The notes under the pieces: generated by a model
Seen by the model: the letters and a program-made list of their open reading frames with translations, nothing else
The model's database searches: none
What the model was told of the DNA's origin: nothing
Position numbers and translations under genes: made by a program
Shown: one piece after another, positions 1 to 50,550 of the stretch
Position numbering within the stretch: the first letter of the stretch is position 1
Layout: each line of letters opens with the position of its first letter
Source: Candidatus Methanoperedens sp.
GTDB taxonomy: Archaea > Halobacteriota > Methanosarcinia > Methanosarcinales > Methanoperedenaceae
Direction: 5' to 3'
Length of the DNA: 50,550 nucleotides
Assembly (NCBI GenBank): GCA_023249105.1
Contig: JAHFDG010000019.1
Coordinates: 8,923 to 59,472, forward strand

Positions 1-290
1 TCCTCGTCTTCATCTTCTTCGACAGCTTTAGAAGCCTTCTTCAAAGGCTTCTTAACGGGCTCGTCCTCGTCCTCGTCTTCATCTTCTTCGACAGCTTTAG
101 AAGCCTTCTTCAAAGGCTTCTTAACGGGCTCGTCCTCGTCCTCGTCTTCATCTTCTTCGACAGCTTTAGAAGCCTTCTTCAAAGGCTTCTTAACGGGCTC
201 GTCCACGTCTTCGTCTTCGTCTTCGCCCTCTTCGAAGGCTTTAGAAGCCTTCTTCAAACGCTTCGTGACGGGTTCGTCATCATAATCTTC
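1..290 (-). repeat. 69-bp tandem repeat coding a 23-residue acidic/basic repeat
   Basis: Near-identical 69-bp units begin at positions 1, 70 and 139. A diverged copy starts at about 208, followed by a partial one to about 290. The unit length is a multiple of three and the array stays in frame with the single-strand binding protein on the minus strand. Each unit encodes one acidic stretch plus a KKPLKKASK-type basic stretch. The array reaches the window's left edge, so the copy number is unknown. Confidence 0.95.
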
Positions 291-1034
291 TTCATCAACA
301 TCAGCATCTCCGGGAGCCGGGCGCCTCGAATTCTTGCCTAGAAGCACACCTTCCATATATTCATTATCAAAGTAATTGAGAATATCAGGCACAGGATTGG
401 CTACCACAAAGTCCAACCACTTAGCCTGCTGTTCAGGAATTTCGCTGATAGGAGAAGGCTCTCGAGAAACTTCAACTGCAATATATTTGGTTTTAATGCC
501 TGCACCTTCACGAACGAAAGATACATCAAAACCTTCGTCAGGGTGATCAATCAAAATCACTTGGTCAGTCTTCTTATTCAAAGAACGATTAGCAATCTCC
601 TTATCAATGGTCCAAGGCAGCGCCCAAATACAAGGACCTTGCTTTTCATCTGCACGGTTAATGATCCACGCAACTAGGCGCTTGGAAGGCTTTAGCTGAG
701 AAGCTGAATCAGCATCACCTTCAACCGCAAGCTCATCGCGCATCTTGCAGATGACGCAATCTTCTCCTTTCATCTTCTTCAAACAAAGGTAAGAACTCTT
801 GTCCGGTCCAATACCATGGTGCAACCACACCTCAATGCCCCAATGGTTTCCGAATTGATCTAAGTCCCAAGTGGGAGGCATGATCCGATAAATATTTTCG
901 CCCTCTTTTGGTGTCACAATAGTGACCCTAGAATCAACGTAAGAATCATAAGCACCGCCAGACTGCTTAGCTCTAGCAGAAACACCTTCTGCTGTGCGAC
1001 TTTTGTAAACAAACCTACCCTTAACTTTAGCCAT
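1..1034 (-). CDS. gp32-like single-stranded DNA-binding protein, 3' end cut by window
   Basis: This is probably the replicative single-strand binding protein that coats the phage fork. I translated it by hand from the ATG at 1034, whose A overlaps the upstream stop (TGATG). Residues 72/73 (HH), C84, C93 and C96 form an H-x10/11-C-x8-C-x2-C pattern. That is close to the H-x12-C-x9-C-x2-C zinc site of T4 gp32. The motif lies in the segment reading RIMPPTWDL then GEDCVICK. From about residue 250 the protein becomes low-complexity, alternating acidic runs (EEDEDEDEDE) with lysine-rich runs (KKPLKKASK) as 23-residue tandem repeats that continue past the window edge. T4-type proteins have an acidic C-tail for partner binding; the alternating basic blocks here are not typical. 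The gene is last in the visible replication operon. The zinc motif and context make the family call fairly firm, but the C-terminus is not seen. Confidence 0.75.
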   Translation of the reverse strand, partial: MAKVKGRFVYKSRTAEGVSARAKQSGGAYDSYVDSRVTIVTPKEGENIYRIMPPTWDLDQFGNHWGIEVWLHHGIGPDKSSYLCLKKMKGEDCVICKMRDELAVEGDADSASQLKPSKRLVAWIINRADEKQGPCIWALPWTIDKEIANRSLNKKTDQVILIDHPDEGFDVSFVREGAGIKTKYIAVEVSREPSPISEIPEQQAKWLDFVVANPVPDILNYFDNEYMEGVLLGKNSRRPAPGDADVDEEDYDDEPVTKRLKKASKAFEEGEDEDEDVDEPVKKPLKKASKAVEEDEDEDEDEPVKKPLKKASKAVEEDEDEDEDEPVKKPLKKASKAVEEDEDE

Positions 1035-1192
1035 CACTCTTCTCCTTCTTTGTAAGCATCAACTGTTTTGATGAAGTGCTCTCGTTTACTTTGAAAGAAA
1101 CCTTCACCCACGTAGTATCCAACAACCTTCCCCGCCCAAGCTAAAGCGACGACAGACAAGAAAAACAAAAACCCATAAATCAAGTAATCCAC
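1034..1192 (-). CDS. small single-pass membrane protein
   Basis: Unrecognised 52-residue protein with one strong hydrophobic segment near the N-terminus (LIYGFLFFLSVVALAWAG) and a charged C-terminal tail. An ATG at 1240 would also open this frame, but it overlaps the upstream gene by 47 bp. A near-perfect ribosome-binding site (AAAGGAGGATAGC) lies directly before a GTG at 1192, two bases after the upstream stop, so I choose the GTG. The stop overlaps the start of the single-strand binding protein, suggesting coupled translation. Its function is unknown. Confidence 0.7.
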   Translation of the reverse strand: MDYLIYGFLFFLSVVALAWAGKVVGYYVGEGFFQSKREHFIKTVDAYKEGEE

Positions 1193-1193
1193 G

Positions 1194-1697
1194 CTATCCT
1201 CCTTTACCTCTCCTAAGCTCACCCTGCTTCTTTTTGACAATTTCAGCAGTGGCGTCGCTCAAAGAGCCTTGCGTACCTTGAACAGAAGAAGTCTGAAAAT
1301 AACCTGACGTAAAAAGAGATACTAAATCCTTCAAGACATAAGCACGCTGGGCGTAAGCTTCTTTCAAAGCTGCGTATTCATCAGCTTCTAACTTCAATTG
1401 CAAATAAGCACGCCTCAACTTCATCAACTTAGGAGAAGCATCCACACGGTTCTTCAAAGCTGTTTCAGTCAGCTTCTCTCCTGATTCAAGAACTTGTGCT
1501 CGAATACTTGCATCGATTTCAGAAGAAACTTCATCTATCAAATTCTTCTGAGTATCACGCAGATTAATGGCTTTGGCAACTAAGTCGCTGACTTTCCAAT
1601 ACTCACTAGGCTGCGACACTAATTCTTCATCTAAGTCGTACTTATCGATAAGTAATCTGTTTTTCAAACTCTGTAAATGTAAATCACGATCTTTCAT
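1194..1697 (-). CDS. coiled-coil replication/recombination-operon protein, unknown
   Basis: A 167-residue, highly charged and almost entirely helical protein with heptad-like segments (for example around LRRAYLQLKLEADEYAALKE) and a basic, glycine-rich C-terminus (KKKQGELRRGKGG). I recognise no enzyme motif. Small coiled-coil proteins next to a gp32-like binding protein can be recombination mediators (T4 UvsY is one, at 137 residues), but that is only a contextual suggestion. The start is supported by a GGAGG site a few bases upstream. Confidence 0.7.
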   Translation of the reverse strand: MKDRDLHLQSLKNRLLIDKYDLDEELVSQPSEYWKVSDLVAKAINLRDTQKNLIDEVSSEIDASIRAQVLESGEKLTETALKNRVDASPKLMKLRRAYLQLKLEADEYAALKEAYAQRAYVLKDLVSLFTSGYFQTSSVQGTQGSLSDATAEIVKKKQGELRRGKGG

Positions 1698-1717
1698 TGA
1701 ATCCTCCGTTGGTTATA

Positions 1718-2650
1718 TTAAACATACTCTAAGCAAAGTTTACCGCAAGCAAGGACTAGAGGTGAAACTCCATCTTGAGGATGAAAAGGCTCAGAAAATA
1801 CATCTAATATCTCTAAACACTTACCTACCAGCTTCTGATTATTTGACGTGAGAATTACTTTGGTTACGTAGGCCCTGACGACTTGACGACTGGATTCAAC
1901 ATTAGCTTCACTTAACCCTGCAAGAAGCGGCTGAACAATCGCCCAAGACTTGCCTGAAACCAATGCTCGAGCCAGCTCTATGATATCATCAGACTCTAAA
2001 GATGTCTTTAATAACTGCGCTGCTTGACTTCGATCTTTTAAAGACTGACACATACCTAGATTAACTAGAGCCTGCCTGGGCGACCCTCCCGCCTGCTTAC
2101 TGCACAAATCTACAATAGGCCCGGGAACATCTAATCCCTCTTTCTGACAGATTTCTAGCAACCAATCCTGCATCACAGAACTAGAAACGGGCTTCAACTC
2201 ATAAGAGGTGCAGCGCGTTTTAATGTTGTTAGGTATTTTTACAGGGTCGGTTGTGCATAGAAACCAATAAACCCATTCGGGAGGCTCCTCCAGCGATTTA
2301 AGAAGTGATTGAAAGCCTGCTTTAGATATGGCCTGAGCCTCGTCAATGATAATAACCCTTTTAGAGTTTGAGAAAGGTTTATAACTCAAACCTTCAGTGA
2401 TGACTCTCATAGAGTCAATTCCTGTGTTCGTAGCAGCGTCATACTCTCTTAATTCAGAAGAATCGCAGCCTACGACTTGAGCAGCGATTCTAGCTAAAGT
2501 CGTCTTACCCGTTCCACTCGGTCCGTGGAAGAGAAAAGTTCTATTACTACCTGTCTTAAGAACATTCCTTAAAGATTTGACAACAAGTTCTTGACCGACC
2601 ACCTCCTTAAATGATGAAGGTCGATACTTAATGTATAAAGCTTCAGACAT
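1718..2650 (-). CDS. DnaX-like AAA+ clamp loader subunit
   Basis: This probably opens the phage sliding clamp and loads it at primer ends. The 310-residue protein starts with the DnaX/RFC signature YIKYRPSSFKEVVGQ (residues 6-20). Walker A is GPSGTGKT (43-50) and Walker B VIIIDE (about 99-104). A sensor-1 CTTD lies near 132-135, and a TRC arginine-finger motif (the family's SRC) at 145-147. A helical collar domain follows. It is shorter than bacterial tau/gamma and lacks the four-cysteine zinc module normally inserted after Walker A. It lies in the same operon as the clamp and polymerase, only 4 bp from the polymerase gene. It appears to be the only loader subunit here, so a homo-oligomeric or two-subunit loader is possible. 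Confidence 0.88.
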   Translation of the reverse strand: MSEALYIKYRPSSFKEVVGQELVVKSLRNVLKTGSNRTFLFHGPSGTGKTTLARIAAQVVGCDSSELREYDAATNTGIDSMRVITEGLSYKPFSNSKRVIIIDEAQAISKAGFQSLLKSLEEPPEWVYWFLCTTDPVKIPNNIKTRCTSYELKPVSSSVMQDWLLEICQKEGLDVPGPIVDLCSKQAGGSPRQALVNLGMCQSLKDRSQAAQLLKTSLESDDIIELARALVSGKSWAIVQPLLAGLSEANVESSRQVVRAYVTKVILTSNNQKLVGKCLEILDVFSEPFHPQDGVSPLVLACGKLCLEYV

Positions 2651-2654
2651 TAAT

Positions 2655-5177
2655 TCACCATTTGTCTGAAGAAGCGACCAGCACTTCTTCCATTTCAGCC
2701 ATATTCTTACCTACAGAAACTTCAACCACCATAGGGCAATTGATGAAATCATACTCAAACGTAAGCATCTCCGTGACGATAATTTCTAAGCAGTAATCCA
2801 ACTTGGACTTAGGAATGATAAACGTGAGATCATCATGAATTTGAATATTAGGCTGTAAGGAAAATTCTTCTTTCTCAGACAATCGTGCCATGGCATCCAT
2901 CACTATCTCAGCAGCAGTTCCTTGTATGGGCGAATTCAATATTCTATTTCGTGAAAGAGGCGCACGTCGCCGCCGACCCGTCAGCGTTTCGCAATACCCA
3001 TTACGCCTATAAAACTGTATCATGGACGTCTGCCACGCCTCTAACCCAGGAAACTCCCTCCAGAACTGATCGATGCATAATTGCGTAATGTTTTCGGGAA
3101 CTCCTAAATACCCTGCCACGCTCGAAGTTGAAGCTCCAAATATTAAGGGAAACGTCCACTTGTTCTTGATGACTGTTCTAAAATCTTTCATCTTCTGCTT
3201 ATCTTCAAGACCTGATTTGCCTCCAACAACTTGAGGATATGTTAACGCAATTCTTCGAGCCCAATCGCCATGAATGTCAAATCCTTCCCAAAGTGCTCTG
3301 GTAAAGATCTTATCACGAGAAGCCATGGCTGCAACCCGAGCCTCTAGCTGCCCATAATCAGCGGCGACAATAACACAACCTTCGTCTGCAACCAGCTGTC
3401 GCCTGATTTCACGCCCAGCAACAGACCGCTTAGGAATATTTTGGACATTAGGACTTTCGGCGGACAAGCGTCCCGTTTCTGCATACACTGAATTGAACAC
3501 AGGGTGAATGCGATTGTCTTGATACACGTTTGCGTAAGGCTCTATATAAGTGGATATCAATTTCTGAGCCTTTCGATAGTTCAGCAACGCACCACAAAAC
3601 TCGCCCCCAATCTGCAATAAAGTGGTTTCATCTACAGAATAACCCGAACCTTTGTCTCGTCTACCTTCTGGACGCTTCAAAATATCTCTAAACAAAACTG
3701 TCAAATCATAATTAGACAAAGGATTAAAGGCTGATCTTTTGAGAGATTTAAATAGCTGAACCTCTTTAGAATTTTGAATAGAATTAATCGCTTGCTCTGA
3801 TTCTTTCACGTGCTTCTTGCGCAATTGGCGATTGACTTTCAAATCAATCAACAAACCCTTGATCTGGGATTTAACGAGTGCAGGAGTTCTCCTCACCGTT
3901 TCATTATAGACTTTGGTTAATTTTTCAGATTTTAATCTTGCACGCTGCTCTTTATAAAGCAGCGCGTGATACTTAGCGTCAATTCCATTGTACCTCAAGA
4001 CTTCAGAAATTTCACAATTCTCTAAGTCTTTTCTGTTGACTGCTGAGACTTGCTTAATGTTGAAACCAAAATACTGCTGGGTCAAAAAGGCTAAAGACAA
4101 AGGACCCTCTGCTCTTTTAATAACCCTTTCGTCTAACACAGCTGCTTGAACCATGGTGCAATCCCAGCGACCTGCAGAGAGAAGACTCCAATCATCATAT
4201 ATTTGAGCTGACCACTCCATTTCAAAAGCTAAATTATGTACAGCTTTTGAACCTTTACATTCTTTCAAGAAACTAATCCAAAGCTTGTCTAATTCTTTTC
4301 GATCCTTGCGAGACCACCCTGCTTGAGGATGATCAAAAGCGATAGCCATGCCCGAAGTCTCTGCCCACACACCCGCGCTGAGTATTTTTGAACCTTCATT
4401 GTAAGGGCGCAATCGGTTGGTCTCGTAATCAATTCCGACAACTTTCTGAGATTTAGCACTTTCAAAAAAAGCTCGAACCTTTTCAATCGCAGAAAATTCA
4501 TCGCCTTTAATTATGACAATGTCTTGACCTAATTTGGAAGTGTCATGCACAGAAGCAGGCAGACCTTCTTTCAAGTCAAAGAAAACCTTCTTAAAATCAA
4601 ACTGCAAAGCGCGTTGGTCTTCAGAACTGACGCCGGAGCCTCCTTGATAAAATTCACCCAACGTCAAAGGATCTAGCGTTGGATAGAACCAACAAACATG
4701 AGACTTAATTTTAACAGGAATACGACGCCCCCGCCACTCTGTGATCCCGACTTGACCCATCAACCAGGATAAAGGTTCGGCGCCTAAACCTATAATTGCG
4801 TAAGGTTTTGAAGCTTCAATATCTTTGGCTACGCTCGGCCTGCAGCACTCAATCTCGATTTGCTGAACCTTTCGACCTTTAGGAGGACGAGTTCTTACCA
4901 CATTATTAAACCTAACAAGGTTTTTATACTCTTTTGGAATGTTCTGATTTATAAAAGAAGCAACTGCTCCAGAAAAAGGCAAGCCTTTATGATCCGCAGA
5001 GCTGTCAGGCGCTGAACCCAAAATATAAACTAAAGGCGCTGCCGAACCTTGAGGAGCGATATGAGCGTTAACTGCAACACCCACCTTGTTTAAAGGACAA
5101 GCCTTGCACTCCATTTTATGAAGTAATGCTGTAGGCAACGCTTGTGCAGGCATTTTAGATGTGTTAAAAAATCCCAA
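2655..5177 (-). CDS. Family A DNA polymerase with N-terminal uracil-DNA-glycosylase-like domain
   Basis: Replicative polymerase of 840 residues in three parts. Residues about 20-200 resemble family 4/5 uracil-DNA glycosylases: CKACPL (24-29), GSAPDSSADHKGLPFSG (54-70), then a Y-P-T/L-D-P segment near 165. The exonuclease follows, with Exo I D250/E252 (GIDYE), Exo II HN314-315 with FE in place of the usual FD, and Exo III Y396-x3-D400. The polymerase has motif A (ADYGQLEAR, D607), motif B (R667 to about F680) and motif C (HDD, 781-783). A TTG at 5177 has GGAG upstream; the next ATG (5153) lacks a good site, so I keep the TTG. The cysteine spacing after C27 does not obviously complete the family's iron-sulphur cluster, so the UDG domain may be structural or may sense uracil rather than excise it. 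Confidence 0.9.
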   Translation of the reverse strand: MGFFNTSKMPAQALPTALLHKMECKACPLNKVGVAVNAHIAPQGSAAPLVYILGSAPDSSADHKGLPFSGAVASFINQNIPKEYKNLVRFNNVVRTRPPKGRKVQQIEIECCRPSVAKDIEASKPYAIIGLGAEPLSWLMGQVGITEWRGRRIPVKIKSHVCWFYPTLDPLTLGEFYQGGSGVSSEDQRALQFDFKKVFFDLKEGLPASVHDTSKLGQDIVIIKGDEFSAIEKVRAFFESAKSQKVVGIDYETNRLRPYNEGSKILSAGVWAETSGMAIAFDHPQAGWSRKDRKELDKLWISFLKECKGSKAVHNLAFEMEWSAQIYDDWSLLSAGRWDCTMVQAAVLDERVIKRAEGPLSLAFLTQQYFGFNIKQVSAVNRKDLENCEISEVLRYNGIDAKYHALLYKEQRARLKSEKLTKVYNETVRRTPALVKSQIKGLLIDLKVNRQLRKKHVKESEQAINSIQNSKEVQLFKSLKRSAFNPLSNYDLTVLFRDILKRPEGRRDKGSGYSVDETTLLQIGGEFCGALLNYRKAQKLISTYIEPYANVYQDNRIHPVFNSVYAETGRLSAESPNVQNIPKRSVAGREIRRQLVADEGCVIVAADYGQLEARVAAMASRDKIFTRALWEGFDIHGDWARRIALTYPQVVGGKSGLEDKQKMKDFRTVIKNKWTFPLIFGASTSSVAGYLGVPENITQLCIDQFWREFPGLEAWQTSMIQFYRRNGYCETLTGRRRRAPLSRNRILNSPIQGTAAEIVMDAMARLSEKEEFSLQPNIQIHDDLTFIIPKSKLDYCLEIIVTEMLTFEYDFINCPMVVEVSVGKNMAEMEEVLVASSDKW

Positions 5178-5188
5178 TAGCCAACTCC

Positions 5189-6235
5189 CTACTTCGACGC
5201 GCCTGCTAGCAGATACAAAAAGTCATTAGGACCCTTCAAAACTATTGTCGTGTCTGAAATGGCCATCAAATTAGTAAAAGGCAAAGCGCGCTTGAGCAAA
5301 GAAGGACTAAATCCTAACTTAAACTCATCCTCACATTCAATACTCATACGATCATCTAACTTGCCGAAGTTTGACGCAACTTGCACAACCATCTTCCCTT
5401 GAGAAATAGTCATTAATGCAGTTTCTTCATCTTTCTGCAAGAGAATTAAAGCACGTTCAAGTGCAAGGCGAAGCTTCGATGGTATTTCAAAATACGCACC
5501 AGACTTCTGCTGAGTTTTATGAACAAGCGATTCATAATCAAGAGGCGCTTCTGCATGCAGGACTTTGGTATAGATCTTAACACCAGGCGCGAAAGCCACA
5601 GCGTAATCATCAAAAATAGTAATCTGCCCTTTCTCACGGCACAATTTCAGAACTTGCTCAATGAAACCGAAAGAAAGAATTAAGCTGCTCGCCTTAACTT
5701 TATAAGAAGAGGGCAGACTCAAACTAACCTGCGTAATCGTCTTCCTGTCGGTGGTGTACAAACAAAGCTGATCTCCTTCTTTACGAAAGGACACACCCAC
5801 CTGCTCAGGTGATGACAGATCTACTCCTCGACTAGTCAATACAGCCGAGAAAGCATCAAGAATTTCGGGAGTAAGCTGCATTTGTTGCTTAGAACTTTCT
5901 TCGGGAAAATCCCACAATGCCTTTTCAATCGGAAACAAATTCGTCTTAAACTTTGTACCCCCTAGCTTAAACAAAACTTCATCATCTTCACCTAACTCAA
6001 CTTGAACTTGCTTAGCACGAGAAGCTTCAAGAAGTGATATCAAAAGATTACCTTTGATACCGCCTCGAAATTCTGACACAAAGTCTACTTGAATGCCTAT
6101 GTCAGCATCATTGTAAGCAGTCAGCTTACCTTCGCCAAACCATACTAACGTCAATTCCTCAAGCAATTCTCTAACAGCAATGGCGGGTTTTACTTTTTTC
6201 AACGCTTCTAACAATTCAACACGTTCAAGCTTCAT
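5189..6235 (-). CDS. DnaN-like sliding clamp
   Basis: A 348-residue protein whose length and pattern match the bacterial beta clamp (about 366 residues, three similar domains). It opens with a helix and the LELLEALKKV-type start, contains GTKFKTNLFP at the first domain boundary, and ends in a beta-rich domain with the YLLAG-type C-terminus seen where DnaN has YLVMPMRL. Divergence is high, so the call rests on the overall pattern and on the neighbouring loader and polymerase genes. A TTG at 6241 overlaps the upstream stop, but the ATG at 6235 has GGGAG at about 10 bp spacing and is preferred. Confidence 0.75.
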   Translation of the reverse strand: MKLERVELLEALKKVKPAIAVRELLEELTLVWFGEGKLTAYNDADIGIQVDFVSEFRGGIKGNLLISLLEASRAKQVQVELGEDDEVLFKLGGTKFKTNLFPIEKALWDFPEESSKQQMQLTPEILDAFSAVLTSRGVDLSSPEQVGVSFRKEGDQLCLYTTDRKTITQVSLSLPSSYKVKASSLILSFGFIEQVLKLCREKGQITIFDDYAVAFAPGVKIYTKVLHAEAPLDYESLVHKTQQKSGAYFEIPSKLRLALERALILLQKDEETALMTISQGKMVVQVASNFGKLDDRMSIECEDEFKLGFSPSLLKRALPFTNLMAISDTTIVLKGPNDFLYLLAGASK

Positions 6236-6237
6236 TT

Positions 6238-6423
6238 TCAAGAATCTCCCTTCTTTGTCTTCTTTCTAGAAATAACCTCACCCTCACAAACGTAAGCCTT
6301 AACTTGCTTCTTAGTTGTTTTGTGAGCTTCAAAGTAACTAACGAGCCTGTAGCTCGCTTGCGCACGTTTAAGTGCACGGGCAGCAGTCTTATTTGACAAG
6401 TTAGTGGCAAATACGAACTTCAT
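6238..6423 (-). CDS. small basic protein, unknown
   Basis: A 61-residue, lysine/arginine-rich protein with no recognised family. The frame is supported by its position: its ATG overlaps the end of the DpdA-like gene by 4 bp, and its stop abuts the clamp gene. An alternative frame over the same bases has no such junctions. It could be a small DNA- or RNA-binding protein, but that is speculation based on charge alone. Confidence 0.6.
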   Translation of the reverse strand: MKFVFATNLSNKTAARALKRAQASYRLVSYFEAHKTTKKQVKAYVCEGEVISRKKTKKGDS

Positions 6424-7235
6424 GCAATCATCCTTGATGGCAAGTAAATAGGAGATTCAAAAGTGGCTTCAAACTTAAGCATGTAATTTATACAAACAAA
6501 TACACGAGACTCCCAAGATTCTTGGCACTCTTGAATAGAGGATCCAACACTTTTTAAGTAATCCTCAACCAAAGCTTTCTCTAGACCTTTCATTTTAGAA
6601 TAAGCATAAGGTGCGGTACTTTTATTCGTTTTACCTTCTCTTGGTGAAGCCACATAAATCGACAACGGCGGTTTATTGTACTGAAACTCACCGCGCTCAC
6701 GCCTGGGCATCCATATAAATCCATAAGCAGCGAAAAGCATATAACTAGTTGCATCTGTAGTCGTCCAAGGATATTTCTTCAAGACTGAAAAACCACTGAC
6801 CCCCAAGCCATGTACTTTGACCTTCAAGACACCTTCACTATCTACAAGCATTGAAAATGCTTTATCAAACCAAGCGGCTTGCTCGGGTTTTGAAATATCT
6901 TCGTAAGGTGAGAGGGCTATGTAAGGATTGTCTTCTGCAATCATCCTTTCTAGATGATACCAACGCTCCTGCTGATGAAACACAGGGATAGGTTGAAGCC
7001 CTTCATTCTTCATCAATTTTAAATTTTCATAAGATTTGTTAGCTGCGTACTCTAGCGTCTCAGCTGTTCGTCGAGCACCTCTTTCGCCCCCAATAACATC
7101 CAGGTTGAAGTAAGCTTCAAGGTAAGGTAAACGATTTTGAAGAAACTCAATGTATTCTCCAATATCAATAGAAGATCCTCGCGTCCACGCGGAATAAGCT
7201 CCACTATCCATGAAAAGATTAACCACTTTATCCAT
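6420..7235 (-). CDS. dpdA: DpdA-like transglycosylase (7-deazaguanine insertion into DNA)
   Basis: Predicted to swap guanine in phage DNA for a 7-deazaguanine base, as DpdA family members do. The 271-residue protein has tRNA-guanine transglycosylase superfamily landmarks. MDSGAYSAW (9-17) matches the substrate-pocket DSGGF motif, with D10. NLDVIGG (44-50) carries a second aspartate. HGLGVSG (142-148) matches the GGLAVGE-like turn. TTDATSYM (159-166) places D161 where the family nucleophile sits. It is shorter than bacterial TGT (about 370 residues) and lacks the CxCxxC zinc site, as expected for phage DpdA. It lies directly downstream of folE (TGATG junction), with queE and queD nearby. A tRNA-acting role is less likely but is not excluded by sequence alone. 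Confidence 0.82.
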   Translation of the reverse strand: MDKVVNLFMDSGAYSAWTRGSSIDIGEYIEFLQNRLPYLEAYFNLDVIGGERGARRTAETLEYAANKSYENLKLMKNEGLQPIPVFHQQERWYHLERMIAEDNPYIALSPYEDISKPEQAAWFDKAFSMLVDSEGVLKVKVHGLGVSGFSVLKKYPWTTTDATSYMLFAAYGFIWMPRRERGEFQYNKPPLSIYVASPREGKTNKSTAPYAYSKMKGLEKALVEDYLKSVGSSIQECQESWESRVFVCINYMLKFEATFESPIYLPSRMIA

Positions 7236-7804
7236 CAGATCGACCCTGAATGAGAATCAGCAAGAGAGACAAGTCTCATGAATTCAGCTCGCGCTGAATC
7301 GCTGTCTTTGAATTCACCTTTAAGCGCTGACGTGTAAGTAATAGTACCTGACTTTTGCACTCCCCGAGACTCCATGCACAAATGACGGCACCTAACCACA
7401 ACCCCAACACCCAAAGGCTTCAGTTCAGCTTCAAGGACTTCAACAATTTGTGAAGTGAGCCTCTCTTGAACCTGTAATCGGCGCGCAAAGACATCAACCA
7501 ATCTAGACAATTTCGACAATCCGACAATCTTCCCTTGAGAAATATAACCGATATGCACCACTCCAAAGAAAGGCACAAGATGATGCTCGCACAAGGAATA
7601 AATAGGAATGCCTCCCTGGAACACTAATTGATCATAGTCGCTAGCACCATCCTCAAAGACTTTTAAAACCGCAGCGGGATCTTCCGCATACCCGCCGGTC
7701 CAAAACTTATAAGCTTCAGACACGCGGCGGGGAGTTTCTTTTAAGCCTTCTCTGTCGGGATCATCAACTATGTTACTGAGCAGCTTGTAAATAATTTCTT
7801 GCAT
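7235..7804 (-). CDS. folE: GTP cyclohydrolase I
   Basis: Converts GTP to dihydroneopterin triphosphate, the first step towards 7-deazaguanine (and folate). This is a clear 189-residue FolE: DDPDREGLKETPRR (14-27), SLCEHHLVPF (70-79) with zinc ligands C72 and H75, and HLCMESRGV (141-149) with the third ligand C143. All expected catalytic residues are present and the length matches compact FolE enzymes. Its stop overlaps the dpdA start, so the two are probably translated together. The start follows the helicase stop by 3 bp. Confidence 0.97.
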   Translation of the reverse strand: MQEIIYKLLSNIVDDPDREGLKETPRRVSEAYKFWTGGYAEDPAAVLKVFEDGASDYDQLVFQGGIPIYSLCEHHLVPFFGVVHIGYISQGKIVGLSKLSRLVDVFARRLQVQERLTSQIVEVLEAELKPLGVGVVVRCRHLCMESRGVQKSGTITYTSALKGEFKDSDSARAEFMRLVSLADSHSGSI

Positions 7805-7807
7805 AGA

Positions 7808-9223
7808 TTATTCTTCTCCCTCACCAAAGCTATTCTTCAATTGATCGAAATAGTTTGAATACATACGAGCGCTACTTAAAGCAAATTGCCCGGTGCCGTA
7901 ATGTTGTGAAATAATAACAGTGAACTTGTCCTCATCATTTCTCGACTTCTCAACATAAATACGCGCAAGCCCTTTCTCCTTTTCAAGCTTTGTTTGACTA
8001 TAAGTCAGCACTTGATCGGCAGTATTTAATTTAGAGATGTCTTCAGCTACATGAACTCCTGTAACCTTCCCTGATTCAATGCCCGCCCTATTTGCTTGTG
8101 TGGGCGCCAAAACTGCTAGATTTCTTTCAACGCCTAACCCTCGAAGTTCTTCAAATACACGCCCAACGCTAATTCGCTGATTAGCAGGATCTGTCCACAT
8201 CAAATCAGGATAATCAACGATCAATATATGAGGAATGAACTTATGTGAAACTTCAAGCATGTCCAAATAAGCACGTAATTGAGAGACAGTTAGCGACTTG
8301 GTGGGGAATTGTTTTACAACAATCCTGCCGAACCTTGTCCCCCAGTCACCTATCTTTTTTGAGAGCTTCAAAATAATGTCGGGTTGATCAAAAGTCAACA
8401 AAGGCTTTCGCGTCTTCTTGACGAAACCGCAAATACGCTCTAATTCGTCTAACTCAAATAAATATTGTTCTATTTTTTCGTCTCGTTTTGAAACTGCGAA
8501 CAAACTCTGATAATATCGCTGAACCGCGCGGTCTTCGCTCATTTCTAAAGTAATATGAACGACATTAGCGCGCTGGAGCAACGCCATTTTTGCAGCATGG
8601 ATGCAGAACCAGCTCTTGCCCGAACCTTTAGGTGCGATGAAGACCATCAACTCTTTAGGTGTGAGTCCTACATCTTTTCTGTCTAATTCAGGAATAGCGA
8701 GAGAGTAGGCTTGTGTTTGTTGATTTAAGAAGTTGAGACTCCTTGTACGGTCATTCAGAAATATTCCACTGTCAATCGACTGCACTTCGTTCTTGAGAGC
8801 GTCTAGAAATATCTTCTCAATGTCGGGGACAAGTCTGTCTCCCCCAAAGGAATACCTATCAGCTGCTGCAAGAACCGCTTGCTTAAGCTGCTGACCTCTA
8901 ACAAACTCCGAAACCCTAGAAAGTACGTAACTAGGATTAAGCGATTCTCCATTAACCAGAACGCCTTGGACGACTTGCGAATACAAAGGATATTCAGCGT
9001 GACTCGTGTCGCTAAGAACATCATCAAAGACATCATCAATGTGTGAGATTCCTGGAGCTTTGTTGTAGGTTTTTCGGTATGTTAGAACCTTCTGAACAAT
9101 TCCAGAATAGACTGTGTCAAAATAATCACTTTTGAGCAAGCCTGCAGCAATCTGACCCTCTTTGTCGTTAACGCAAAGAAGAGTCAAGATGCTCTCTTGG
9201 AGTGTAGTCGTTAACTTGTCCAA
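7808..9223 (-). CDS. DnaB-like replicative helicase
   Basis: Hexameric fork helicase of 471 residues. A helical N-terminal region (about 1-150) resembles the DnaB primase-interaction domain. The RecA-fold ATPase has Walker A APKGSGKS (197-204), the HITLEMSE segment typical of DnaB (223-230), Walker B ILIVDYPD (333-340) and the glutamine sensor APTQANR (373-379). No intein is visible. It lies in an operon with folE and queE on either side, while its presumed partner primase is on the opposite strand across the divergent region. Confidence 0.92.
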   Translation of the reverse strand: MDKLTTTLQESILTLLCVNDKEGQIAAGLLKSDYFDTVYSGIVQKVLTYRKTYNKAPGISHIDDVFDDVLSDTSHAEYPLYSQVVQGVLVNGESLNPSYVLSRVSEFVRGQQLKQAVLAAADRYSFGGDRLVPDIEKIFLDALKNEVQSIDSGIFLNDRTRSLNFLNQQTQAYSLAIPELDRKDVGLTPKELMVFIAPKGSGKSWFCIHAAKMALLQRANVVHITLEMSEDRAVQRYYQSLFAVSKRDEKIEQYLFELDELERICGFVKKTRKPLLTFDQPDIILKLSKKIGDWGTRFGRIVVKQFPTKSLTVSQLRAYLDMLEVSHKFIPHILIVDYPDLMWTDPANQRISVGRVFEELRGLGVERNLAVLAPTQANRAGIESGKVTGVHVAEDISKLNTADQVLTYSQTKLEKEKGLARIYVEKSRNDEDKFTVIISQHYGTGQFALSSARMYSNYFDQLKNSFGEGEE

Positions 9224-9226
9224 GAT

Positions 9227-10030
9227 TTATTCAACCCCTAAAAACAGATGCGTTTGAAGACTTAGTTGAAAATTATACTCAAAGCAAAGTTTGATAGCCC
9301 TTTTATAATTTCTACGCGTTTCTTCTACATTAATCAATCCCGGAGTCCAGGCGTCAGCAATTTCGCCGGGAGACACGGGCCTGTTATAAGCGGTAAGAGG
9401 AGACAAGTAAACCTTAGGTAGATGATTATAAGTCCCTAAATAATCGTAAGGGATGTTGAAATAAGGACTACTCTCATCTCCGCTGATTAGAAATTTAAAA
9501 ACTGATGGCATATCTTTGAGATTCTTGTGTATAGGCCTGAATGTCTTTTCAGCTTTAGGACTAATAACGATTGTGAATCCCATCTTTGAAGCGTTGATGT
9601 CTTGATTCAATGTTAGAAGTTCTTCAGGACCACAGTCTCCATTACTCTCAATTTGAATATTCTTAATCCCATGTAAACCTGCTCCTAACACCCTCTTCAA
9701 AAAACCTACTACATTTTTTTGAAGGAAAGGCTCACCTCCTGTAATGACCAACAAAGGTGCAGACGCAAGCTTTTCTACTTGTCTTTCAATATAATCGAAG
9801 GTCATGAGTGTACCTTCATTTATCTTGAAGTTAGTGTCACAGAATGAGCAGCCCATGCCTATTTTACGTCCGCGATTACACCCAGCTAACCTGATGAAAG
9901 TAGCAGGAGTACCTGCAAACGGTCCTTCACCTTGGATGGTGCTAAAGATGCTTGTGACCAATAAAGCGTGATCAGGAAAGCTTAGATACTGACCCACGTG
10001 AGCGTTGGTGTCTTGATTCTGCGTAATCAT
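9227..10030 (-). CDS. queE: 7-carboxy-7-deazaguanine synthase (radical SAM)
   Basis: Predicted to contract 6-carboxy-tetrahydropterin to 7-carboxy-7-deazaguanine. The 267-residue protein has the QueE opening FSTIQGEGPFAG (29-40) and RLAGCN (47-52), and a radical-SAM cysteine set C51, C61 and C64. The cluster motif is therefore CX9CX2C rather than the common CX3CX2C; other QueE proteins also have expanded loops here. TGGEPFLQ (about 97-104) is the SAM-binding GGEP motif. Together with folE, queD and the DpdA-like gene it gives a nearly complete DNA-modification pathway. It is the second gene of the leftward operon. Confidence 0.93.
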   Translation of the reverse strand: MITQNQDTNAHVGQYLSFPDHALLVTSIFSTIQGEGPFAGTPATFIRLAGCNRGRKIGMGCSFCDTNFKINEGTLMTFDYIERQVEKLASAPLLVITGGEPFLQKNVVGFLKRVLGAGLHGIKNIQIESNGDCGPEELLTLNQDINASKMGFTIVISPKAEKTFRPIHKNLKDMPSVFKFLISGDESSPYFNIPYDYLGTYNHLPKVYLSPLTAYNRPVSPGEIADAWTPGLINVEETRRNYKRAIKLCFEYNFQLSLQTHLFLGVE

Positions 10031-10059
10031 TGAAAACTCCTAACAGTTAAGTGTTAAAC

Positions 10060-10533
10060 CTAATCGACTTTTGCACATACCCACTTTAAAAGAATCTTTG
10101 ATTCCAAATAACCCGGAAACGATCTTTCAAAAGCTTGAATGAGCAGCGGCGTTCTTGATAATAATACATTCATCGAAAGAGGTAAATTAAATTCTGAGGA
10201 ACAGAACTCACTTAACGCTTTACTTAAAGTTCTCCCTAGCGCTAGTAATTGAATTTCATTTATAAAACCTTCATCAGCGATAGCATTCAAAAATACTTGC
10301 TTAACAGATTCAGAAGTGTTCTTATAAATATGATAAGATTCATCTTTCGTGGAATAAGATGTTTTAACCCCTGAGCGTTTACAAACGAATCTATAACCCT
10401 GAAGCAACCAATCATCACTTTTAAAGGAATGTTCTTCAAGCAGTAAATGAACATGCGCTTTAACTTGAATTAATTCCTTCTGCGATAACTTAGAAAGATT
10501 TTGAGTAACACGTTCCAGATAATTTACCTTCAT
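10060..10533 (-). CDS. hypothetical protein, first gene of the leftward replication operon
   Basis: A 157-residue, mostly helical protein. I recognise no family. Its N-terminal half has a helix-rich start followed by a mixed segment (WLLQGYRFVCKRSG), and the C-terminal half is hydrophobic-helical. Being first after the divergent control region, it would be expressed earliest in this operon. A small replication or regulatory protein is possible but unsupported. Confidence 0.65.
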   Translation of the reverse strand: MKVNYLERVTQNLSKLSQKELIQVKAHVHLLLEEHSFKSDDWLLQGYRFVCKRSGVKTSYSTKDESYHIYKNTSESVKQVFLNAIADEGFINEIQLLALGRTLSKALSEFCSSEFNLPLSMNVLLSRTPLLIQAFERSFPGYLESKILLKWVCAKVD

Positions 10534-10546
10534 TTACTTTCATACC

Positions 10547-10589
10547 TTATTTACGTGTTACGTGTATCATGTAATTATTTACGTGTTAC
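10547..10589. promoter_or_regulatory. pair of 15-bp direct repeats, probable operator
   Basis: The 15-mer TTATTTACGTGTTAC occurs at 10547-10561 and again at 10575-10589, a 28-bp period (between two and three helical turns). The intervening sequence carries a related ACGTG-containing stretch. The pair sits 14 bp upstream of the first leftward gene, where a repressor or activator, or an origin-binding protein, would act. Confidence 0.6.
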
Positions 10590-10601
10590 TAGAGAGGATG
10601 A

Positions 10602-10663
10602 GACATAGCTATCCCGCCTAAGTTATCTCTAGTAAAGAGATTCACTTAAGTGAGAGCTATGTC
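10602..10663. ncRNA. nested hairpin in the divergent region
   Basis: An outer 9-bp perfect stem (GACATAGCT at 10602-10610 with AGCTATGTC at 10655-10663) encloses a second pairing, TAAGT with ACTTA. This in turn encloses ATCTCT-AGTAA-AGAGAT. The perfect outer stem plus nested pairings is unlikely by chance in this short region. It may be a structured leader RNA, a small RNA or an origin hairpin; strand and function are unknown. Confidence 0.45.
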
Positions 10664-10897
10664 CCTTACGTTACCGTCAAGGTTTCGACACTCTTCAGTC
10701 TCTTCAAACTTCGCAAGAAGTTCGTAACCCGGCTCCTGAAGTTAGCTCTGCCGTTGACTTTTGGTTACCGCCCATGGTAGGTCGTTTAGCCCTCTCTCGC
10801 CATTGGAGTTCTCCCAAGAGAAGGTGATGTGATGTTCGTTGCAATCTTCATACATACAGAGGTTTCAGTATGACTAATTTCCAGGGAGGAAGAAGGC

Positions 10898-11911
10898 ATG
10901 GATTGGATTAAATTTCTTAAGAAGAATAAAATCGATTATGTTGAAAAAGGACCTAGCACAGCCAAAGGTAATGTCTACGTCAAATGCGTGTTCTGCGGCG
11001 AAGCAGATCAAGGTTTTCACTTAGGAATTTCACTCAGCAATAAAGGTTGGGGCTGCTGGAAAAACACAAGTCACCGAGGAATCAGCCCTGTTAAATTAGT
11101 ACAAAGGTTGTTGAAGTGTTCTTGGGAGGACGCTAAATTAATAGCTGACTCGCAGAACCAAGCACTTCTCTTGCCTTCCGGCATGCTGCTGAAAGAGGTT
11201 AGCGCTTTGCTAGGCCCTAAACAAAATGTTGAAGTTAACAATTCTTTATCTTTTCCACAAAACTTCAAACTTATCAGAGACAAAGCGGCGTGTGCTCCTT
11301 TCCTTCATTATCTAGAATCTAGACTTTACTCACGAAAAGAAGCATTACAATTATGTGTAAACTATCAGCTGCACTGCTCAACGCACGATTTATTCTCTTA
11401 CAGGGTAATTGTACCTGTCTTCGAAAAGCAAGGTCTAGTGACATTTACCGGCAGGCATGTGGGCTCAGTGATTCCTAAATATAAAACCTTAAGTCATTCT
11501 TTAGAGAATTCAAAAGTTACCGGCTTGCCTCAAGCCTTATTGCCTATTACAGACTGCTTACTTAACTTTGATAAATTTCAAAGAGACGAAAAAGTTTTAC
11601 TTATTTGTGAAGGTCCTTTTGATGCTCTTAGACTTGATTATTTTGGAGAACCCTCAGGAATCAGAGCAACGTGCCTCTTCGGAAAAACAATCAGTGCGGC
11701 GCAGATAAATAAACTTTCACAGATTAGAGGACAATTTGAGGAGTGTTTTCTGCTGCTGGATCGCGGGACAGAGATGGATGCTGTTGCCTTGATTCAGAAA
11801 CTTGCGTGGTTAGAAATTAAAACTAGTCAGCTACCTCAACCATGGAAAGATCCTGGAGAAATGGAGAAAAAAGCTGTACTCCATTATTTTTCTCTTTTAT
11901 TATCAAAATAG
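10898..11911 (+). CDS. DNA primase (zinc finger plus TOPRIM)
   Basis: Makes RNA primers for the phage fork. The 337-residue protein starts with a zinc-binding region C30-x2-C33-x7-H41 then C53 (CVFCGEADQGFHLG, GWGCWKN). It continues with a linker domain and a TOPRIM fold with the glutamate motif LLICEGPFDAL and a downstream LLLDRG acidic motif. It lacks a helicase domain, so it is DnaG-like in partnership with the separate DnaB-like helicase rather than a T7 gp4 fusion. It is the first rightward gene, with a strong ribosome-binding site. Confidence 0.88.
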   Translation: MDWIKFLKKNKIDYVEKGPSTAKGNVYVKCVFCGEADQGFHLGISLSNKGWGCWKNTSHRGISPVKLVQRLLKCSWEDAKLIADSQNQALLLPSGMLLKEVSALLGPKQNVEVNNSLSFPQNFKLIRDKAACAPFLHYLESRLYSRKEALQLCVNYQLHCSTHDLFSYRVIVPVFEKQGLVTFTGRHVGSVIPKYKTLSHSLENSKVTGLPQALLPITDCLLNFDKFQRDEKVLLICEGPFDALRLDYFGEPSGIRATCLFGKTISAAQINKLSQIRGQFEECFLLLDRGTEMDAVALIQKLAWLEIKTSQLPQPWKDPGEMEKKAVLHYFSLLLSK

Positions 11912-11934
11912 ATGCATTATAAATTAATGGTGAA
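11891..11934 (+). promoter_or_regulatory. possible diverged promoter upstream of the sigma-like gene
   Basis: The segment ending TATAAATTAATGGTG resembles the -10 end of the duplicated promoters at 13023 and 15609 (TATATTAAT-G/A-GTG), and TCTCTT occurs at a similar distance upstream. The match is partial and overlaps the primase 3' end, so this is tentative. Confidence 0.35.
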
Positions 11935-11959
11935 TCAATAATAATTAAAGGAGAGTAAG

Positions 11960-12478
11960 ATGGCGAGAAAGGCTAAACCCGTTCCTAGCATGTTGGATGA
12001 CGGAATTAAAGGTTATATCTCCAACCAAGCGCGTAAGCACCTGTGGAGGGTTCAACCTCTTTACGACTACGATGATTTGGTTCAAGAAGGTTACGTGTGT
12101 TTTGCTATTTGTAAAAATAAGTATGGACATGTTGAAACAGCTTCACACTTCATGTCTTTGTTTAAAACTACTTTCCAGAATCAAATACACGATCTAGCCT
12201 CTGCTAGAACCAAGCAGCAGCAGGTTTATGAAGAAGAAGAGAGCAAAGAAGCTTCTTTGATCGACTTCAACGCAGGCGAGCTTCTTTCGCTAATAAGCAA
12301 GCTACCTTGGTACTTGCAGAATTTCATCAACTTAACTTTATCAGATGCATCCAAACCCCCAAGGCTACTTAAACAAGACAAGGAGCGTGAAACCAATAAC
12401 GAGTATTACTGCAGACTACTTGGAATTGATCCTCGTGAGTATGACTTGGAACACTTACTAAAATCTCAGCTCACTTAG
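11960..12478 (+). CDS. sigma-factor-like transcription protein
   Basis: A 172-residue protein with a region-2-like core: YDYDDLVQEGYVCFAICKNKY (the DLxQEG motif of sigma region 2), then a segment with FKTTFQNQIHDLA resembling the -10 recognition helix. Region 4 is not obvious, although the C-terminus contains helical pieces. It may redirect host RNA polymerase to phage promoters such as the duplicated ones downstream. The ribosome-binding site is good (AAAGGAGAG). A remote sigma family member is the best reading; promoter specificity is unknown. Confidence 0.68.
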   Translation: MARKAKPVPSMLDDGIKGYISNQARKHLWRVQPLYDYDDLVQEGYVCFAICKNKYGHVETASHFMSLFKTTFQNQIHDLASARTKQQQVYEEEESKEASLIDFNAGELLSLISKLPWYLQNFINLTLSDASKPPRLLKQDKERETNNEYYCRLLGIDPREYDLEHLLKSQLT

Positions 12479-12486
12479 GAGAAATC

Positions 12487-13017
12487 ATGGAATATCTCTC
12501 AACACGTGAAATAGGAATTGACATGGCGCATAGAGTGCCGCAGCACGGAAGTAAGTGCAACAAACTGCACGGCCATCGCTATAAAATTGAAGCTGTAATC
12601 AAAGGACCACTTGCGGATTCGGGAGAACAAACCGGAATGACCCTTGATTTTGGCTTTATCAAAGAAGGTATGATGGATCTAATTGACGCCTACTTTGACC
12701 ATGCTACAACATTACAGCAGAATGACCCTCTGGTTGAAATTTTAATGCGTTCAGGAGATTTTCATGTCTGTGATGACCATCCGTTAGTTACTAACCCACG
12801 CGGCCTTATTACGCTAGTAGAAGATTCCGGAAAGACTTCCGGCGTACCTGCTAAGCTCTGTTTGATAGAGAGTACACCCACAGCGGAAAACTTAGCAGCT
12901 CTCTGGTATTACAGGCTTTTGAGTTTTGTCAACCACCGTTCAGAAGGGCGAGCTCGTCTGCATCAAATAATTGTGTGGGAAACACCAAACTGCAAAAGCG
13001 CTTATCCTCATTTTTAA
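12487..13017 (+). CDS. queD: 6-carboxy-5,6,7,8-tetrahydropterin synthase
   Basis: Second pathway step, converting dihydroneopterin triphosphate to 6-carboxy-tetrahydropterin. The 176-residue protein has the family zinc histidines H15, H28 and H30 (KLHGHRY), catalytic C24 (GSKCNKLHGH) and the conserved segment TLDFGFIKE. The C-terminal glutamate motif occurs in IVWETPN. It is longer than E. coli QueD (about 121 residues) because of an internal insert around residues 85-125. It is separated from folE, queE and dpdA and lies on the opposite strand, so the pathway is split between the two divergent operons. Confidence 0.94.
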   Translation: MEYLSTREIGIDMAHRVPQHGSKCNKLHGHRYKIEAVIKGPLADSGEQTGMTLDFGFIKEGMMDLIDAYFDHATTLQQNDPLVEILMRSGDFHVCDDHPLVTNPRGLITLVEDSGKTSGVPAKLCLIESTPTAENLAALWYYRLLSFVNHRSEGRARLHQIIVWETPNCKSAYPHF

Positions 13018-13022
13018 TCAAC

Positions 13023-13060
13023 CTCTTGAATTATTCATTACGGCTATTATATTAATGGTG
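13023..13060 (+). promoter_or_regulatory. promoter copy 1 (34-bp repeated element)
   Basis: TTGAAT (13026-13031) and TATATT (13048-13053), spaced by 16 bp, form a sigma-70-like promoter. The 34 bp from 13023 to 13056 are identical to 15609-15642. Both copies lead into a gene whose ribosome-binding site reads CCAAGGAGA. Intergenic position and exact conservation make a promoter the best explanation. Confidence 0.75.
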
Positions 13061-13089
13061 TCACATCGACACAACCAAGGAGACAAGCA

Positions 13090-13638
13090 ATGACAACAAC
13101 AGCACAACCACACGAAACACTCCACCCTATACAAATAGAGCTGAGCAAGACGCTTGGTCGCAAAAAGAAGGATTTGGAGCCTTTTACTAAGGCGTCACAG
13201 TTCTTTAAGCTAGCAACTGACATCGATGATCTTTGTGAAAAGGATGACGATGTGTGGGAATCTCTGTCTGAAGCCGCGCAAATGTGGGTCAACAAAGCAT
13301 TGAACGCGCACGCTGCTAAGAAGGGTGTGCCTCTTTTTTCCGAAGAAATTGAGAAAAAAGTAACACCCGCAACAAAACAGAAGGAGGGAGGAGCACAAGC
13401 TGCTAGCAAGGAAGTTCTCAAAAAGCAAGCAGATCAAATCACCGCACCTGAACCTGTTCAATCAGGTAAAGGTTATAAAGGACACAAACCGGGTTCCAAA
13501 GCAGAATTAATGCGTAAGCTTTACGATCAGCATGATCAAGCAGCGGCGATAGCTAAAGCTGTTGAAGCTGGTATTAAAAAAACCTCAGCCCAAGTTTGGA
13601 TCTGGGAATTTAAAAAGAAAGATTCCGAGAATGCGTGA
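13090..13638 (+). CDS. hypothetical protein with helix-turn-helix-like C-terminus
   Basis: A 182-residue protein, lysine-rich, with a helical N-terminal domain, a disordered linker (about 95-135, rich in Q, K, A and E) and a short C-terminal domain. That domain (SKAELMRKLYDQHDQAAAIAKAVEAG) could be a small helix-turn-helix. It is the first gene after promoter copy 1 and is translationally coupled to the SNF2-like helicase (TGATG). I do not recognise a family. Confidence 0.65.
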   Translation: MTTTAQPHETLHPIQIELSKTLGRKKKDLEPFTKASQFFKLATDIDDLCEKDDDVWESLSEAAQMWVNKALNAHAAKKGVPLFSEEIEKKVTPATKQKEGGAQAASKEVLKKQADQITAPEPVQSGKGYKGHKPGSKAELMRKLYDQHDQAAAIAKAVEAGIKKTSAQVWIWEFKKKDSENA

Positions 13639-15233
13639 TGTTGCATCCAAAAGCAGTTAAAGAGTTCTTGAACAAGTCGAGAGATGATCACTCATGGTTA
13701 AAAGAGGAATCAGAATCATCTCTCGACAAGTTACTCGCTGAGAGCTCTTTCCAACCACTAGACGCAAGACCTTTGGACTTTCCTCAGAAAGTTTCAGTGC
13801 TTTTAGGTATCGCCTATCCACGTTTTGCTTTCTGGTTAGATCTTGGTCTAGGAAAAACTCGAATAAGCTTAGAACTCCTTAATCATTTATGGCGGCGGAA
13901 AAAAATCACTAAAGCTATTATAGTGGTTTATTCAGAAGCTTCTCTTTATGGATGGGCAGACCAAATCAAAGAGTGGGGATTTGACGTACCTTTTACTATT
14001 ATACCTAAAGGAAGCGGTGTCGAAAAACAAAAAAGACTGAACACCTTCTCGGAAGGTCTTTTAATCGTTTCTTACACTTCTCTCATCCATTTGGTCAGTG
14101 CGTACCAAGAAGTGAAAAACTCAAAAAAGAGAAAACTTAAAATCTCTATAGAGCAGCTTCAGATTCTCACTAAAGGCGATTATTGCTTAATTTTAGATGA
14201 GTCCACGAAAGCGTTCACTTTTAATTCATTGACATTTAAGGTTTGTTCAAGAATTTCAAAAAAGGCGCAAAGCACTTACATACTGGCAGGCAGACCTTTA
14301 GGTCGTGATCCTCAAGTGCTCTGGACGCAGCATTACATCGCTGACTTGGGTGAGAGTTTAGGCGAAACGCTAGGTTTATTCCGAGCTGCGTTCTTTGATT
14401 CTAAAAGAGGGTATTGGGGAGGCTACGAATACAAATTAAAACAGGGCGGCCAAGAAGCTTTAGCACGCTGCTTGAAGCACCGTTCTATAACTTTCGAATC
14501 TGATGATGACAGAACGCTGCCTAAGCGCGTAAAGTCAATCGAAAGGGTACCTCTACCTTTAGAAAGCTTAACTTACTTGCGCAATCAAGTAGAACTTATC
14601 AAGAAATCAGCAGGCGATTCAAAACAAGTAAACAACGCATTCATAAGAATGAGACAGATCTCTTCCGGATTCATGAGTCTTTCTCATGAAGAATTATCTG
14701 AAAAGGTCATAATCAAGTTCAAACACAATCCTAAACTTGATAGATTAAAAGAGTTGATTGAAGATATCCCAAAGAGCTGTAAATTTATAATCTTCCATGA
14801 GTTTAATGCTTCAGGAGAAATGCTGGAGCAAGCTATGAAATCTCTAAAGATAAAATACGGAAGATTGTGGTCTGGTTCAACGGACATCAAGAAAATAATG
14901 GATAGTTTCAACAATGACCCTAAATATCAATGTTTGATCATCAACCATATGGTAGGTTCTTTCGGCCTAAACTTACAGGTTGCTAATTACCAATTCTATT
15001 ATGAATCACCTGTAGGAGTCATCAGTCGAGCGCAGTCTGAGAAGAGGTGCTGGCGGAAAGGTCAGATAAAGAATGTCTATCAGTATGATTTAATTGTCAA
15101 GGGGACATTTGATCAGATCATTCTGGATCATCACGCTCAAGGAAATGATCTTTTCAAAGCTTTGATCAAGAACCCTAAAAAGCTGCTCAAGAGCCTTGAA
15201 GCTGCAGGCGAGACGAAGTTTAAAGAACCTTAA
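13638..15233 (+). CDS. SNF2-like superfamily 2 helicase/translocase
   Basis: A 531-residue ATP-dependent DNA translocase. N-terminal lobe: LGLGKT (69-74, Walker A), IIVVYSEASLYGW (motif Ia region), LDES (186-189, DExx box) and a following STKAF. C-terminal lobe: KFIIFHEF (motif IV), GSFGLNLQVAN (motif V, SNF2-like) and SQAQ/SEKRCWRKGQ-type motif VI, reading RAQSEKRCWRKGQ. The YDLIVKGTFDQII end is typical of SNF2 proteins. It could remodel stalled forks or displace host proteins. The ATG at 13638 overlaps the previous stop; a GTG at 13635 is less likely. Confidence 0.87.
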   Translation: MLHPKAVKEFLNKSRDDHSWLKEESESSLDKLLAESSFQPLDARPLDFPQKVSVLLGIAYPRFAFWLDLGLGKTRISLELLNHLWRRKKITKAIIVVYSEASLYGWADQIKEWGFDVPFTIIPKGSGVEKQKRLNTFSEGLLIVSYTSLIHLVSAYQEVKNSKKRKLKISIEQLQILTKGDYCLILDESTKAFTFNSLTFKVCSRISKKAQSTYILAGRPLGRDPQVLWTQHYIADLGESLGETLGLFRAAFFDSKRGYWGGYEYKLKQGGQEALARCLKHRSITFESDDDRTLPKRVKSIERVPLPLESLTYLRNQVELIKKSAGDSKQVNNAFIRMRQISSGFMSLSHEELSEKVIIKFKHNPKLDRLKELIEDIPKSCKFIIFHEFNASGEMLEQAMKSLKIKYGRLWSGSTDIKKIMDSFNNDPKYQCLIINHMVGSFGLNLQVANYQFYYESPVGVISRAQSEKRCWRKGQIKNVYQYDLIVKGTFDQIILDHHAQGNDLFKALIKNPKKLLKSLEAAGETKFKEP

Positions 15234-15283
15234 GGCAGAATCATAGGCAGACTCGCTAACAACCGTGCACGAAGGATTAATCC

Positions 15284-15565
15284 ATGTCTAATAAAAATGT
15301 ACTCATTTCTATTCCGGAAGAGAGTTTTACGAAGCTGACGCAGCTGGCTTCTGACTTAAGAGAGAGAGCTGCCCCCACATCTGCTGTAGAAAAGAATCAA
15401 AGAGTTAAAAAAGTGTTTATTGAGTCGGGTTGTGAAGGTTTAGGTAAAAGTGAGTCTGAACTGACAATGAATGCCTTTATGGCTCGGATGAGCCCTTCTG
15501 CGCTAGCTTCGCGATTAATGGTTGTAGGGCTTGAAGTTGTTTTGAAAGAACCAAATAAACTTTAA
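15284..15565 (+). CDS. hypothetical small protein
   Basis: A 93-residue protein, not recognised. The N-terminus is a beta-like stretch (KNVLISIPEESFTKL) that could be the strand of a ribbon-helix-helix DNA-binding fold, followed by helices and a second beta-like segment (LMVVGLEVVL). It is downstream of the helicase with its own ribosome-binding site (GAAGGATTAATCC). A regulatory role is only a guess. Confidence 0.55.
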   Translation: MSNKNVLISIPEESFTKLTQLASDLRERAAPTSAVEKNQRVKKVFIESGCEGLGKSESELTMNAFMARMSPSALASRLMVVGLEVVLKEPNKL

Positions 15566-15608
15566 GCTGCATCCGTGGTAAAATTAATTTAGAGATCATC
15601 AAAATAAT

Positions 15609-15646
15609 CTCTTGAATTATTCATTACGGCTATTATATTAATAGTG
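15609..15646 (+). promoter_or_regulatory. promoter copy 2 (34-bp repeated element)
   Basis: The stretch from 15609 to 15642 is identical to 13023-13056, with the same TTGAAT and TATATT boxes (15612-15617 and 15634-15639). It drives the small zinc protein at 15678 and, by position, the hammerhead-containing small-gene operon. The ribosome-binding site downstream (CCAAGGAGA) is also shared with copy 1. Confidence 0.75.
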
Positions 15647-15677
15647 TAGACAAGAAACCAACCAAGGAGAAGATAAA

Positions 15678-15848
15678 ATGTCAAATGAAGTCGTCTTTTG
15701 CAGCCATTGTGAAGCTGAACTTTCGCTAAATGATAAGGATTGGTTTTACGAAGAGCATAACAATTCCGACCCTTGGGACGAAAATGTTTTCTGCTCTGAA
15801 GAATGCTGCTCTCAATTTCGGATTATTGACGCCAAAAAGAAGCACTAA
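15678..15848 (+). CDS. small zinc-ribbon-like protein
   Basis: A 56-residue protein starting MSNEVVFCSHCEAEL, with a second cysteine cluster FCSEECCSQF near the C-terminus. The two CxxC-type pairs suggest one zinc site, as in the MYM/FCS and treble-clef small proteins. It has a strong ribosome-binding site and promoter copy 2 just upstream. It is AT-rich like the backbone genes and ends 8 bp before hammerhead ribozyme 1. Confidence 0.7.
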   Translation: MSNEVVFCSHCEAELSLNDKDWFYEEHNNSDPWDENVFCSEECCSQFRIIDAKKKH

Positions 15849-15856
15849 GATCAAAA

Positions 15857-15912
15857 GCGAAACCGGCCTGAGAAGGCCGGTCCGCCAGTCTCGCAAGCTG
15901 GCGCTGATGAGC
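15857..15912 (+). ncRNA. type II hammerhead ribozyme, copy 1
   Basis: Predicted self-cleaving RNA; all conserved core bases are present. GAA (15859-15861) is followed by stem III, 7 bp including the A-U pair (15862-15868 with 15875-15881), then C17 at 15882 where cleavage would occur. Stem I is 6 bp (15883-15888 with 15898-15903) with a 9-nt loop, then the CUGAUGA core (15904-15910). Stem II is open-ended and only 2 bp (15911-15912 with 15857-15858). Loop UCGC (15891-15894) could pair with GCGA at 15915-15918 as a tertiary contact. It lies directly upstream of the ribosome-binding site of the 15940 gene. Confidence 0.87.
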
Positions 15913-15939
15913 AAGCGAAAACAGACAGGAGAAACAACA

Positions 15940-16191
15940 ATGGCGCGGACAAAGTACGGCTATCGTCACGCATTTTGCGGGATTGACCTGGGCGGGGAGC
16001 CTATAGAAGCAGTCTGGATCGAAGAAGCCCCCCAGATCGACGCACCTGAGCAAGATCCCGGATGGTGGGCGCAATGCGAAGTGGAACCGGATGCGGGCTG
16101 GATTGGCCCATTTACTACAGAGAACGAAGCGAGGCGTACCGCTACCGAGGAAAACGTATTTCAGAAGTGGGCATATGATTATTGCTGCTGA
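15940..16191 (+). CDS. hypothetical protein between two hammerhead ribozymes
   Basis: An 83-residue, acidic, tryptophan-rich protein (MARTKYGYRHAFCGIDLGG start). An open frame extends upstream, but it runs through the ribozyme; the ATG at 15940 follows an AGGAG site inside the conserved post-ribozyme leader and is clearly the start. I recognise no family. The gene is GC-richer than its upstream neighbours. Cleavage at both ribozymes would release it as a 344-nt monocistronic RNA (15883-16226). Confidence 0.72.
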   Translation: MARTKYGYRHAFCGIDLGGEPIEAVWIEEAPQIDAPEQDPGWWAQCEVEPDAGWIGPFTTENEARRTATEENVFQKWAYDYCC

Positions 16192-16203
16192 GGATACAGT
16201 AAA

Positions 16204-16256
16204 GCGAAACCGGCCCTAGGCCGGTCTGCGGACCTCGCAAATCCGCACTGATGAGC
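16204..16256 (+). ncRNA. type II hammerhead ribozyme, copy 2
   Basis: Same fold as copy 1 with compensatory changes. GAA is at 16206-16208 and stem III at 16209-16215/16219-16225 with a shorter 3-nt loop; cleavage would fall after C16226. Stem I is 16227-16232/16242-16247, with a sequence entirely different from copy 1 yet still fully paired. The CUGAUGA core is at 16248-16254 and stem II at 16255-16256/16204-16205. The loop of stem I keeps CTCGCAA. The 29 nt from the core to the ribosome-binding site are identical to copy 1. Confidence 0.87.
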
Positions 16257-16282
16257 AAGCGAAAACAGACAGGAGAGGAACA

Positions 16283-16690
16283 ATGAACCTACCCGATAAA
16301 CCATCCGAATTAATCCGTCTCGCGCTGAATGATCTGGCGCTATGCGCGGCTGATCCAAATTACAGCATCGAAATGTACGAATGGCATAAGCCGCGAGATG
16401 ATGGTGTGTGCCAGGTCTGCCTGGCCGGCGCTGTTATGGCGAAATCTCTCAATGCGCGGCCTACAGCCGAACTCTATCCACATCATTTTCCCGATCGTCA
16501 AAAGATAAAGGCTCTGGATGATTTTCACGATGGGTTGGTTTGCAGGGCGCTTGACCAGCTTGGGCAAGATTTATCAAAGTGGGGCCACGGAGCGCGCAAC
16601 AGGGAAATCACGCCTTACCGAACAGACTCCGTCGCATTCACGGCTGATATGCGCCAGTTAGCTGACGATCTTGAAGCGGCGGGGTATTGA
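16283..16690 (+). CDS. hypothetical protein downstream of hammerhead 2
   Basis: A 135-residue, mostly helical protein with a CQVCLAGAVMA segment (CxxC) near residue 43 and a C-terminal helix pair. I do not recognise the family. The ATG follows an AGGAGAGGA site in the ribozyme leader. It starts a run of small GC-rich genes coupled by overlaps. Confidence 0.65.
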   Translation: MNLPDKPSELIRLALNDLALCAADPNYSIEMYEWHKPRDDGVCQVCLAGAVMAKSLNARPTAELYPHHFPDRQKIKALDDFHDGLVCRALDQLGQDLSKWGHGARNREITPYRTDSVAFTADMRQLADDLEAAGY

Positions 16691-16692
16691 CC

Positions 16693-16812
16693 ATGACCGC
16701 TTCTGAACTCCGCAACGCGATACTGCTGCTCAACTGCATCGAAGCGGACGAGTTTGGCAAAGCGCTGTTCGCCATCATCCAGAAACGACTGACCATGGGG
16801 AGCAGACAATGA
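16693..16812 (+). CDS. very small hypothetical protein
   Basis: A 39-residue frame beginning MTASELRNAILLLNC, predicted to be a single amphipathic helix pair. It starts 2 bp after the previous stop and its own stop overlaps the next ATG (ATGA), matching the coupling pattern of the whole chain. That architecture is the main support. Confidence 0.55.
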   Translation: MTASELRNAILLLNCIEADEFGKALFAIIQKRLTMGSRQ

Positions 16813-17006
16813 GCGATCACCTTCCGCCCGGCCCATATCAGTTTATGACCACCGCCGCACTCGATCAGCCGCTGGGCAACGGCCATGTTTATCTCATTGA
16901 CCGCAACGGGCGGAAGATCGCCGCACTCTGGGGAAAGGCGGACGAAAAGCTGGCTCTCGCGGACTTCATCATAAAAGCCAGCGAGAATGACCGGGACGAG
17001 CCATAA
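16809..17006 (+). CDS. hypothetical small protein
   Basis: A 65-residue protein of mixed alpha/beta character, including HVYLIDRNGRKIAALWG and a helical C-terminus. No family recognised. Coupled by ATGA to the preceding small gene. Confidence 0.6.
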   Translation: MSDHLPPGPYQFMTTAALDQPLGNGHVYLIDRNGRKIAALWGKADEKLALADFIIKASENDRDEP

Positions 17007-17034
17007 GGTTTAGACAAGTTATGGAGGAAACCCA

Positions 17035-17184
17035 ATGATTACCGTTGAACTTACACCACAGGAACTGCACGTTTTAATCACAAGGTTGCACCTGACGCTA
17101 TCGAAAATGCCCGGCTGGGGCGCTCAGTCCGCCGATATGAAGGCCCTGCTGGCGCGCATCGAATATCTGGAGAGGTTGAAATGA
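17035..17184 (+). CDS. very small hypothetical protein
   Basis: A 49-residue, helical protein (MITVELTPQELHVLITRLH start), preceded by a GGAGGAAA ribosome-binding site. Its stop overlaps the next start (ATGA). Codon choice is GC-rich like its neighbours. Function unknown. Confidence 0.6.
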   Translation: MITVELTPQELHVLITRLHLTLSKMPGWGAQSADMKALLARIEYLERLK

Positions 17185-17414
17185 TTTTTATGAATGTGGA
17201 GGGTGCCGGGGACCGGCGCTGGTCTTACAGCCTGAGTTTTGATGCAGCCGAGGCCGCCTGCAATGCTGCCAATGAACTTATGAATACTAGAGGCTGTATT
17301 ATAACGATGATTTCCACTGAGACGGGCAAGGTTGCTATTGCTGAAAATGGCGGCGGGATTACGGGCATGTATTATGTTTTTGGCGTCTCTCAGGAAAACA
17401 GGACGTGGAAATGA
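17181..17414 (+). CDS. hypothetical small protein
   Basis: A 77-residue alpha/beta protein with GGGITGMYYVFG near the C-terminus. No family recognised. ATGA overlaps at both ends place it firmly in the coupled chain. Confidence 0.6.
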   Translation: MIFMNVEGAGDRRWSYSLSFDAAEAACNAANELMNTRGCIITMISTETGKVAIAENGGGITGMYYVFGVSQENRTWK

Positions 17415-17485
17415 TACGCGATTTCATATGCCTGCTCCTGCTGGCCGGGATTGTCTGTCAGGTGTATCTGTGGTGGATGGTATGA
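17411..17485 (+). CDS. 24-residue membrane peptide
   Basis: MIRDFICLLLLAGIVCQVYL followed by WWMV and a stop: one short hydrophobic helix with a charged N-terminus. The ATG and the stop both overlap neighbours as ATGA, which is the main reason to believe it is translated. It could sit in the inner membrane; no function can be assigned. Confidence 0.5.
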   Translation: MIRDFICLLLLAGIVCQVYLWWMV

Positions 17486-17667
17486 CTCCGCGCCTTATCG
17501 AGCGTATAAGCTGGATGCTTGCCGTCATGGAAAGGCAGAAATATCGCCGTATTATCGCGGACAGGCTGAAACATCTACCCCATAGCCAGATTGCAGAAAG
17601 CGCACTTGCTTGTTATTATAGCGATCCGATAAATCGCATATATCACCCCACCTTGCGGGCCGACTGA
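17482..17667 (+). CDS. hypothetical small protein
   Basis: A 61-residue, basic, helical protein (MTPRLIERISWMLAVMERQ start). An upstream in-frame ATG exists inside the preceding genes, but the start at 17482 is the ATGA-coupled one and fits the operon. No family recognised. Confidence 0.55.
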   Translation: MTPRLIERISWMLAVMERQKYRRIIADRLKHLPHSQIAESALACYYSDPINRIYHPTLRAD

Positions 17668-17668
17668 T

Positions 17669-18037
17669 ATGAGGCGTATCCTCATATGCGGTGGCCGGAA
17701 CTATGCCGATAAAGCCCGGATGCGCAACGTCATACATGCGCTGTTCAACCCCGATACCGACACCATTATGCACGGTGGCGCGCCCGGTGCTGACACTCTC
17801 GCCGGTGAAATCGCCGCCGAACTTGGCTGCGCAGCAAAAGTATATCCCGCTGACTGGGCCGCCCACAGTAAAGCTGCCGGGCCGATACGAAATCAGTTAA
17901 TGCTGGACGAAGGCAAGCCCGATATGGTGGTGGCGTTCCCAGGTGGAAAGGGGACAGAAGACATGATCCGGCGCGCAAAAAAGGCCGGTGTCCGGGTTTT
18001 GGCAGCTGCGACCGTTTCGACAGAAATTAAAGTGTGA
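17669..18037 (+). CDS. YspA-like SLOG domain protein (DUF2493)
   Basis: A 122-residue Rossmann-like protein: RILICGGRNYADKARM (3-18) is the YspA/DUF2493 start, and MHGGAPGADTLAGE (about 33-46) is the nucleotide-binding GGxxGAD motif. VVAFPGGKGTEDMI (about 89-102) is the PGGxGT motif shared by SLOG/LOG proteins. These proteins are thought to bind nucleotides or nucleotide-derived ligands. They are common in phages, where the role is unproven. It is the last gene of a GC-rich block. Confidence 0.88.
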   Translation: MRRILICGGRNYADKARMRNVIHALFNPDTDTIMHGGAPGADTLAGEIAAELGCAAKVYPADWAAHSKAAGPIRNQLMLDEGKPDMVVAFPGGKGTEDMIRRAKKAGVRVLAAATVSTEIKV

Positions 18038-18079
18038 TGTTTTGAAATATGTGATGTCCTCAAACGTTAGGAGAAGAAC

Positions 18080-18637
18080 ATGAAAGTTTTAATATCTAGC
18101 ACCAGTTCAGGAATCAATCTAAGCCTTGATGAAGAGGCAGCAATTGCATTCCCCGGCCAACGCTGCCAAATTTCTTTGCAAGGAAATGTAATTTTAATAG
18201 AGCCTGTACACAAAGGCATGCTACTTGTCAAGAGCAGGGGTAGCAAGATGTACCGCGCCTCATTCAGACAACCTTGGCTAATGGCAGCCTACCCAAAGCA
18301 TGGGTTGATAACTTTCGATAAGGAAGATTTTTTGATACCCGATGCCGGTAAAAGCGGATTTAAGCTTATGCTGCCAAATGTTCTTCCGGCTCACAAGGAT
18401 CTGGTCCGCAGAAGCAAAAAACTGATCACAGCTAAATATGAATCTGATCCTTTGCAGACAGTTGAAAATCATCACGATGTAAACAAACCCGCCTCTGCTG
18501 AACATTCTAGTTTCAATTTTGGAACTGCAAACTTGGTAATGGCTGTAGGCAAACCGACCCTTTGCTATAAGGTTCCGGAACAAGAGCTTTTAGAGTTGAC
18601 ATTCAAACTGGCCCATAAGGGCTATGCAATAAGATAG
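18080..18637 (+). CDS. hypothetical protein
   Basis: A 185-residue protein with a beta-rich N-terminal half (GNVILIEPVHKGMLLVKSRG) and a polar linker around residues 120-150. Not recognised. It is visibly AT-richer than the genes on either side and has its own ribosome-binding site (AGGAGAAGAAC), so it belongs to the backbone set rather than the GC-rich cassette. Confidence 0.6.
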   Translation: MKVLISSTSSGINLSLDEEAAIAFPGQRCQISLQGNVILIEPVHKGMLLVKSRGSKMYRASFRQPWLMAAYPKHGLITFDKEDFLIPDAGKSGFKLMLPNVLPAHKDLVRRSKKLITAKYESDPLQTVENHHDVNKPASAEHSSFNFGTANLVMAVGKPTLCYKVPEQELLELTFKLAHKGYAIR

Positions 18638-18650
18638 GAGAAAGAAGATC

Positions 18651-18854
18651 ATGAAAAATCCCTCAATCTTACCAAAGAGCATAACTCTGAAATGCTCAGC
18701 CACACTGCTGTCACCACTGCATTATGAGCTGTTTGATAATGCTACTGGTGGATTGTTTTCAGTTCTCCTGCTAGAAAGCACAGTATCATTTCTGAAGTTG
18801 TTTAACTACCGATGGGTGGTTGGAAGCAATGGAGTGTGGGTTCTTGATCAATAA
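18651..18854 (+). CDS. hypothetical small protein
   Basis: A 67-residue protein with mixed hydrophobic segments (GGLFSVLLLESTVSFLKLF). No family recognised and no clean membrane topology. Preceded by a GGAGAAAGAAG site; AT-rich. Confidence 0.5.
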   Translation: MKNPSILPKSITLKCSATLLSPLHYELFDNATGGLFSVLLLESTVSFLKLFNYRWVVGSNGVWVLDQ

Positions 18855-18872
18855 AACAAGGAGAATAAAATA

Positions 18873-19109
18873 ATGCCAATGACCAGAGAGGAATTTTATC
18901 AGTCAGTCATTGGCGATGCGCTTGAAAGGGTTTATAGCCATGGCCAGGAAACCGCGCTGGATGATGCTTGGCACCTGATAAACGCTCAAGGCGGGTATGT
19001 CTCGCCGGGCGATCTGGCGGGCAACGTATACAACAAAGCGGTGCTTGATGCGCTGAATATCATTGAAAAGCTGGGCGGCATGGGCCCGCTGCAAAGGGGG
19101 AAAGAATGA
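18873..19109 (+). CDS. hypothetical small helical protein
   Basis: A 78-residue, GC-richer, helical protein with ALDALNIIEKLGGMG near its end. Unrecognised. Its stop overlaps the next ATG (ATGA), resuming the coupled-gene pattern after two AT-rich genes. Confidence 0.58.
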   Translation: MPMTREEFYQSVIGDALERVYSHGQETALDDAWHLINAQGGYVSPGDLAGNVYNKAVLDALNIIEKLGGMGPLQRGKE

Positions 19110-19312
19110 GAACAACGCATACTTACGTCACAATGGAAATTAGCGCGGCTGCATACTATGAAATTTCAGGCAAGCTAAGGGACACCCATTATGACCACTG
19201 TTTTTTGCACGAAAACATGGCTGGCGAAATCCCGCTGTTAGTGATGGCTGGTATAGCCTTGAAAATGGATGAAACGGCGCAACGGCTGGTGGGGAGGATG
19301 CACAGTGAGTGA
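19106..19312 (+). CDS. hypothetical small protein
   Basis: A 68-residue protein with no recognised family. The N-terminus has ITMEISAAAYYEI-like beta/helix character. It is coupled to both neighbours, with its final codons overlapping the GTG start of the next gene. Confidence 0.55.
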   Translation: MRTTHTYVTMEISAAAYYEISGKLRDTHYDHCFLHENMAGEIPLLVMAGIALKMDETAQRLVGRMHSE

Positions 19313-19733
19313 TATGGAAAAAAGCATAAACCAATTTTACGAACAGGCACGATCGCTCGCTCATAGTATTCCCATCTGCGACCTAGGTTCCAGAGAAGGG
19401 CTAATCGCAATCGAGATCGGGTTGCGCGAGGCATATCGCATGGGGCGAGAAGCTGGTCGAGGCGAAGCCGCTGAATCACACGAGGAAGCAGAGGGCTTCA
19501 TAAAGGAGGCAATAGACAGCGCCCCCGAACCACTCCGCCGTCTGGGTGAGTATCTTGCCAGAGTACTAGACGATGATCACTGGAAAGCGGCTGAGCGGAT
19601 GTTGCTTGGCGCGGCCCAAAAATGGGTGTCTTGTAGTTTTTGCCCCCGCAGAGTGGGGTCTCCATCGGAAGAAGACGCCGCCAGGGGATGGAACGCATGG
19701 ATGGCTTCATGGAAGGACCGTCCGCATGATTGA
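19305..19733 (+). CDS. hypothetical protein with Lar-like zinc-finger end
   Basis: A 142-residue protein. I place the start at the GTG at 19305, which has GGGAGGA upstream and overlaps the previous stop. An ATG further upstream in this frame lies inside the preceding gene. The C-terminus (SCSFCPRRVGSPSEEDAA followed by RGWNAW) resembles the CPFCG...A...WN pattern of Lar-type restriction-alleviation zinc fingers, although only one CxxC is present. The N-terminal 90 residues are helical and acidic. The Lar link is weak, and I would not assign restriction alleviation on this alone. Confidence 0.55.
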   Translation: MSDMEKSINQFYEQARSLAHSIPICDLGSREGLIAIEIGLREAYRMGREAGRGEAAESHEEAEGFIKEAIDSAPEPLRRLGEYLARVLDDDHWKAAERMLLGAAQKWVSCSFCPRRVGSPSEEDAARGWNAWMASWKDRPHD

Positions 19734-19970
19734 ACCAACCATGGGTCACGGCGCAAGCGACACCCCCCAGTCGAAGTTAACCGCGCGGTCATTAATGCTT
19801 ACCAGTCAGGGTATGCGGATGGTATGCGTCATGCGCTTGAGCTTCTGGACAAATCAAGGCGCGAGATGGTCGAACGGATAGCGTCAAACAAACCTAACTA
19901 TGGATCCCTAATGAGTGAGGTGATCGAGAGAACCGACATTGACAATCTGCAAAGGAGTGAAACGAAATGA
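19726..19970 (+). pseudogene. small gene split by a frameshift at a C6 run
   Basis: A start at 19726 has a GGAAGGA site, but its frame ends at 19881 with unnatural composition. The frame that reads sensibly (VNRAVINAYQSGYADGMRHA and onward) is open from 19734 to the stop at 19968-19970, has no start near its beginning, and ends in an ATGA overlap with the next gene. One extra base in the C6 run at 19763-19768 would join the two. It is either a sequencing/assembly deletion, a real mutation, or a -1 frameshift site. The intact product would be about 81 residues. Confidence 0.6.
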
Positions 19971-20161
19971 ATAAGATATTTGCAAACGGACGCGGATGTC
20001 GCGAGTGTAAATATTTCAGTGATGGTGAATGTCATCGCTTTCCTCCACAAATGGTTCTTTGGCCGGACCATAATTTGCCTCCGGTCGCTTACAGGCCTGA
20101 CAGCAGCTTTCCTGCTGTACAACCACATTACTGGTGCGGAGAATGGGAGGTGGATCAGTAA
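19967..20161 (+). CDS. small cysteine-rich protein, probable zinc binding
   Basis: A 64-residue protein with GCRECKYF (CxxC), ECHRFPP and a terminal WCGEW. It resembles the many small phage proteins with a CxxC...C...C metal site that precede unknown functions. ATGA-coupled to the split gene upstream. Confidence 0.65.
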   Translation: MNKIFANGRGCRECKYFSDGECHRFPPQMVLWPDHNLPPVAYRPDSSFPAVQPHYWCGEWEVDQ

Positions 20162-20165
20162 ACAA

Positions 20166-20387
20166 ATGACAATTAAAGTTAAACCAACATCTTCAGAAAG
20201 ATCAGATTTTTCGTCATTGTCTGGTAAAATGAAAGTGGCCACAAAAGACGATTCTATTGAGCACAGATTAGAAAAACTTGAAGTTGAAATTAAAAATCTT
20301 TATGCGTGGGCCACCAAACAAACAGAGGTCCAAAACAAGATCATAGAGGCTCTTCAATTGTACTTCAAAGCTAGATCATCGAACTAA
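20166..20387 (+). CDS. hypothetical small coiled-coil protein
   Basis: A 73-residue protein with a coiled-coil C-terminal half (HRLEKLEVEIKNLYAWA). The start is the ATG at 20166; a longer upstream frame runs through the neighbouring gene. It is the last rightward gene. Its stop codon overlaps the stop of the leftward Rz gene by 2 bp, so there is no room for a terminator between the two convergent operons. Confidence 0.6.
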   Translation: MTIKVKPTSSERSDFSSLSGKMKVATKDDSIEHRLEKLEVEIKNLYAWATKQTEVQNKIIEALQLYFKARSSN

Positions 20388-20896
20388 TGTTTTAAAATCC
20401 ACTCGTGGCAAGCCTTGGCGTAAATAGCTGCTTCATCAGCATCATATGCCAGCCTGAGAATGAATTCACTCAGTTCAGGTGAAAGAACTTTGCCACTCTC
20501 TGTTGAAATGTCGGTTCCGGAGGAGCTTCCAGCAACAGGGCTGGAGGCTGGGGCGGTTGTGCGCATGGAGCCACCACCAGCTTTCCTACGTCCTTGGTCG
20601 CGCAACCCGCCAATAGCAGCGACAAGCCTACGATTTTCGTCAAGTGTAGCACGTATTTCTTTCTGTGATTTTGCATGGAGAACTCCTATCTTGGTTGCCA
20701 GTTCAGCGTTCTTTCGCTCTTGCACTATTACTGCTTCTGTAGCTTTCTGCAATTCTGTTGCAGCTTCATTCTTGAGTTTCTCTGTTTTAGCCACCCAGAT
20801 GTTATCATTCAATCTGTAGCCCGAGTAACCACCTGACAATAGTCCCGCACCAAACAAAATGACTAGAAATAAAGGTTTGCTGAAGATCCCAAACAA
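20384..20896 (-). CDS. Rz-like inner-membrane spanin
   Basis: A 170-residue i-spanin that would link the inner membrane to the outer-membrane partner at lysis. It has an N-terminal membrane helix (PLFLVILFGAGLLSGGYSGY), then a periplasmic coiled coil (about 35-100), then a Gly/Ser/Ala-rich linker and a C-terminal helix. It starts with TTG at 20896, placed 7 bp after a GGAGAA site that overlaps the lysozyme stop. An Rz1 gene is nested within it in another frame, which strongly supports the call. Confidence 0.85.
   Translation of the reverse strand: MFGIFSKPLFLVILFGAGLLSGGYSGYRLNDNIWVAKTEKLKNEAATELQKATEAVIVQERKNAELATKIGVLHAKSQKEIRATLDENRRLVAAIGGLRDQGRRKAGGGSMRTTAPASSPVAGSSSGTDISTESGKVLSPELSEFILRLAYDADEAAIYAKACHEWILKH
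20470..20676 (-). CDS. Rz1-like outer-membrane spanin lipoprotein, nested in Rz
   Basis: A 68-residue lipoprotein wholly inside the Rz gene in a different frame, a hallmark of phage spanin pairs. It has a basic N-terminus, a hydrophobic stretch and the lipobox LLAGC with C25 as the lipidation site, then a proline-rich mature part (PCAQPPQPPALL). It would sit in the outer membrane and bind the i-spanin C-terminus. The presence of an outer-membrane spanin implies a Gram-negative host. Confidence 0.88.
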   Translation of the reverse strand: MQNHRKKYVLHLTKIVGLSLLLAGCATKDVGKLVVAPCAQPPQPPALLLEAPPEPTFQQRVAKFFHLN

Positions 20897-20897
20897 T

Positions 20898-21365
20898 TCA
20901 TTCTCCGATGCAGGTTTTGTATTCGGCGTTACGACGTTTTGTCAAGCCTGGAAGAGGCTTGCCCTTGAACTTATCCCACCTCAGTATCTGCTTACAAGCT
21001 TCACCATAGTTTTCTTGGTTCAATTCTTTTACAAGAGTTGAGCTGCAGAAAGCCTTGTTGCCGATATTATAGGAAAGGGAAAGGTAGGCGTCATACTCAT
21101 GTTGGTGCAGAGGCACTTTGACGCAAGTTTTCAGCTTTGAATCAAACTTCTCAAGGTCGTTTAATGCCCGCACCAAAGCATCTGTCGGGGTCGTTTTGTC
21201 ACCCGACTTAACACCTTCAGTTGAGCCGAAGCCTATGGTGTTAACGTCCCCAGCTACAGGCGTGTAGGCATATTCGCGATAGCCTTCGTAGGAAGCTATG
21301 CTAACGAGCGCAGAGGCGCTAATGACGATTGCTGTTAGACTCTTCCTTGATAATTTAATCGGCAT
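20898..21365 (-). CDS. GH24 lysozyme, probable signal-anchor-release endolysin
   Basis: A 155-residue muramidase cutting peptidoglycan at lysis. A weakly hydrophobic N-terminal segment (LTAIVISASALVSIAS, 10-25) looks like a signal-anchor-release domain. The catalytic glutamate is E27 in SYEGYREYAY, followed by GDVNTIGFGST with D40 and T43. The aspartate normally 9 residues after the glutamate is replaced by P36, and the acidic residue is instead in GD, as in another recognised subgroup of phage lysozymes. Cysteines at 82, 107, 124 and 152 could form regulatory disulphides. The C-terminal PGLTKRRNAEYK is typical. Confidence 0.9.
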   Translation of the reverse strand: MPIKLSRKSLTAIVISASALVSIASYEGYREYAYTPVAGDVNTIGFGSTEGVKSGDKTTPTDALVRALNDLEKFDSKLKTCVKVPLHQHEYDAYLSLSYNIGNKAFCSSTLVKELNQENYGEACKQILRWDKFKGKPLPGLTKRRNAEYKTCIGE

Positions 21366-21573
21366 TGGGGATTCCCTGTTGGGCGATAAGGCGTGAAATC
21401 AGCGCAGCAAAAGTAACTGCAAGAGATAGTCCTGCCGCAATGCCCTTTGGAAAGCCATCAGCAAAAAATGGTAACGCAACTTCAATTCCAGACAGCAGTC
21501 CTGCTAACAGCATTAGTCTGATGGACCATGCGCGACGAATGATGATTTTCCAGTTTGCAACAAGATGAAGCAT
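21355..21573 (-). CDS. two-helix holin-like membrane protein
   Basis: A 72-residue protein with two hydrophobic helices (RLMLLAGLLSGIEVALPFF and GIAAGLSLAVTFAALIS) between charged ends, placed directly before the lysozyme. Size, topology and position indicate a holin that forms inner-membrane lesions. I choose the ATG at 21573 because it overlaps the upstream stop as TAATG and has an AAGGTGG site; an upstream start at 21597 would lie inside the previous gene. Confidence 0.78.
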   Translation of the reverse strand: MLHLVANWKIIIRRAWSIRLMLLAGLLSGIEVALPFFADGFPKGIAAGLSLAVTFAALISRLIAQQGIPNAD

Positions 21574-21965
21574 TATTCCGACACCACCTTCAACCATCCA
21601 TTGAACAGCGCGAGCGCCAGTACGGCGAGGCTGGTTATTACTGCGCCGCCGGTGGAAAAAATCATCCCGTTAAGTTTTTTCGAAAAATCGTCCTTCACGG
21701 CGGCAATTGATTTTTCGACATCATCCTTAAAAGCTTCAATGCTGTGCTGCATTTTGTCCATGCGTTCGTGGCTTCGTGTGTTAAATCGCTCGGCCATCGC
21801 CTGAGACGTTTTCCCATGCTCAACCAGAGCAGCTTCCGCGCGCTCCTGTGATCGCGCCAGTGTGCGCATTTCTGACGCAAGCCCGTCCAGGCGCAGCCCT
21901 GTGGTGTCCGAAAGGTGTTTGACCTCCTGGTTGACCTCGCGCACAGTCATGGGTTCCTCAGCCAT
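21573..21965 (-). CDS. coiled-coil protein with C-terminal membrane anchor
   Basis: A 130-residue protein: a long coiled coil (about 10-95, with MRTLARSQERAEAALVEHG) followed by one membrane helix (GGAVITSLAVLALALFNG) at the C-terminus. Tail-anchored coiled-coil proteins of this shape occur beside holins (XhlA-like proteins are one example), so a lysis role such as holin partner or antiholin is plausible. It is coupled to the holin by TAATG. Confidence 0.65.
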   Translation of the reverse strand: MAEEPMTVREVNQEVKHLSDTTGLRLDGLASEMRTLARSQERAEAALVEHGKTSQAMAERFNTRSHERMDKMQHSIEAFKDDVEKSIAAVKDDFSKKLNGMIFSTGGAVITSLAVLALALFNGWLKVVSE

Positions 21966-22998
21966 TGACTGTCACCCCCATATCTAACAAAACAGCTTTA
22001 TCCCACACCGTCACGCGCCTACCTGGCGTGTGCCACGGATACATCAGCATCCGGTCATCGGCCACATGCGGCAAGGGGTAGTTGTTTGCGTCCGTGTAAA
22101 GCGGGATTGCGCCACCGTAGGCCGCGAGGATATGCGGCCCGGTCAGAACGCGCTGGCCGCCAGAAAAATCCATCAGCCGGGTGAAGCTGTTGCCTAGCCC
22201 AGTAAAATCCAGCCTAAAGAAGAAATGTCCAAGCTCATGCGCGAACATGCTCTCCAGATCAAAGCGGTTAAGCATATCCTGAATATCTGCCCACTTGATA
22301 TATATGCGCCCGTCAGCGAGCATACCATTTGGATCGAAGCCGGTTTGCGCTTCATATTCAACGCCGGATTCGCCTGTATGAAGCTCACAGTAGGGCAGCG
22401 CACCCGCGATAAGGTTTGTTCCCGGAGGATCGGGCGTATAATATAGTTCAATCTCGTAGCCTCCCTGCAAACCCCATTGCAGCCATGCGCGCTTGATCGC
22501 CGGGACAAGAATATTCTCATAGGGCAGTAGTTCCGGCGACTTGATAGTGACGTTCGCGCCAGCGGGCGTGTTCCAGTTCAGCACCGTGCTGAGGGCCAAT
22601 CGCGCATGCGCCATGTCGAACGGCTGCGGATAGCTTGCCATCCATGCGCCCGCCGCGCCGGTAAGCAGTTCCAGCAGATGCAGGTCGCCGCCCTGGGCGC
22701 CGCTGATAATATCGACGATCATCCGGCCCACGGGCTGGCCGTTGTTCATCCAGTAATCTTTGCCTGCTGCGTCGGGCGCGCGCCGGAAAAGGTTGGCGTA
22801 AATCATGTCAATCAGCGGCCCCCTGCCCAGCCCGCCATAGATCGCCACAGCTTCCGGTTGCACGAAAAAACTTTCAGCAACGTTAACAAGCCCAAAACCT
22901 GCATTAAATGCGGCAACCCAGTAGTTCAGGCCTTCGCGATCCGGGGCGCGATTGAAATATCCGATATATAATTGCGCGATCTGTTTTTCAGCGGTCAT
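21958..22998 (-). CDS. DUF4214 protein with metzincin-like protease motif
   Basis: A 346-residue virion-region protein. Residues about 1-100 hold two DUF4214 repeats (LYIGYFNRAPDREGLNYW and IYANLFRRAPDAAGKDYW), a domain otherwise found in surface and cell-wall-associated proteins. The C-terminal half has FAHELGHFFFRLDF, an HExxH followed six residues later by D. This fits HExxHxxGxxD metzincins except that the usual glycine is phenylalanine. A downstream LMDFSGG could be the Met-turn. It may digest host surface protein during adsorption or release. DUF4214 also occurs in the tape measure protein of this phage. Confidence 0.72.
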   Translation of the reverse strand: MTAEKQIAQLYIGYFNRAPDREGLNYWVAAFNAGFGLVNVAESFFVQPEAVAIYGGLGRGPLIDMIYANLFRRAPDAAGKDYWMNNGQPVGRMIVDIISGAQGGDLHLLELLTGAAGAWMASYPQPFDMAHARLALSTVLNWNTPAGANVTIKSPELLPYENILVPAIKRAWLQWGLQGGYEIELYYTPDPPGTNLIAGALPYCELHTGESGVEYEAQTGFDPNGMLADGRIYIKWADIQDMLNRFDLESMFAHELGHFFFRLDFTGLGNSFTRLMDFSGGQRVLTGPHILAAYGGAIPLYTDANNYPLPHVADDRMLMYPWHTPGRRVTVWDKAVLLDMGVTVNG

Positions 22999-23000
22999 TC

Positions 23001-23948
23001 TTAAAAGCCTATTTTTTGAATGGTGAACTTGACCAGATCAGTCGTGTTGGATGGCAAGGACTCTCCATTATGAACTCGGATTACGTCGCCAGCTGTCAGT
23101 CGCCTTGTGTGTGAGAGACTTTCATAGGGGTTTAAAGCCTCAGAAAAGGCCAGCCTCTCCGCAACTGCGATGCTTACAATACTGGTGCTTAGCTGTGTAG
23201 AATTGCGCGATAACCCCATTCGGGTGGTGGAGGCTCCCACTTCCTGGAGCGTCATGGCGTAAATGCCGTTTTCATTTATGGTGAATGTCGCGCCCAGCGT
23301 GGCACTGTCGGCGTAGGTAATTGCTGTGCCGGTATTAACGAGCGCAGTTGTGAAACGCCGGATTCTGCTATTGGTACTGCCGTAGCCGTTGCCGGTATGA
23401 ACGGTGACCTCATGATCGCCGACCGAATTATTCACCACATTCAGCGGCGTGAAATACAGCATGATAGCGTCGGAATTGGCGAACGGGCTGGCGGCGCTGG
23501 AACCTATATTCGCCACGGTGATATTGCGGTATCCCGCTGGCGTCGCCACGGCGGACACGCTGAAGAGCAGCCACTTGGTGCTGTCGCTTGTCTTCACCAG
23601 CCGGATATAGCCTTTGATGGTCCCGGCTGTATCGTCAAACGTGTCCAGCACCGCCGTTTGCGTCGCGCCCGCCGAATCCAGCAAATCGGCGCGGATAACA
23701 GTCGCCAAATTCTGCGTGGCCTGGTTAAGCCGCAATACGCCATTGCCGGGGTCTGCATCCGTGGTGGTGGTAGAGAACGTGTAGGGCATGGAGTAAGCGC
23801 CCATACCCGCGCCCGCGTTCAGCAATGCGGCGAGAGCGTTCGCCTCGTTCACGAAAGTTGGTAGTGCTGCAATAAATGTATCAGCTGTTTCAGCAAATGT
23901 TGACGGATTGTTGGGATTCGGAGCTGGAGGCAGGGTTGAAATTGGCAT
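23001..23948 (-). CDS. tail fibre or receptor-region protein
   Basis: A 315-residue protein beginning MPISTLPPAPNPNNPSTFAE, which is the common opening of phage tail fibre/tip proteins whose N-terminus reads LPTFVNEANALAALLN. The rest is beta-rich and Ser/Thr/Asn/Gly-rich with no enzyme motif, as expected for a trimeric fibre. Its base composition is much GC-richer than the tail genes that follow it, apart from both ends of the gene, which suggests exchange of the receptor-binding part. Confidence 0.68.
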   Translation of the reverse strand: MPISTLPPAPNPNNPSTFAETADTFIAALPTFVNEANALAALLNAGAGMGAYSMPYTFSTTTTDADPGNGVLRLNQATQNLATVIRADLLDSAGATQTAVLDTFDDTAGTIKGYIRLVKTSDSTKWLLFSVSAVATPAGYRNITVANIGSSAASPFANSDAIMLYFTPLNVVNNSVGDHEVTVHTGNGYGSTNSRIRRFTTALVNTGTAITYADSATLGATFTINENGIYAMTLQEVGASTTRMGLSRNSTQLSTSIVSIAVAERLAFSEALNPYESLSHTRRLTAGDVIRVHNGESLPSNTTDLVKFTIQKIGF

Positions 23949-23949
23949 C

Positions 23950-25014
23950 TTAAATTTCCTCGATCTCTAGTGAAGCTGTGGCATGATCTGGATTGTCCGC
24001 GTTGATAGAAAATCTTTTGTATATCCCGCAGAGCAGAAAACTTTCAAAATAATCATTAGTCTCTGAGTCATCAAGTCCTGACCAGATGGTTGGAACAGCA
24101 TTCAAAACCTCTCTGGCGTTTCTAATTTTATTTAAAAGAGTTTTATTGAAAAAGGTAATCTGGTTTGTTTTAGGAACGCTGCGTCTCTGAGTTAAGGTAT
24201 TTATGTCTCCTTCAAAATTCCTTGTGATCGTAGAAAAGTTGAGTGCATCATTCTCAGCTGTCAATTGAGCTTCGCCTAGATTTAATGCTGCCCCAATGAT
24301 GATCGTACCTGATTTAATTAGACCTTGCGTGCTCGAAAGCGTAACTGTCAACACTCCATTGACGTAGGGTGGGAGTTCAAAGCGCACAATGCGTGACAAG
24401 GTAGAGAAAGGTTCAAAGAAATAATCATACCAATCTAGTACTTCCCTCGTGTCCAGATTGATCGTCTCTGAATAGACATTGACGGCTGAACTGGTTATAT
24501 CTATTGCTATTGAATTAGCCTCGACCCCTACAATACCTAAAGAGTTGATTCTGACTCCAGGCGTCAAGGTTAAAACAAACGGACTTCCAACTTCACTTTG
24601 AGCGTTGCTAAGCGTATAAAACATCGCCCAATAATTTGATATTCCTGCCGCCACCCACTTAGTGGTGTCAGTTAGAGGATTACCTAAGTTTGAACCAACA
24701 ACTGATTTAAAAAGCAGATATGTGCTAGCCTGTTCAACAATGTCATTTGCTGCGTAAGTTGTACCGGCGGCATACAGCGGATAGACCTTACCGATGTTAA
24801 TCCACCAAGCAGTTTCAGTGGCAGGTGCGTGATTCAAATTGCTACCTTGCAAAGATTTATAAGCTGTCCTTAAAAGATTAGCGCCTGCAATGTAAACAAT
24901 ATCATTCAGTGCATAAGTGCTGCCACTACTCCAGACAGTTGTCGGGTAAGTCTTTGTGAGCGTTGTGCTTGTGATCAAGCTTTCTGTGATATCAACCGGG
25001 ATTATAGTTTTCAT
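23950..25014 (-). CDS. tail tip protein with carbohydrate-binding-like repeats
   Basis: A 354-residue protein immediately downstream of the tape measure. The N-terminal region has two similar repeats (YALNDIVYIAG near 34-44 and YAANDIVEQAS near 87-97, each followed by a Y-K/F-S and a W) that resemble the CBM5/12 chitin-binding-like module often found in tail proteins. The C-terminal part reads like a distal tail or baseplate protein. Direct function is not proven. Confidence 0.65.
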   Translation of the reverse strand: MKTIIPVDITESLITSTTLTKTYPTTVWSSGSTYALNDIVYIAGANLLRTAYKSLQGSNLNHAPATETAWWINIGKVYPLYAAGTTYAANDIVEQASTYLLFKSVVGSNLGNPLTDTTKWVAAGISNYWAMFYTLSNAQSEVGSPFVLTLTPGVRINSLGIVGVEANSIAIDITSSAVNVYSETINLDTREVLDWYDYFFEPFSTLSRIVRFELPPYVNGVLTVTLSSTQGLIKSGTIIIGAALNLGEAQLTAENDALNFSTITRNFEGDINTLTQRRSVPKTNQITFFNKTLLNKIRNAREVLNAVPTIWSGLDDSETNDYFESFLLCGIYKRFSINADNPDHATASLEIEEI

Positions 25015-28000
25015 TATGCCGCCGTTGTTAAAAGGGATTCGCCATCCCTTGTAACCCTTATCAATAAGTCTGAAGTGCGTTTTGTTGAGCGTGCTGTCAC
25101 ATCGATCGATTGCTGCAAATTCGACATCTCATTACTGAGGCTCATGATGGCAGCAATTACCCCTGAGTTATCGACCATTTGCTTAGAGTTTGTGCTACTT
25201 ATGATCAGGCTTGGAGGTGTCCATTCAATCTCTGGACGAAAACCTTCACCAACCTTTCTGTAACCTCCTGCGTGAACACCCCCAGAAGCGTAACCTCTGA
25301 TTGCAGCTATATTGCTATATTCTGTATCGCGGACAAAATTCGCCGCGATCTCGCCGAGACTCATGCCAGCAGATTCAGCAGCCTTCCAGTATGCAAGACC
25401 ATCTGCATCTGGTGCGCGACCTAGCAGAATTTGATACAAACTTTCAACCGTTGGGTTAGAAGCTAAAAATTCCGGCGAAGAGACCATCGATATGGCGACA
25501 TCCTTTGTGGTCGCTGCCCCACGCGCAATCTCGTTGTTATAAAACGCCTCACCCGCCTTATCCGGCTCACGCCCTAAAAGGTTTTGATAAAGTTCTGCCA
25601 CAGGTTTAGTTATTGCACTAACACTACCTCCAGATTGACGCGCTGAATTTGAAGCTGCAGCCAAGTTCTTAATAGCCTGTTCGACAGACATTACTGCAAT
25701 TGTCGTGCCTTTTATTTCTTCGATCTGCTGCTGTGCTAGTGCAACTTGATCATCCAATGCCTTAATCTGTCCATCATAAGCCAGTTGATCTTGAGCTGCC
25801 ATTGCATTAAGAGTTTCAAGTTGCCTTTCCGCACTGTTCAGTTGCCAAGAGGCTCTGTCAGATAGTTCAGAAATATCATTTTTCGTTCTTGCAAAATCCA
25901 GCTGGTAATCCTGAAAAGTTTTAAATAAATCCTCGCTTGGACGCTTAAGAGTTTCAATTGCATCAACCAGCTTTTCCTGGTCGGGCATCGTGCCGCCACT
26001 GCGTGCAGCCTCAAGCATGTCTCTTATGGTAGCTTGCGCACCTCCTCTTGATGAGGTAGTCAGAGGCTCTTGAGAATTGAAGAAACTCAAAGCAGATTTG
26101 AGTGTGCCAGACAGTGATGTTAACTTGGAAACGCTGTCGGTTATTGATTTTATAGATTTCTGAGTTTCATTTACCTTCTTCTGGTAAGCCTCAGAAATTG
26201 AATCTCTTTGTTTGTCTATCGCCTTGAATAAAACTGCTGCAGCGGCATCGACTGCGAGCAAAGCCCCTTTGTGATTTTCAACAAGCGTTGCAAACACATC
26301 AATAAATTCAGAAAACTGCTCATTGATGGCTTTAAGCTTGAATCTATATATGGCTTCGATGTCCGCCAGCACTTGGGCGTTGTTATCTAATGTCTGTGCA
26401 AAGGCTATGCTGGTATTGCGGAAATTTTCAAGCTCATCAATAGCGAAGCCTCTCGGGTCTTCAAGCTGCTTGCGCTGGGCTGCGATCTCTAAAGGAAACC
26501 TATTTGCTTCAATTATTTCATTTAGAACAGTTGTAAATCCATCAAGACTTGTCGATGCACCGATCGTAGCACGTTGAGCTTCGGTCAAGCCTTCGATGTA
26601 AGGCACAAGAGACTTGGCCAAAGACTCAACAGAAGTGTTAATTGGATCCTTGCCGCTTGCGAATAGCTGAACTGCCTCGCGGACACCATCACCTACCTGC
26701 TTGTCAAGCAAGCCTGCTGCCTTAATGAAGTTATTAAGTACGCCTAGCGTACCATCAAGAATGCCTTGCACTGTCGCCAGCTGGGACGCACCTTTATTTC
26801 TGTCCTCACCGATGCCGCCGATAGAAAACTGTCCGCCTGATTCACTAATGAATCCGCTGGCATTCGCGCCCACCGACTTTTTATCGAAAAGCCCGATTGA
26901 TTTTGCAAGGCCAACAGCGGCTACAAACGCGCCAACATAAGGTACCGCAGCAGCAATCGCCTGCCCTGTACCAACACCAAAGGCTCCAGAGCTCAAGCCG
27001 AAGTTAATGATGCTATTTGAAAGCATCGCGCTTGGGCCAGCAGCAACACCAAGTGCGGAGGCTCCAAGATTAGCTCCTGCCATTGCTGAGCTTCCTCCGC
27101 CACCGCCCGAACTTGCACTACCCCCACCTGCAATCCCAAATAGACTTGATGTGCTGCCAACTATCGCTGTTGTTATCGGGAGGATAAATTTCTGCTTAAG
27201 AATTTCAACAGCTAGCCTTGCAACAAACCTTTTGCCGCTGGCAAGCGCCGCATCAAACATATCGTCGAAGGTGCTTTTGCCGCCTTCTGCAGCATTTACC
27301 AAACCATCAACTAAGAACCCAGATATGTCGTTGGAGATGTCTTCAGCTTTACGCTTAACTTCGTCCCAGAAGCGTTGAATCTCTTTCAGCTCTTGGGTCT
27401 TGTCAAACAACTTGAGTTCTTCAACTGCAGCAGCAGCAGTAAGATTGCCATACTGCTCCATCAATTGATTTATTTTCAGCTGGCGTTCTATGGCCAACCT
27501 ACCTGCATTAACTCTTTCTGGATCAGTCTCGATCGCTAAGGCTGTGCGCATCTTTTCAATGGATAGGTTAGAATTAGCGTCGCGAATACGCTTTTCCTCT
27601 TCCATCGCTCTGTTGTGCTCTAGCAGCTTCATCGTTGCTTCTGAGTAGGCAGCAACTTCAGCGTTGATCTGCTCTATCGTTGCTGCCGTAGCTCCTAGCA
27701 GAGCCTTGCGCTTGAAGGTTTCGATCTCTAGGGCTGCCGAAGCATCCTGACTAGCGTCAATCCCCTGACGCGAAGCGATTAGAAGTTTTTCAGCCTCCTT
27801 GACACGATCCTGCAAAGCATCAGTTTCTTGAGACACCCTTGCTGCATTTTCAGCAGCAGCACTCTCGGTCATGATAGCAAGTAGCTCTTTCTCGCTAAGG
27901 CTTGCTTTTGAGAGAGCTTCTGTGTGAGCTGCCATCGCTAATGTGGCTTTGTTTCCTGCTTCTTCAGAGATGGCGAAGGCTCGTGCCACATCAAGCAGTC

Positions 28001-29213
28001 CTTTGGCCTTCTCTATATAAGGCTTCATGTCAAGTGCAATGCCCGCCAATCGGTCCTCTTCAGCTTGGGCCTTAGCTTCTTCTGCACCAGCTGCTGCGCG
28101 ATCTCTGTTGATTTGCTCTTGACGTTTTAGAAGAAGTTGCATACCTTTTAGGTTTGCCAATTGTTCTTCGAGCTCTTTCTTTTTCTTGTCTGAAGGTTGA
28201 AAGAAGCTAGGTGTAGTTTTTAGATTATCAACCCTCTTCTGAAGCTGATCGATCTGCTCTTCGATGGTTGGAGCAATAGCAGAGGAGACTGTTTTTAAAA
28301 ATCCCGACAACCAACCAAAGGCTCCACCGACAGCCCTAACTATCGCAGGAGTTTTGCCTAAAGCTTCTAGAAAATCGTCCCACTGATTCACCAACCCATC
28401 CATAGAGCCTGAAAGTCCGGATGCTGCTGTAGCTCCAACTCCACCTACCTGACGCTGAAGTTCATCAAGCACGATCCGTTGGGCTCCGGCAGTATTGCCG
28501 ACAGCTAGCATCTGCTTGACCATTTCTTTCTGGGTGGCGGTGAATGTAACACCTGCGCGTCGTAACGCTCCCATGCCTGTCAATGGGTCTTGCAGAGCCA
28601 AACCCATTTGTCTTGCAGATGAAGAAATATCGCTCCCGAAAACAGAAGAAAGATCTCCAGCTAAACTGATTGCTTCTTTGAATGTGTCTCCGGAAACTGC
28701 CCTGAATGTAGCTAAGATGGTTGAAGCTTCAACAATTTTTTCATCATTGATTTTTAAGCTATCCTGCAAGGCGCTGGAGTAATCTAAAATTTGCTGCTTG
28801 GTAAGTCCTGCAGATTCACCTGTAGCTTTCAATACCGCACCAAGACGCAACTGCACCTTTTCAGCTTCAGCGAACGCAGCTACTGAGGCCTTGATTGCGA
28901 TACCTACAGCAACAATTGCAGCGCCTGCTGCAACACCCTTAGTTCCTAAAGCTTCCAGAGCTGAACCTGCAACACCAAGCCTGGAATTCATTCCGTGCAA
29001 AGAAGCCTGAACATTATTGGCGGCAGCATTGAGTGCTGCCACTCCCGCCGCCGCCTTCTGGGAATTGGTGCCTACACCACCTAGCGGAGCAGTTGAGCGG
29101 TTTGCCGACTTATCAAACTTGTCAAGTAAAGTCTTGATCTGGGCGAGTTTAGCCTCAAGTGGGCCACTATCACCCCCAATTTCGACAATTACTGAACCTG
29201 CAGCTTCAGTCAT
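25014..29213 (-). CDS. tape measure protein
   Basis: A 1,399-residue protein that would set tail length and be ejected during DNA delivery. It opens with VIVEIGGDSGPLEAKLAQIK, typical of tape measures, and is dominated by long helices and coiled coils. A glycine/alanine-rich hydrophobic region (about 690-790) could insert into the membrane. The C-terminus carries two DUF4214 units (LYQNLLGREPDKAGEAFYNN and LYQILLGRAPDADGLAYWK), unusual at this position. By the usual scaling of about 0.15 nm per residue the tail would be about 200 nm. The start overlaps the chaperone stop (TAATG). Confidence 0.93.
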   Translation of the reverse strand: MTEAAGSVIVEIGGDSGPLEAKLAQIKTLLDKFDKSANRSTAPLGGVGTNSQKAAAGVAALNAAANNVQASLHGMNSRLGVAGSALEALGTKGVAAGAAIVAVGIAIKASVAAFAEAEKVQLRLGAVLKATGESAGLTKQQILDYSSALQDSLKINDEKIVEASTILATFRAVSGDTFKEAISLAGDLSSVFGSDISSSARQMGLALQDPLTGMGALRRAGVTFTATQKEMVKQMLAVGNTAGAQRIVLDELQRQVGGVGATAASGLSGSMDGLVNQWDDFLEALGKTPAIVRAVGGAFGWLSGFLKTVSSAIAPTIEEQIDQLQKRVDNLKTTPSFFQPSDKKKKELEEQLANLKGMQLLLKRQEQINRDRAAAGAEEAKAQAEEDRLAGIALDMKPYIEKAKGLLDVARAFAISEEAGNKATLAMAAHTEALSKASLSEKELLAIMTESAAAENAARVSQETDALQDRVKEAEKLLIASRQGIDASQDASAALEIETFKRKALLGATAATIEQINAEVAAYSEATMKLLEHNRAMEEEKRIRDANSNLSIEKMRTALAIETDPERVNAGRLAIERQLKINQLMEQYGNLTAAAAVEELKLFDKTQELKEIQRFWDEVKRKAEDISNDISGFLVDGLVNAAEGGKSTFDDMFDAALASGKRFVARLAVEILKQKFILPITTAIVGSTSSLFGIAGGGSASSGGGGGSSAMAGANLGASALGVAAGPSAMLSNSIINFGLSSGAFGVGTGQAIAAAVPYVGAFVAAVGLAKSIGLFDKKSVGANASGFISESGGQFSIGGIGEDRNKGASQLATVQGILDGTLGVLNNFIKAAGLLDKQVGDGVREAVQLFASGKDPINTSVESLAKSLVPYIEGLTEAQRATIGASTSLDGFTTVLNEIIEANRFPLEIAAQRKQLEDPRGFAIDELENFRNTSIAFAQTLDNNAQVLADIEAIYRFKLKAINEQFSEFIDVFATLVENHKGALLAVDAAAAVLFKAIDKQRDSISEAYQKKVNETQKSIKSITDSVSKLTSLSGTLKSALSFFNSQEPLTTSSRGGAQATIRDMLEAARSGGTMPDQEKLVDAIETLKRPSEDLFKTFQDYQLDFARTKNDISELSDRASWQLNSAERQLETLNAMAAQDQLAYDGQIKALDDQVALAQQQIEEIKGTTIAVMSVEQAIKNLAAASNSARQSGGSVSAITKPVAELYQNLLGREPDKAGEAFYNNEIARGAATTKDVAISMVSSPEFLASNPTVESLYQILLGRAPDADGLAYWKAAESAGMSLGEIAANFVRDTEYSNIAAIRGYASGGVHAGGYRKVGEGFRPEIEWTPPSLIISSTNSKQMVDNSGVIAAIMSLSNEMSNLQQSIDVTARSTKRTSDLLIRVTRDGESLLTTAA

Positions 29214-29475
29214 TACTTCTTACCATTGAATGTAAGATTATGGTCATGAGCAAACATCTTCCACTTGGTTGCGATATCAACCTTAGATTTTTTCTTCTGG
29301 CCAGGAAAAAAGGCTGCTTGAATCATGTCAACTCGTCCTTCCATGGCTAGCTGGATAGCGATAACATCAGAATCTAAAGCCTGCTCTTCTGTCCACCCTA
29401 ACCAACCACAGGCCTGTTTGAATAACTGCCTGTAAAAATCAGCCGGGGAAGACTTTACACTAAAGGGTTTGTTTT
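29213..29475 (-). CDS. tail assembly chaperone, frameshift extension (T part)
   Basis: An open frame of about 85 codons that has no proper start near its beginning and is entered by a -1 shift from the upstream gene. Its sequence (SSPADFYRQLFKQACGWLGW and AMEGRVDMIQAAFF) is helical and matches the T portion of siphovirus G/GT chaperones, which recruits the tape measure. It ends with a stop overlapping the tape measure start. Position between the tail tube and tape measure genes is diagnostic. Confidence 0.83.
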
Positions 29476-29805
29476 TTTCTCTTCTTCATCGGCTGGGTCT
29501 TCAAATGGCTTGCCACCATTCGCGAGATTTGTCAGATAATGAATCAATGGAACTTGTAACTCCAACATGCCATTTGAGTAAACACGCTCAGCCACATCCT
29601 TGGGCTTGTTCTTGCCTAGCCCGATCGAAATGATTGTGATGTAAACTCCAACATCAAAATCACGAACACGATTGGTAAGTCTGATGATGCCTCCGTCAGC
29701 TGCCGACAGAGCCATAGCTGCCTGCAAGCTGCATTTGAGAGTAAACTCCTCTTCTTGCAGCTTGATCAGAACATCCCCGCTTCCGGGGTTTGAATTGATG
29801 GTCAT
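29455..29805 (-). CDS. tail assembly chaperone (G part)
   Basis: A 116-residue protein (MTINSNPGSGDVLIKLQEEE start) with the region reading LKCSLQAAMALSAADGG. This is the family pattern of tail chaperones in alphaproteobacterial phages and gene transfer agents. A longer frame from 29823 exists, but the ATG at 29805 has an AAAAGGAATAAC ribosome-binding site. A fraction of ribosomes shift frame near its end (29472-29479) to make the longer GT form. Confidence 0.8.
   Translation of the reverse strand: MTINSNPGSGDVLIKLQEEEFTLKCSLQAAMALSAADGGIIRLTNRVRDFDVGVYITIISIGLGKNKPKDVAERVYSNGMLELQVPLIHYLTNLANGGKPFEDPADEEEKKTNPLV
29472..29479 (-). promoter_or_regulatory. probable -1 ribosomal frameshift site
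   Basis: On the minus strand, a run of seven A follows a G in the arrangement G-AAA-AAA-A near the end of the G frame. Slippage of tandem lysine tRNAs by one base back links the G frame to the T frame, which is open past the G stop. Poly-A slippery runs of this kind serve the same purpose in other siphoviruses. Confidence 0.75.
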
Positions 29806-29833
29806 TTTGTTATTCCTTTTCATTGATTGTTAG

Positions 29834-30298
29834 TTAGGAAGCATCAACACTGAATACTGCAGAATTGATGCCGACAGCGAACATGCGTTTGATGATGTTC
29901 GAAGCATTGCCGACGTTGTACTTCTTGGACATCACCTTGCCGGAAAAATAGTGCACAGAAGGTGTGCCTGAGATGGTCGGAGCATCATTGAATTCAATTC
30001 TGAAATTGTAATCCAACGTTGAAGCTTCTGCCACAACCATAGCATCTTGACCTGAGTTGTTTGGGTCGTCGCCGCACGTCACGTTAACTGTGCCTGCATT
30101 GCGAGGACCTTTGAACTTCCTGACGCGACCATCAGAAAGTGAAGTGAAAACAATTTCAGCGGATTCGTCGCCGAACTCGCCGAGATCTTCCACTTCACCT
30201 ACTGCAGTATAGACATCGCTTTGGTAGTCAGTCAAGTTGGCGCAAGCCAGTGTGGTGCCGATTGAGAACCTTGAACCATTTGCAGAGTTAACAGCCAT
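29834..30298 (-). CDS. major tail tube protein
   Basis: A 154-residue, beta-rich protein starting MAVNSANGSRFSIGTTLACA and ending in an alternating strand pattern, matching siphovirus tail tube proteins of the phage-lambda gpV/HK97 gp6 kind. The position, directly before the chaperone pair, supports the call. It would polymerise around the tape measure into the tail tube. Confidence 0.82.
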   Translation of the reverse strand: MAVNSANGSRFSIGTTLACANLTDYQSDVYTAVGEVEDLGEFGDESAEIVFTSLSDGRVRKFKGPRNAGTVNVTCGDDPNNSGQDAMVVAEASTLDYNFRIEFNDAPTISGTPSVHYFSGKVMSKKYNVGNASNIIKRMFAVGINSAVFSVDAS

Positions 30299-30335
30299 TT
30301 GAGTCTCCTGTTTTTAAGCTGTTGCAACCAGAAAC

Positions 30336-30773
30336 TTAAATTCCGGTCTTTAGTAAACGAATGCTAAGAGTAACTAACTTCCCGCATATCGTTTCATCTT
30401 CAGATGAAGCAATACTAGGACCTTGAGCAACTAAACCAATTGTCGAATAACCCGGAATTTCGAATGATTCGTTTCTGTGAAATAAATCTTTCATAAGATA
30501 TCCAACCTCTTCTGTTGTCCTGTAATGCTCAGGATTATATCCATCGCAATATAAATTTGAAACTATCAATGTCCTGTTCGAATTCAAACTATTATCATTT
30601 TGTCCAATTTTTGTTGGACCTACAGAAATCAATGGGAAAGTTGAATCATCCGGCAAAGGTGATCTTGTATGTACGCTCGCAACTCCGTTCCAAACAGCCA
30701 GCCTTGAAACTATCTCCGATTCATTCAGGATCAAAGACCTTATACTGCTTATTGCGTCTGAAAGGAAACTCAT
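30336..30773 (-). CDS. tail terminator-like protein (DUF3168-like), copy 2
   Basis: A 145-residue protein starting MSFLSDAISSIRSLI. It is a paralogue of the C-terminal half of the next gene upstream: both share VASVHTR, an EEVG-x-LM stretch and FHR, and end with T-S/T-IRLL. That pattern fits tail terminator/tail completion proteins, which cap the tail. The ATG at 30773 overlaps the previous stop (TAATG); an upstream frame start would lie inside it. Confidence 0.68.
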   Translation of the reverse strand: MSFLSDAISSIRSLILNESEIVSRLAVWNGVASVHTRSPLPDDSTFPLISVGPTKIGQNDNSLNSNRTLIVSNLYCDGYNPEHYRTTEEVGYLMKDLFHRNESFEIPGYSTIGLVAQGPSIASSEDETICGKLVTLSIRLLKTGI

Positions 30774-32080
30774 TATACAGACCTCAAATCTAAAAGTCTT
30801 ATTGTGAGAGTGACACCTCTTGCGCAAGTTTTGTCATCATCGGTCGGTGCAACAAATGGCCCTTCAACTATTACATCAATTATGTGCCAACCATCGATAG
30901 AAAGCAAATGACGTTTGCGATGAAACAGCGCCCTCATCAATGCACCCACTTCTTCGACATCTCTGTAACTTAACGGTTGATCTCCGTAACAGATAACATC
31001 CTTAACAACTACAGGACGGTATGAGGTTAAGCTGTCTTCGTCTGTTGTACTTATGTCACCGGAAATCATAATCATCGGCATATCAGCTTCACTAGGTGCT
31101 GGCCTGCGAGTGTGCACACTTGCAACACCTTGCCAAGAACCTAATAAGGCTACAATTTGTGAGTCTGCTAGAATTGCATCTCTTATCGTTTTGCTTAAAT
31201 TTAATAACTGAGTTGTCGGCTTTGTTGAAAAATTAAATGCCGAATTGTAAATAGAATAGCTTGGTTTTGCCCTCAGTGGAAGTTCGAGCGAAACGAACCA
31301 CTTGTCAAGTTGTGTCGCCTCAGGAATAAAATCCTTCTGAAATAGTTGTGCAGGTGGATCAAAATGTTTGACTCTGTAAACAGGGGCTGATAATGAATTG
31401 AACCATCCCCCAAATGGAGCGACAGGCTGCTTTAGGTCAAATGCATAATGATCTCGCTGGCTTTCACTCAATCTCCTAGATTCTAATTGCGGCTTTGATA
31501 ATTCAGAGTACCACTTGTCAAGTTGGGGAATTTCTGGTGTTGTTAAATTGCCAAAATCCATTGAGAAGTTAAATTTAGAAGCACTTGATAGACCACTTCT
31601 TGTTTTAACTGTGCTAGAAAGCTCTTGGTACCATTTGTCAAGTTGGGTCTGCTCAGAAGGTAAAGGTGTGGCAGGGATAATTGTAAAGCTAAATTTAAGA
31701 GCAGAGCTGAGCTCTAACCCTTTTAATAGAGGTCTGCTAAAATCCTGGTACCATTTATCAAGCTGAGGTGCTTCAGGATTTAAAAGGCTGGCAGGGTCGA
31801 TCGAAAAAGAACTTCCATTGTGATTGGTAAGTTCTTTCCTAAAAGTCGGCTTGTACAGATCTTGGTAGTATTTATCAACTGTAACTGTTTCTGCAGGAGC
31901 ACTCGTAGGAGTAACAAAGAAATTTCCACTAGCTGCCAACACAACAGCCATGGCAAGGCTTTTAATTGATCTGCTCGGCTCTGATAATAAACTGAACCAC
32001 TTGTCAAGCTGCGGTGTCTCCGGCCCACTAAAGACTGGCTCAACTTTGCCTGGATATTGAAATAAGTTCTTCATGTTCAA
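30773..32080 (-). CDS. LDKW-repeat protein fused to a tail terminator-like domain, copy 1
   Basis: A 435-residue fusion. Residues about 1-290 contain at least six copies of a repeat centred on QLDKWYQELS or QLDKWF-x2-L, spaced about 40-50 residues, with linkers of polar and proline residues. A WFNSLSAPV unit is a degenerate copy. Residues about 295-435 form a domain clearly paralogous to the next gene (30336-30773). The repeat type occurs in uncharacterised phage and bacterial proteins and its role is unknown. It may be a virion surface or assembly scaffold element. Confidence 0.68.
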   Translation of the reverse strand: MNMKNLFQYPGKVEPVFSGPETPQLDKWFSLLSEPSRSIKSLAMAVVLAASGNFFVTPTSAPAETVTVDKYYQDLYKPTFRKELTNHNGSSFSIDPASLLNPEAPQLDKWYQDFSRPLLKGLELSSALKFSFTIIPATPLPSEQTQLDKWYQELSSTVKTRSGLSSASKFNFSMDFGNLTTPEIPQLDKWYSELSKPQLESRRLSESQRDHYAFDLKQPVAPFGGWFNSLSAPVYRVKHFDPPAQLFQKDFIPEATQLDKWFVSLELPLRAKPSYSIYNSAFNFSTKPTTQLLNLSKTIRDAILADSQIVALLGSWQGVASVHTRRPAPSEADMPMIMISGDISTTDEDSLTSYRPVVVKDVICYGDQPLSYRDVEEVGALMRALFHRKRHLLSIDGWHIIDVIVEGPFVAPTDDDKTCARGVTLTIRLLDLRSV

Positions 32081-32916
32081 TAAGCCACTGATACATGTTT
32101 AGGTAATATTAGAGGGTTACTTAATTCTTGATAAGGCAAAGAATTCCACGCGCCGCCCGCAGCAGCCGCAACATAATGCCGCGTATAATCGGGCGTCCAC
32201 AGACCGATATTCGGGTTCTGGTGAAGCTGTTGCGCCTCCAGAACGGTCAATGTGCGGTTAAACACTCTTACACCCGAAATGGCCCCGGCAAAGTGCGCAA
32301 TTGCAGACGAGCGGATTAAATTTCCAATAGTGAAGTTATCCCGGTTTGCAATGTCGGAAAACCATGTTCCATTGTTAGACCCGCCTACGACTGTCAGAGA
32401 TTGATTCACCCCATCGACTATAATCTGCCATGCCGAACCATTCGAGGTTAGGACTGCGGTATGCGTTACACCGTCATTAAAAGTTTGCGCTGTTGTTCTC
32501 ACCTGATTGTTAACGCCAGCGGTATTTGTCTGAACGTAAACAGAGCCTACAGCCCCGGCAATGTTTATGCCAAAAAACATGTAATCGTTTGCGGTCGCCG
32601 CATCTGCTGACGCGACTAATGACAAGGCAGTGGCGGTGGAAGCGCTCTTAAATCTGACCGTGATGGAGCCTACGTTATCGCCGGACCGAAAATTGGCAAC
32701 GGTTCGCAGCACATGGTCATCCGTGCCGTCAAACCTAAGCCCGCCATCTTGCCATGTCGGCCCGTTCGTCAGGATGCCCGTATTACCCTTGCCGGAAATG
32801 TCGCTCGCTTTATCGCCGCAGCCCTCGCGCAGCGCCCACCATCCCGCAAGACCAGTATTGATATTGTTGGTCCAGTCAGGACGTAGTAAGCCAGAGCGGA
32901 CAAAACCGTCAGCCAT
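32077..32916 (-). CDS. LamG/concanavalin-like lectin-fold protein
   Basis: A 279-residue protein of the LamG-like jelly-roll kind: LAGWWALREGCGDKASDIS near the start (the usual LVGYWPFDEG-x-G opening), GLRFDGTDDHV, and AGAISGVRVFNRTLTVLE near the end. These domains bind carbohydrates and occur on virion surfaces. The last 20 residues (LPYQELSNPLILPKHV) match the LDKWYQELS-type repeat of the downstream neighbour and are AT-rich, which marks a recombination joint. Confidence 0.78.
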   Translation of the reverse strand: MADGFVRSGLLRPDWTNNINTGLAGWWALREGCGDKASDISGKGNTGILTNGPTWQDGGLRFDGTDDHVLRTVANFRSGDNVGSITVRFKSASTATALSLVASADAATANDYMFFGINIAGAVGSVYVQTNTAGVNNQVRTTAQTFNDGVTHTAVLTSNGSAWQIIVDGVNQSLTVVGGSNNGTWFSDIANRDNFTIGNLIRSSAIAHFAGAISGVRVFNRTLTVLEAQQLHQNPNIGLWTPDYTRHYVAAAAGGAWNSLPYQELSNPLILPKHVSVAY

Positions 32917-33383
32917 CAGGGAACTGCCTCCATTTGCGGATACAGACCAAGCGTGTTGCCGCTTGCGGGCATCGTCACGCCAAGGCTGCTTTTCAGGACC
33001 GTTTTGAACGGCACATTGGGGATCGGGACACCCTGCAAGCCTTCGTAAATCACTTCGGCGCTCAGTGTCGCCGGGTAAAACTGGATGTTGCCGACAAAAT
33101 AGTTCACCTCGGCAAGGTTATTGCCTGACAGTTTGGGGTAGTTTGTGGCGTCAAAAGCCGGGACAAAATAAACCGACACAAAGGAACTGGTGGTCAGCGC
33201 CAGCGAACTGCTGGCCAGCTTGAAAAGCAGGTCCCCGCGCAATGCCCGAATAGTCAGGTTGGTGGTGCTGCCCGGAGTGATTACCGGCCCGAACCCCGTA
33301 AACGTCGCAGTGGCCAGACTGTTAAGCTCGGTCGTTAACAGCGCCACCGCGCCGGGGCGTGTGCCGTATGTAATATCGCCCAT
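32916..33383 (-). CDS. hypothetical structural protein
   Basis: A 155-residue, beta-rich protein with conserved-looking segments (RPGAVALLTTELNSLATATF, and VYFVPAFDATNYPKLSG near residue 70). Not recognised. It sits in a GC-rich cassette with the lectin-like protein, and a TGATG overlap couples the two, so it is probably part of the same virion decoration system. Confidence 0.6.
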   Translation of the reverse strand: MGDITYGTRPGAVALLTTELNSLATATFTGFGPVITPGSTTNLTIRALRGDLLFKLASSSLALTTSSFVSVYFVPAFDATNYPKLSGNNLAEVNYFVGNIQFYPATLSAEVIYEGLQGVPIPNVPFKTVLKSSLGVTMPASGNTLGLYPQMEAVP

Positions 33384-33677
33384 TTATATCCCCGTCATAA
33401 TGTCTACGAACGCGGTAATCGAAGTCACCATGTCCGCGTCGGAAATCCCGGAGATGCTGGTGTTCGCAAGAGAATTGTTCTTGGCGACTATCACTGCGAG
33501 CATTTGCTGCCCGGCGGCTGTGGGGTCCATTATAACGCCCTTCGCCCATGCCCGCCTTGCGGCCGTTCCGGGGGATTCGGCGCGAACATTCTCGGCAACC
33601 ACCAGACACGCGCCCACGGCCTTATCCCTGAGATTTCCGTTGTCCAGCAGACCGGCAAGCTGCATACATGTCGCCAT
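33384..33677 (-). CDS. hypothetical small structural-region protein
   Basis: A 97-residue, alanine-rich helical protein (MATCMQLAGLLDNGNLRDK start). It abuts the next gene by one base. I recognise no family; its position in the GC-rich virion cassette is the only clue. A short-distance pairing with the 155-residue protein is likely. Confidence 0.55.
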   Translation of the reverse strand: MATCMQLAGLLDNGNLRDKAVGACLVVAENVRAESPGTAARRAWAKGVIMDPTAAGQQMLAVIVAKNNSLANTSISGISDADMVTSITAFVDIMTGI

Positions 33678-33717
33678 TAATAATTCCTCCTGTTGTCGAT
33701 TGTTCTCAGTCTTGGCA

Positions 33718-33933
33718 TTAATGCCCCATCTTTACGGCTGGTTGCATGGCAACGGCTTTTTCATCTTTATGAATCCGCTCAATCTCTGTGATTGTCAGCG
33801 GACGCCCCCACATAAGCATGTCCGCAAAATGGCCGTGAAAGCAGCAATCCGGCTTTTCGCTATGGAACATCCTGTAACCTACCAGCCCACGATTGGTGCT
33901 GCTGGTTGGGTCTGGAGATTTGTGAATCATCAT
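33718..33933 (-). CDS. LamG-like C-terminal fragment
   Basis: A 71-residue protein whose central segment, GLVGYRMF and then FADMLMWGRPLTITEIERIH, matches the start and last strand of LamG-like domains with nothing between. It is either a remnant of a deleted lectin domain or a very small derivative. The C-terminus is short and polar. Likely non-functional or a decoration protein fragment. Confidence 0.5.
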   Translation of the reverse strand: MMIHKSPDPTSSTNRGLVGYRMFHSEKPDCCFHGHFADMLMWGRPLTITEIERIHKDEKAVAMQPAVKMGH

Positions 33934-33955
33934 TCAACTCCGTCATTGCAGCTAG

Positions 33956-34216
33956 TTATATCAATCCATAAGATCTGCGAGCTTCATAGCTGGCTTCCAA
34001 CTGCTTCATCTTTTCTTCCCAAGGGATACATTCATGACCTACACAGTTCTGACATATGAGGCTATCACACATTCCACACCTTCCCCCTATATCTGCAGGA
34101 TCGCACATCGGCTTAACGATGACAATCTTCTGGCAGTGAGAGCAGGTGAAGGTATCAGCTTCTGAAACAAGCCCGTCAAGGCTTGTCCCAACCAGATACC
34201 CTTGAGGCTTACGCAT
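33956..34216 (-). CDS. zinc-ribbon/ring-like structural-region protein
   Basis: An 86-residue protein with cysteine pairs in TCSHCQKIV, CDPADIGGRCGMCDSL and LICQNCVGHEC, fitting two zinc sites. I choose the ATG at 34216, four bases after the upstream stop; a longer frame runs back into that gene. Small zinc proteins of this type occur in the head-tail gene clusters of several phages. The exact role is unknown. Confidence 0.65.
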   Translation of the reverse strand: MRKPQGYLVGTSLDGLVSEADTFTCSHCQKIVIVKPMCDPADIGGRCGMCDSLICQNCVGHECIPWEEKMKQLEASYEARRSYGLI

Positions 34217-34220
34217 AGAA

Positions 34221-34670
34221 CTACTCGTTGAATTGGATCGTTGCTTCGGCAGCGCCTGTGTAAGCTGCACTTTTAACTCGTCCGCTGATGCCATTGGAGG
34301 CTGTTGCAGGAATTACTAGTTCTCCTCCAGGAGATGCCACCCAGCGGTAAGAGGCTCGCTGGTTGATGGGCAGCTCAAGAAGCTCACTGCCAGCAGTTAC
34401 GGTGCCTTCTGCCGAAGCATTTTCGCCAGCTGCAGCGCGAGCAGCAACATCAGCCGGATCAAGCGGTGTTGGAGTTACTGCAGTGTCTGTCGGTGCTGCT
34501 GTATGTCGCATCAAAGCCCAAGTCAAAGCGTTATCAGCAGGGGTGCCGCTAGCGCCAATCAGAAGATCGAATAGCCTTGTCCTGCCTCCTGTACCGCCTG
34601 TAACGCGCAAAGCTGTTTTGTAGGCAGTGCTTACCGCTGCTAGTTGTCCGGTTGCTGCATAGTTAGACAT
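34221..34670 (-). CDS. hypothetical structural protein
   Basis: A 149-residue, Ala/Thr-rich protein (MSNYAATGQLAAVSTAYKTA start) ending in a beta-like tail (TGAAEATIQFNE). Composition and position between the connector genes and the tail genes indicate a virion protein, possibly a capsid or tail decoration. No family recognised with confidence. Confidence 0.58.
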   Translation of the reverse strand: MSNYAATGQLAAVSTAYKTALRVTGGTGGRTRLFDLLIGASGTPADNALTWALMRHTAAPTDTAVTPTPLDPADVAARAAAGENASAEGTVTAGSELLELPINQRASYRWVASPGGELVIPATASNGISGRVKSAAYTGAAEATIQFNE

Positions 34671-34682
34671 AGTTTAGTTCTC

Positions 34683-35096
34683 CTATTTGAATGAAGCCAA
34701 AGAAGCTATTATCTCTTCCTTAACTGCTTGTTGGATAAAATCCTTATTAACTGCCAATGCTGGTCTAGCATAAGGTCTCGGTTCAATTTTCTGTGTGCCA
34801 TATTCCAATTCTCGCGCATAATTTGTTGAGAAAATTACACGACCCAGAATTTTCTTTCTGTCATATTCAGTCCTGCCACTTTGTGCGAGCCTGCCTGTGT
34901 CTGTTGCAGGAGCTTCTCCTGGCGCTGAGGCTTGGTGGACAACCCCTCTGCGCTTGTAGATGTGGCCTGTCTTTGGCGGATTATGAATAGACTTAACAGC
35001 TGTTGCAAGAACCTGCTCAGTGCCTCTGAAAACACCAATGTTTGCAGCATTAGTTATTTTACTTAGTACGTCCTTACCTGACCAGCTTACCACCAT
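34683..35096 (-). CDS. HK97-gp10-like head-tail connector/tail component
   Basis: A 137-residue protein with a pattern typical of HK97 gp10-like proteins: an N-terminal helix, PPKTGHIYKRRG, APGEAPATDTGRLAQS and YARELEYGTQKIEPRPYARPA at about 90-112. These proteins link the head to the tail. Position between connector and tail genes fits. Confidence 0.85.
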   Translation of the reverse strand: MVVSWSGKDVLSKITNAANIGVFRGTEQVLATAVKSIHNPPKTGHIYKRRGVVHQASAPGEAPATDTGRLAQSGRTEYDRKKILGRVIFSTNYARELEYGTQKIEPRPYARPALAVNKDFIQQAVKEEIIASLASFK

Positions 35097-35473
35097 CAGA
35101 CAGGCTCCTCTATTTCAAATGCCGCACCGCTCCATAAAGCAGTTGCCGGGTCTGTCTCAACTATTCTGATCTGATACCACTGTGTGCCGTATAAAATTTG
35201 ATCATCCTTTTGAGGCTTTATTCCTGCAGGCAGACTTGAAGCAAAAACATTCCACTGAATGTCTGTTAAAGGAATGCCAGATTGTGCTGCATAAAATGCC
35301 GAAAAGTTATCTGTAAATCCTTCACAGATGTAAGTCGTAACTGTAACACTGCTAGGGTCTCCAAGAACATCAAGTGTCGCCCCTGATGTTGAACGCCTGA
35401 GTGTTGCAGCTTTAAGCTTGCCCTTAAAGCCGTTAAATATTTGCTTGGCGACTTGATCTAAGATTCCAGCCAA
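35096..35473 (-). CDS. head-tail joining/stopper-like protein
   Basis: A 125-residue beta-rich protein with YICEGFTDNFS, QILYGTQWYQIRIVETDPA and a hydrophobic C-terminus. Resembles small head-tail joining (stopper) proteins that lie between the capsid and HK97-gp10-like genes. The family assignment is by position and general pattern, so only moderately sure. Confidence 0.6.
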   Translation of the reverse strand: MAGILDQVAKQIFNGFKGKLKAATLRRSTSGATLDVLGDPSSVTVTTYICEGFTDNFSAFYAAQSGIPLTDIQWNVFASSLPAGIKPQKDDQILYGTQWYQIRIVETDPATALWSGAAFEIEEPV

Positions 35474-35476
35474 CAG

Positions 35477-35731
35477 TCAATCCTCTTTGGTCTTCCTAGA
35501 CCTGACAGGTCTTAGCCTTAGCTTATGGGTGATAAAATTCTGATCATACAATTGACGTAAAGTTCTTGTAGTTACGCTTGTCCTGACAAAGTCATCACCA
35601 TTCTGGTATTGAATATCTCCACAAAGAAAATCTTTAGCAGCAATAAAATTTCCATCGATGTCAATTTCATCTTTTCTTAAAGAATGCGCAGGAGGCGGTT
35701 CCCTCAGCGCATTCTTTAGTTTTGCAACCAT
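35477..35731 (-). CDS. hypothetical small protein in connector cluster
   Basis: An 84-residue, basic protein starting MVAKLKNALREPPPAHSLRK and ending in a lysine/arginine-rich tail. Not recognised. Its position directly after the major capsid gene is often filled by small head or connector proteins. Confidence 0.55.
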   Translation of the reverse strand: MVAKLKNALREPPPAHSLRKDEIDIDGNFIAAKDFLCGDIQYQNGDDFVRTSVTTRTLRQLYDQNFITHKLRLRPVRSRKTKED

Positions 35732-35753
35732 TTTATTATTCCTTATTCAATGG

Positions 35754-36749
35754 TTAGTTCGAGAAAGCCTGTACCGCAGCACTGAAGAAAATGCCAAGGT
35801 CAGTTGAAACCGCTTGCATATCGAAAGCATTGCGGCTGTGCAGCCAATCGCTATAGGCTCGATCATCACGACCCCTAGAAATCACCCCACCAAATTGATT
35901 GGTTGCTCCGGGGATCAATCCTGTCCAAGAGAACCTTGCAATAGCAGTAGGTGTGTCAAGGCCTGGATTCGGCGCAATGTAACAAAGTAACATCGCTGAT
36001 TTGTTGACGATGAACTGAATTGAATCAGTAGCACCTTCAAGCGCTGTGTTGTAAACTGAGCGCGCAACCCGAACATTTTCAATGTCGAAAAGTTCAGCTA
36101 ACTTCGCATTGTCCGCAACACCAATACCTGTGTACTTGATGGCATCACGCACGTCAGGATTTGAACGCAACGCCTTTTTAACTTCAGAACCAAGGATCAG
36201 CGTATTAGGCATGAATCCTGTGTTCTCAGCCATGACTTCCTTCCACTGGTCGATTGTGGCGATAGGGTTGCTCGCAGCATTGTCAAACTGCGTGAAATCA
36301 GCACCACCTGCAACGTCCCTAGTCCAAACGCCAGTCTTGAAGAACTTGGTGGCCCAAATCCTGTCTTGACGAATCATCTGCTTGCCGGTCAAAAGGCGCG
36401 TGCCATTCTCGTCCAGCCTGATCGGTGCGTCCGTGTTAGCACGCTGACGGTCATCGATGGTATGCTCAAGCGCCCATTCTTCAGCCAGGTATATCCCACT
36501 GTCAACCTTATAACCAACTTGCGCAGGACGACCACCGAGCGGGCGAACTTCGGCTTCATCACGCCAGAAGTACCCGCGAGGATATCTGACATACTTGTCT
36601 GATTCCTTGGCCACAGGAATGTTTGACGCGCACGTTGGCGAAATGAACACGTTTGGGTCCTGCATATAGGCTTCTGAGTAGTTAGTCAAATAGCCATCGA
36701 CGTGCAGTGCGCCTTGGATATTTGCATCTTTACGGATATTCTCGGGCAT
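35754..36749 (-). CDS. major capsid protein
   Basis: A 331-residue protein beginning MPENIRKDANIQGALHVDGY. Length, position (after decoration and scaffold genes, before connectors) and conserved segments (YPRGYFWRDEAEVRPLGG; SGIYLAEEWALEHTIDDRQR; FSWTGLIPGATNQFGGVIS) indicate an HK97-fold major capsid protein of the group in alphaproteobacterial phages. No N-terminal delta domain is apparent, and a separate scaffold-like gene is present instead. Confidence 0.86.
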   Translation of the reverse strand: MPENIRKDANIQGALHVDGYLTNYSEAYMQDPNVFISPTCASNIPVAKESDKYVRYPRGYFWRDEAEVRPLGGRPAQVGYKVDSGIYLAEEWALEHTIDDRQRANTDAPIRLDENGTRLLTGKQMIRQDRIWATKFFKTGVWTRDVAGGADFTQFDNAASNPIATIDQWKEVMAENTGFMPNTLILGSEVKKALRSNPDVRDAIKYTGIGVADNAKLAELFDIENVRVARSVYNTALEGATDSIQFIVNKSAMLLCYIAPNPGLDTPTAIARFSWTGLIPGATNQFGGVISRGRDDRAYSDWLHSRNAFDMQAVSTDLGIFFSAAVQAFSN

Positions 36750-36775
36750 TGAACTTTTCTCCTTCTAATTAGTTA

Positions 36776-37129
36776 TTAGCTCTGATCCATCATCACTTCG
36801 ACGATTTCACCCGAGCTGACTTGATTCCTAGTAACTCCGAAGCTGTTTGTGGTGCCTGCCACTGCAGTGCCGCCAGCCCCAGCTGCTACCTTGACACCTT
36901 CGGTTAACGCTTCGCCTGCGACAACCTTAAACAAGCCGCCAGTAACCACCGTAGACCAGTAGGTTGTGTCCTTGCCTTCGTAGATAATTCCAGCAACGAT
37001 GTCACCGGATCCCGCCAAAACAAAATTCCCGTTGGAATCACGCTTAGCCAAATAGAGTTCCTTGCCAACAAGGCTTGCGCCGCTAGGGCGCGCATCCCGG
37101 AAGGCGCTGTCTGAACGAGTTACTGACAT
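36776..37129 (-). CDS. DUF2190-like capsid decoration protein
   Basis: A 117-residue, beta-rich protein with YLAKRDSNGNFVLAGSGD, GIIYEGKD and AGEALTEGVKVAAG. This matches small capsid stabilising/decoration proteins of the DUF2190/D type found next to the major capsid gene. It would trim the capsid lattice. Confidence 0.68.
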   Translation of the reverse strand: MSVTRSDSAFRDARPSGASLVGKELYLAKRDSNGNFVLAGSGDIVAGIIYEGKDTTYWSTVVTGGLFKVVAGEALTEGVKVAAGAGGTAVAGTTNSFGVTRNQVSSGEIVEVMMDQS

Positions 37130-37159
37130 TTCATGTCTCCTTATTTAGATTGAGTCTGA

Positions 37160-38005
37160 TTAAGCTGCTGCTTCTTGCAGAGCTTTAAATGCTTCAGGGG
37201 ATTCTTCGCGCGCCTTCTCCATGGCCTGAGTCCTGGTTGAATTGTCACGCTTCATGATCTCTGAGACCTTGGTGTTGAAGTCGGAGCTGGTTTTTGCAAC
37301 AGCGTCGATCTTTTTGTGACCAAGGTTTGTAAAGGCTTTTGAAGCCATGTCATTGGCTGATTTGAAAATCGCATCAGCGATAGCCTGAACTTCTTTCGGC
37401 GCTGAGGCAAGAGCTTTGAGTACTTTTGCTTTTTCGGCGGAAGTTCCCGCAACATTCGGAAATTCTTCAAAGGCTCTTTTTTCAAGGCGAACAGTTTCGT
37501 TATCATCCTGAGCTTTCTTGAGAGCTTCTTGCTGCGACTTCATGACGTGGAAAGAAGCCTCTCCAACTTCAGACTTTTTAATCACCATTCCGTCGACTTC
37601 AAGGCTTTCGTCACTCTGGCGCTTGGAGAGGAAGCTGGCCATCTTTTCCTTTTTCTTCTTTTCCTCATCTGCCATGAATGCTGCTTCTTCCTCGGGAGTC
37701 ATCTTCGACTCTTTGGAAAACTGCTTTTCCTCGGCGGTCATCTCGGCACGCAATTTCAAAACATTGTTTTCCTTAGTCAAGGCTTCAATCTTAGCGTCAA
37801 GCTCTTTCTGCTTTGTGAGAGTTTCTTCGATAGCAGCATCAACTGCCTTTTTTACTTCAGCTTCAGTCATGTTGTTCTCCTCTTTAGGTTCTGATTTGTC
37901 TTGATCGTCAAGACGTTTAAAGATAGTCACTTTTGCAGACTTGTTGGCGGGACTATCAACTAGCGAAAGCTCATGCAGCTTCAGTCTTACAAGATTTGTC
38001 GCCAT
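37160..38005 (-). CDS. scaffolding-like protein
   Basis: A 281-residue, highly charged, helical protein with coiled-coil segments (about 40-130) and long Lys/Glu stretches, typical of phage scaffolds. Its N-terminus, LHELSLVDSPANKSAKV, matches the end of prohead protease-type proteins. An ATG at 38005 has GGGAG at about 11 bp, while a TTG at 38011 overlaps the protease stop. It could also contain a second protease-related domain. Internal scaffolding is the best guess. Confidence 0.7.
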   Translation of the reverse strand: MATNLVRLKLHELSLVDSPANKSAKVTIFKRLDDQDKSEPKEENNMTEAEVKKAVDAAIEETLTKQKELDAKIEALTKENNVLKLRAEMTAEEKQFSKESKMTPEEEAAFMADEEKKKKEKMASFLSKRQSDESLEVDGMVIKKSEVGEASFHVMKSQQEALKKAQDDNETVRLEKRAFEEFPNVAGTSAEKAKVLKALASAPKEVQAIADAIFKSANDMASKAFTNLGHKKIDAVAKTSSDFNTKVSEIMKRDNSTRTQAMEKAREESPEAFKALQEAAA

Positions 38006-38007
38006 GA

Positions 38008-38913
38008 TCAAACAGGCTCCCTGACGGCAGTTGCACCTATGCTGAATGCTTTAAGTTCACCGGACTTGACTTGATTCCAAACTCCAGCATCATTAATACT
38101 GACACCGACTATCCAGCCTTCCTTTTCAGACTCAACCCCTAAGCTTTTCATCAAATCTCCAACCAGAGGGAATGAATGAATGACTTGCCCGATCGATCCG
38201 CCTTTGTGCATCGCTAAACTCATTCGCGCACTCTTCATAAATTCTGTTGATGCTTGTATGAGTTCTTCAGATTTTATGATGTCGCCTTGCGTGTCGATAA
38301 CATCGATGCCATTCTCTTTGATCACAGAAGCCCAACCATAAACCATTCGAGCTTCATCATCTAACTTGATGATATTAAAACTATTTGAATATTCTTCAGG
38401 TTTCACGACCTCAAGCTTCCTTATATTTGTATCAACCCAATCCTGATCGAACTCCTCAAACATTTCGGGACCAAGAATAATTTCTCCTGTAAAAGGTTCA
38501 ATATCATCTAGATCTATCTTTGTCGGTTCATAAGAGACAGTGATGTGTGGCTGGTACTCGTTAAAATCCCAAGAAGCTCCAAGCCTTAATGCTTCTTCAT
38601 TTCGCCATGACAGTTTAGAGCTACCAAACATTAACACTGGAGCTTTGTTGTCGCCTAAAGCACAAACGATCCTTGGACCACCTTCTGGAACTTTGAATTC
38701 TTCTTCGCTGTTCCATTCGTCAGCATTGCCTAGCTTCATCCAATCAATTGGAGCTTTACTTGCGACAATAGTCACATGCATCTTTTCTTCCGGGACGATA
38801 TTCTCAAAACCTTGGTCCTCAGCCCATGAGTGAATCTCAGCAGCATTGATCACTTTACGACTGACATAAAGGGATTTAGGATCTGTCTTTTTAATTTTTA
38901 CAGCTTGCTTCAT
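38008..38913 (-). CDS. 2H phosphoesterase-like domain fused to XkdF-like prohead protease
   Basis: A 301-residue protein with two domains. The N-terminal part (about 35-170) has HVT at 46-48 and HIT at 123-125, the pair of H-x-T motifs that define 2H phosphoesterases (the second reads EYQPHITVSYE). The C-terminal part (about 185-301) matches XkdF-type proteases: VYGWASVIKENG, IDTQGDII, MHKGGSIGQVIHSFPL, GWIVGVSINDAGVW and FSIGATA. I choose the ATG at 38913, preceded by GAGGAA, rather than longer starts. The 2H part could hydrolyse a cyclic nucleotide or RNA end. That fusion to a capsid protein makes it a possible anti-defence element is an inference. Confidence 0.8.
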   Translation of the reverse strand: MKQAVKIKKTDPKSLYVSRKVINAAEIHSWAEDQGFENIVPEEKMHVTIVASKAPIDWMKLGNADEWNSEEEFKVPEGGPRIVCALGDNKAPVLMFGSSKLSWRNEEALRLGASWDFNEYQPHITVSYEPTKIDLDDIEPFTGEIILGPEMFEEFDQDWVDTNIRKLEVVKPEEYSNSFNIIKLDDEARMVYGWASVIKENGIDVIDTQGDIIKSEELIQASTEFMKSARMSLAMHKGGSIGQVIHSFPLVGDLMKSLGVESEKEGWIVGVSINDAGVWNQVKSGELKAFSIGATAVREPV

Positions 38914-38929
38914 TTTGATTGTAAATTCC

Positions 38930-39895
38930 TCAAGCTGGAGGAGCAATGCTATTGCTGACAGTGCAACGGCAATTTGCAATTTCTTCGATGGGTGCAGCAG
39001 GATCACCAGGATACATCAAGTAATTTCCATCACCAGAAACAAAAGGCTCATTAAATCCGACCTCTTGGCCATTCATAACGGCATGGCTGTCTCTCGTACG
39101 AGCATCAACTGTAGAGTTCCAGATTCTTGTCAATCTCTCAACAGGTATCTCAAGGTCTTCAACTGACTGCGACAATGCCTCTTGCCTGGCCATGCTTGTA
39201 ACTTTCACACCTTCAGTCCTAGCTATTGTCTCTGCCCGGAACCTGATGTAGTTTAAGCGGTAGCGTTCAACCATTGTTTCTATCTGCTCAGGTGTCAAAC
39301 TTTGTCCGTCTGAAAACAATCTTGTGACCTTTGGGTCTGAACGGCGATCTCGTAAACCCCTTGATAAGGCATCCATACTGCCTTCATTCAAAGAGCGACG
39401 ATAATTATCAACTGCTTTGCTTTGGGCGCGAGTTAAGCCGATGCTACCCCTGAAAGTGTTCGCTATAGCCTTTGAGCCAAGCCCTTCAGCGTAACCATTC
39501 TGCAAAGCTTCTCTTGTCACAGACCTTTGCTCATTAGTGAACTGCCTTATGAAATTAAGCCTGTTGTTACGCATTAATTCGGCAGCACGCGGGTGTGTAG
39601 GATCCCAGCTAATAGCTGTGCCACCCACTCTTGAAGCCAGGTTTGCAGCTAGCGCAGCAACCTCAGCTTGCCCAACTGCATTAAAGGTTGCCGGCAGAAT
39701 AGAGCCCAACCTCACTACATGTGAATCAACAATCGACAATGCACCTTCTATGTCCCTTCTTTCCAGCAAGCTTCTTACTTGGGCCATTAATTTGTCATCG
39801 GTAACAGATGAAATAAATCCCATAAATGATCGTTTGATCGCAGCACTTTGAGAATCAATCAATCTTAAAATGCGACGTGTGTCTGCGCTAGGCAT
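38930..39895 (-). CDS. MuF-like head morphogenesis protein
   Basis: A 321-residue minor head protein. Helical N-terminal half with an ETIARTEGVKVTSMARQEAL segment, then IWNSTVDARTRDSHAVMNGQ and CRCTVS near the end: the standard MuF/SPP1 gp7 C-terminal motif. I choose the ATG at 39895 with an AAGGA site; a longer start at 39922 overlaps the previous gene further. It is usually packaged or sits at the portal. Confidence 0.88.
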   Translation of the reverse strand: MPSADTRRILRLIDSQSAAIKRSFMGFISSVTDDKLMAQVRSLLERRDIEGALSIVDSHVVRLGSILPATFNAVGQAEVAALAANLASRVGGTAISWDPTHPRAAELMRNNRLNFIRQFTNEQRSVTREALQNGYAEGLGSKAIANTFRGSIGLTRAQSKAVDNYRRSLNEGSMDALSRGLRDRRSDPKVTRLFSDGQSLTPEQIETMVERYRLNYIRFRAETIARTEGVKVTSMARQEALSQSVEDLEIPVERLTRIWNSTVDARTRDSHAVMNGQEVGFNEPFVSGDGNYLMYPGDPAAPIEEIANCRCTVSNSIAPPA

Positions 39896-40442
39896 CTGCC
39901 CAATCCTTTGTAGGCATTCCAAGCAATTGAGCTGTCCAGCCTGAGAAACTTTTCACATGACCATTCATTCTGTCGAAATTCCTTGACCATGCAGCCTTGT
40001 ATTGAACAGCGTCATTCCAGGGTCTCTTTGGTGCGAAATAATGTGCACCTTCTGGAGACATAGGTATGCCGCAGAGAATAACCTTTTCAACCTTCAAATC
40101 AAAAGCTAATGTGACAGCTAACAATCCGCTTGAACCTCCCCAACTTGAAACTCTTCCGAACTCCACACCTTCGGGTGTGCTTATGTGTCTTGGCGCCCAC
40201 AGTTTGCCAGCTGGTTGAAATCCTCTTTTCTCTCTCTGCTTTACCAATCGCTCAAGCAAGAAAGGATGCATAGATACCCAGTGGTCAACTTTCCATTCAT
40301 AATCAAACCCGGCGTCATTAACTGCGATAATCAAAGGATCATCACAAAACTCTCTGGCCTTACGAATGTCATCGTGGAGGCTAATAGCCCCACCAAGAAC
40401 TATTGCTAACCTCTGGCCCAATTGTGCAAATTCTCCAACCAT
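39888..40442 (-). CDS. hypothetical Rossmann-like protein of the glycan island
   Basis: A 184-residue protein with ALIVLGGAISLHDDIRKARE at the start (a nucleotide-binding-like beta-Gly-alpha) and VEKVILCGIPMSPEG near 115. This resembles DUF115-like or sugar-nucleotide-binding proteins, but I cannot name the family. The start overlaps the glycosyltransferase end by 37 bp. Its role with the neighbouring transferases is inferred only from context. Confidence 0.55.
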   Translation of the reverse strand: MVGEFAQLGQRLAIVLGGAISLHDDIRKAREFCDDPLIIAVNDAGFDYEWKVDHWVSMHPFLLERLVKQREKRGFQPAGKLWAPRHISTPEGVEFGRVSSWGGSSGLLAVTLAFDLKVEKVILCGIPMSPEGAHYFAPKRPWNDAVQYKAAWSRNFDRMNGHVKSFSGWTAQLLGMPTKDWADA

Positions 40443-41113
40443 TCAGAAGCATGAGGTGAGTTGTAACATCCAGGCATCAAAGGGGTGCCTAAGGTGAAAT
40501 GTACTATTTTAGGGTCAATCTCCTCTGTTGAGTAACCTTCTAGATAATTCCATTCAGGATTCAACTCGCCTATTTCATGATCCTCCAGCCAGCAGAATGC
40601 ATGAAGTTCAGCTCCACGCTTGCTGTTGATCAAGTCCAAAGTCAATTTCTTATTTGATAGGTGGTCACAATTAAATAACACGACACTTGACCAGTTCTTT
40701 CTCGGATAAGGCTGCTGAGGCTGGTTATCCATCTTTACACTTTCTTTAGGAATGTGGCGATGTTTTACCACCTGCACAGCATAACGATCATCCGCCAAAC
40801 TGAATAATTCACTTATTTCGCTGCGGAACATGACATCACAGTCACAAAACAAAGCCCAACCCGCCTTGGCTAAGGTTGGTGTCAAGAACCTTGTCAAGGC
40901 AAACTCAGTTGACATAGCAGCTTGACTGATCTCATCAAAAAGACTACCGACAATCTTTCTGTAAGGTCTTTTGTAATTCTTTAATTTGATTTGATCACTC
41001 AGCAGAATACCTTTAACTGGTATGTTTGTAGCGTTGTGTTTTTTTAAACTTTCTGTCGCAACGACGAAAGCATCGACTTCACGAGAGTCGTAACCTAGCC
41101 ATATAGATTGCAT
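40406..41113 (-). CDS. glycosyltransferase (GT-A, GT8-like)
   Basis: A 235-residue protein with a DxD metal site in ALFCDCDVMF (about 86-95) and N-terminal FVVATESLKKHN; the C-terminal part contains NWSSVVLFNCDHL and a FTLGTPLMPG tail. These features fit small nucleotide-sugar transferases. The acceptor is unknown: virion proteins, modified DNA bases or host surface glycan are possible. A terminator lies just upstream of its start and no Shine-Dalgarno site is evident. Confidence 0.78.
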   Translation of the reverse strand: MQSIWLGYDSREVDAFVVATESLKKHNATNIPVKGILLSDQIKLKNYKRPYRKIVGSLFDEISQAAMSTEFALTRFLTPTLAKAGWALFCDCDVMFRSEISELFSLADDRYAVQVVKHRHIPKESVKMDNQPQQPYPRKNWSSVVLFNCDHLSNKKLTLDLINSKRGAELHAFCWLEDHEIGELNPEWNYLEGYSTEEIDPKIVHFTLGTPLMPGCYNSPHASEWLENLHNWARG

Positions 41114-41122
41114 GTAATGCCC

Positions 41123-41155
41123 AAAAAAATACCTTAAGCGATTAACGCTTAAGGT
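41123..41155 (-). terminator. intrinsic terminator downstream of gcrA
   Basis: On the minus strand: a 9-bp perfect stem CCTTAAGCG/CGCTTAAGG (plus an A-T closing pair) with a 5-nt loop at 41132-41154, followed by TA and seven Ts. It lies 10 bp upstream of the 41113 start, so transcription from upstream would end before that gene unless it reads through. Confidence 0.82.
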
Positions 41156-41239
41156 TAAGTTTACGACGACTCCAAGGAAAAACTACGACGCTAATTAAGT
41201 AATATAGATTATCATCAATAAATCAAGAAAAAAATTTAA

Positions 41240-41764
41240 CTAGGTATTTTTCTTTTTTGCAGTGATGTCAAATTTACGAAAAACAATAAGTTTGTGTTCA
41301 TCACACCACCAATGTCTTTCAGAAATGTCAAAAGACTTTCCACAGAATCTAAATGGGCTTCCTTCAGCAGAAACTGGATACCTGCATCTAAAATTTGGGA
41401 TGTCCAATATTCCGTACGTTCCTTTTTGAAAATCATCACCATCAGGAACGAAAGGCTTATATAAAAACTCCTTTGCTTTGCGCTCTATCAACTTAGCTGA
41501 AATCCTTTTTACTTTGTCTGAATTTTCTAACTTCTCACGCCACATCCTCTTGCGACTCAAAAAGTCTCTGGCGCGTGAATCTGGAGATCTAATCTGCATA
41601 TGAATGCTCTGCAACGGAACACCTATCCGTTTAAGTTTACCTATGACTGCATTTCTTGTTATGCATTTTGTATGTGTTGATAAATTAATTGCTATTTCTG
41701 TAGCTGTCAATCCAGCATTGGCAAATTGCTCAAGTGCTAGAACTTCCTCTTTAGTCCAAGACAT
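41240..41764 (-). CDS. gcrA: GcrA-like cell-cycle transcription regulator
   Basis: A 174-residue homologue of alphaproteobacterial GcrA, which binds sigma-70 holoenzyme and activates promoters containing methylated GANTC sites. Signature: MSWTKEEVLALEQFANAGLT (1-20), TEIAINLS, then ITRNAVIGKLKRIGV (the conserved NAVIGK-x-HRLGL element of GcrA). The C-terminus has a RCRYPV...FCGK...CDEH pattern (C, C, C, H), as in GcrA. A gap of about 126 bp before the next gene and a terminator suggest an independent end. It points to an alphaproteobacterial host. Confidence 0.9.
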   Translation of the reverse strand: MSWTKEEVLALEQFANAGLTATEIAINLSTHTKCITRNAVIGKLKRIGVPLQSIHMQIRSPDSRARDFLSRKRMWREKLENSDKVKRISAKLIERKAKEFLYKPFVPDGDDFQKGTYGILDIPNFRCRYPVSAEGSPFRFCGKSFDISERHWWCDEHKLIVFRKFDITAKKKNT

Positions 41765-41767
41765 GAG

Positions 41768-42532
41768 TTATCTCCTCTCAGAACTTCTTCCTAGATTTTT
41801 TCTTGCGTTACCTTTAAGATGATCTGTAAATTGCGCCAACGGTGATTGAAACCAAACGTGGCCTGAACCGTTTGGAGTTAGATTTTTGATCTTCAAGTTT
41901 GGAGCGACAGCTTCCTTGCACTTATCAAATATGAATGCACTATGCCACTCATCAAAATTAAAAACATCACTTGAACGATAGACGTGGGCAAATGTCCTTA
42001 AGAATTTGCGTGTATACCTACCCATCTTCACAGCCCAGAATCCAATCTCGGAATGATTGTTTGTTCGACCAAGATAACAAAGATCATTGTCTCCAAGTAA
42101 AGATTGAATGAATCTTTCCGGAACCTTTTTAAATGTCATTACGTCAGCATCAAGCCATACCAATATATCATCATCGAGCAGCTGTGCTTCAAACGAAGCA
42201 TGTTCAGGTATAAAACATTGCCTGCTGAATTTTACAGCGTCATATTTGTAGCTGTAACCTTTCATTGTATCCTTTGGCTTCCAGTTTATAGTTCTGTCTG
42301 TCTGTTTACGGCCATTTGCTTCGGGATTGTCATTGTACTTGCGAATAAAATCATCAACTCCCCAGCAACTGCTCAACTTCATAAAACCATTACGGGGAAC
42401 TTCTACTTCCTCTTCACAATAAACTAAAAGTTCAACTTCCTTAGGCCAGAATCTGTCGAATGAGCTTAGAAACTCCTTGCCGTATTGTTGATAACCTGCG
42501 GGACTAAATCCAGAACAGACAACTATCCGCAT
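41768..42532 (-). CDS. putative glycosyltransferase, GT-A type
   Basis: A 254-residue protein with a DxD site in LVWLDADVMTF (about 129-139) and a later WHSAFIFDK segment. It resembles small nucleotide-sugar transferases like the 40406 gene but is not its close copy. The neighbouring SDR and transferase genes suggest surface polysaccharide or virion-glycan synthesis. Acceptor unknown. Confidence 0.72.
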   Translation of the reverse strand: MRIVVCSGFSPAGYQQYGKEFLSSFDRFWPKEVELLVYCEEEVEVPRNGFMKLSSCWGVDDFIRKYNDNPEANGRKQTDRTINWKPKDTMKGYSYKYDAVKFSRQCFIPEHASFEAQLLDDDILVWLDADVMTFKKVPERFIQSLLGDNDLCYLGRTNNHSEIGFWAVKMGRYTRKFLRTFAHVYRSSDVFNFDEWHSAFIFDKCKEAVAPNLKIKNLTPNGSGHVWFQSPLAQFTDHLKGNARKNLGRSSERR

Positions 42533-43119
42533 TAGCGTTTACCTCCATGCATCCTTATTACTGTATTTGATATAAAGCCTCTGTCTTGATATAAAAGGAA
42601 ATGTGCCAACTTGGCCACCTCGATTGATTCTATGAATCTTCCTTTTGGGTGTAATTTTCTTATGTTGGCTAAATTTTCAATGTCTTTTCTGCGAGTAGTC
42701 ATGCCTGCGTCTTCAATTATCCCTGGGGAAACGCAAACAAGCTGCTGCTCAGAGCTCAGCTTCTTTGTTTCTATATACATATGAAGTGCAGCCTTAGCTC
42801 CTGCGTAAGCCATGTCGTAAGAACCATTGTAGCCGCTCTCGCTACCTATCACACATATCCTTGCGTGTAAGTTTTCAGAAAACACTGCGTTACAATAATT
42901 TACAACCTTTACATAATTGGCCATGAATGATTCAATCACTTCTTCTGGAGATTGTTTGTCTAGCAATTCTCCTCTAAGGAAGCCGCTGCATATTAAATAT
43001 TTGTCAGCTTTTTGATCGACAAAATTCAACTGTCCGCGCACCAATTCCTTTGCTTCTGGAACTAGTTTTTTAAACTCTTGTGCTATCTGGCTGTGGGCAC
43101 CTAAGATTACTGTTGTCAT
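42532..43119 (-). CDS. short-chain dehydrogenase/reductase
   Basis: A 195-residue SDR: ILGAHSQIAQEF (glycine-rich cofactor loop), VIGSESGYNG, and the YAGAK catalytic pair (Y and K), followed by VSPGII. Length is short for an SDR (usually about 250 residues). It may act on a sugar nucleotide in the glycan pathway. Coupled tightly to both neighbours, with a 4-bp overlap with the FAD oxidoreductase. Confidence 0.82.
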   Translation of the reverse strand: MTTVILGAHSQIAQEFKKLVPEAKELVRGQLNFVDQKADKYLICSGFLRGELLDKQSPEEVIESFMANYVKVVNYCNAVFSENLHARICVIGSESGYNGSYDMAYAGAKAALHMYIETKKLSSEQQLVCVSPGIIEDAGMTTRRKDIENLANIRKLHPKGRFIESIEVAKLAHFLLYQDRGFISNTVIRMHGGKR

Positions 43120-44123
43120 CTTGACATGATCTCCTTTACTTGTTTTTCAGCGTGGAAGATTGCATCAATTTTGCCTGCCAGAACAACCATAGATTTTGGT
43201 CCTGTTTTTACCACTCTGCATATTCTGGCATCGGCTGCACTTGAAGGCATAGCGCGAATTGAAGTCTTTAAGTCATCATTCATAAAAACTTCTGATTCTT
43301 CAATTTCCGGGTAGTAATAAGCCATCTGTCTAAACATACTCTTGGCACGAACCATCAACTTATTTTTTGAAGTTCCTGCTAAAAGAACTGACGCCTCGTG
43401 GTAACTTTTACAGAACTTACTCAGTGGAGTGTATAGAGCGCTAGTTAAGCTGCAAATTCCAAGCTCTTCATTCCAAGGATATAACGAAGGAAATGGGCCG
43501 TCCATGATTGTTATGGCACGACTTGTGTCCATGCGAAGAAGAACAGTTAAACAAGGCTCATATCTGTCAATTACTTTGGCTGGGGTTGCTGTAGTCTGAC
43601 TGAAGGTGCAATCTATCACCCAATCATAATCACTTTCTGAATAATCTTGATGAGTTTGAGGTCCAAATAAAAGATTATCTTTCAAGGCTTGTCTGAAAAA
43701 CTCTCTAGCTTTTTCTATTACTATGTGACGTTCTTGGACTAGAACTGCACCCTCGACATTCCTGAGTCCATGATAGCTAGGATTGGCTTCTTCCCAGGCT
43801 GTAGTCTTTTGAATACATTTTTTATACGCTCCAAAATCCAGCAGTGATCCAAACTCTGACACAGCATAAAGATTTGTCTTAACTTCATTTGCAAGAAATC
43901 CATAAGACCTTAGAAAATTGTCTTGGTTCTCTGTGCATGATTCTTGCGTAAGCGAAGACCTTGGATAATGAAATCCAGAATGTAGCCTAGCCGGGTTATT
44001 TCCTGAAGCTCCTAGAAAGATGTCAGGTCTGAGCTCATGTACCACCACTTCATAACCAGCATCCAGCAATGCTAATCCTAAGTGACAGCCATACCAACCT
44101 GCACCCCTGATCAATATTCGCAT
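43116..44123 (-). CDS. FAD-dependent oxidoreductase (DAO family)
   Basis: A 335-residue protein with the FAD-binding ILIRGAGWYGCHLGLALL (GxGxxG, 4-21), an E at the end of beta-2, then GASGNNPARLHSGFHYPRS, the DAO-family motif often seen in polysaccharide clusters. It may oxidise a sugar or amino-sugar intermediate. Overlaps the SDR and the methyltransferase starts, so the three are an operon unit. Confidence 0.82.
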   Translation of the reverse strand: MRILIRGAGWYGCHLGLALLDAGYEVVVHELRPDIFLGASGNNPARLHSGFHYPRSSLTQESCTENQDNFLRSYGFLANEVKTNLYAVSEFGSLLDFGAYKKCIQKTTAWEEANPSYHGLRNVEGAVLVQERHIVIEKAREFFRQALKDNLLFGPQTHQDYSESDYDWVIDCTFSQTTATPAKVIDRYEPCLTVLLRMDTSRAITIMDGPFPSLYPWNEELGICSLTSALYTPLSKFCKSYHEASVLLAGTSKNKLMVRAKSMFRQMAYYYPEIEESEVFMNDDLKTSIRAMPSSAADARICRVVKTGPKSMVVLAGKIDAIFHAEKQVKEIMSR

Positions 44124-44674
44124 TAAACCAACCCGTAAACAATATCGGTATCAGTCTCGCAAGCATATTTAAGAGTTAAGTTGCTTCCGGAAAAATTATC
44201 CTTGGCGACCGAAAAGAAATTACGCCACCATTCAGGTGGCCTAATCGTTACATGGACATTCCTACCATCAGGAAGTTTCTTGTTTTTCGCAGGGATGCAA
44301 GAAACTGAAATGAAAGCAAACGAGCCTTCTGGCTCAAGAAAACTTAACATGTCAGCGACAACAGCAGCGAGGTCTTTCTCCTCGATGTGCTCAAGAACAT
44401 CGGTGCAGATCAATCCTTGAAAAGTCCCTTCCGGCCGAACATTGAGCTGTCTGACTGCGGGATCATAACAATGTGGCAGCAACCCTCCCCAGACATCATG
44501 AATCCTCAAGCCGAGGTATTGGTATCCCTTGCCACAACCATAATCAATGATGCGTTTGGGCTCATGATCAAAGACCAATTCTTTTATAACTTCTTTGTAT
44601 CGTTTTGAAGTGTAGCCTGGGAAGTGCTTCGGGTTGTTTTCGTGCATTGTGCCGTAGACTTTTGCGTAATCCAT
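44123..44674 (-). CDS. class I SAM-dependent methyltransferase
   Basis: A 183-residue protein with motif I IIDYGCGKGYQYLGL (about 42-56) and a TDVLEHIEEKD acidic motif near 91. The KHFPGYTSKRYKEV start is typical of sugar methyltransferases. It may methylate a sugar intermediate or the mature glycan. The start is 2 bp after the upstream gene's stop. Confidence 0.78.
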   Translation of the reverse strand: MDYAKVYGTMHENNPKHFPGYTSKRYKEVIKELVFDHEPKRIIDYGCGKGYQYLGLRIHDVWGGLLPHCYDPAVRQLNVRPEGTFQGLICTDVLEHIEEKDLAAVVADMLSFLEPEGSFAFISVSCIPAKNKKLPDGRNVHVTIRPPEWWRNFFSVAKDNFSGSNLTLKYACETDTDIVYGLV

Positions 44675-44675
44675 C

Positions 44676-45260
44676 TTAGTTTCTCTCCAATACGTAACGA
44701 GTGCATTTCTTGGTTTCGTCTAAAATTGCCAACCTTATAAATCCTGAATTTAGCAACTTAGTCAAACCATTCTCAACTCTAGCTGTCTTACGAATATCAA
44801 CCACAAGTCTGCCTCCAGGAATTAAAGAAGCCTTCACCATAGGCAAATAAACTTCAACAGGATAATGATGGCACCAAGAGATAAGAGACATAATAAATGT
44901 AAATGATCCTCTAAATTCCTGATCGGGTTCAACTATTGACCACGCAGTGCTATTTAAATTCAACTCAGCTACTGCTCGTGCGCGATTAGTATCTTCCCAA
45001 GCTTTTGTGTCAAGCTTATAGCCATTGGTGTATAAACCTTGCTGACCATCCATCAGCAATAGCCTGTCAAATTTCAATTCTCGAGCCAACATGATCGAGG
45101 TGATTGCTGCTCCACAACCTATGTCTAGAACATTATTGATACCGTGCGCTGATGGCTTTATCCAGGGTGCAATATATTTAGCCTCAACTCTGGCCCTTTC
45201 TCTTCTAGCAAGTAAAGCTGTTGTTTGTAAATGCTCTGGCAAGTCTACTTCAAATTCCAT
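44676..45260 (-). CDS. class I SAM-dependent methyltransferase (second)
   Basis: A 194-residue protein with NVLDIGCGAAITSIMLA (motif I, about 43-59), LLMDGQ (motif II) and SFTFIMSLISWCHHYP near 130. It is distinct in sequence from the neighbouring methyltransferase. Substrate unknown; sugar or glycolipid is plausible by context. Confidence 0.75.
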   Translation of the reverse strand: MEFEVDLPEHLQTTALLARRERARVEAKYIAPWIKPSAHGINNVLDIGCGAAITSIMLARELKFDRLLLMDGQQGLYTNGYKLDTKAWEDTNRARAVAELNLNSTAWSIVEPDQEFRGSFTFIMSLISWCHHYPVEVYLPMVKASLIPGGRLVVDIRKTARVENGLTKLLNSGFIRLAILDETKKCTRYVLERN

Positions 45261-45291
45261 TCTTATTCTCCAATAAGGATCAATCCTTTCT

Positions 45292-45471
45292 TTAAAGACT
45301 GTGTACGTCTTCTAAAGGTAGATGGCTACGACCTGCAAGCAAAAGAAAAAGTCCTGCAAGTAAAGGCGAGATCATAAGCGAGAGAACAAACCACCTTCCC
45401 CCACTACGACAATAGCTGCTAGCAATAAAGCCAACAATCAAAGAAAATAAAATCCAACCGACGAAGATCAT
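45292..45471 (-). CDS. small two-helix membrane protein
   Basis: A 59-residue frame starting MIFVGWILFSLIVGFIASSY followed by CRSGGRW and a second hydrophobic helix (FVLSLMISPLLAGLFLLLAG). The N-terminal helix, GRSGxxW linker and LISPLLAG motif match a widespread group of small bacterial membrane proteins of unknown function. The ribosome-binding site AAAGGGAA precedes it. A role in membrane-level immunity is only possible, not shown. Confidence 0.7.
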   Translation of the reverse strand: MIFVGWILFSLIVGFIASSYCRSGGRWFVLSLMISPLLAGLFLLLAGRSHLPLEDVHSL

Positions 45472-45492
45472 GGTATTCCCTTTCTATTAAGT

Positions 45493-45945
45493 TTACGTCA
45501 CTTGCTGATCTTCTAGCAGATCATAAGGATACAAGCCGTTGATGTTATTCCTGTTCATCGAAGGTGTGGCCCATCTGAGATTCTTCCTACGACAGTCAAG
45601 ACTATCACCATTGCGGTGATCTACGATATTATACTCTAAGGAAGGCTTGCTGATTCCTGTTCTTTCTTGAATTGCCTTGTGCAGGTAAAGTGAAGTGTCC
45701 TTTCGATAGCCATTTTCCATAGCAGTCAATGAACGATAAACATATATTTTCTTGCCGCCCTTAGAGATCTTAGAACGCCACTTCCATTTTGTAAAATAAA
45801 CATAATCCTCATAATCAACCAAAGCCTCAACATGACTGTTACCGCAAGTCAAGCGATAAACAAAGTCGGGATCATCAATCCAGTTGTTCGGATCGAAAAC
45901 GTCTACCCCATCAGCGATTTTAATGGGTGCGAACTTATCCATCAT
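45493..45945 (-). CDS. HNH endonuclease-like protein
   Basis: A 150-residue protein with VDHRNGDSLDCRRKNLRWAT (about 109-128), the H-N-H core of phage homing endonucleases, preceded by a SLYLHKAI segment. The N-terminal half contains HVEALVDYEDYVYFTKWKW, an NUMOD4/AP2-like region. Free-standing HNH genes are mobile elements that insert between phage genes. Overlaps the next gene by 4 bp. Confidence 0.82.
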   Translation of the reverse strand: MMDKFAPIKIADGVDVFDPNNWIDDPDFVYRLTCGNSHVEALVDYEDYVYFTKWKWRSKISKGGKKIYVYRSLTAMENGYRKDTSLYLHKAIQERTGISKPSLEYNIVDHRNGDSLDCRRKNLRWATPSMNRNNINGLYPYDLLEDQQVT

Positions 45946-46787
45946 GCTGCTCCTGCCTTGATCTCGTCGAGCACATCAAATACATACTTCCAAGCTTCGC
46001 CAGAAGCAAACTCAGAAGGCTTCCACTGGCAGTAAGCAACATCGCAAAGGAATTGGTGGCGAACCTTGTCGGGAACCATCATTGGATTGTCTATTGTCTC
46101 CCAATCAGCATTGCTCACAGGCTTAGCAATTGTTTCATCAATTGCAAAATGTGGAATCCCAGCCAGAACTGAATCAAAACCGATGTTACCGCCGTGACTA
46201 ACAACAATACTCGCTCGTTCAAAGTCATGCTCCAACTCCCTGTTAATAGAAAGTATAGTGCCGGGAATTTCTCTCTCCTCGTTATGAGAAGGTCTTGGTC
46301 GATAAATTATCGGCAAAGCGGAATGCTCTTTTATCTTCTTTACTATTTCAATTCCCCATTCATGATAATGAGGTAGGCCATGCCAAACACAATACTTGTT
46401 CGAAGCTCCGTCAAAAAGAATAGATTGCGAAAGATGAGCTGGCTTGTAAGGTTTAATTTGTAACTTCAATTTATCAAATCTGTCAGAAGGCATTTTATGA
46501 TTCTGAAAGTAAGCCAAAGGCTGAAATGAATTAATCGAAACTCTCAAATATTCACCACGTGTATAGCCTTTATCTATAAAGATGACATTCTTGCCAGCAG
46601 CCAACCATTCATCATAAATTTGACGACTAAAGCCTCCAATGCCAACCATCACCAAGGTGTCATAACTGTCTGCTGCGACAGGATTAGTAACGGTCTTGAT
46701 GTTATAGTTGCAACCAGCAACGATCTGCTTCATTATGTTGATCTGTTTCTGGCTCGTTTGATGTCTTAACCAATAAGCTATTTTCAT
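45942..46787 (-). CDS. GT-B-like glycosyltransferase paralogue 1
   Basis: A 281-residue protein with an N-terminal Rossmann-like part (VMVGIGGFSRQIYDEWLAAG) and a C-terminal half with IIYRPRPSHNEE, VVSHGGNIGFDSVLAGIPHF and a terminal AYCQWKPSEFASGEAWKYVF. The last motif is shared with the next three genes. The nucleotide-sugar-like pocket (SHGGN-x-GFDSVLAGIP) is of the capsular polysaccharide GT-B type. Acceptor unknown. Confidence 0.65.
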   Translation of the reverse strand: MKIAYWLRHQTSQKQINIMKQIVAGCNYNIKTVTNPVAADSYDTLVMVGIGGFSRQIYDEWLAAGKNVIFIDKGYTRGEYLRVSINSFQPLAYFQNHKMPSDRFDKLKLQIKPYKPAHLSQSILFDGASNKYCVWHGLPHYHEWGIEIVKKIKEHSALPIIYRPRPSHNEEREIPGTILSINRELEHDFERASIVVSHGGNIGFDSVLAGIPHFAIDETIAKPVSNADWETIDNPMMVPDKVRHQFLCDVAYCQWKPSEFASGEAWKYVFDVLDEIKAGAA

Positions 46788-47681
46788 CTACATCAAACCC
46801 TTTATATACTTCCATGCTTCGCCTGATCTAAATTCATCCAATGTCCATTGGCAATAAGACATGGCGTTAATCCACCTCATCCGCTCATCTTCGCTTGGCC
46901 AGAAAGGCTTAATGATTGATTCCAGCTGATTAGACGAAACAGGCGAAGCAATACCTTCGCCGAGCACTATTGCTGGGATGCCAGAAATTATAGCGTCCAT
47001 CGCAGCTGTTGATCCATGCGTAATGACGCAGTAACACCCTTTGAGAGCTTCAGCAATTGAACTTGTACTGGGGCTGAAGCTGGTTCCTTTGATGTAGGTT
47101 GCACCTTTCCAAGATGGCTTAGGGCGGTAAACTATCTGTCTGTCAGTGTGTTTGCGCAAGCTGCGAAAAACCTTTTCAGCATATGCTGTGGAATCTCCTA
47201 GCCCGTGGAAGTCGTGGTACTTCTGAGATGATCCGCAGAATAATATGTGGCCGCTGTCAGGGTTTTTACGTTTCTCAAGATTTATTTTCAGTTCCTGCGC
47301 TCTCTTGGAGTCGTGTTTTCTTTTCATCATATAACTTGCAGGTGAAGTTGCGTTCACAGCAACACGCGTATATTTTGTGTGCGAGTTCTCACCTTTCTCG
47401 CGCGTAAAACCCTTGTCAAGAAATATCGTGTGCTTGCCCATAGCGCGATGATCTTTGATTAACTGGCGACTAATGCCCTTAACTCCAAAGACAACTGCGA
47501 CGTCAGTCTCTGGGTCAGGTCCGGGCCAACATCTGTCATTGCCTTCATCGTCCTCGCCATAATCCGCAGTCCGGCGCATCTCGAATGTTGATCCGTGCGC
47601 TTCAATGCCAAGCTTCATGGCTTGAGCAATCAAGTGCTCACGTGGTTTATCACTGCAGTAACTAACTACCTTCACGATCAA
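46788..47681 (-). CDS. GT-B-like glycosyltransferase paralogue 2
   Basis: A 297-residue paralogue with ITHGSTAAMDAIISGIPAIV and a terminal SYCQWTLDEFRSGEAWKYIK. IFLDKGFTREK (FIDKGYTR in paralogue 1) and the IVYRPKPSW segment are also shared. It abuts paralogue 1 with no spacer. The repeated family in tandem suggests several related sugar additions or a modular glycan, as inference. Confidence 0.65.
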   Translation of the reverse strand: MIVKVVSYCSDKPREHLIAQAMKLGIEAHGSTFEMRRTADYGEDDEGNDRCWPGPDPETDVAVVFGVKGISRQLIKDHRAMGKHTIFLDKGFTREKGENSHTKYTRVAVNATSPASYMMKRKHDSKRAQELKINLEKRKNPDSGHILFCGSSQKYHDFHGLGDSTAYAEKVFRSLRKHTDRQIVYRPKPSWKGATYIKGTSFSPSTSSIAEALKGCYCVITHGSTAAMDAIISGIPAIVLGEGIASPVSSNQLESIIKPFWPSEDERMRWINAMSYCQWTLDEFRSGEAWKYIKGLM

Positions 47682-47693
47682 TCTCCAAAATCA

Positions 47694-47789
47694 TCAGTAA
47701 CCATAACCTGCGTCGTCGTCATCATCAAGATGGACAGCACTTGTGTACCACCAAAGTGCTGCGCAGCAAGCAAATAATATCCACCCCAT
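47694..47789 (-). CDS. 31-residue membrane peptide with acidic tail
   Basis: MGWILFACCAALWWYTSAVH followed by LDDDDDAGYGY: one hydrophobic segment and a run of aspartates. It has a near-consensus ribosome-binding site (AAAGGAGAGG). It fills the gap between paralogues 2 and 3. No function can be assigned. Confidence 0.6.
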   Translation of the reverse strand: MGWILFACCAALWWYTSAVHLDDDDDAGYGY

Positions 47790-47803
47790 GCCAGCCTCTC
47801 CTT

Positions 47804-48637
47804 TCAGATTAGACCTTCATCCTTCAAATGCTGCCAAGGCTTTCCTGCAGCCATTTCATCCACATTCCATTGACAGTAAGAAATATCACGCATCCACTGT
47901 TCGCGATCATCACGCATCAAAGGTCTCTCTATAAAGTTTATGTCGCGTAAAGTTTGCGGTTTGGCAACACCCTGCCAAGAAAATGCCGGAATGCCTGCAA
48001 CAATTCCGTCAACTGCAACGTTGCTGTGGTGCGTCACTACCGCATGACAGTTTTCAAATGATTTTAACAGGTCTGAATTCTTGTCAAATTTACAACCCTT
48101 TAAGATGGTATAATCTGGCCAATTCGGCTTGGGCCTATAAATTATAGGTCTGTCTGTTTGGCGCCTCACCAAGTTAATGATATTACGTTCCCATTGCTCA
48201 GGTTTAAATCCCTCAGCAGCGCAAGCCTTGGCGCTCATTCCCGCCAGAAGAATATGCCCTCCTGATTTACGCCAAGGCTTCATCTTCAGCTTGCCAAATG
48301 CTGAAATTCTTTTTTCGTCATGCTTGGTCTTCTGGAAATATTCCGTTGGGTGTCTTGAGTCAACTGACACCTTATGGTAACCGTTAAATTTACCATCAGA
48401 AAGCCTGCCCCAGTAACCCAAATCAATGTAAACGTAATGCTTACCTGCCGCTAAGTAATCTTTCATTGGTTGTAAAAGTGTGCCGTAGAAAACTGCCACA
48501 TCAGCTTCAACGCCAGCATACGCTGTCATCGACTTTATAATGCAGCTGTCTCCGCAACGCAAAATGCCGCCAGCAAAAGCCTGAGCTATGATCTTAGATC
48601 TGCGATTTGTGTCTTGGTAGTAAACTGCAACGCGCAT
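47804..48637 (-). CDS. GT-B-like glycosyltransferase paralogue 3
   Basis: A 277-residue paralogue with VTHHSNVAVDGIVAGIPAFS and a terminal SYCQWNVDEMAAGKPWQHLK. Shares YIDLGYWGRL and IIYRPKPNWPDY with paralogue 2. Overlaps paralogue 4 by 1 bp (stop/start). Confidence 0.65.
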   Translation of the reverse strand: MRVAVYYQDTNRRSKIIAQAFAGGILRCGDSCIIKSMTAYAGVEADVAVFYGTLLQPMKDYLAAGKHYVYIDLGYWGRLSDGKFNGYHKVSVDSRHPTEYFQKTKHDEKRISAFGKLKMKPWRKSGGHILLAGMSAKACAAEGFKPEQWERNIINLVRRQTDRPIIYRPKPNWPDYTILKGCKFDKNSDLLKSFENCHAVVTHHSNVAVDGIVAGIPAFSWQGVAKPQTLRDINFIERPLMRDDREQWMRDISYCQWNVDEMAAGKPWQHLKDEGLI

Positions 48638-49404
48638 TACTTGCCAACCATAAGAAATGACAAGGCTTCGCCGCTAGCTATCCGATCAACTTCCCATTGA
48701 GCCCAACTCAATTTATTAAACATCTCTTCTCTTTCACTGTACAAAGGATTCTCAATATCTTTGGAAAATGACGCCGCCGCTCCTCCTATCCAACCTTTGA
48801 GTTGATAGAATACGGGCACTCCATAAGCTAAAGCCTTAATGGCTGCTCCGCTGCCCCAAGTTACTGCTGCCCAACAATTCTCAAGGTAAGGCTCAAGATT
48901 CTGCTTAACTGCTCCTGGGTGTGATTTAATTATGATCTTTCGCTTGCTGACTTTCTCAAAATAACGCAACATTGTGAATTCCCAGCCTTGTGGTTGAGCG
49001 ACACCTCTTTCACCTATCCCTCTCTGTGCAAGAATCACAATATTGTCTCCCGGCTTACGCCAAGGCTTTATCTCTAATTTTCTTGCAGGCTCATTTTTGT
49101 AGTTCCAATCTCCGAGCCCATTGTGGTGATTCTTGGCTAAGGCTATGAGCTTCTCACCACCCTTGTCTAAACCTATATAGCCATTTTCGGCAACAATGAC
49201 TGTCGCACCTGCTTGTTCAAACTTCTCAGCCAAGCTCTCCTGCGGAGTGTTACGATTCCAGATTACAAGCACATCTTCCGGATTGATTTTCTTCGGCAAA
49301 CCATCAACTAAAACTTTATAGCCGAGCTTCTCAAAACCGGAAACAAAAGCATCACGCTTATATGCAGGCCTTCCTAGAAGTCTTATGACTGCTTGGGCGT
49401 TCAC
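48637..49404 (-). CDS. GT-B-like glycosyltransferase paralogue 4
   Basis: A 255-residue paralogue, the most diverged, with VTWGSGAAIKALAYGVPVFY and a terminal SWAQWEVDRIASGEALSFLM. It starts with GTG at 49404, which overlaps the stop of a small upstream frame (GTGA). The same core and same C-terminal motif as paralogues 1-3 show common descent by tandem duplication. Confidence 0.6.
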   Translation of the reverse strand: MNAQAVIRLLGRPAYKRDAFVSGFEKLGYKVLVDGLPKKINPEDVLVIWNRNTPQESLAEKFEQAGATVIVAENGYIGLDKGGEKLIALAKNHHNGLGDWNYKNEPARKLEIKPWRKPGDNIVILAQRGIGERGVAQPQGWEFTMLRYFEKVSKRKIIIKSHPGAVKQNLEPYLENCWAAVTWGSGAAIKALAYGVPVFYQLKGWIGGAAASFSKDIENPLYSEREEMFNKLSWAQWEVDRIASGEALSFLMVGK

Positions 49405-49484
49405 GAGCTCAACCTCTCTACTACTATAAGACCACCAGAACCTAATCTAAAGCCTGTGTACGAACGATTAATCGCCTGCATCAT
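49401..49484 (-). CDS. possible 27-residue peptide
   Basis: A short frame beginning MMQAINRSYTGFRLGSGGLI and ending VVERLSS whose stop overlaps the GTG start of paralogue 4 (GTGA). The overlap resembles the coupled junctions elsewhere, but there is no convincing ribosome-binding site and no homology that I recognise. It lies in the otherwise empty 128-bp gap before the head genes. Confidence 0.35.
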   Translation of the reverse strand: MMQAINRSYTGFRLGSGGLIVVERLSS

Positions 49485-49532
49485 TGTCTTATCTTGAACA
49501 AACATGTTCAATCATACTCTGCTCACCATAGT

Positions 49533-50099
49533 TTAAGTAGCAGTCGGAAAGAAATCATAAGATTCGCTGAAAGCTGACTGTTCATCAGTGCCCGTAGAAC
49601 TGCCAACCAGCGAGATCGTGCTGCCCGTCAGCCATAAGCCTATCAACTCCTGGACAGGCTGCGGGAATCTGCCTGAGGTCTGTTCTGCCGACCTAAAATA
49701 AGAAATCGAAACCGAACCCGCAGACAGGCTCTGTGTCAAGCTCTCTGTCGATGATTGATCCTGCGCTGTGCTGCCGTCCAGCAATGAAGCGGCAAGCTCA
49801 CAGCATGCATCAATGACACGCTGCGGAACTGAATAAGGATCAACAGCAACACCATCAGGATCAATCAATCCTGAACGCGGAAATGCCAACGGAAAATATT
49901 GATCGTCGCGTGTGCCCTGCCATGTCTGGCGATCGATCAGTCTTGTCGCCGAAACCAATGCGCGATTTTGGTCAGTCTCTGCTGCAGCACGCCACGCAGT
50001 TCCTGCGCTAGATATTTGAGCAGCCATATAATCATCAGCAATCTGATTACTAGCGTAAACATCATAAGTCACTGCCCCGATAGTTACTGAATATGACAT
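49533..50099 (-). CDS. DnaT_2-like head completion protein
   Basis: A 188-residue protein whose core, DDYMAAQISSAGTAWRAAAE then RALVSATRLIDRQTWQGTR, FPRSGLIDPDG and VPQRVIDACCELAASLLDG, matches the DnaT-like/head-tail connector family near phage portals. It probably completes the portal/neck. It is separated from the other head-tail genes by the glycan island. Confidence 0.78.
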   Translation of the reverse strand: MSYSVTIGAVTYDVYASNQIADDYMAAQISSAGTAWRAAAETDQNRALVSATRLIDRQTWQGTRDDQYFPLAFPRSGLIDPDGVAVDPYSVPQRVIDACCELAASLLDGSTAQDQSSTESLTQSLSAGSVSISYFRSAEQTSGRFPQPVQELIGLWLTGSTISLVGSSTGTDEQSAFSESYDFFPTAT

Positions 50100-50100
50100 G

Positions 50101-50550
50101 TCAAACCTCCACTAAGTGTCCATCGCCAATCTGCGGTAACATGCCTTGCATGGCTGGGTCAATTTCTGGTTTCTTAGATATACCCAACAAGTCGCGCACA
50201 TCATCAATTGCTTCATCATCAGGTGCCAATACCGCACCAGCCGTAGCCATGTCGCGCAGAGCTGCTGTTATTTCTGCCACATCCTTGAATGAAATTGCTT
50301 CAGTCTTGAACCTAGGCTTATACTCATTAGGCCAGCCGTTCATCATCCAGATAGGATCAATGAAGTCCTTCTGCATCATCTCACGCATGTCGTTCAATGT
50401 GGCTTCAGCTTGCAGATACAGATTGTTGGTCTTGTCCTTAGACATGGCCAAAGAGCCTGTGCCATCACTGCCTAGCAGAATACCCTCAACGCCGATGATG
50501 AATGCCATTTCACGATTGATGCGCTTAATCGCTAGATCAAGATATTGCAG
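50101..50550 (-). CDS. portal-like protein, C-terminal part; 5' end outside window
   Basis: The frame is open through the right edge; codons read upstream of the ATG at 50508 are also open (LQYLDLAIKRINRE precedes it). So that ATG is internal and this is the tail of a longer gene. Segments INREMAFIIGVEGILLGSDG and ALRDMATAGAVLAPDDEAID match portal proteins of the DUF935/Mu gp29-like kind in alphaproteobacterial phages. It is the entry gate for DNA packaging. Family certainty is moderate because only about 150 residues are visible. Confidence 0.72.
   Translation of the reverse strand: MQYLDLAIKRINREMAFIIGVEGILLGSDGTGSLAMSKDKTNNLYLQAEATLNDMREMMQKDFIDPIWMMNGWPNEYKPRFKTEAISFKDVAEITAALRDMATAGAVLAPDDEAIDDVRDLLGISKKPEIDPAMQGMLPQIGDGHLVEV

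Follow-up and report, generated by a model that had tools for sequence, protein, structure and literature searches.

Two predicted type II hammerhead ribozymes bracket a small phage gene and may divide an operon transcript into single-gene messages

Introduction

What is the role of two self-cleaving ribozymes that flank a single small gene of a phage? This question is raised by a stretch of DNA of 50,550 nucleotides (hereafter the window), which covers positions 8923-59472 of a 62,101-bp contig. A preliminary description of this DNA had recognized a type II hammerhead on either side of an 83-residue gene, and had proposed that the pair processes an early operon or releases a discrete RNA that an RtcB-type ligase could circularize. 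Hammerheads flanking single prophage genes were described by Perreault et al. (2011), who showed cleavage, considered circles possible, and sought circular or spliced products without detecting any (PMC3088659). In that study, polycistronic fragments of ~2 kb self-cleaved in vitro, and the Agrobacterium array also did so in E. coli (PMC3088659). A 2017 review stated that hammerheads often flank open reading frames (ORFs) for small non-conserved proteins and left their role in phages as an open question (PMC6155905). We found no later work on phage hammerhead arrays in open papers, most subscription papers and preprints being beyond reach. To our knowledge, the phage lineage of the window had not previously been reported to carry type II hammerheads.

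Two type II hammerheads flank an 83-residue gene

A covariance-model search, which the preliminary description had recommended, matched the family RF02276 (Hammerhead_II, Rfam 15) twice in the window, at 15855-15920 (+; 47.3 bits, E 1.1e-6) and 16202-16264 (+; 41.7 bits, E 3.3e-5); both copies score above the curated gathering cut-off of 37 bits. No other RNA family was found at gathering thresholds in the window, or at E<=0.5 between 12.5 and 20.5 kb. A strict core-plus-stems scan of 707 kb of shuffled sequence returned 0 such motifs, so chance is not a credible source of the two copies. The features of the region are as follows:

15678-15848 (+): 56-aa ORF before ribozyme 1, Cys-rich, with ribosome-binding site (RBS) AAGGAGA; weak match to PHROG 21057 (E 7e-4)
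15857-15918 (+): type II hammerhead 1 (Rfam 47.3 bits, sequence, folds)
15857-15858 and 15911-15912 (+): stem II of hammerhead 1, G15857 C15858 with G15911 C15912 (sequence)
15859-15882 (+): GAA (15859-15861), stem III (15862-15881), and C17 (15882), with the predicted cut after it (sequence)
15883-15910 (+): stem I hairpin (15883-15903) and CUGAUGA (15904-15910) (sequence)
15891-15894 and 15915-15918 (+): predicted pseudoknot of hammerhead 1, UCGC with GCGA (sequence)
15883-16226 (+): predicted released RNA of 344 nt with 5'-OH and 2',3'-cyclic phosphate ends (inferred from the cut positions)
15927-15942 (+): RBS AGGAG and start codon (ATG 15940) of the bracketed gene (sequence)
15940-16191 (+): bracketed gene, 83 aa, acidic (translation)
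16204-16262 (+): type II hammerhead 2 (Rfam 41.7 bits, sequence)
16204-16205 and 16255-16256 (+): stem II of hammerhead 2, G16204 C16205 with G16255 C16256 (sequence)
16206-16226 (+): GAA (16206-16208), stem III (16209-16225), and C17 (16226), with the predicted cut after it (sequence)
16227-16254 (+): stem I hairpin (16227-16247) and CUGAUGA (16248-16254) (sequence)
16235-16238 and 16259-16262 (+): predicted pseudoknot of hammerhead 2, UCGC with GCGA (sequence)
16283-16690 (+): 135-aa gene after ribozyme 2, AGGAG upstream, ATG 16283 (sequence, homology)

Read directly at 15857-15912 and 16204-16256 and in the Rfam alignment, both copies hold the invariant core (GAA-A15.1, U16.1, C17 as H, and CUGAUGA), with stem II open and stems I and III closed. 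A stem II of two pairs is common in type II hammerheads. The preliminary description had placed the two ribozymes here, each just before a ribosome-binding site, and each does lie just upstream of AGGAG and an ATG (15940 and 16283). Its predicted cuts after C15882 and C16226, the resulting length of 344 nt, and the restriction of that RNA to the 83-aa ORF all agree with the sequence. The 83-aa gene is the only one with a ribozyme on both sides, but cutting would affect the 135-aa gene after ribozyme 2 equally. The 83-aa protein had no match in PHROG or Pfam, in a tblastn search of phages, or in genome contigs; its single viral match is weak and 30 residues long.

Pairing in stem I and between loop I and the tail is maintained

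Stem III and the 5' part of the core are nearly identical in the two copies, whereas stem I reads CGCCAG/CTGGCG in the first and TGCGGA/TCCGCA in the second. The stem I sequences had been said to differ completely yet to pair in both copies; the compensatory change is real and affects both sides of four of the six pairs, but the other two pairs are the same. Compensation at four of six pairs is good evidence of selection on pairing. Likewise, the 29 identical nt reported to follow the core exist, but they include CUGAUGA, and 22 identical nt follow it. Loop I (CTCGCAA) is kept in both copies, as had been noted, and its UCGC is complementary to GCGA in the 3' tail. This pairing, overlooked before, would form a pseudoknot and accounts for the conservation of the loop. 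A pseudoknot between loop I and the tail is usual for type II hammerheads.

With the flanks included and the pseudoknot excluded, unconstrained folding gives each copy a minimum-energy structure other than the active one (-30.0 vs -26.5 and -23.4 vs -19.9 kcal/mol). A preference of ~3.5 kcal/mol for non-native pairings, the pseudoknot not being counted, means that activity may depend on folding during transcription. We also considered stem III as an intrinsic terminator and rejected it, since the sole terminator-like site lies on the minus strand, at a frequency that does not exceed chance.

The contig resembles a tailed phage, and circularization is unsupported

The contig encodes a DNA polymerase, clamp loader, DnaB-like helicase, primase, SbcC/SbcD, QueC, QueD, tape measure, and major head protein, a gene content that is that of a tailed phage. 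The nearest named relatives of the major head protein are from Erythrobacter phages (52%), and IMG/VR relatives reach 61%. The assembly that holds the contig is archaeal by 16S rRNA signatures. Given an archaeal assembly and relatives among bacterial phages, the contig is probably mis-binned, or may come from a phage with an unexpected host. For the same reason, the finding of no ribozyme motif in 185 other genomes of the assembly's order says little.

The two ends of the 344-nt RNA (the stem II strand, GAA, stem III, and C17 of copy 2, and stem I and CUGAUGA of copy 1) are complementary in kind and can rebuild a ribozyme whose hybrid core is complete by sequence, a route to circles of the kind that Perreault et al. 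considered possible (PMC3088659). Excision followed by circularization, through RtcB or by back-ligation of the hammerhead, is nonetheless highly improbable in our view: the ends would be held by a stem II of only 2 bp, and both circles and splices went undetected in comparable arrays (PMC3088659). An RtcB is present in the assembly, but by 16S rRNA it belongs to the archaeon, which is probably not the host of the phage. It was set aside as the ligase, since in a contig that is mis-binned or has an unexpected host it is no argument for joining of the cleavage products. With relatives among bacterial phages and no circles in the 2011 study, the RtcB-type ligation put forward in the preliminary description is unsupported. 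A phage RNA ligase that rejoins the ends was likewise rejected, since the PHROG label 'RNA ligase' on 38008-39006 corresponds to an Acb1-like domain in Pfam. In this 332-aa ORF (window 38008-39006, -), a prohead protease domain of the phage S78 type is fused to the Acb1-like (anti-CBASS) domain (E 2.7e-39); such a combination of an anti-defence domain with a head-maturation protein is unusual.

Viral relatives sit between a stop codon and a ribosome-binding site

A pattern scan of IMG/VR gave at least 120 viral loci, from which at least 145 type II motifs were parsed. A stop codon lies within -12 to 150 nt of 132 of the 145 listed motifs, at a median of 3.5 nt before the motif, and a start codon preceded by a Shine-Dalgarno (SD) sequence follows within 150 nt in 117 of them (median 24 nt). 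Within narrower limits, the stop is found within -6 to +12 nt in 69% of the listed motifs vs 5% at random positions, and the SD-preceded start within 50 nt in 72% vs 17%. The 50 viral records behind the listed loci have Rfam matches in 42 cases and two or more in 18, and in each of these 18 all matches are on one strand. Fifteen array loci (148 kb), which were chosen by the type II pattern, hold only type II hammerheads and none of type I or III. At least four consecutive Watson-Crick pairs can form between loop I and tail in 38% of the 131 non-redundant listed relatives, compared with 18% when tails were shuffled (maximum 27%, 300 shuffles). The commonest subfamily combines loop GUGG with tail GCAGCC (46:0) and loop GUCG with tail GCAGCG (5:0; Fisher p 4e-7).

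The closeness of the ribozymes to the upstream stop places them within the footprint of a terminating ribosome, and loop I (NCUC) could pair with the RBS (GAGN) in all three copies of the contig (the third is described below); the minimum-energy folds of copies 1 and 2 use pairing of this type. Each ribozyme might thus be a tunable switch for the downstream gene, in which cleavage or refolding, perhaps sensing the terminating ribosome, sets access to the RBS instead of cutting constitutively. We consider this unlikely. Complementarity of loop I to the RBS is no commoner among the 131 listed relatives than in shuffles (20% vs 21%), which rules out loop I as a general anti-RBS element, and neither a ligand nor a switch element is apparent.

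One viral contig carries 24 hammerheads in a single operon

The largest array is on the minus strand of a 57-kb viral contig (L218; IMG/VR 3300017605_000570), where 24 type II hammerheads lie in one operon between 9,932 and 17,520. Exactly one small ORF is held by 22 of the 23 segments between ribozymes, and these ORFs begin 14-21 nt after one ribozyme and stop within -1 to +5 nt of the next. Over the 24 distinct copies, the pairs of stem I and the pseudoknot are 99.7% intact, and changes on both sides of a pair number 74, vs a mean of 20 in shuffles and at most 25 when the partners were slid. With gene gaps holding one ribozyme each so strictly, neither chance nor simple decay is a tenable explanation for the class. 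Other array records, among them L219, L024, L033, and L078, have 7 to 9 hammerheads.

The ribozyme and RBS may behave as a portable leader

A homolog of the 135-aa gene is present in another viral contig of 39 kb (L215), with 79% amino acid and 82.5% DNA identity over the gene, and further short genes downstream are common to both contigs at up to 93% DNA identity. No ribozyme lies ahead of the L215 homolog, and RF02276 has no match anywhere in that record. The DNA homology starts 4 nt upstream of the ATG of the 135-aa gene. A homolog that lacks the ribozyme, and homology that ends 4 nt before the start codon, suggest that the ribozyme and RBS behave as a portable leader. In the window, ribozyme 1 marks a rise in GC content from about 40% to 56%. 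Most simply, small genes would have arrived as a foreign block and become attached to ribozyme-RBS leaders already resident, a direction and timing that are tentative. None of the close relatives examined keeps the ribozymes of the window, so conservation of this particular pair cannot be shown. The preliminary description had proposed a search of related phages for the shared leader; the exact loop-to-tail string of the window copies had no match in IMG/VR, and the region had no close DNA relatives in annotated phages.

A third motif lies outside the window, at contig 3848-3910 (-), and scores 35.1 bits, below the RF02276 cut-off. It has the same loop and tail as copies 1 and 2, keeps UCGC/GCGA and an intact core, and has one A.G mismatch in stem I, so not all copies on the contig need be active. 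It is directly upstream of the RBS of a DUF932 gene; no ribozymes were found near DUF932 homologs in 80 loci or in the records of 20 relatives. Self-blast of the contig shows the three ribozyme copies as repeats with 79-93% identity among them, and a second element is also repeated:

15580-15670 (+): repeated promoter-plus-RBS element, with TTGAAT-16-TATATT at 15612-15639 (contig self-blast, alignment, promoter scan)
Window 13020-13094 (+) and contig 4133-4223 (-): other copies of the promoter-plus-RBS element (contig self-blast, alignment)

These copies are 98.9% identical over 91 nt and 86-88% identical over 65-76 nt (contig self-blast). The near-identical element is used three times, in both orientations, ahead of different genes. 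In the promoter scan, the promoter-like sequence has 9/12 matches, a score that chance gives about once per region. The same 91-nt element (98.9%) opens both ribozyme-bearing operons and is followed by a differing small ORF and then a ribozyme. The recurrence of promoter-RBS and ribozyme-RBS units around unrelated genes indicates that the phage uses two repeated building blocks. The earlier naming of the operon as early is plausible and goes no further than that; its genes follow a promoter-like sequence of which the contig has three copies.

Such repeats, 79-93% identical and located at the edge of a gene block that is horizontally shared and shifted in GC, could also be remnants of duplicated leader cassettes, that is, recombination joints for gene swapping that have little effect on RNA today, and the stem mismatch in copy 3 would fit with decay of this kind. 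This explanation is quite improbable in our judgement: four pairs of stem I are compensated, all three copies keep an intact core, and covariation is strong among relatives, none of which would be required of a simple recombination joint.

Proposed processing of the operon transcript

We favor, as a fairly likely reading, that the two cis-acting type II hammerheads cut the phage operon transcript co-transcriptionally into monocistronic mRNAs with stabilized ends, and that ribozyme and RBS together form a portable leader. As RNA polymerase passes, each ribozyme would fold and cut after C17, converting a polycistronic transcript into single-gene mRNAs; the upstream message would carry stem III and a 2',3'-cyclic phosphate at its 3' end, and stem I with a 5'-OH would open the downstream message ahead of the RBS. 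Cutting would decouple and stabilize the neighboring small genes, and the leader could be placed before newly acquired ones. Ends with 5'-OH are poor substrates for RNase E that depends on a 5'-monophosphate, and 3'-exonucleases act poorly on a hairpin that bears a cyclic phosphate. Cutting is thus predicted to separate and stabilize the messages, not to destroy them, a stabilizing role that we infer from general enzymology. The type II permutation makes both new ends at each cut hairpins (stem III upstream, stem I downstream); of the three permutations it is the only one that leaves a closed hairpin on both, a point that we did not find stated in the literature on such arrays.

Processing of the transcript is supported by the Rfam scores, the compensation in stem I with complementarity of loop and tail, the geometry of relatives, the array of 24, published cleavage, and the GC step with the homology border. 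Counted against it are the non-native minimum-energy folds (co-transcriptional misfolding is possible), the mismatch in the third copy, and the fact that no close relative keeps the pair. The operon processing advanced in the preliminary description is therefore well supported by anatomy, many relatives, and published cleavage. Tentatively, and as a possibility of wider reach, type II hammerheads might be a general phage device of 'one gene, one mRNA', a portable stop-to-start leader set before newly acquired small genes, up to 24 per operon, with type II preferred for its two-hairpin ends; the window pair might then be a small instance soon after acquisition of a gene block. The tight stop-ribozyme-RBS-start geometry, the 24-ribozyme operon, and the ribozyme-free homolog turn the suggestion that such elements perhaps process mRNA into direct tests.

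Comparison with known systems

The window copies resemble type II hammerheads (RF02276; PMC3088659) in core, permutation, 2-bp stem II, loop I-tail pseudoknot, phage location, and clustering around single genes, but differ from the common form of the family (GUGG/GCC) in having loop I CUCGCAA and tail AAGCGA. With two co-directional members between genes of one phage operon, the pair fits the clustered phage hammerheads of Perreault et al. (2011), which have at least two. Like the triple hammerhead that flanks ardA in an Agrobacterium tumefaciens prophage (PMC3088659), it brackets a single small gene of a phage operon; unlike that array, for which cleavage was shown in vitro and in E. coli, it is known from its sequence, and it involves other genes, with a bracketed 83-aa protein that has no known family. 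Retrozymes and viroid-like circular RNAs also have two hammerheads, of type I or III, that define a unit-length RNA, and they yield non-coding circles, whereas the window pair is type II, its unit is coding, and there is no sign of circles or RNA mobility. A paired arrangement around a phage gene is thus already known; features that may be new are the number of copies, up to 24 in one operon, the stop-to-start geometry as measured here, and the existence of a homolog with and without a ribozyme.

Other features of the contig

A QueD-like gene is found at window 12487-13017 and a QueC-like gene at contig 2036-2782, which suggests that the phage DNA may carry a 7-deazaguanine modification. Tandem internal repeats of 80-300 nt with 84-89% identity occur inside a phage ORF at window 1-300 (contig 8833-9218).
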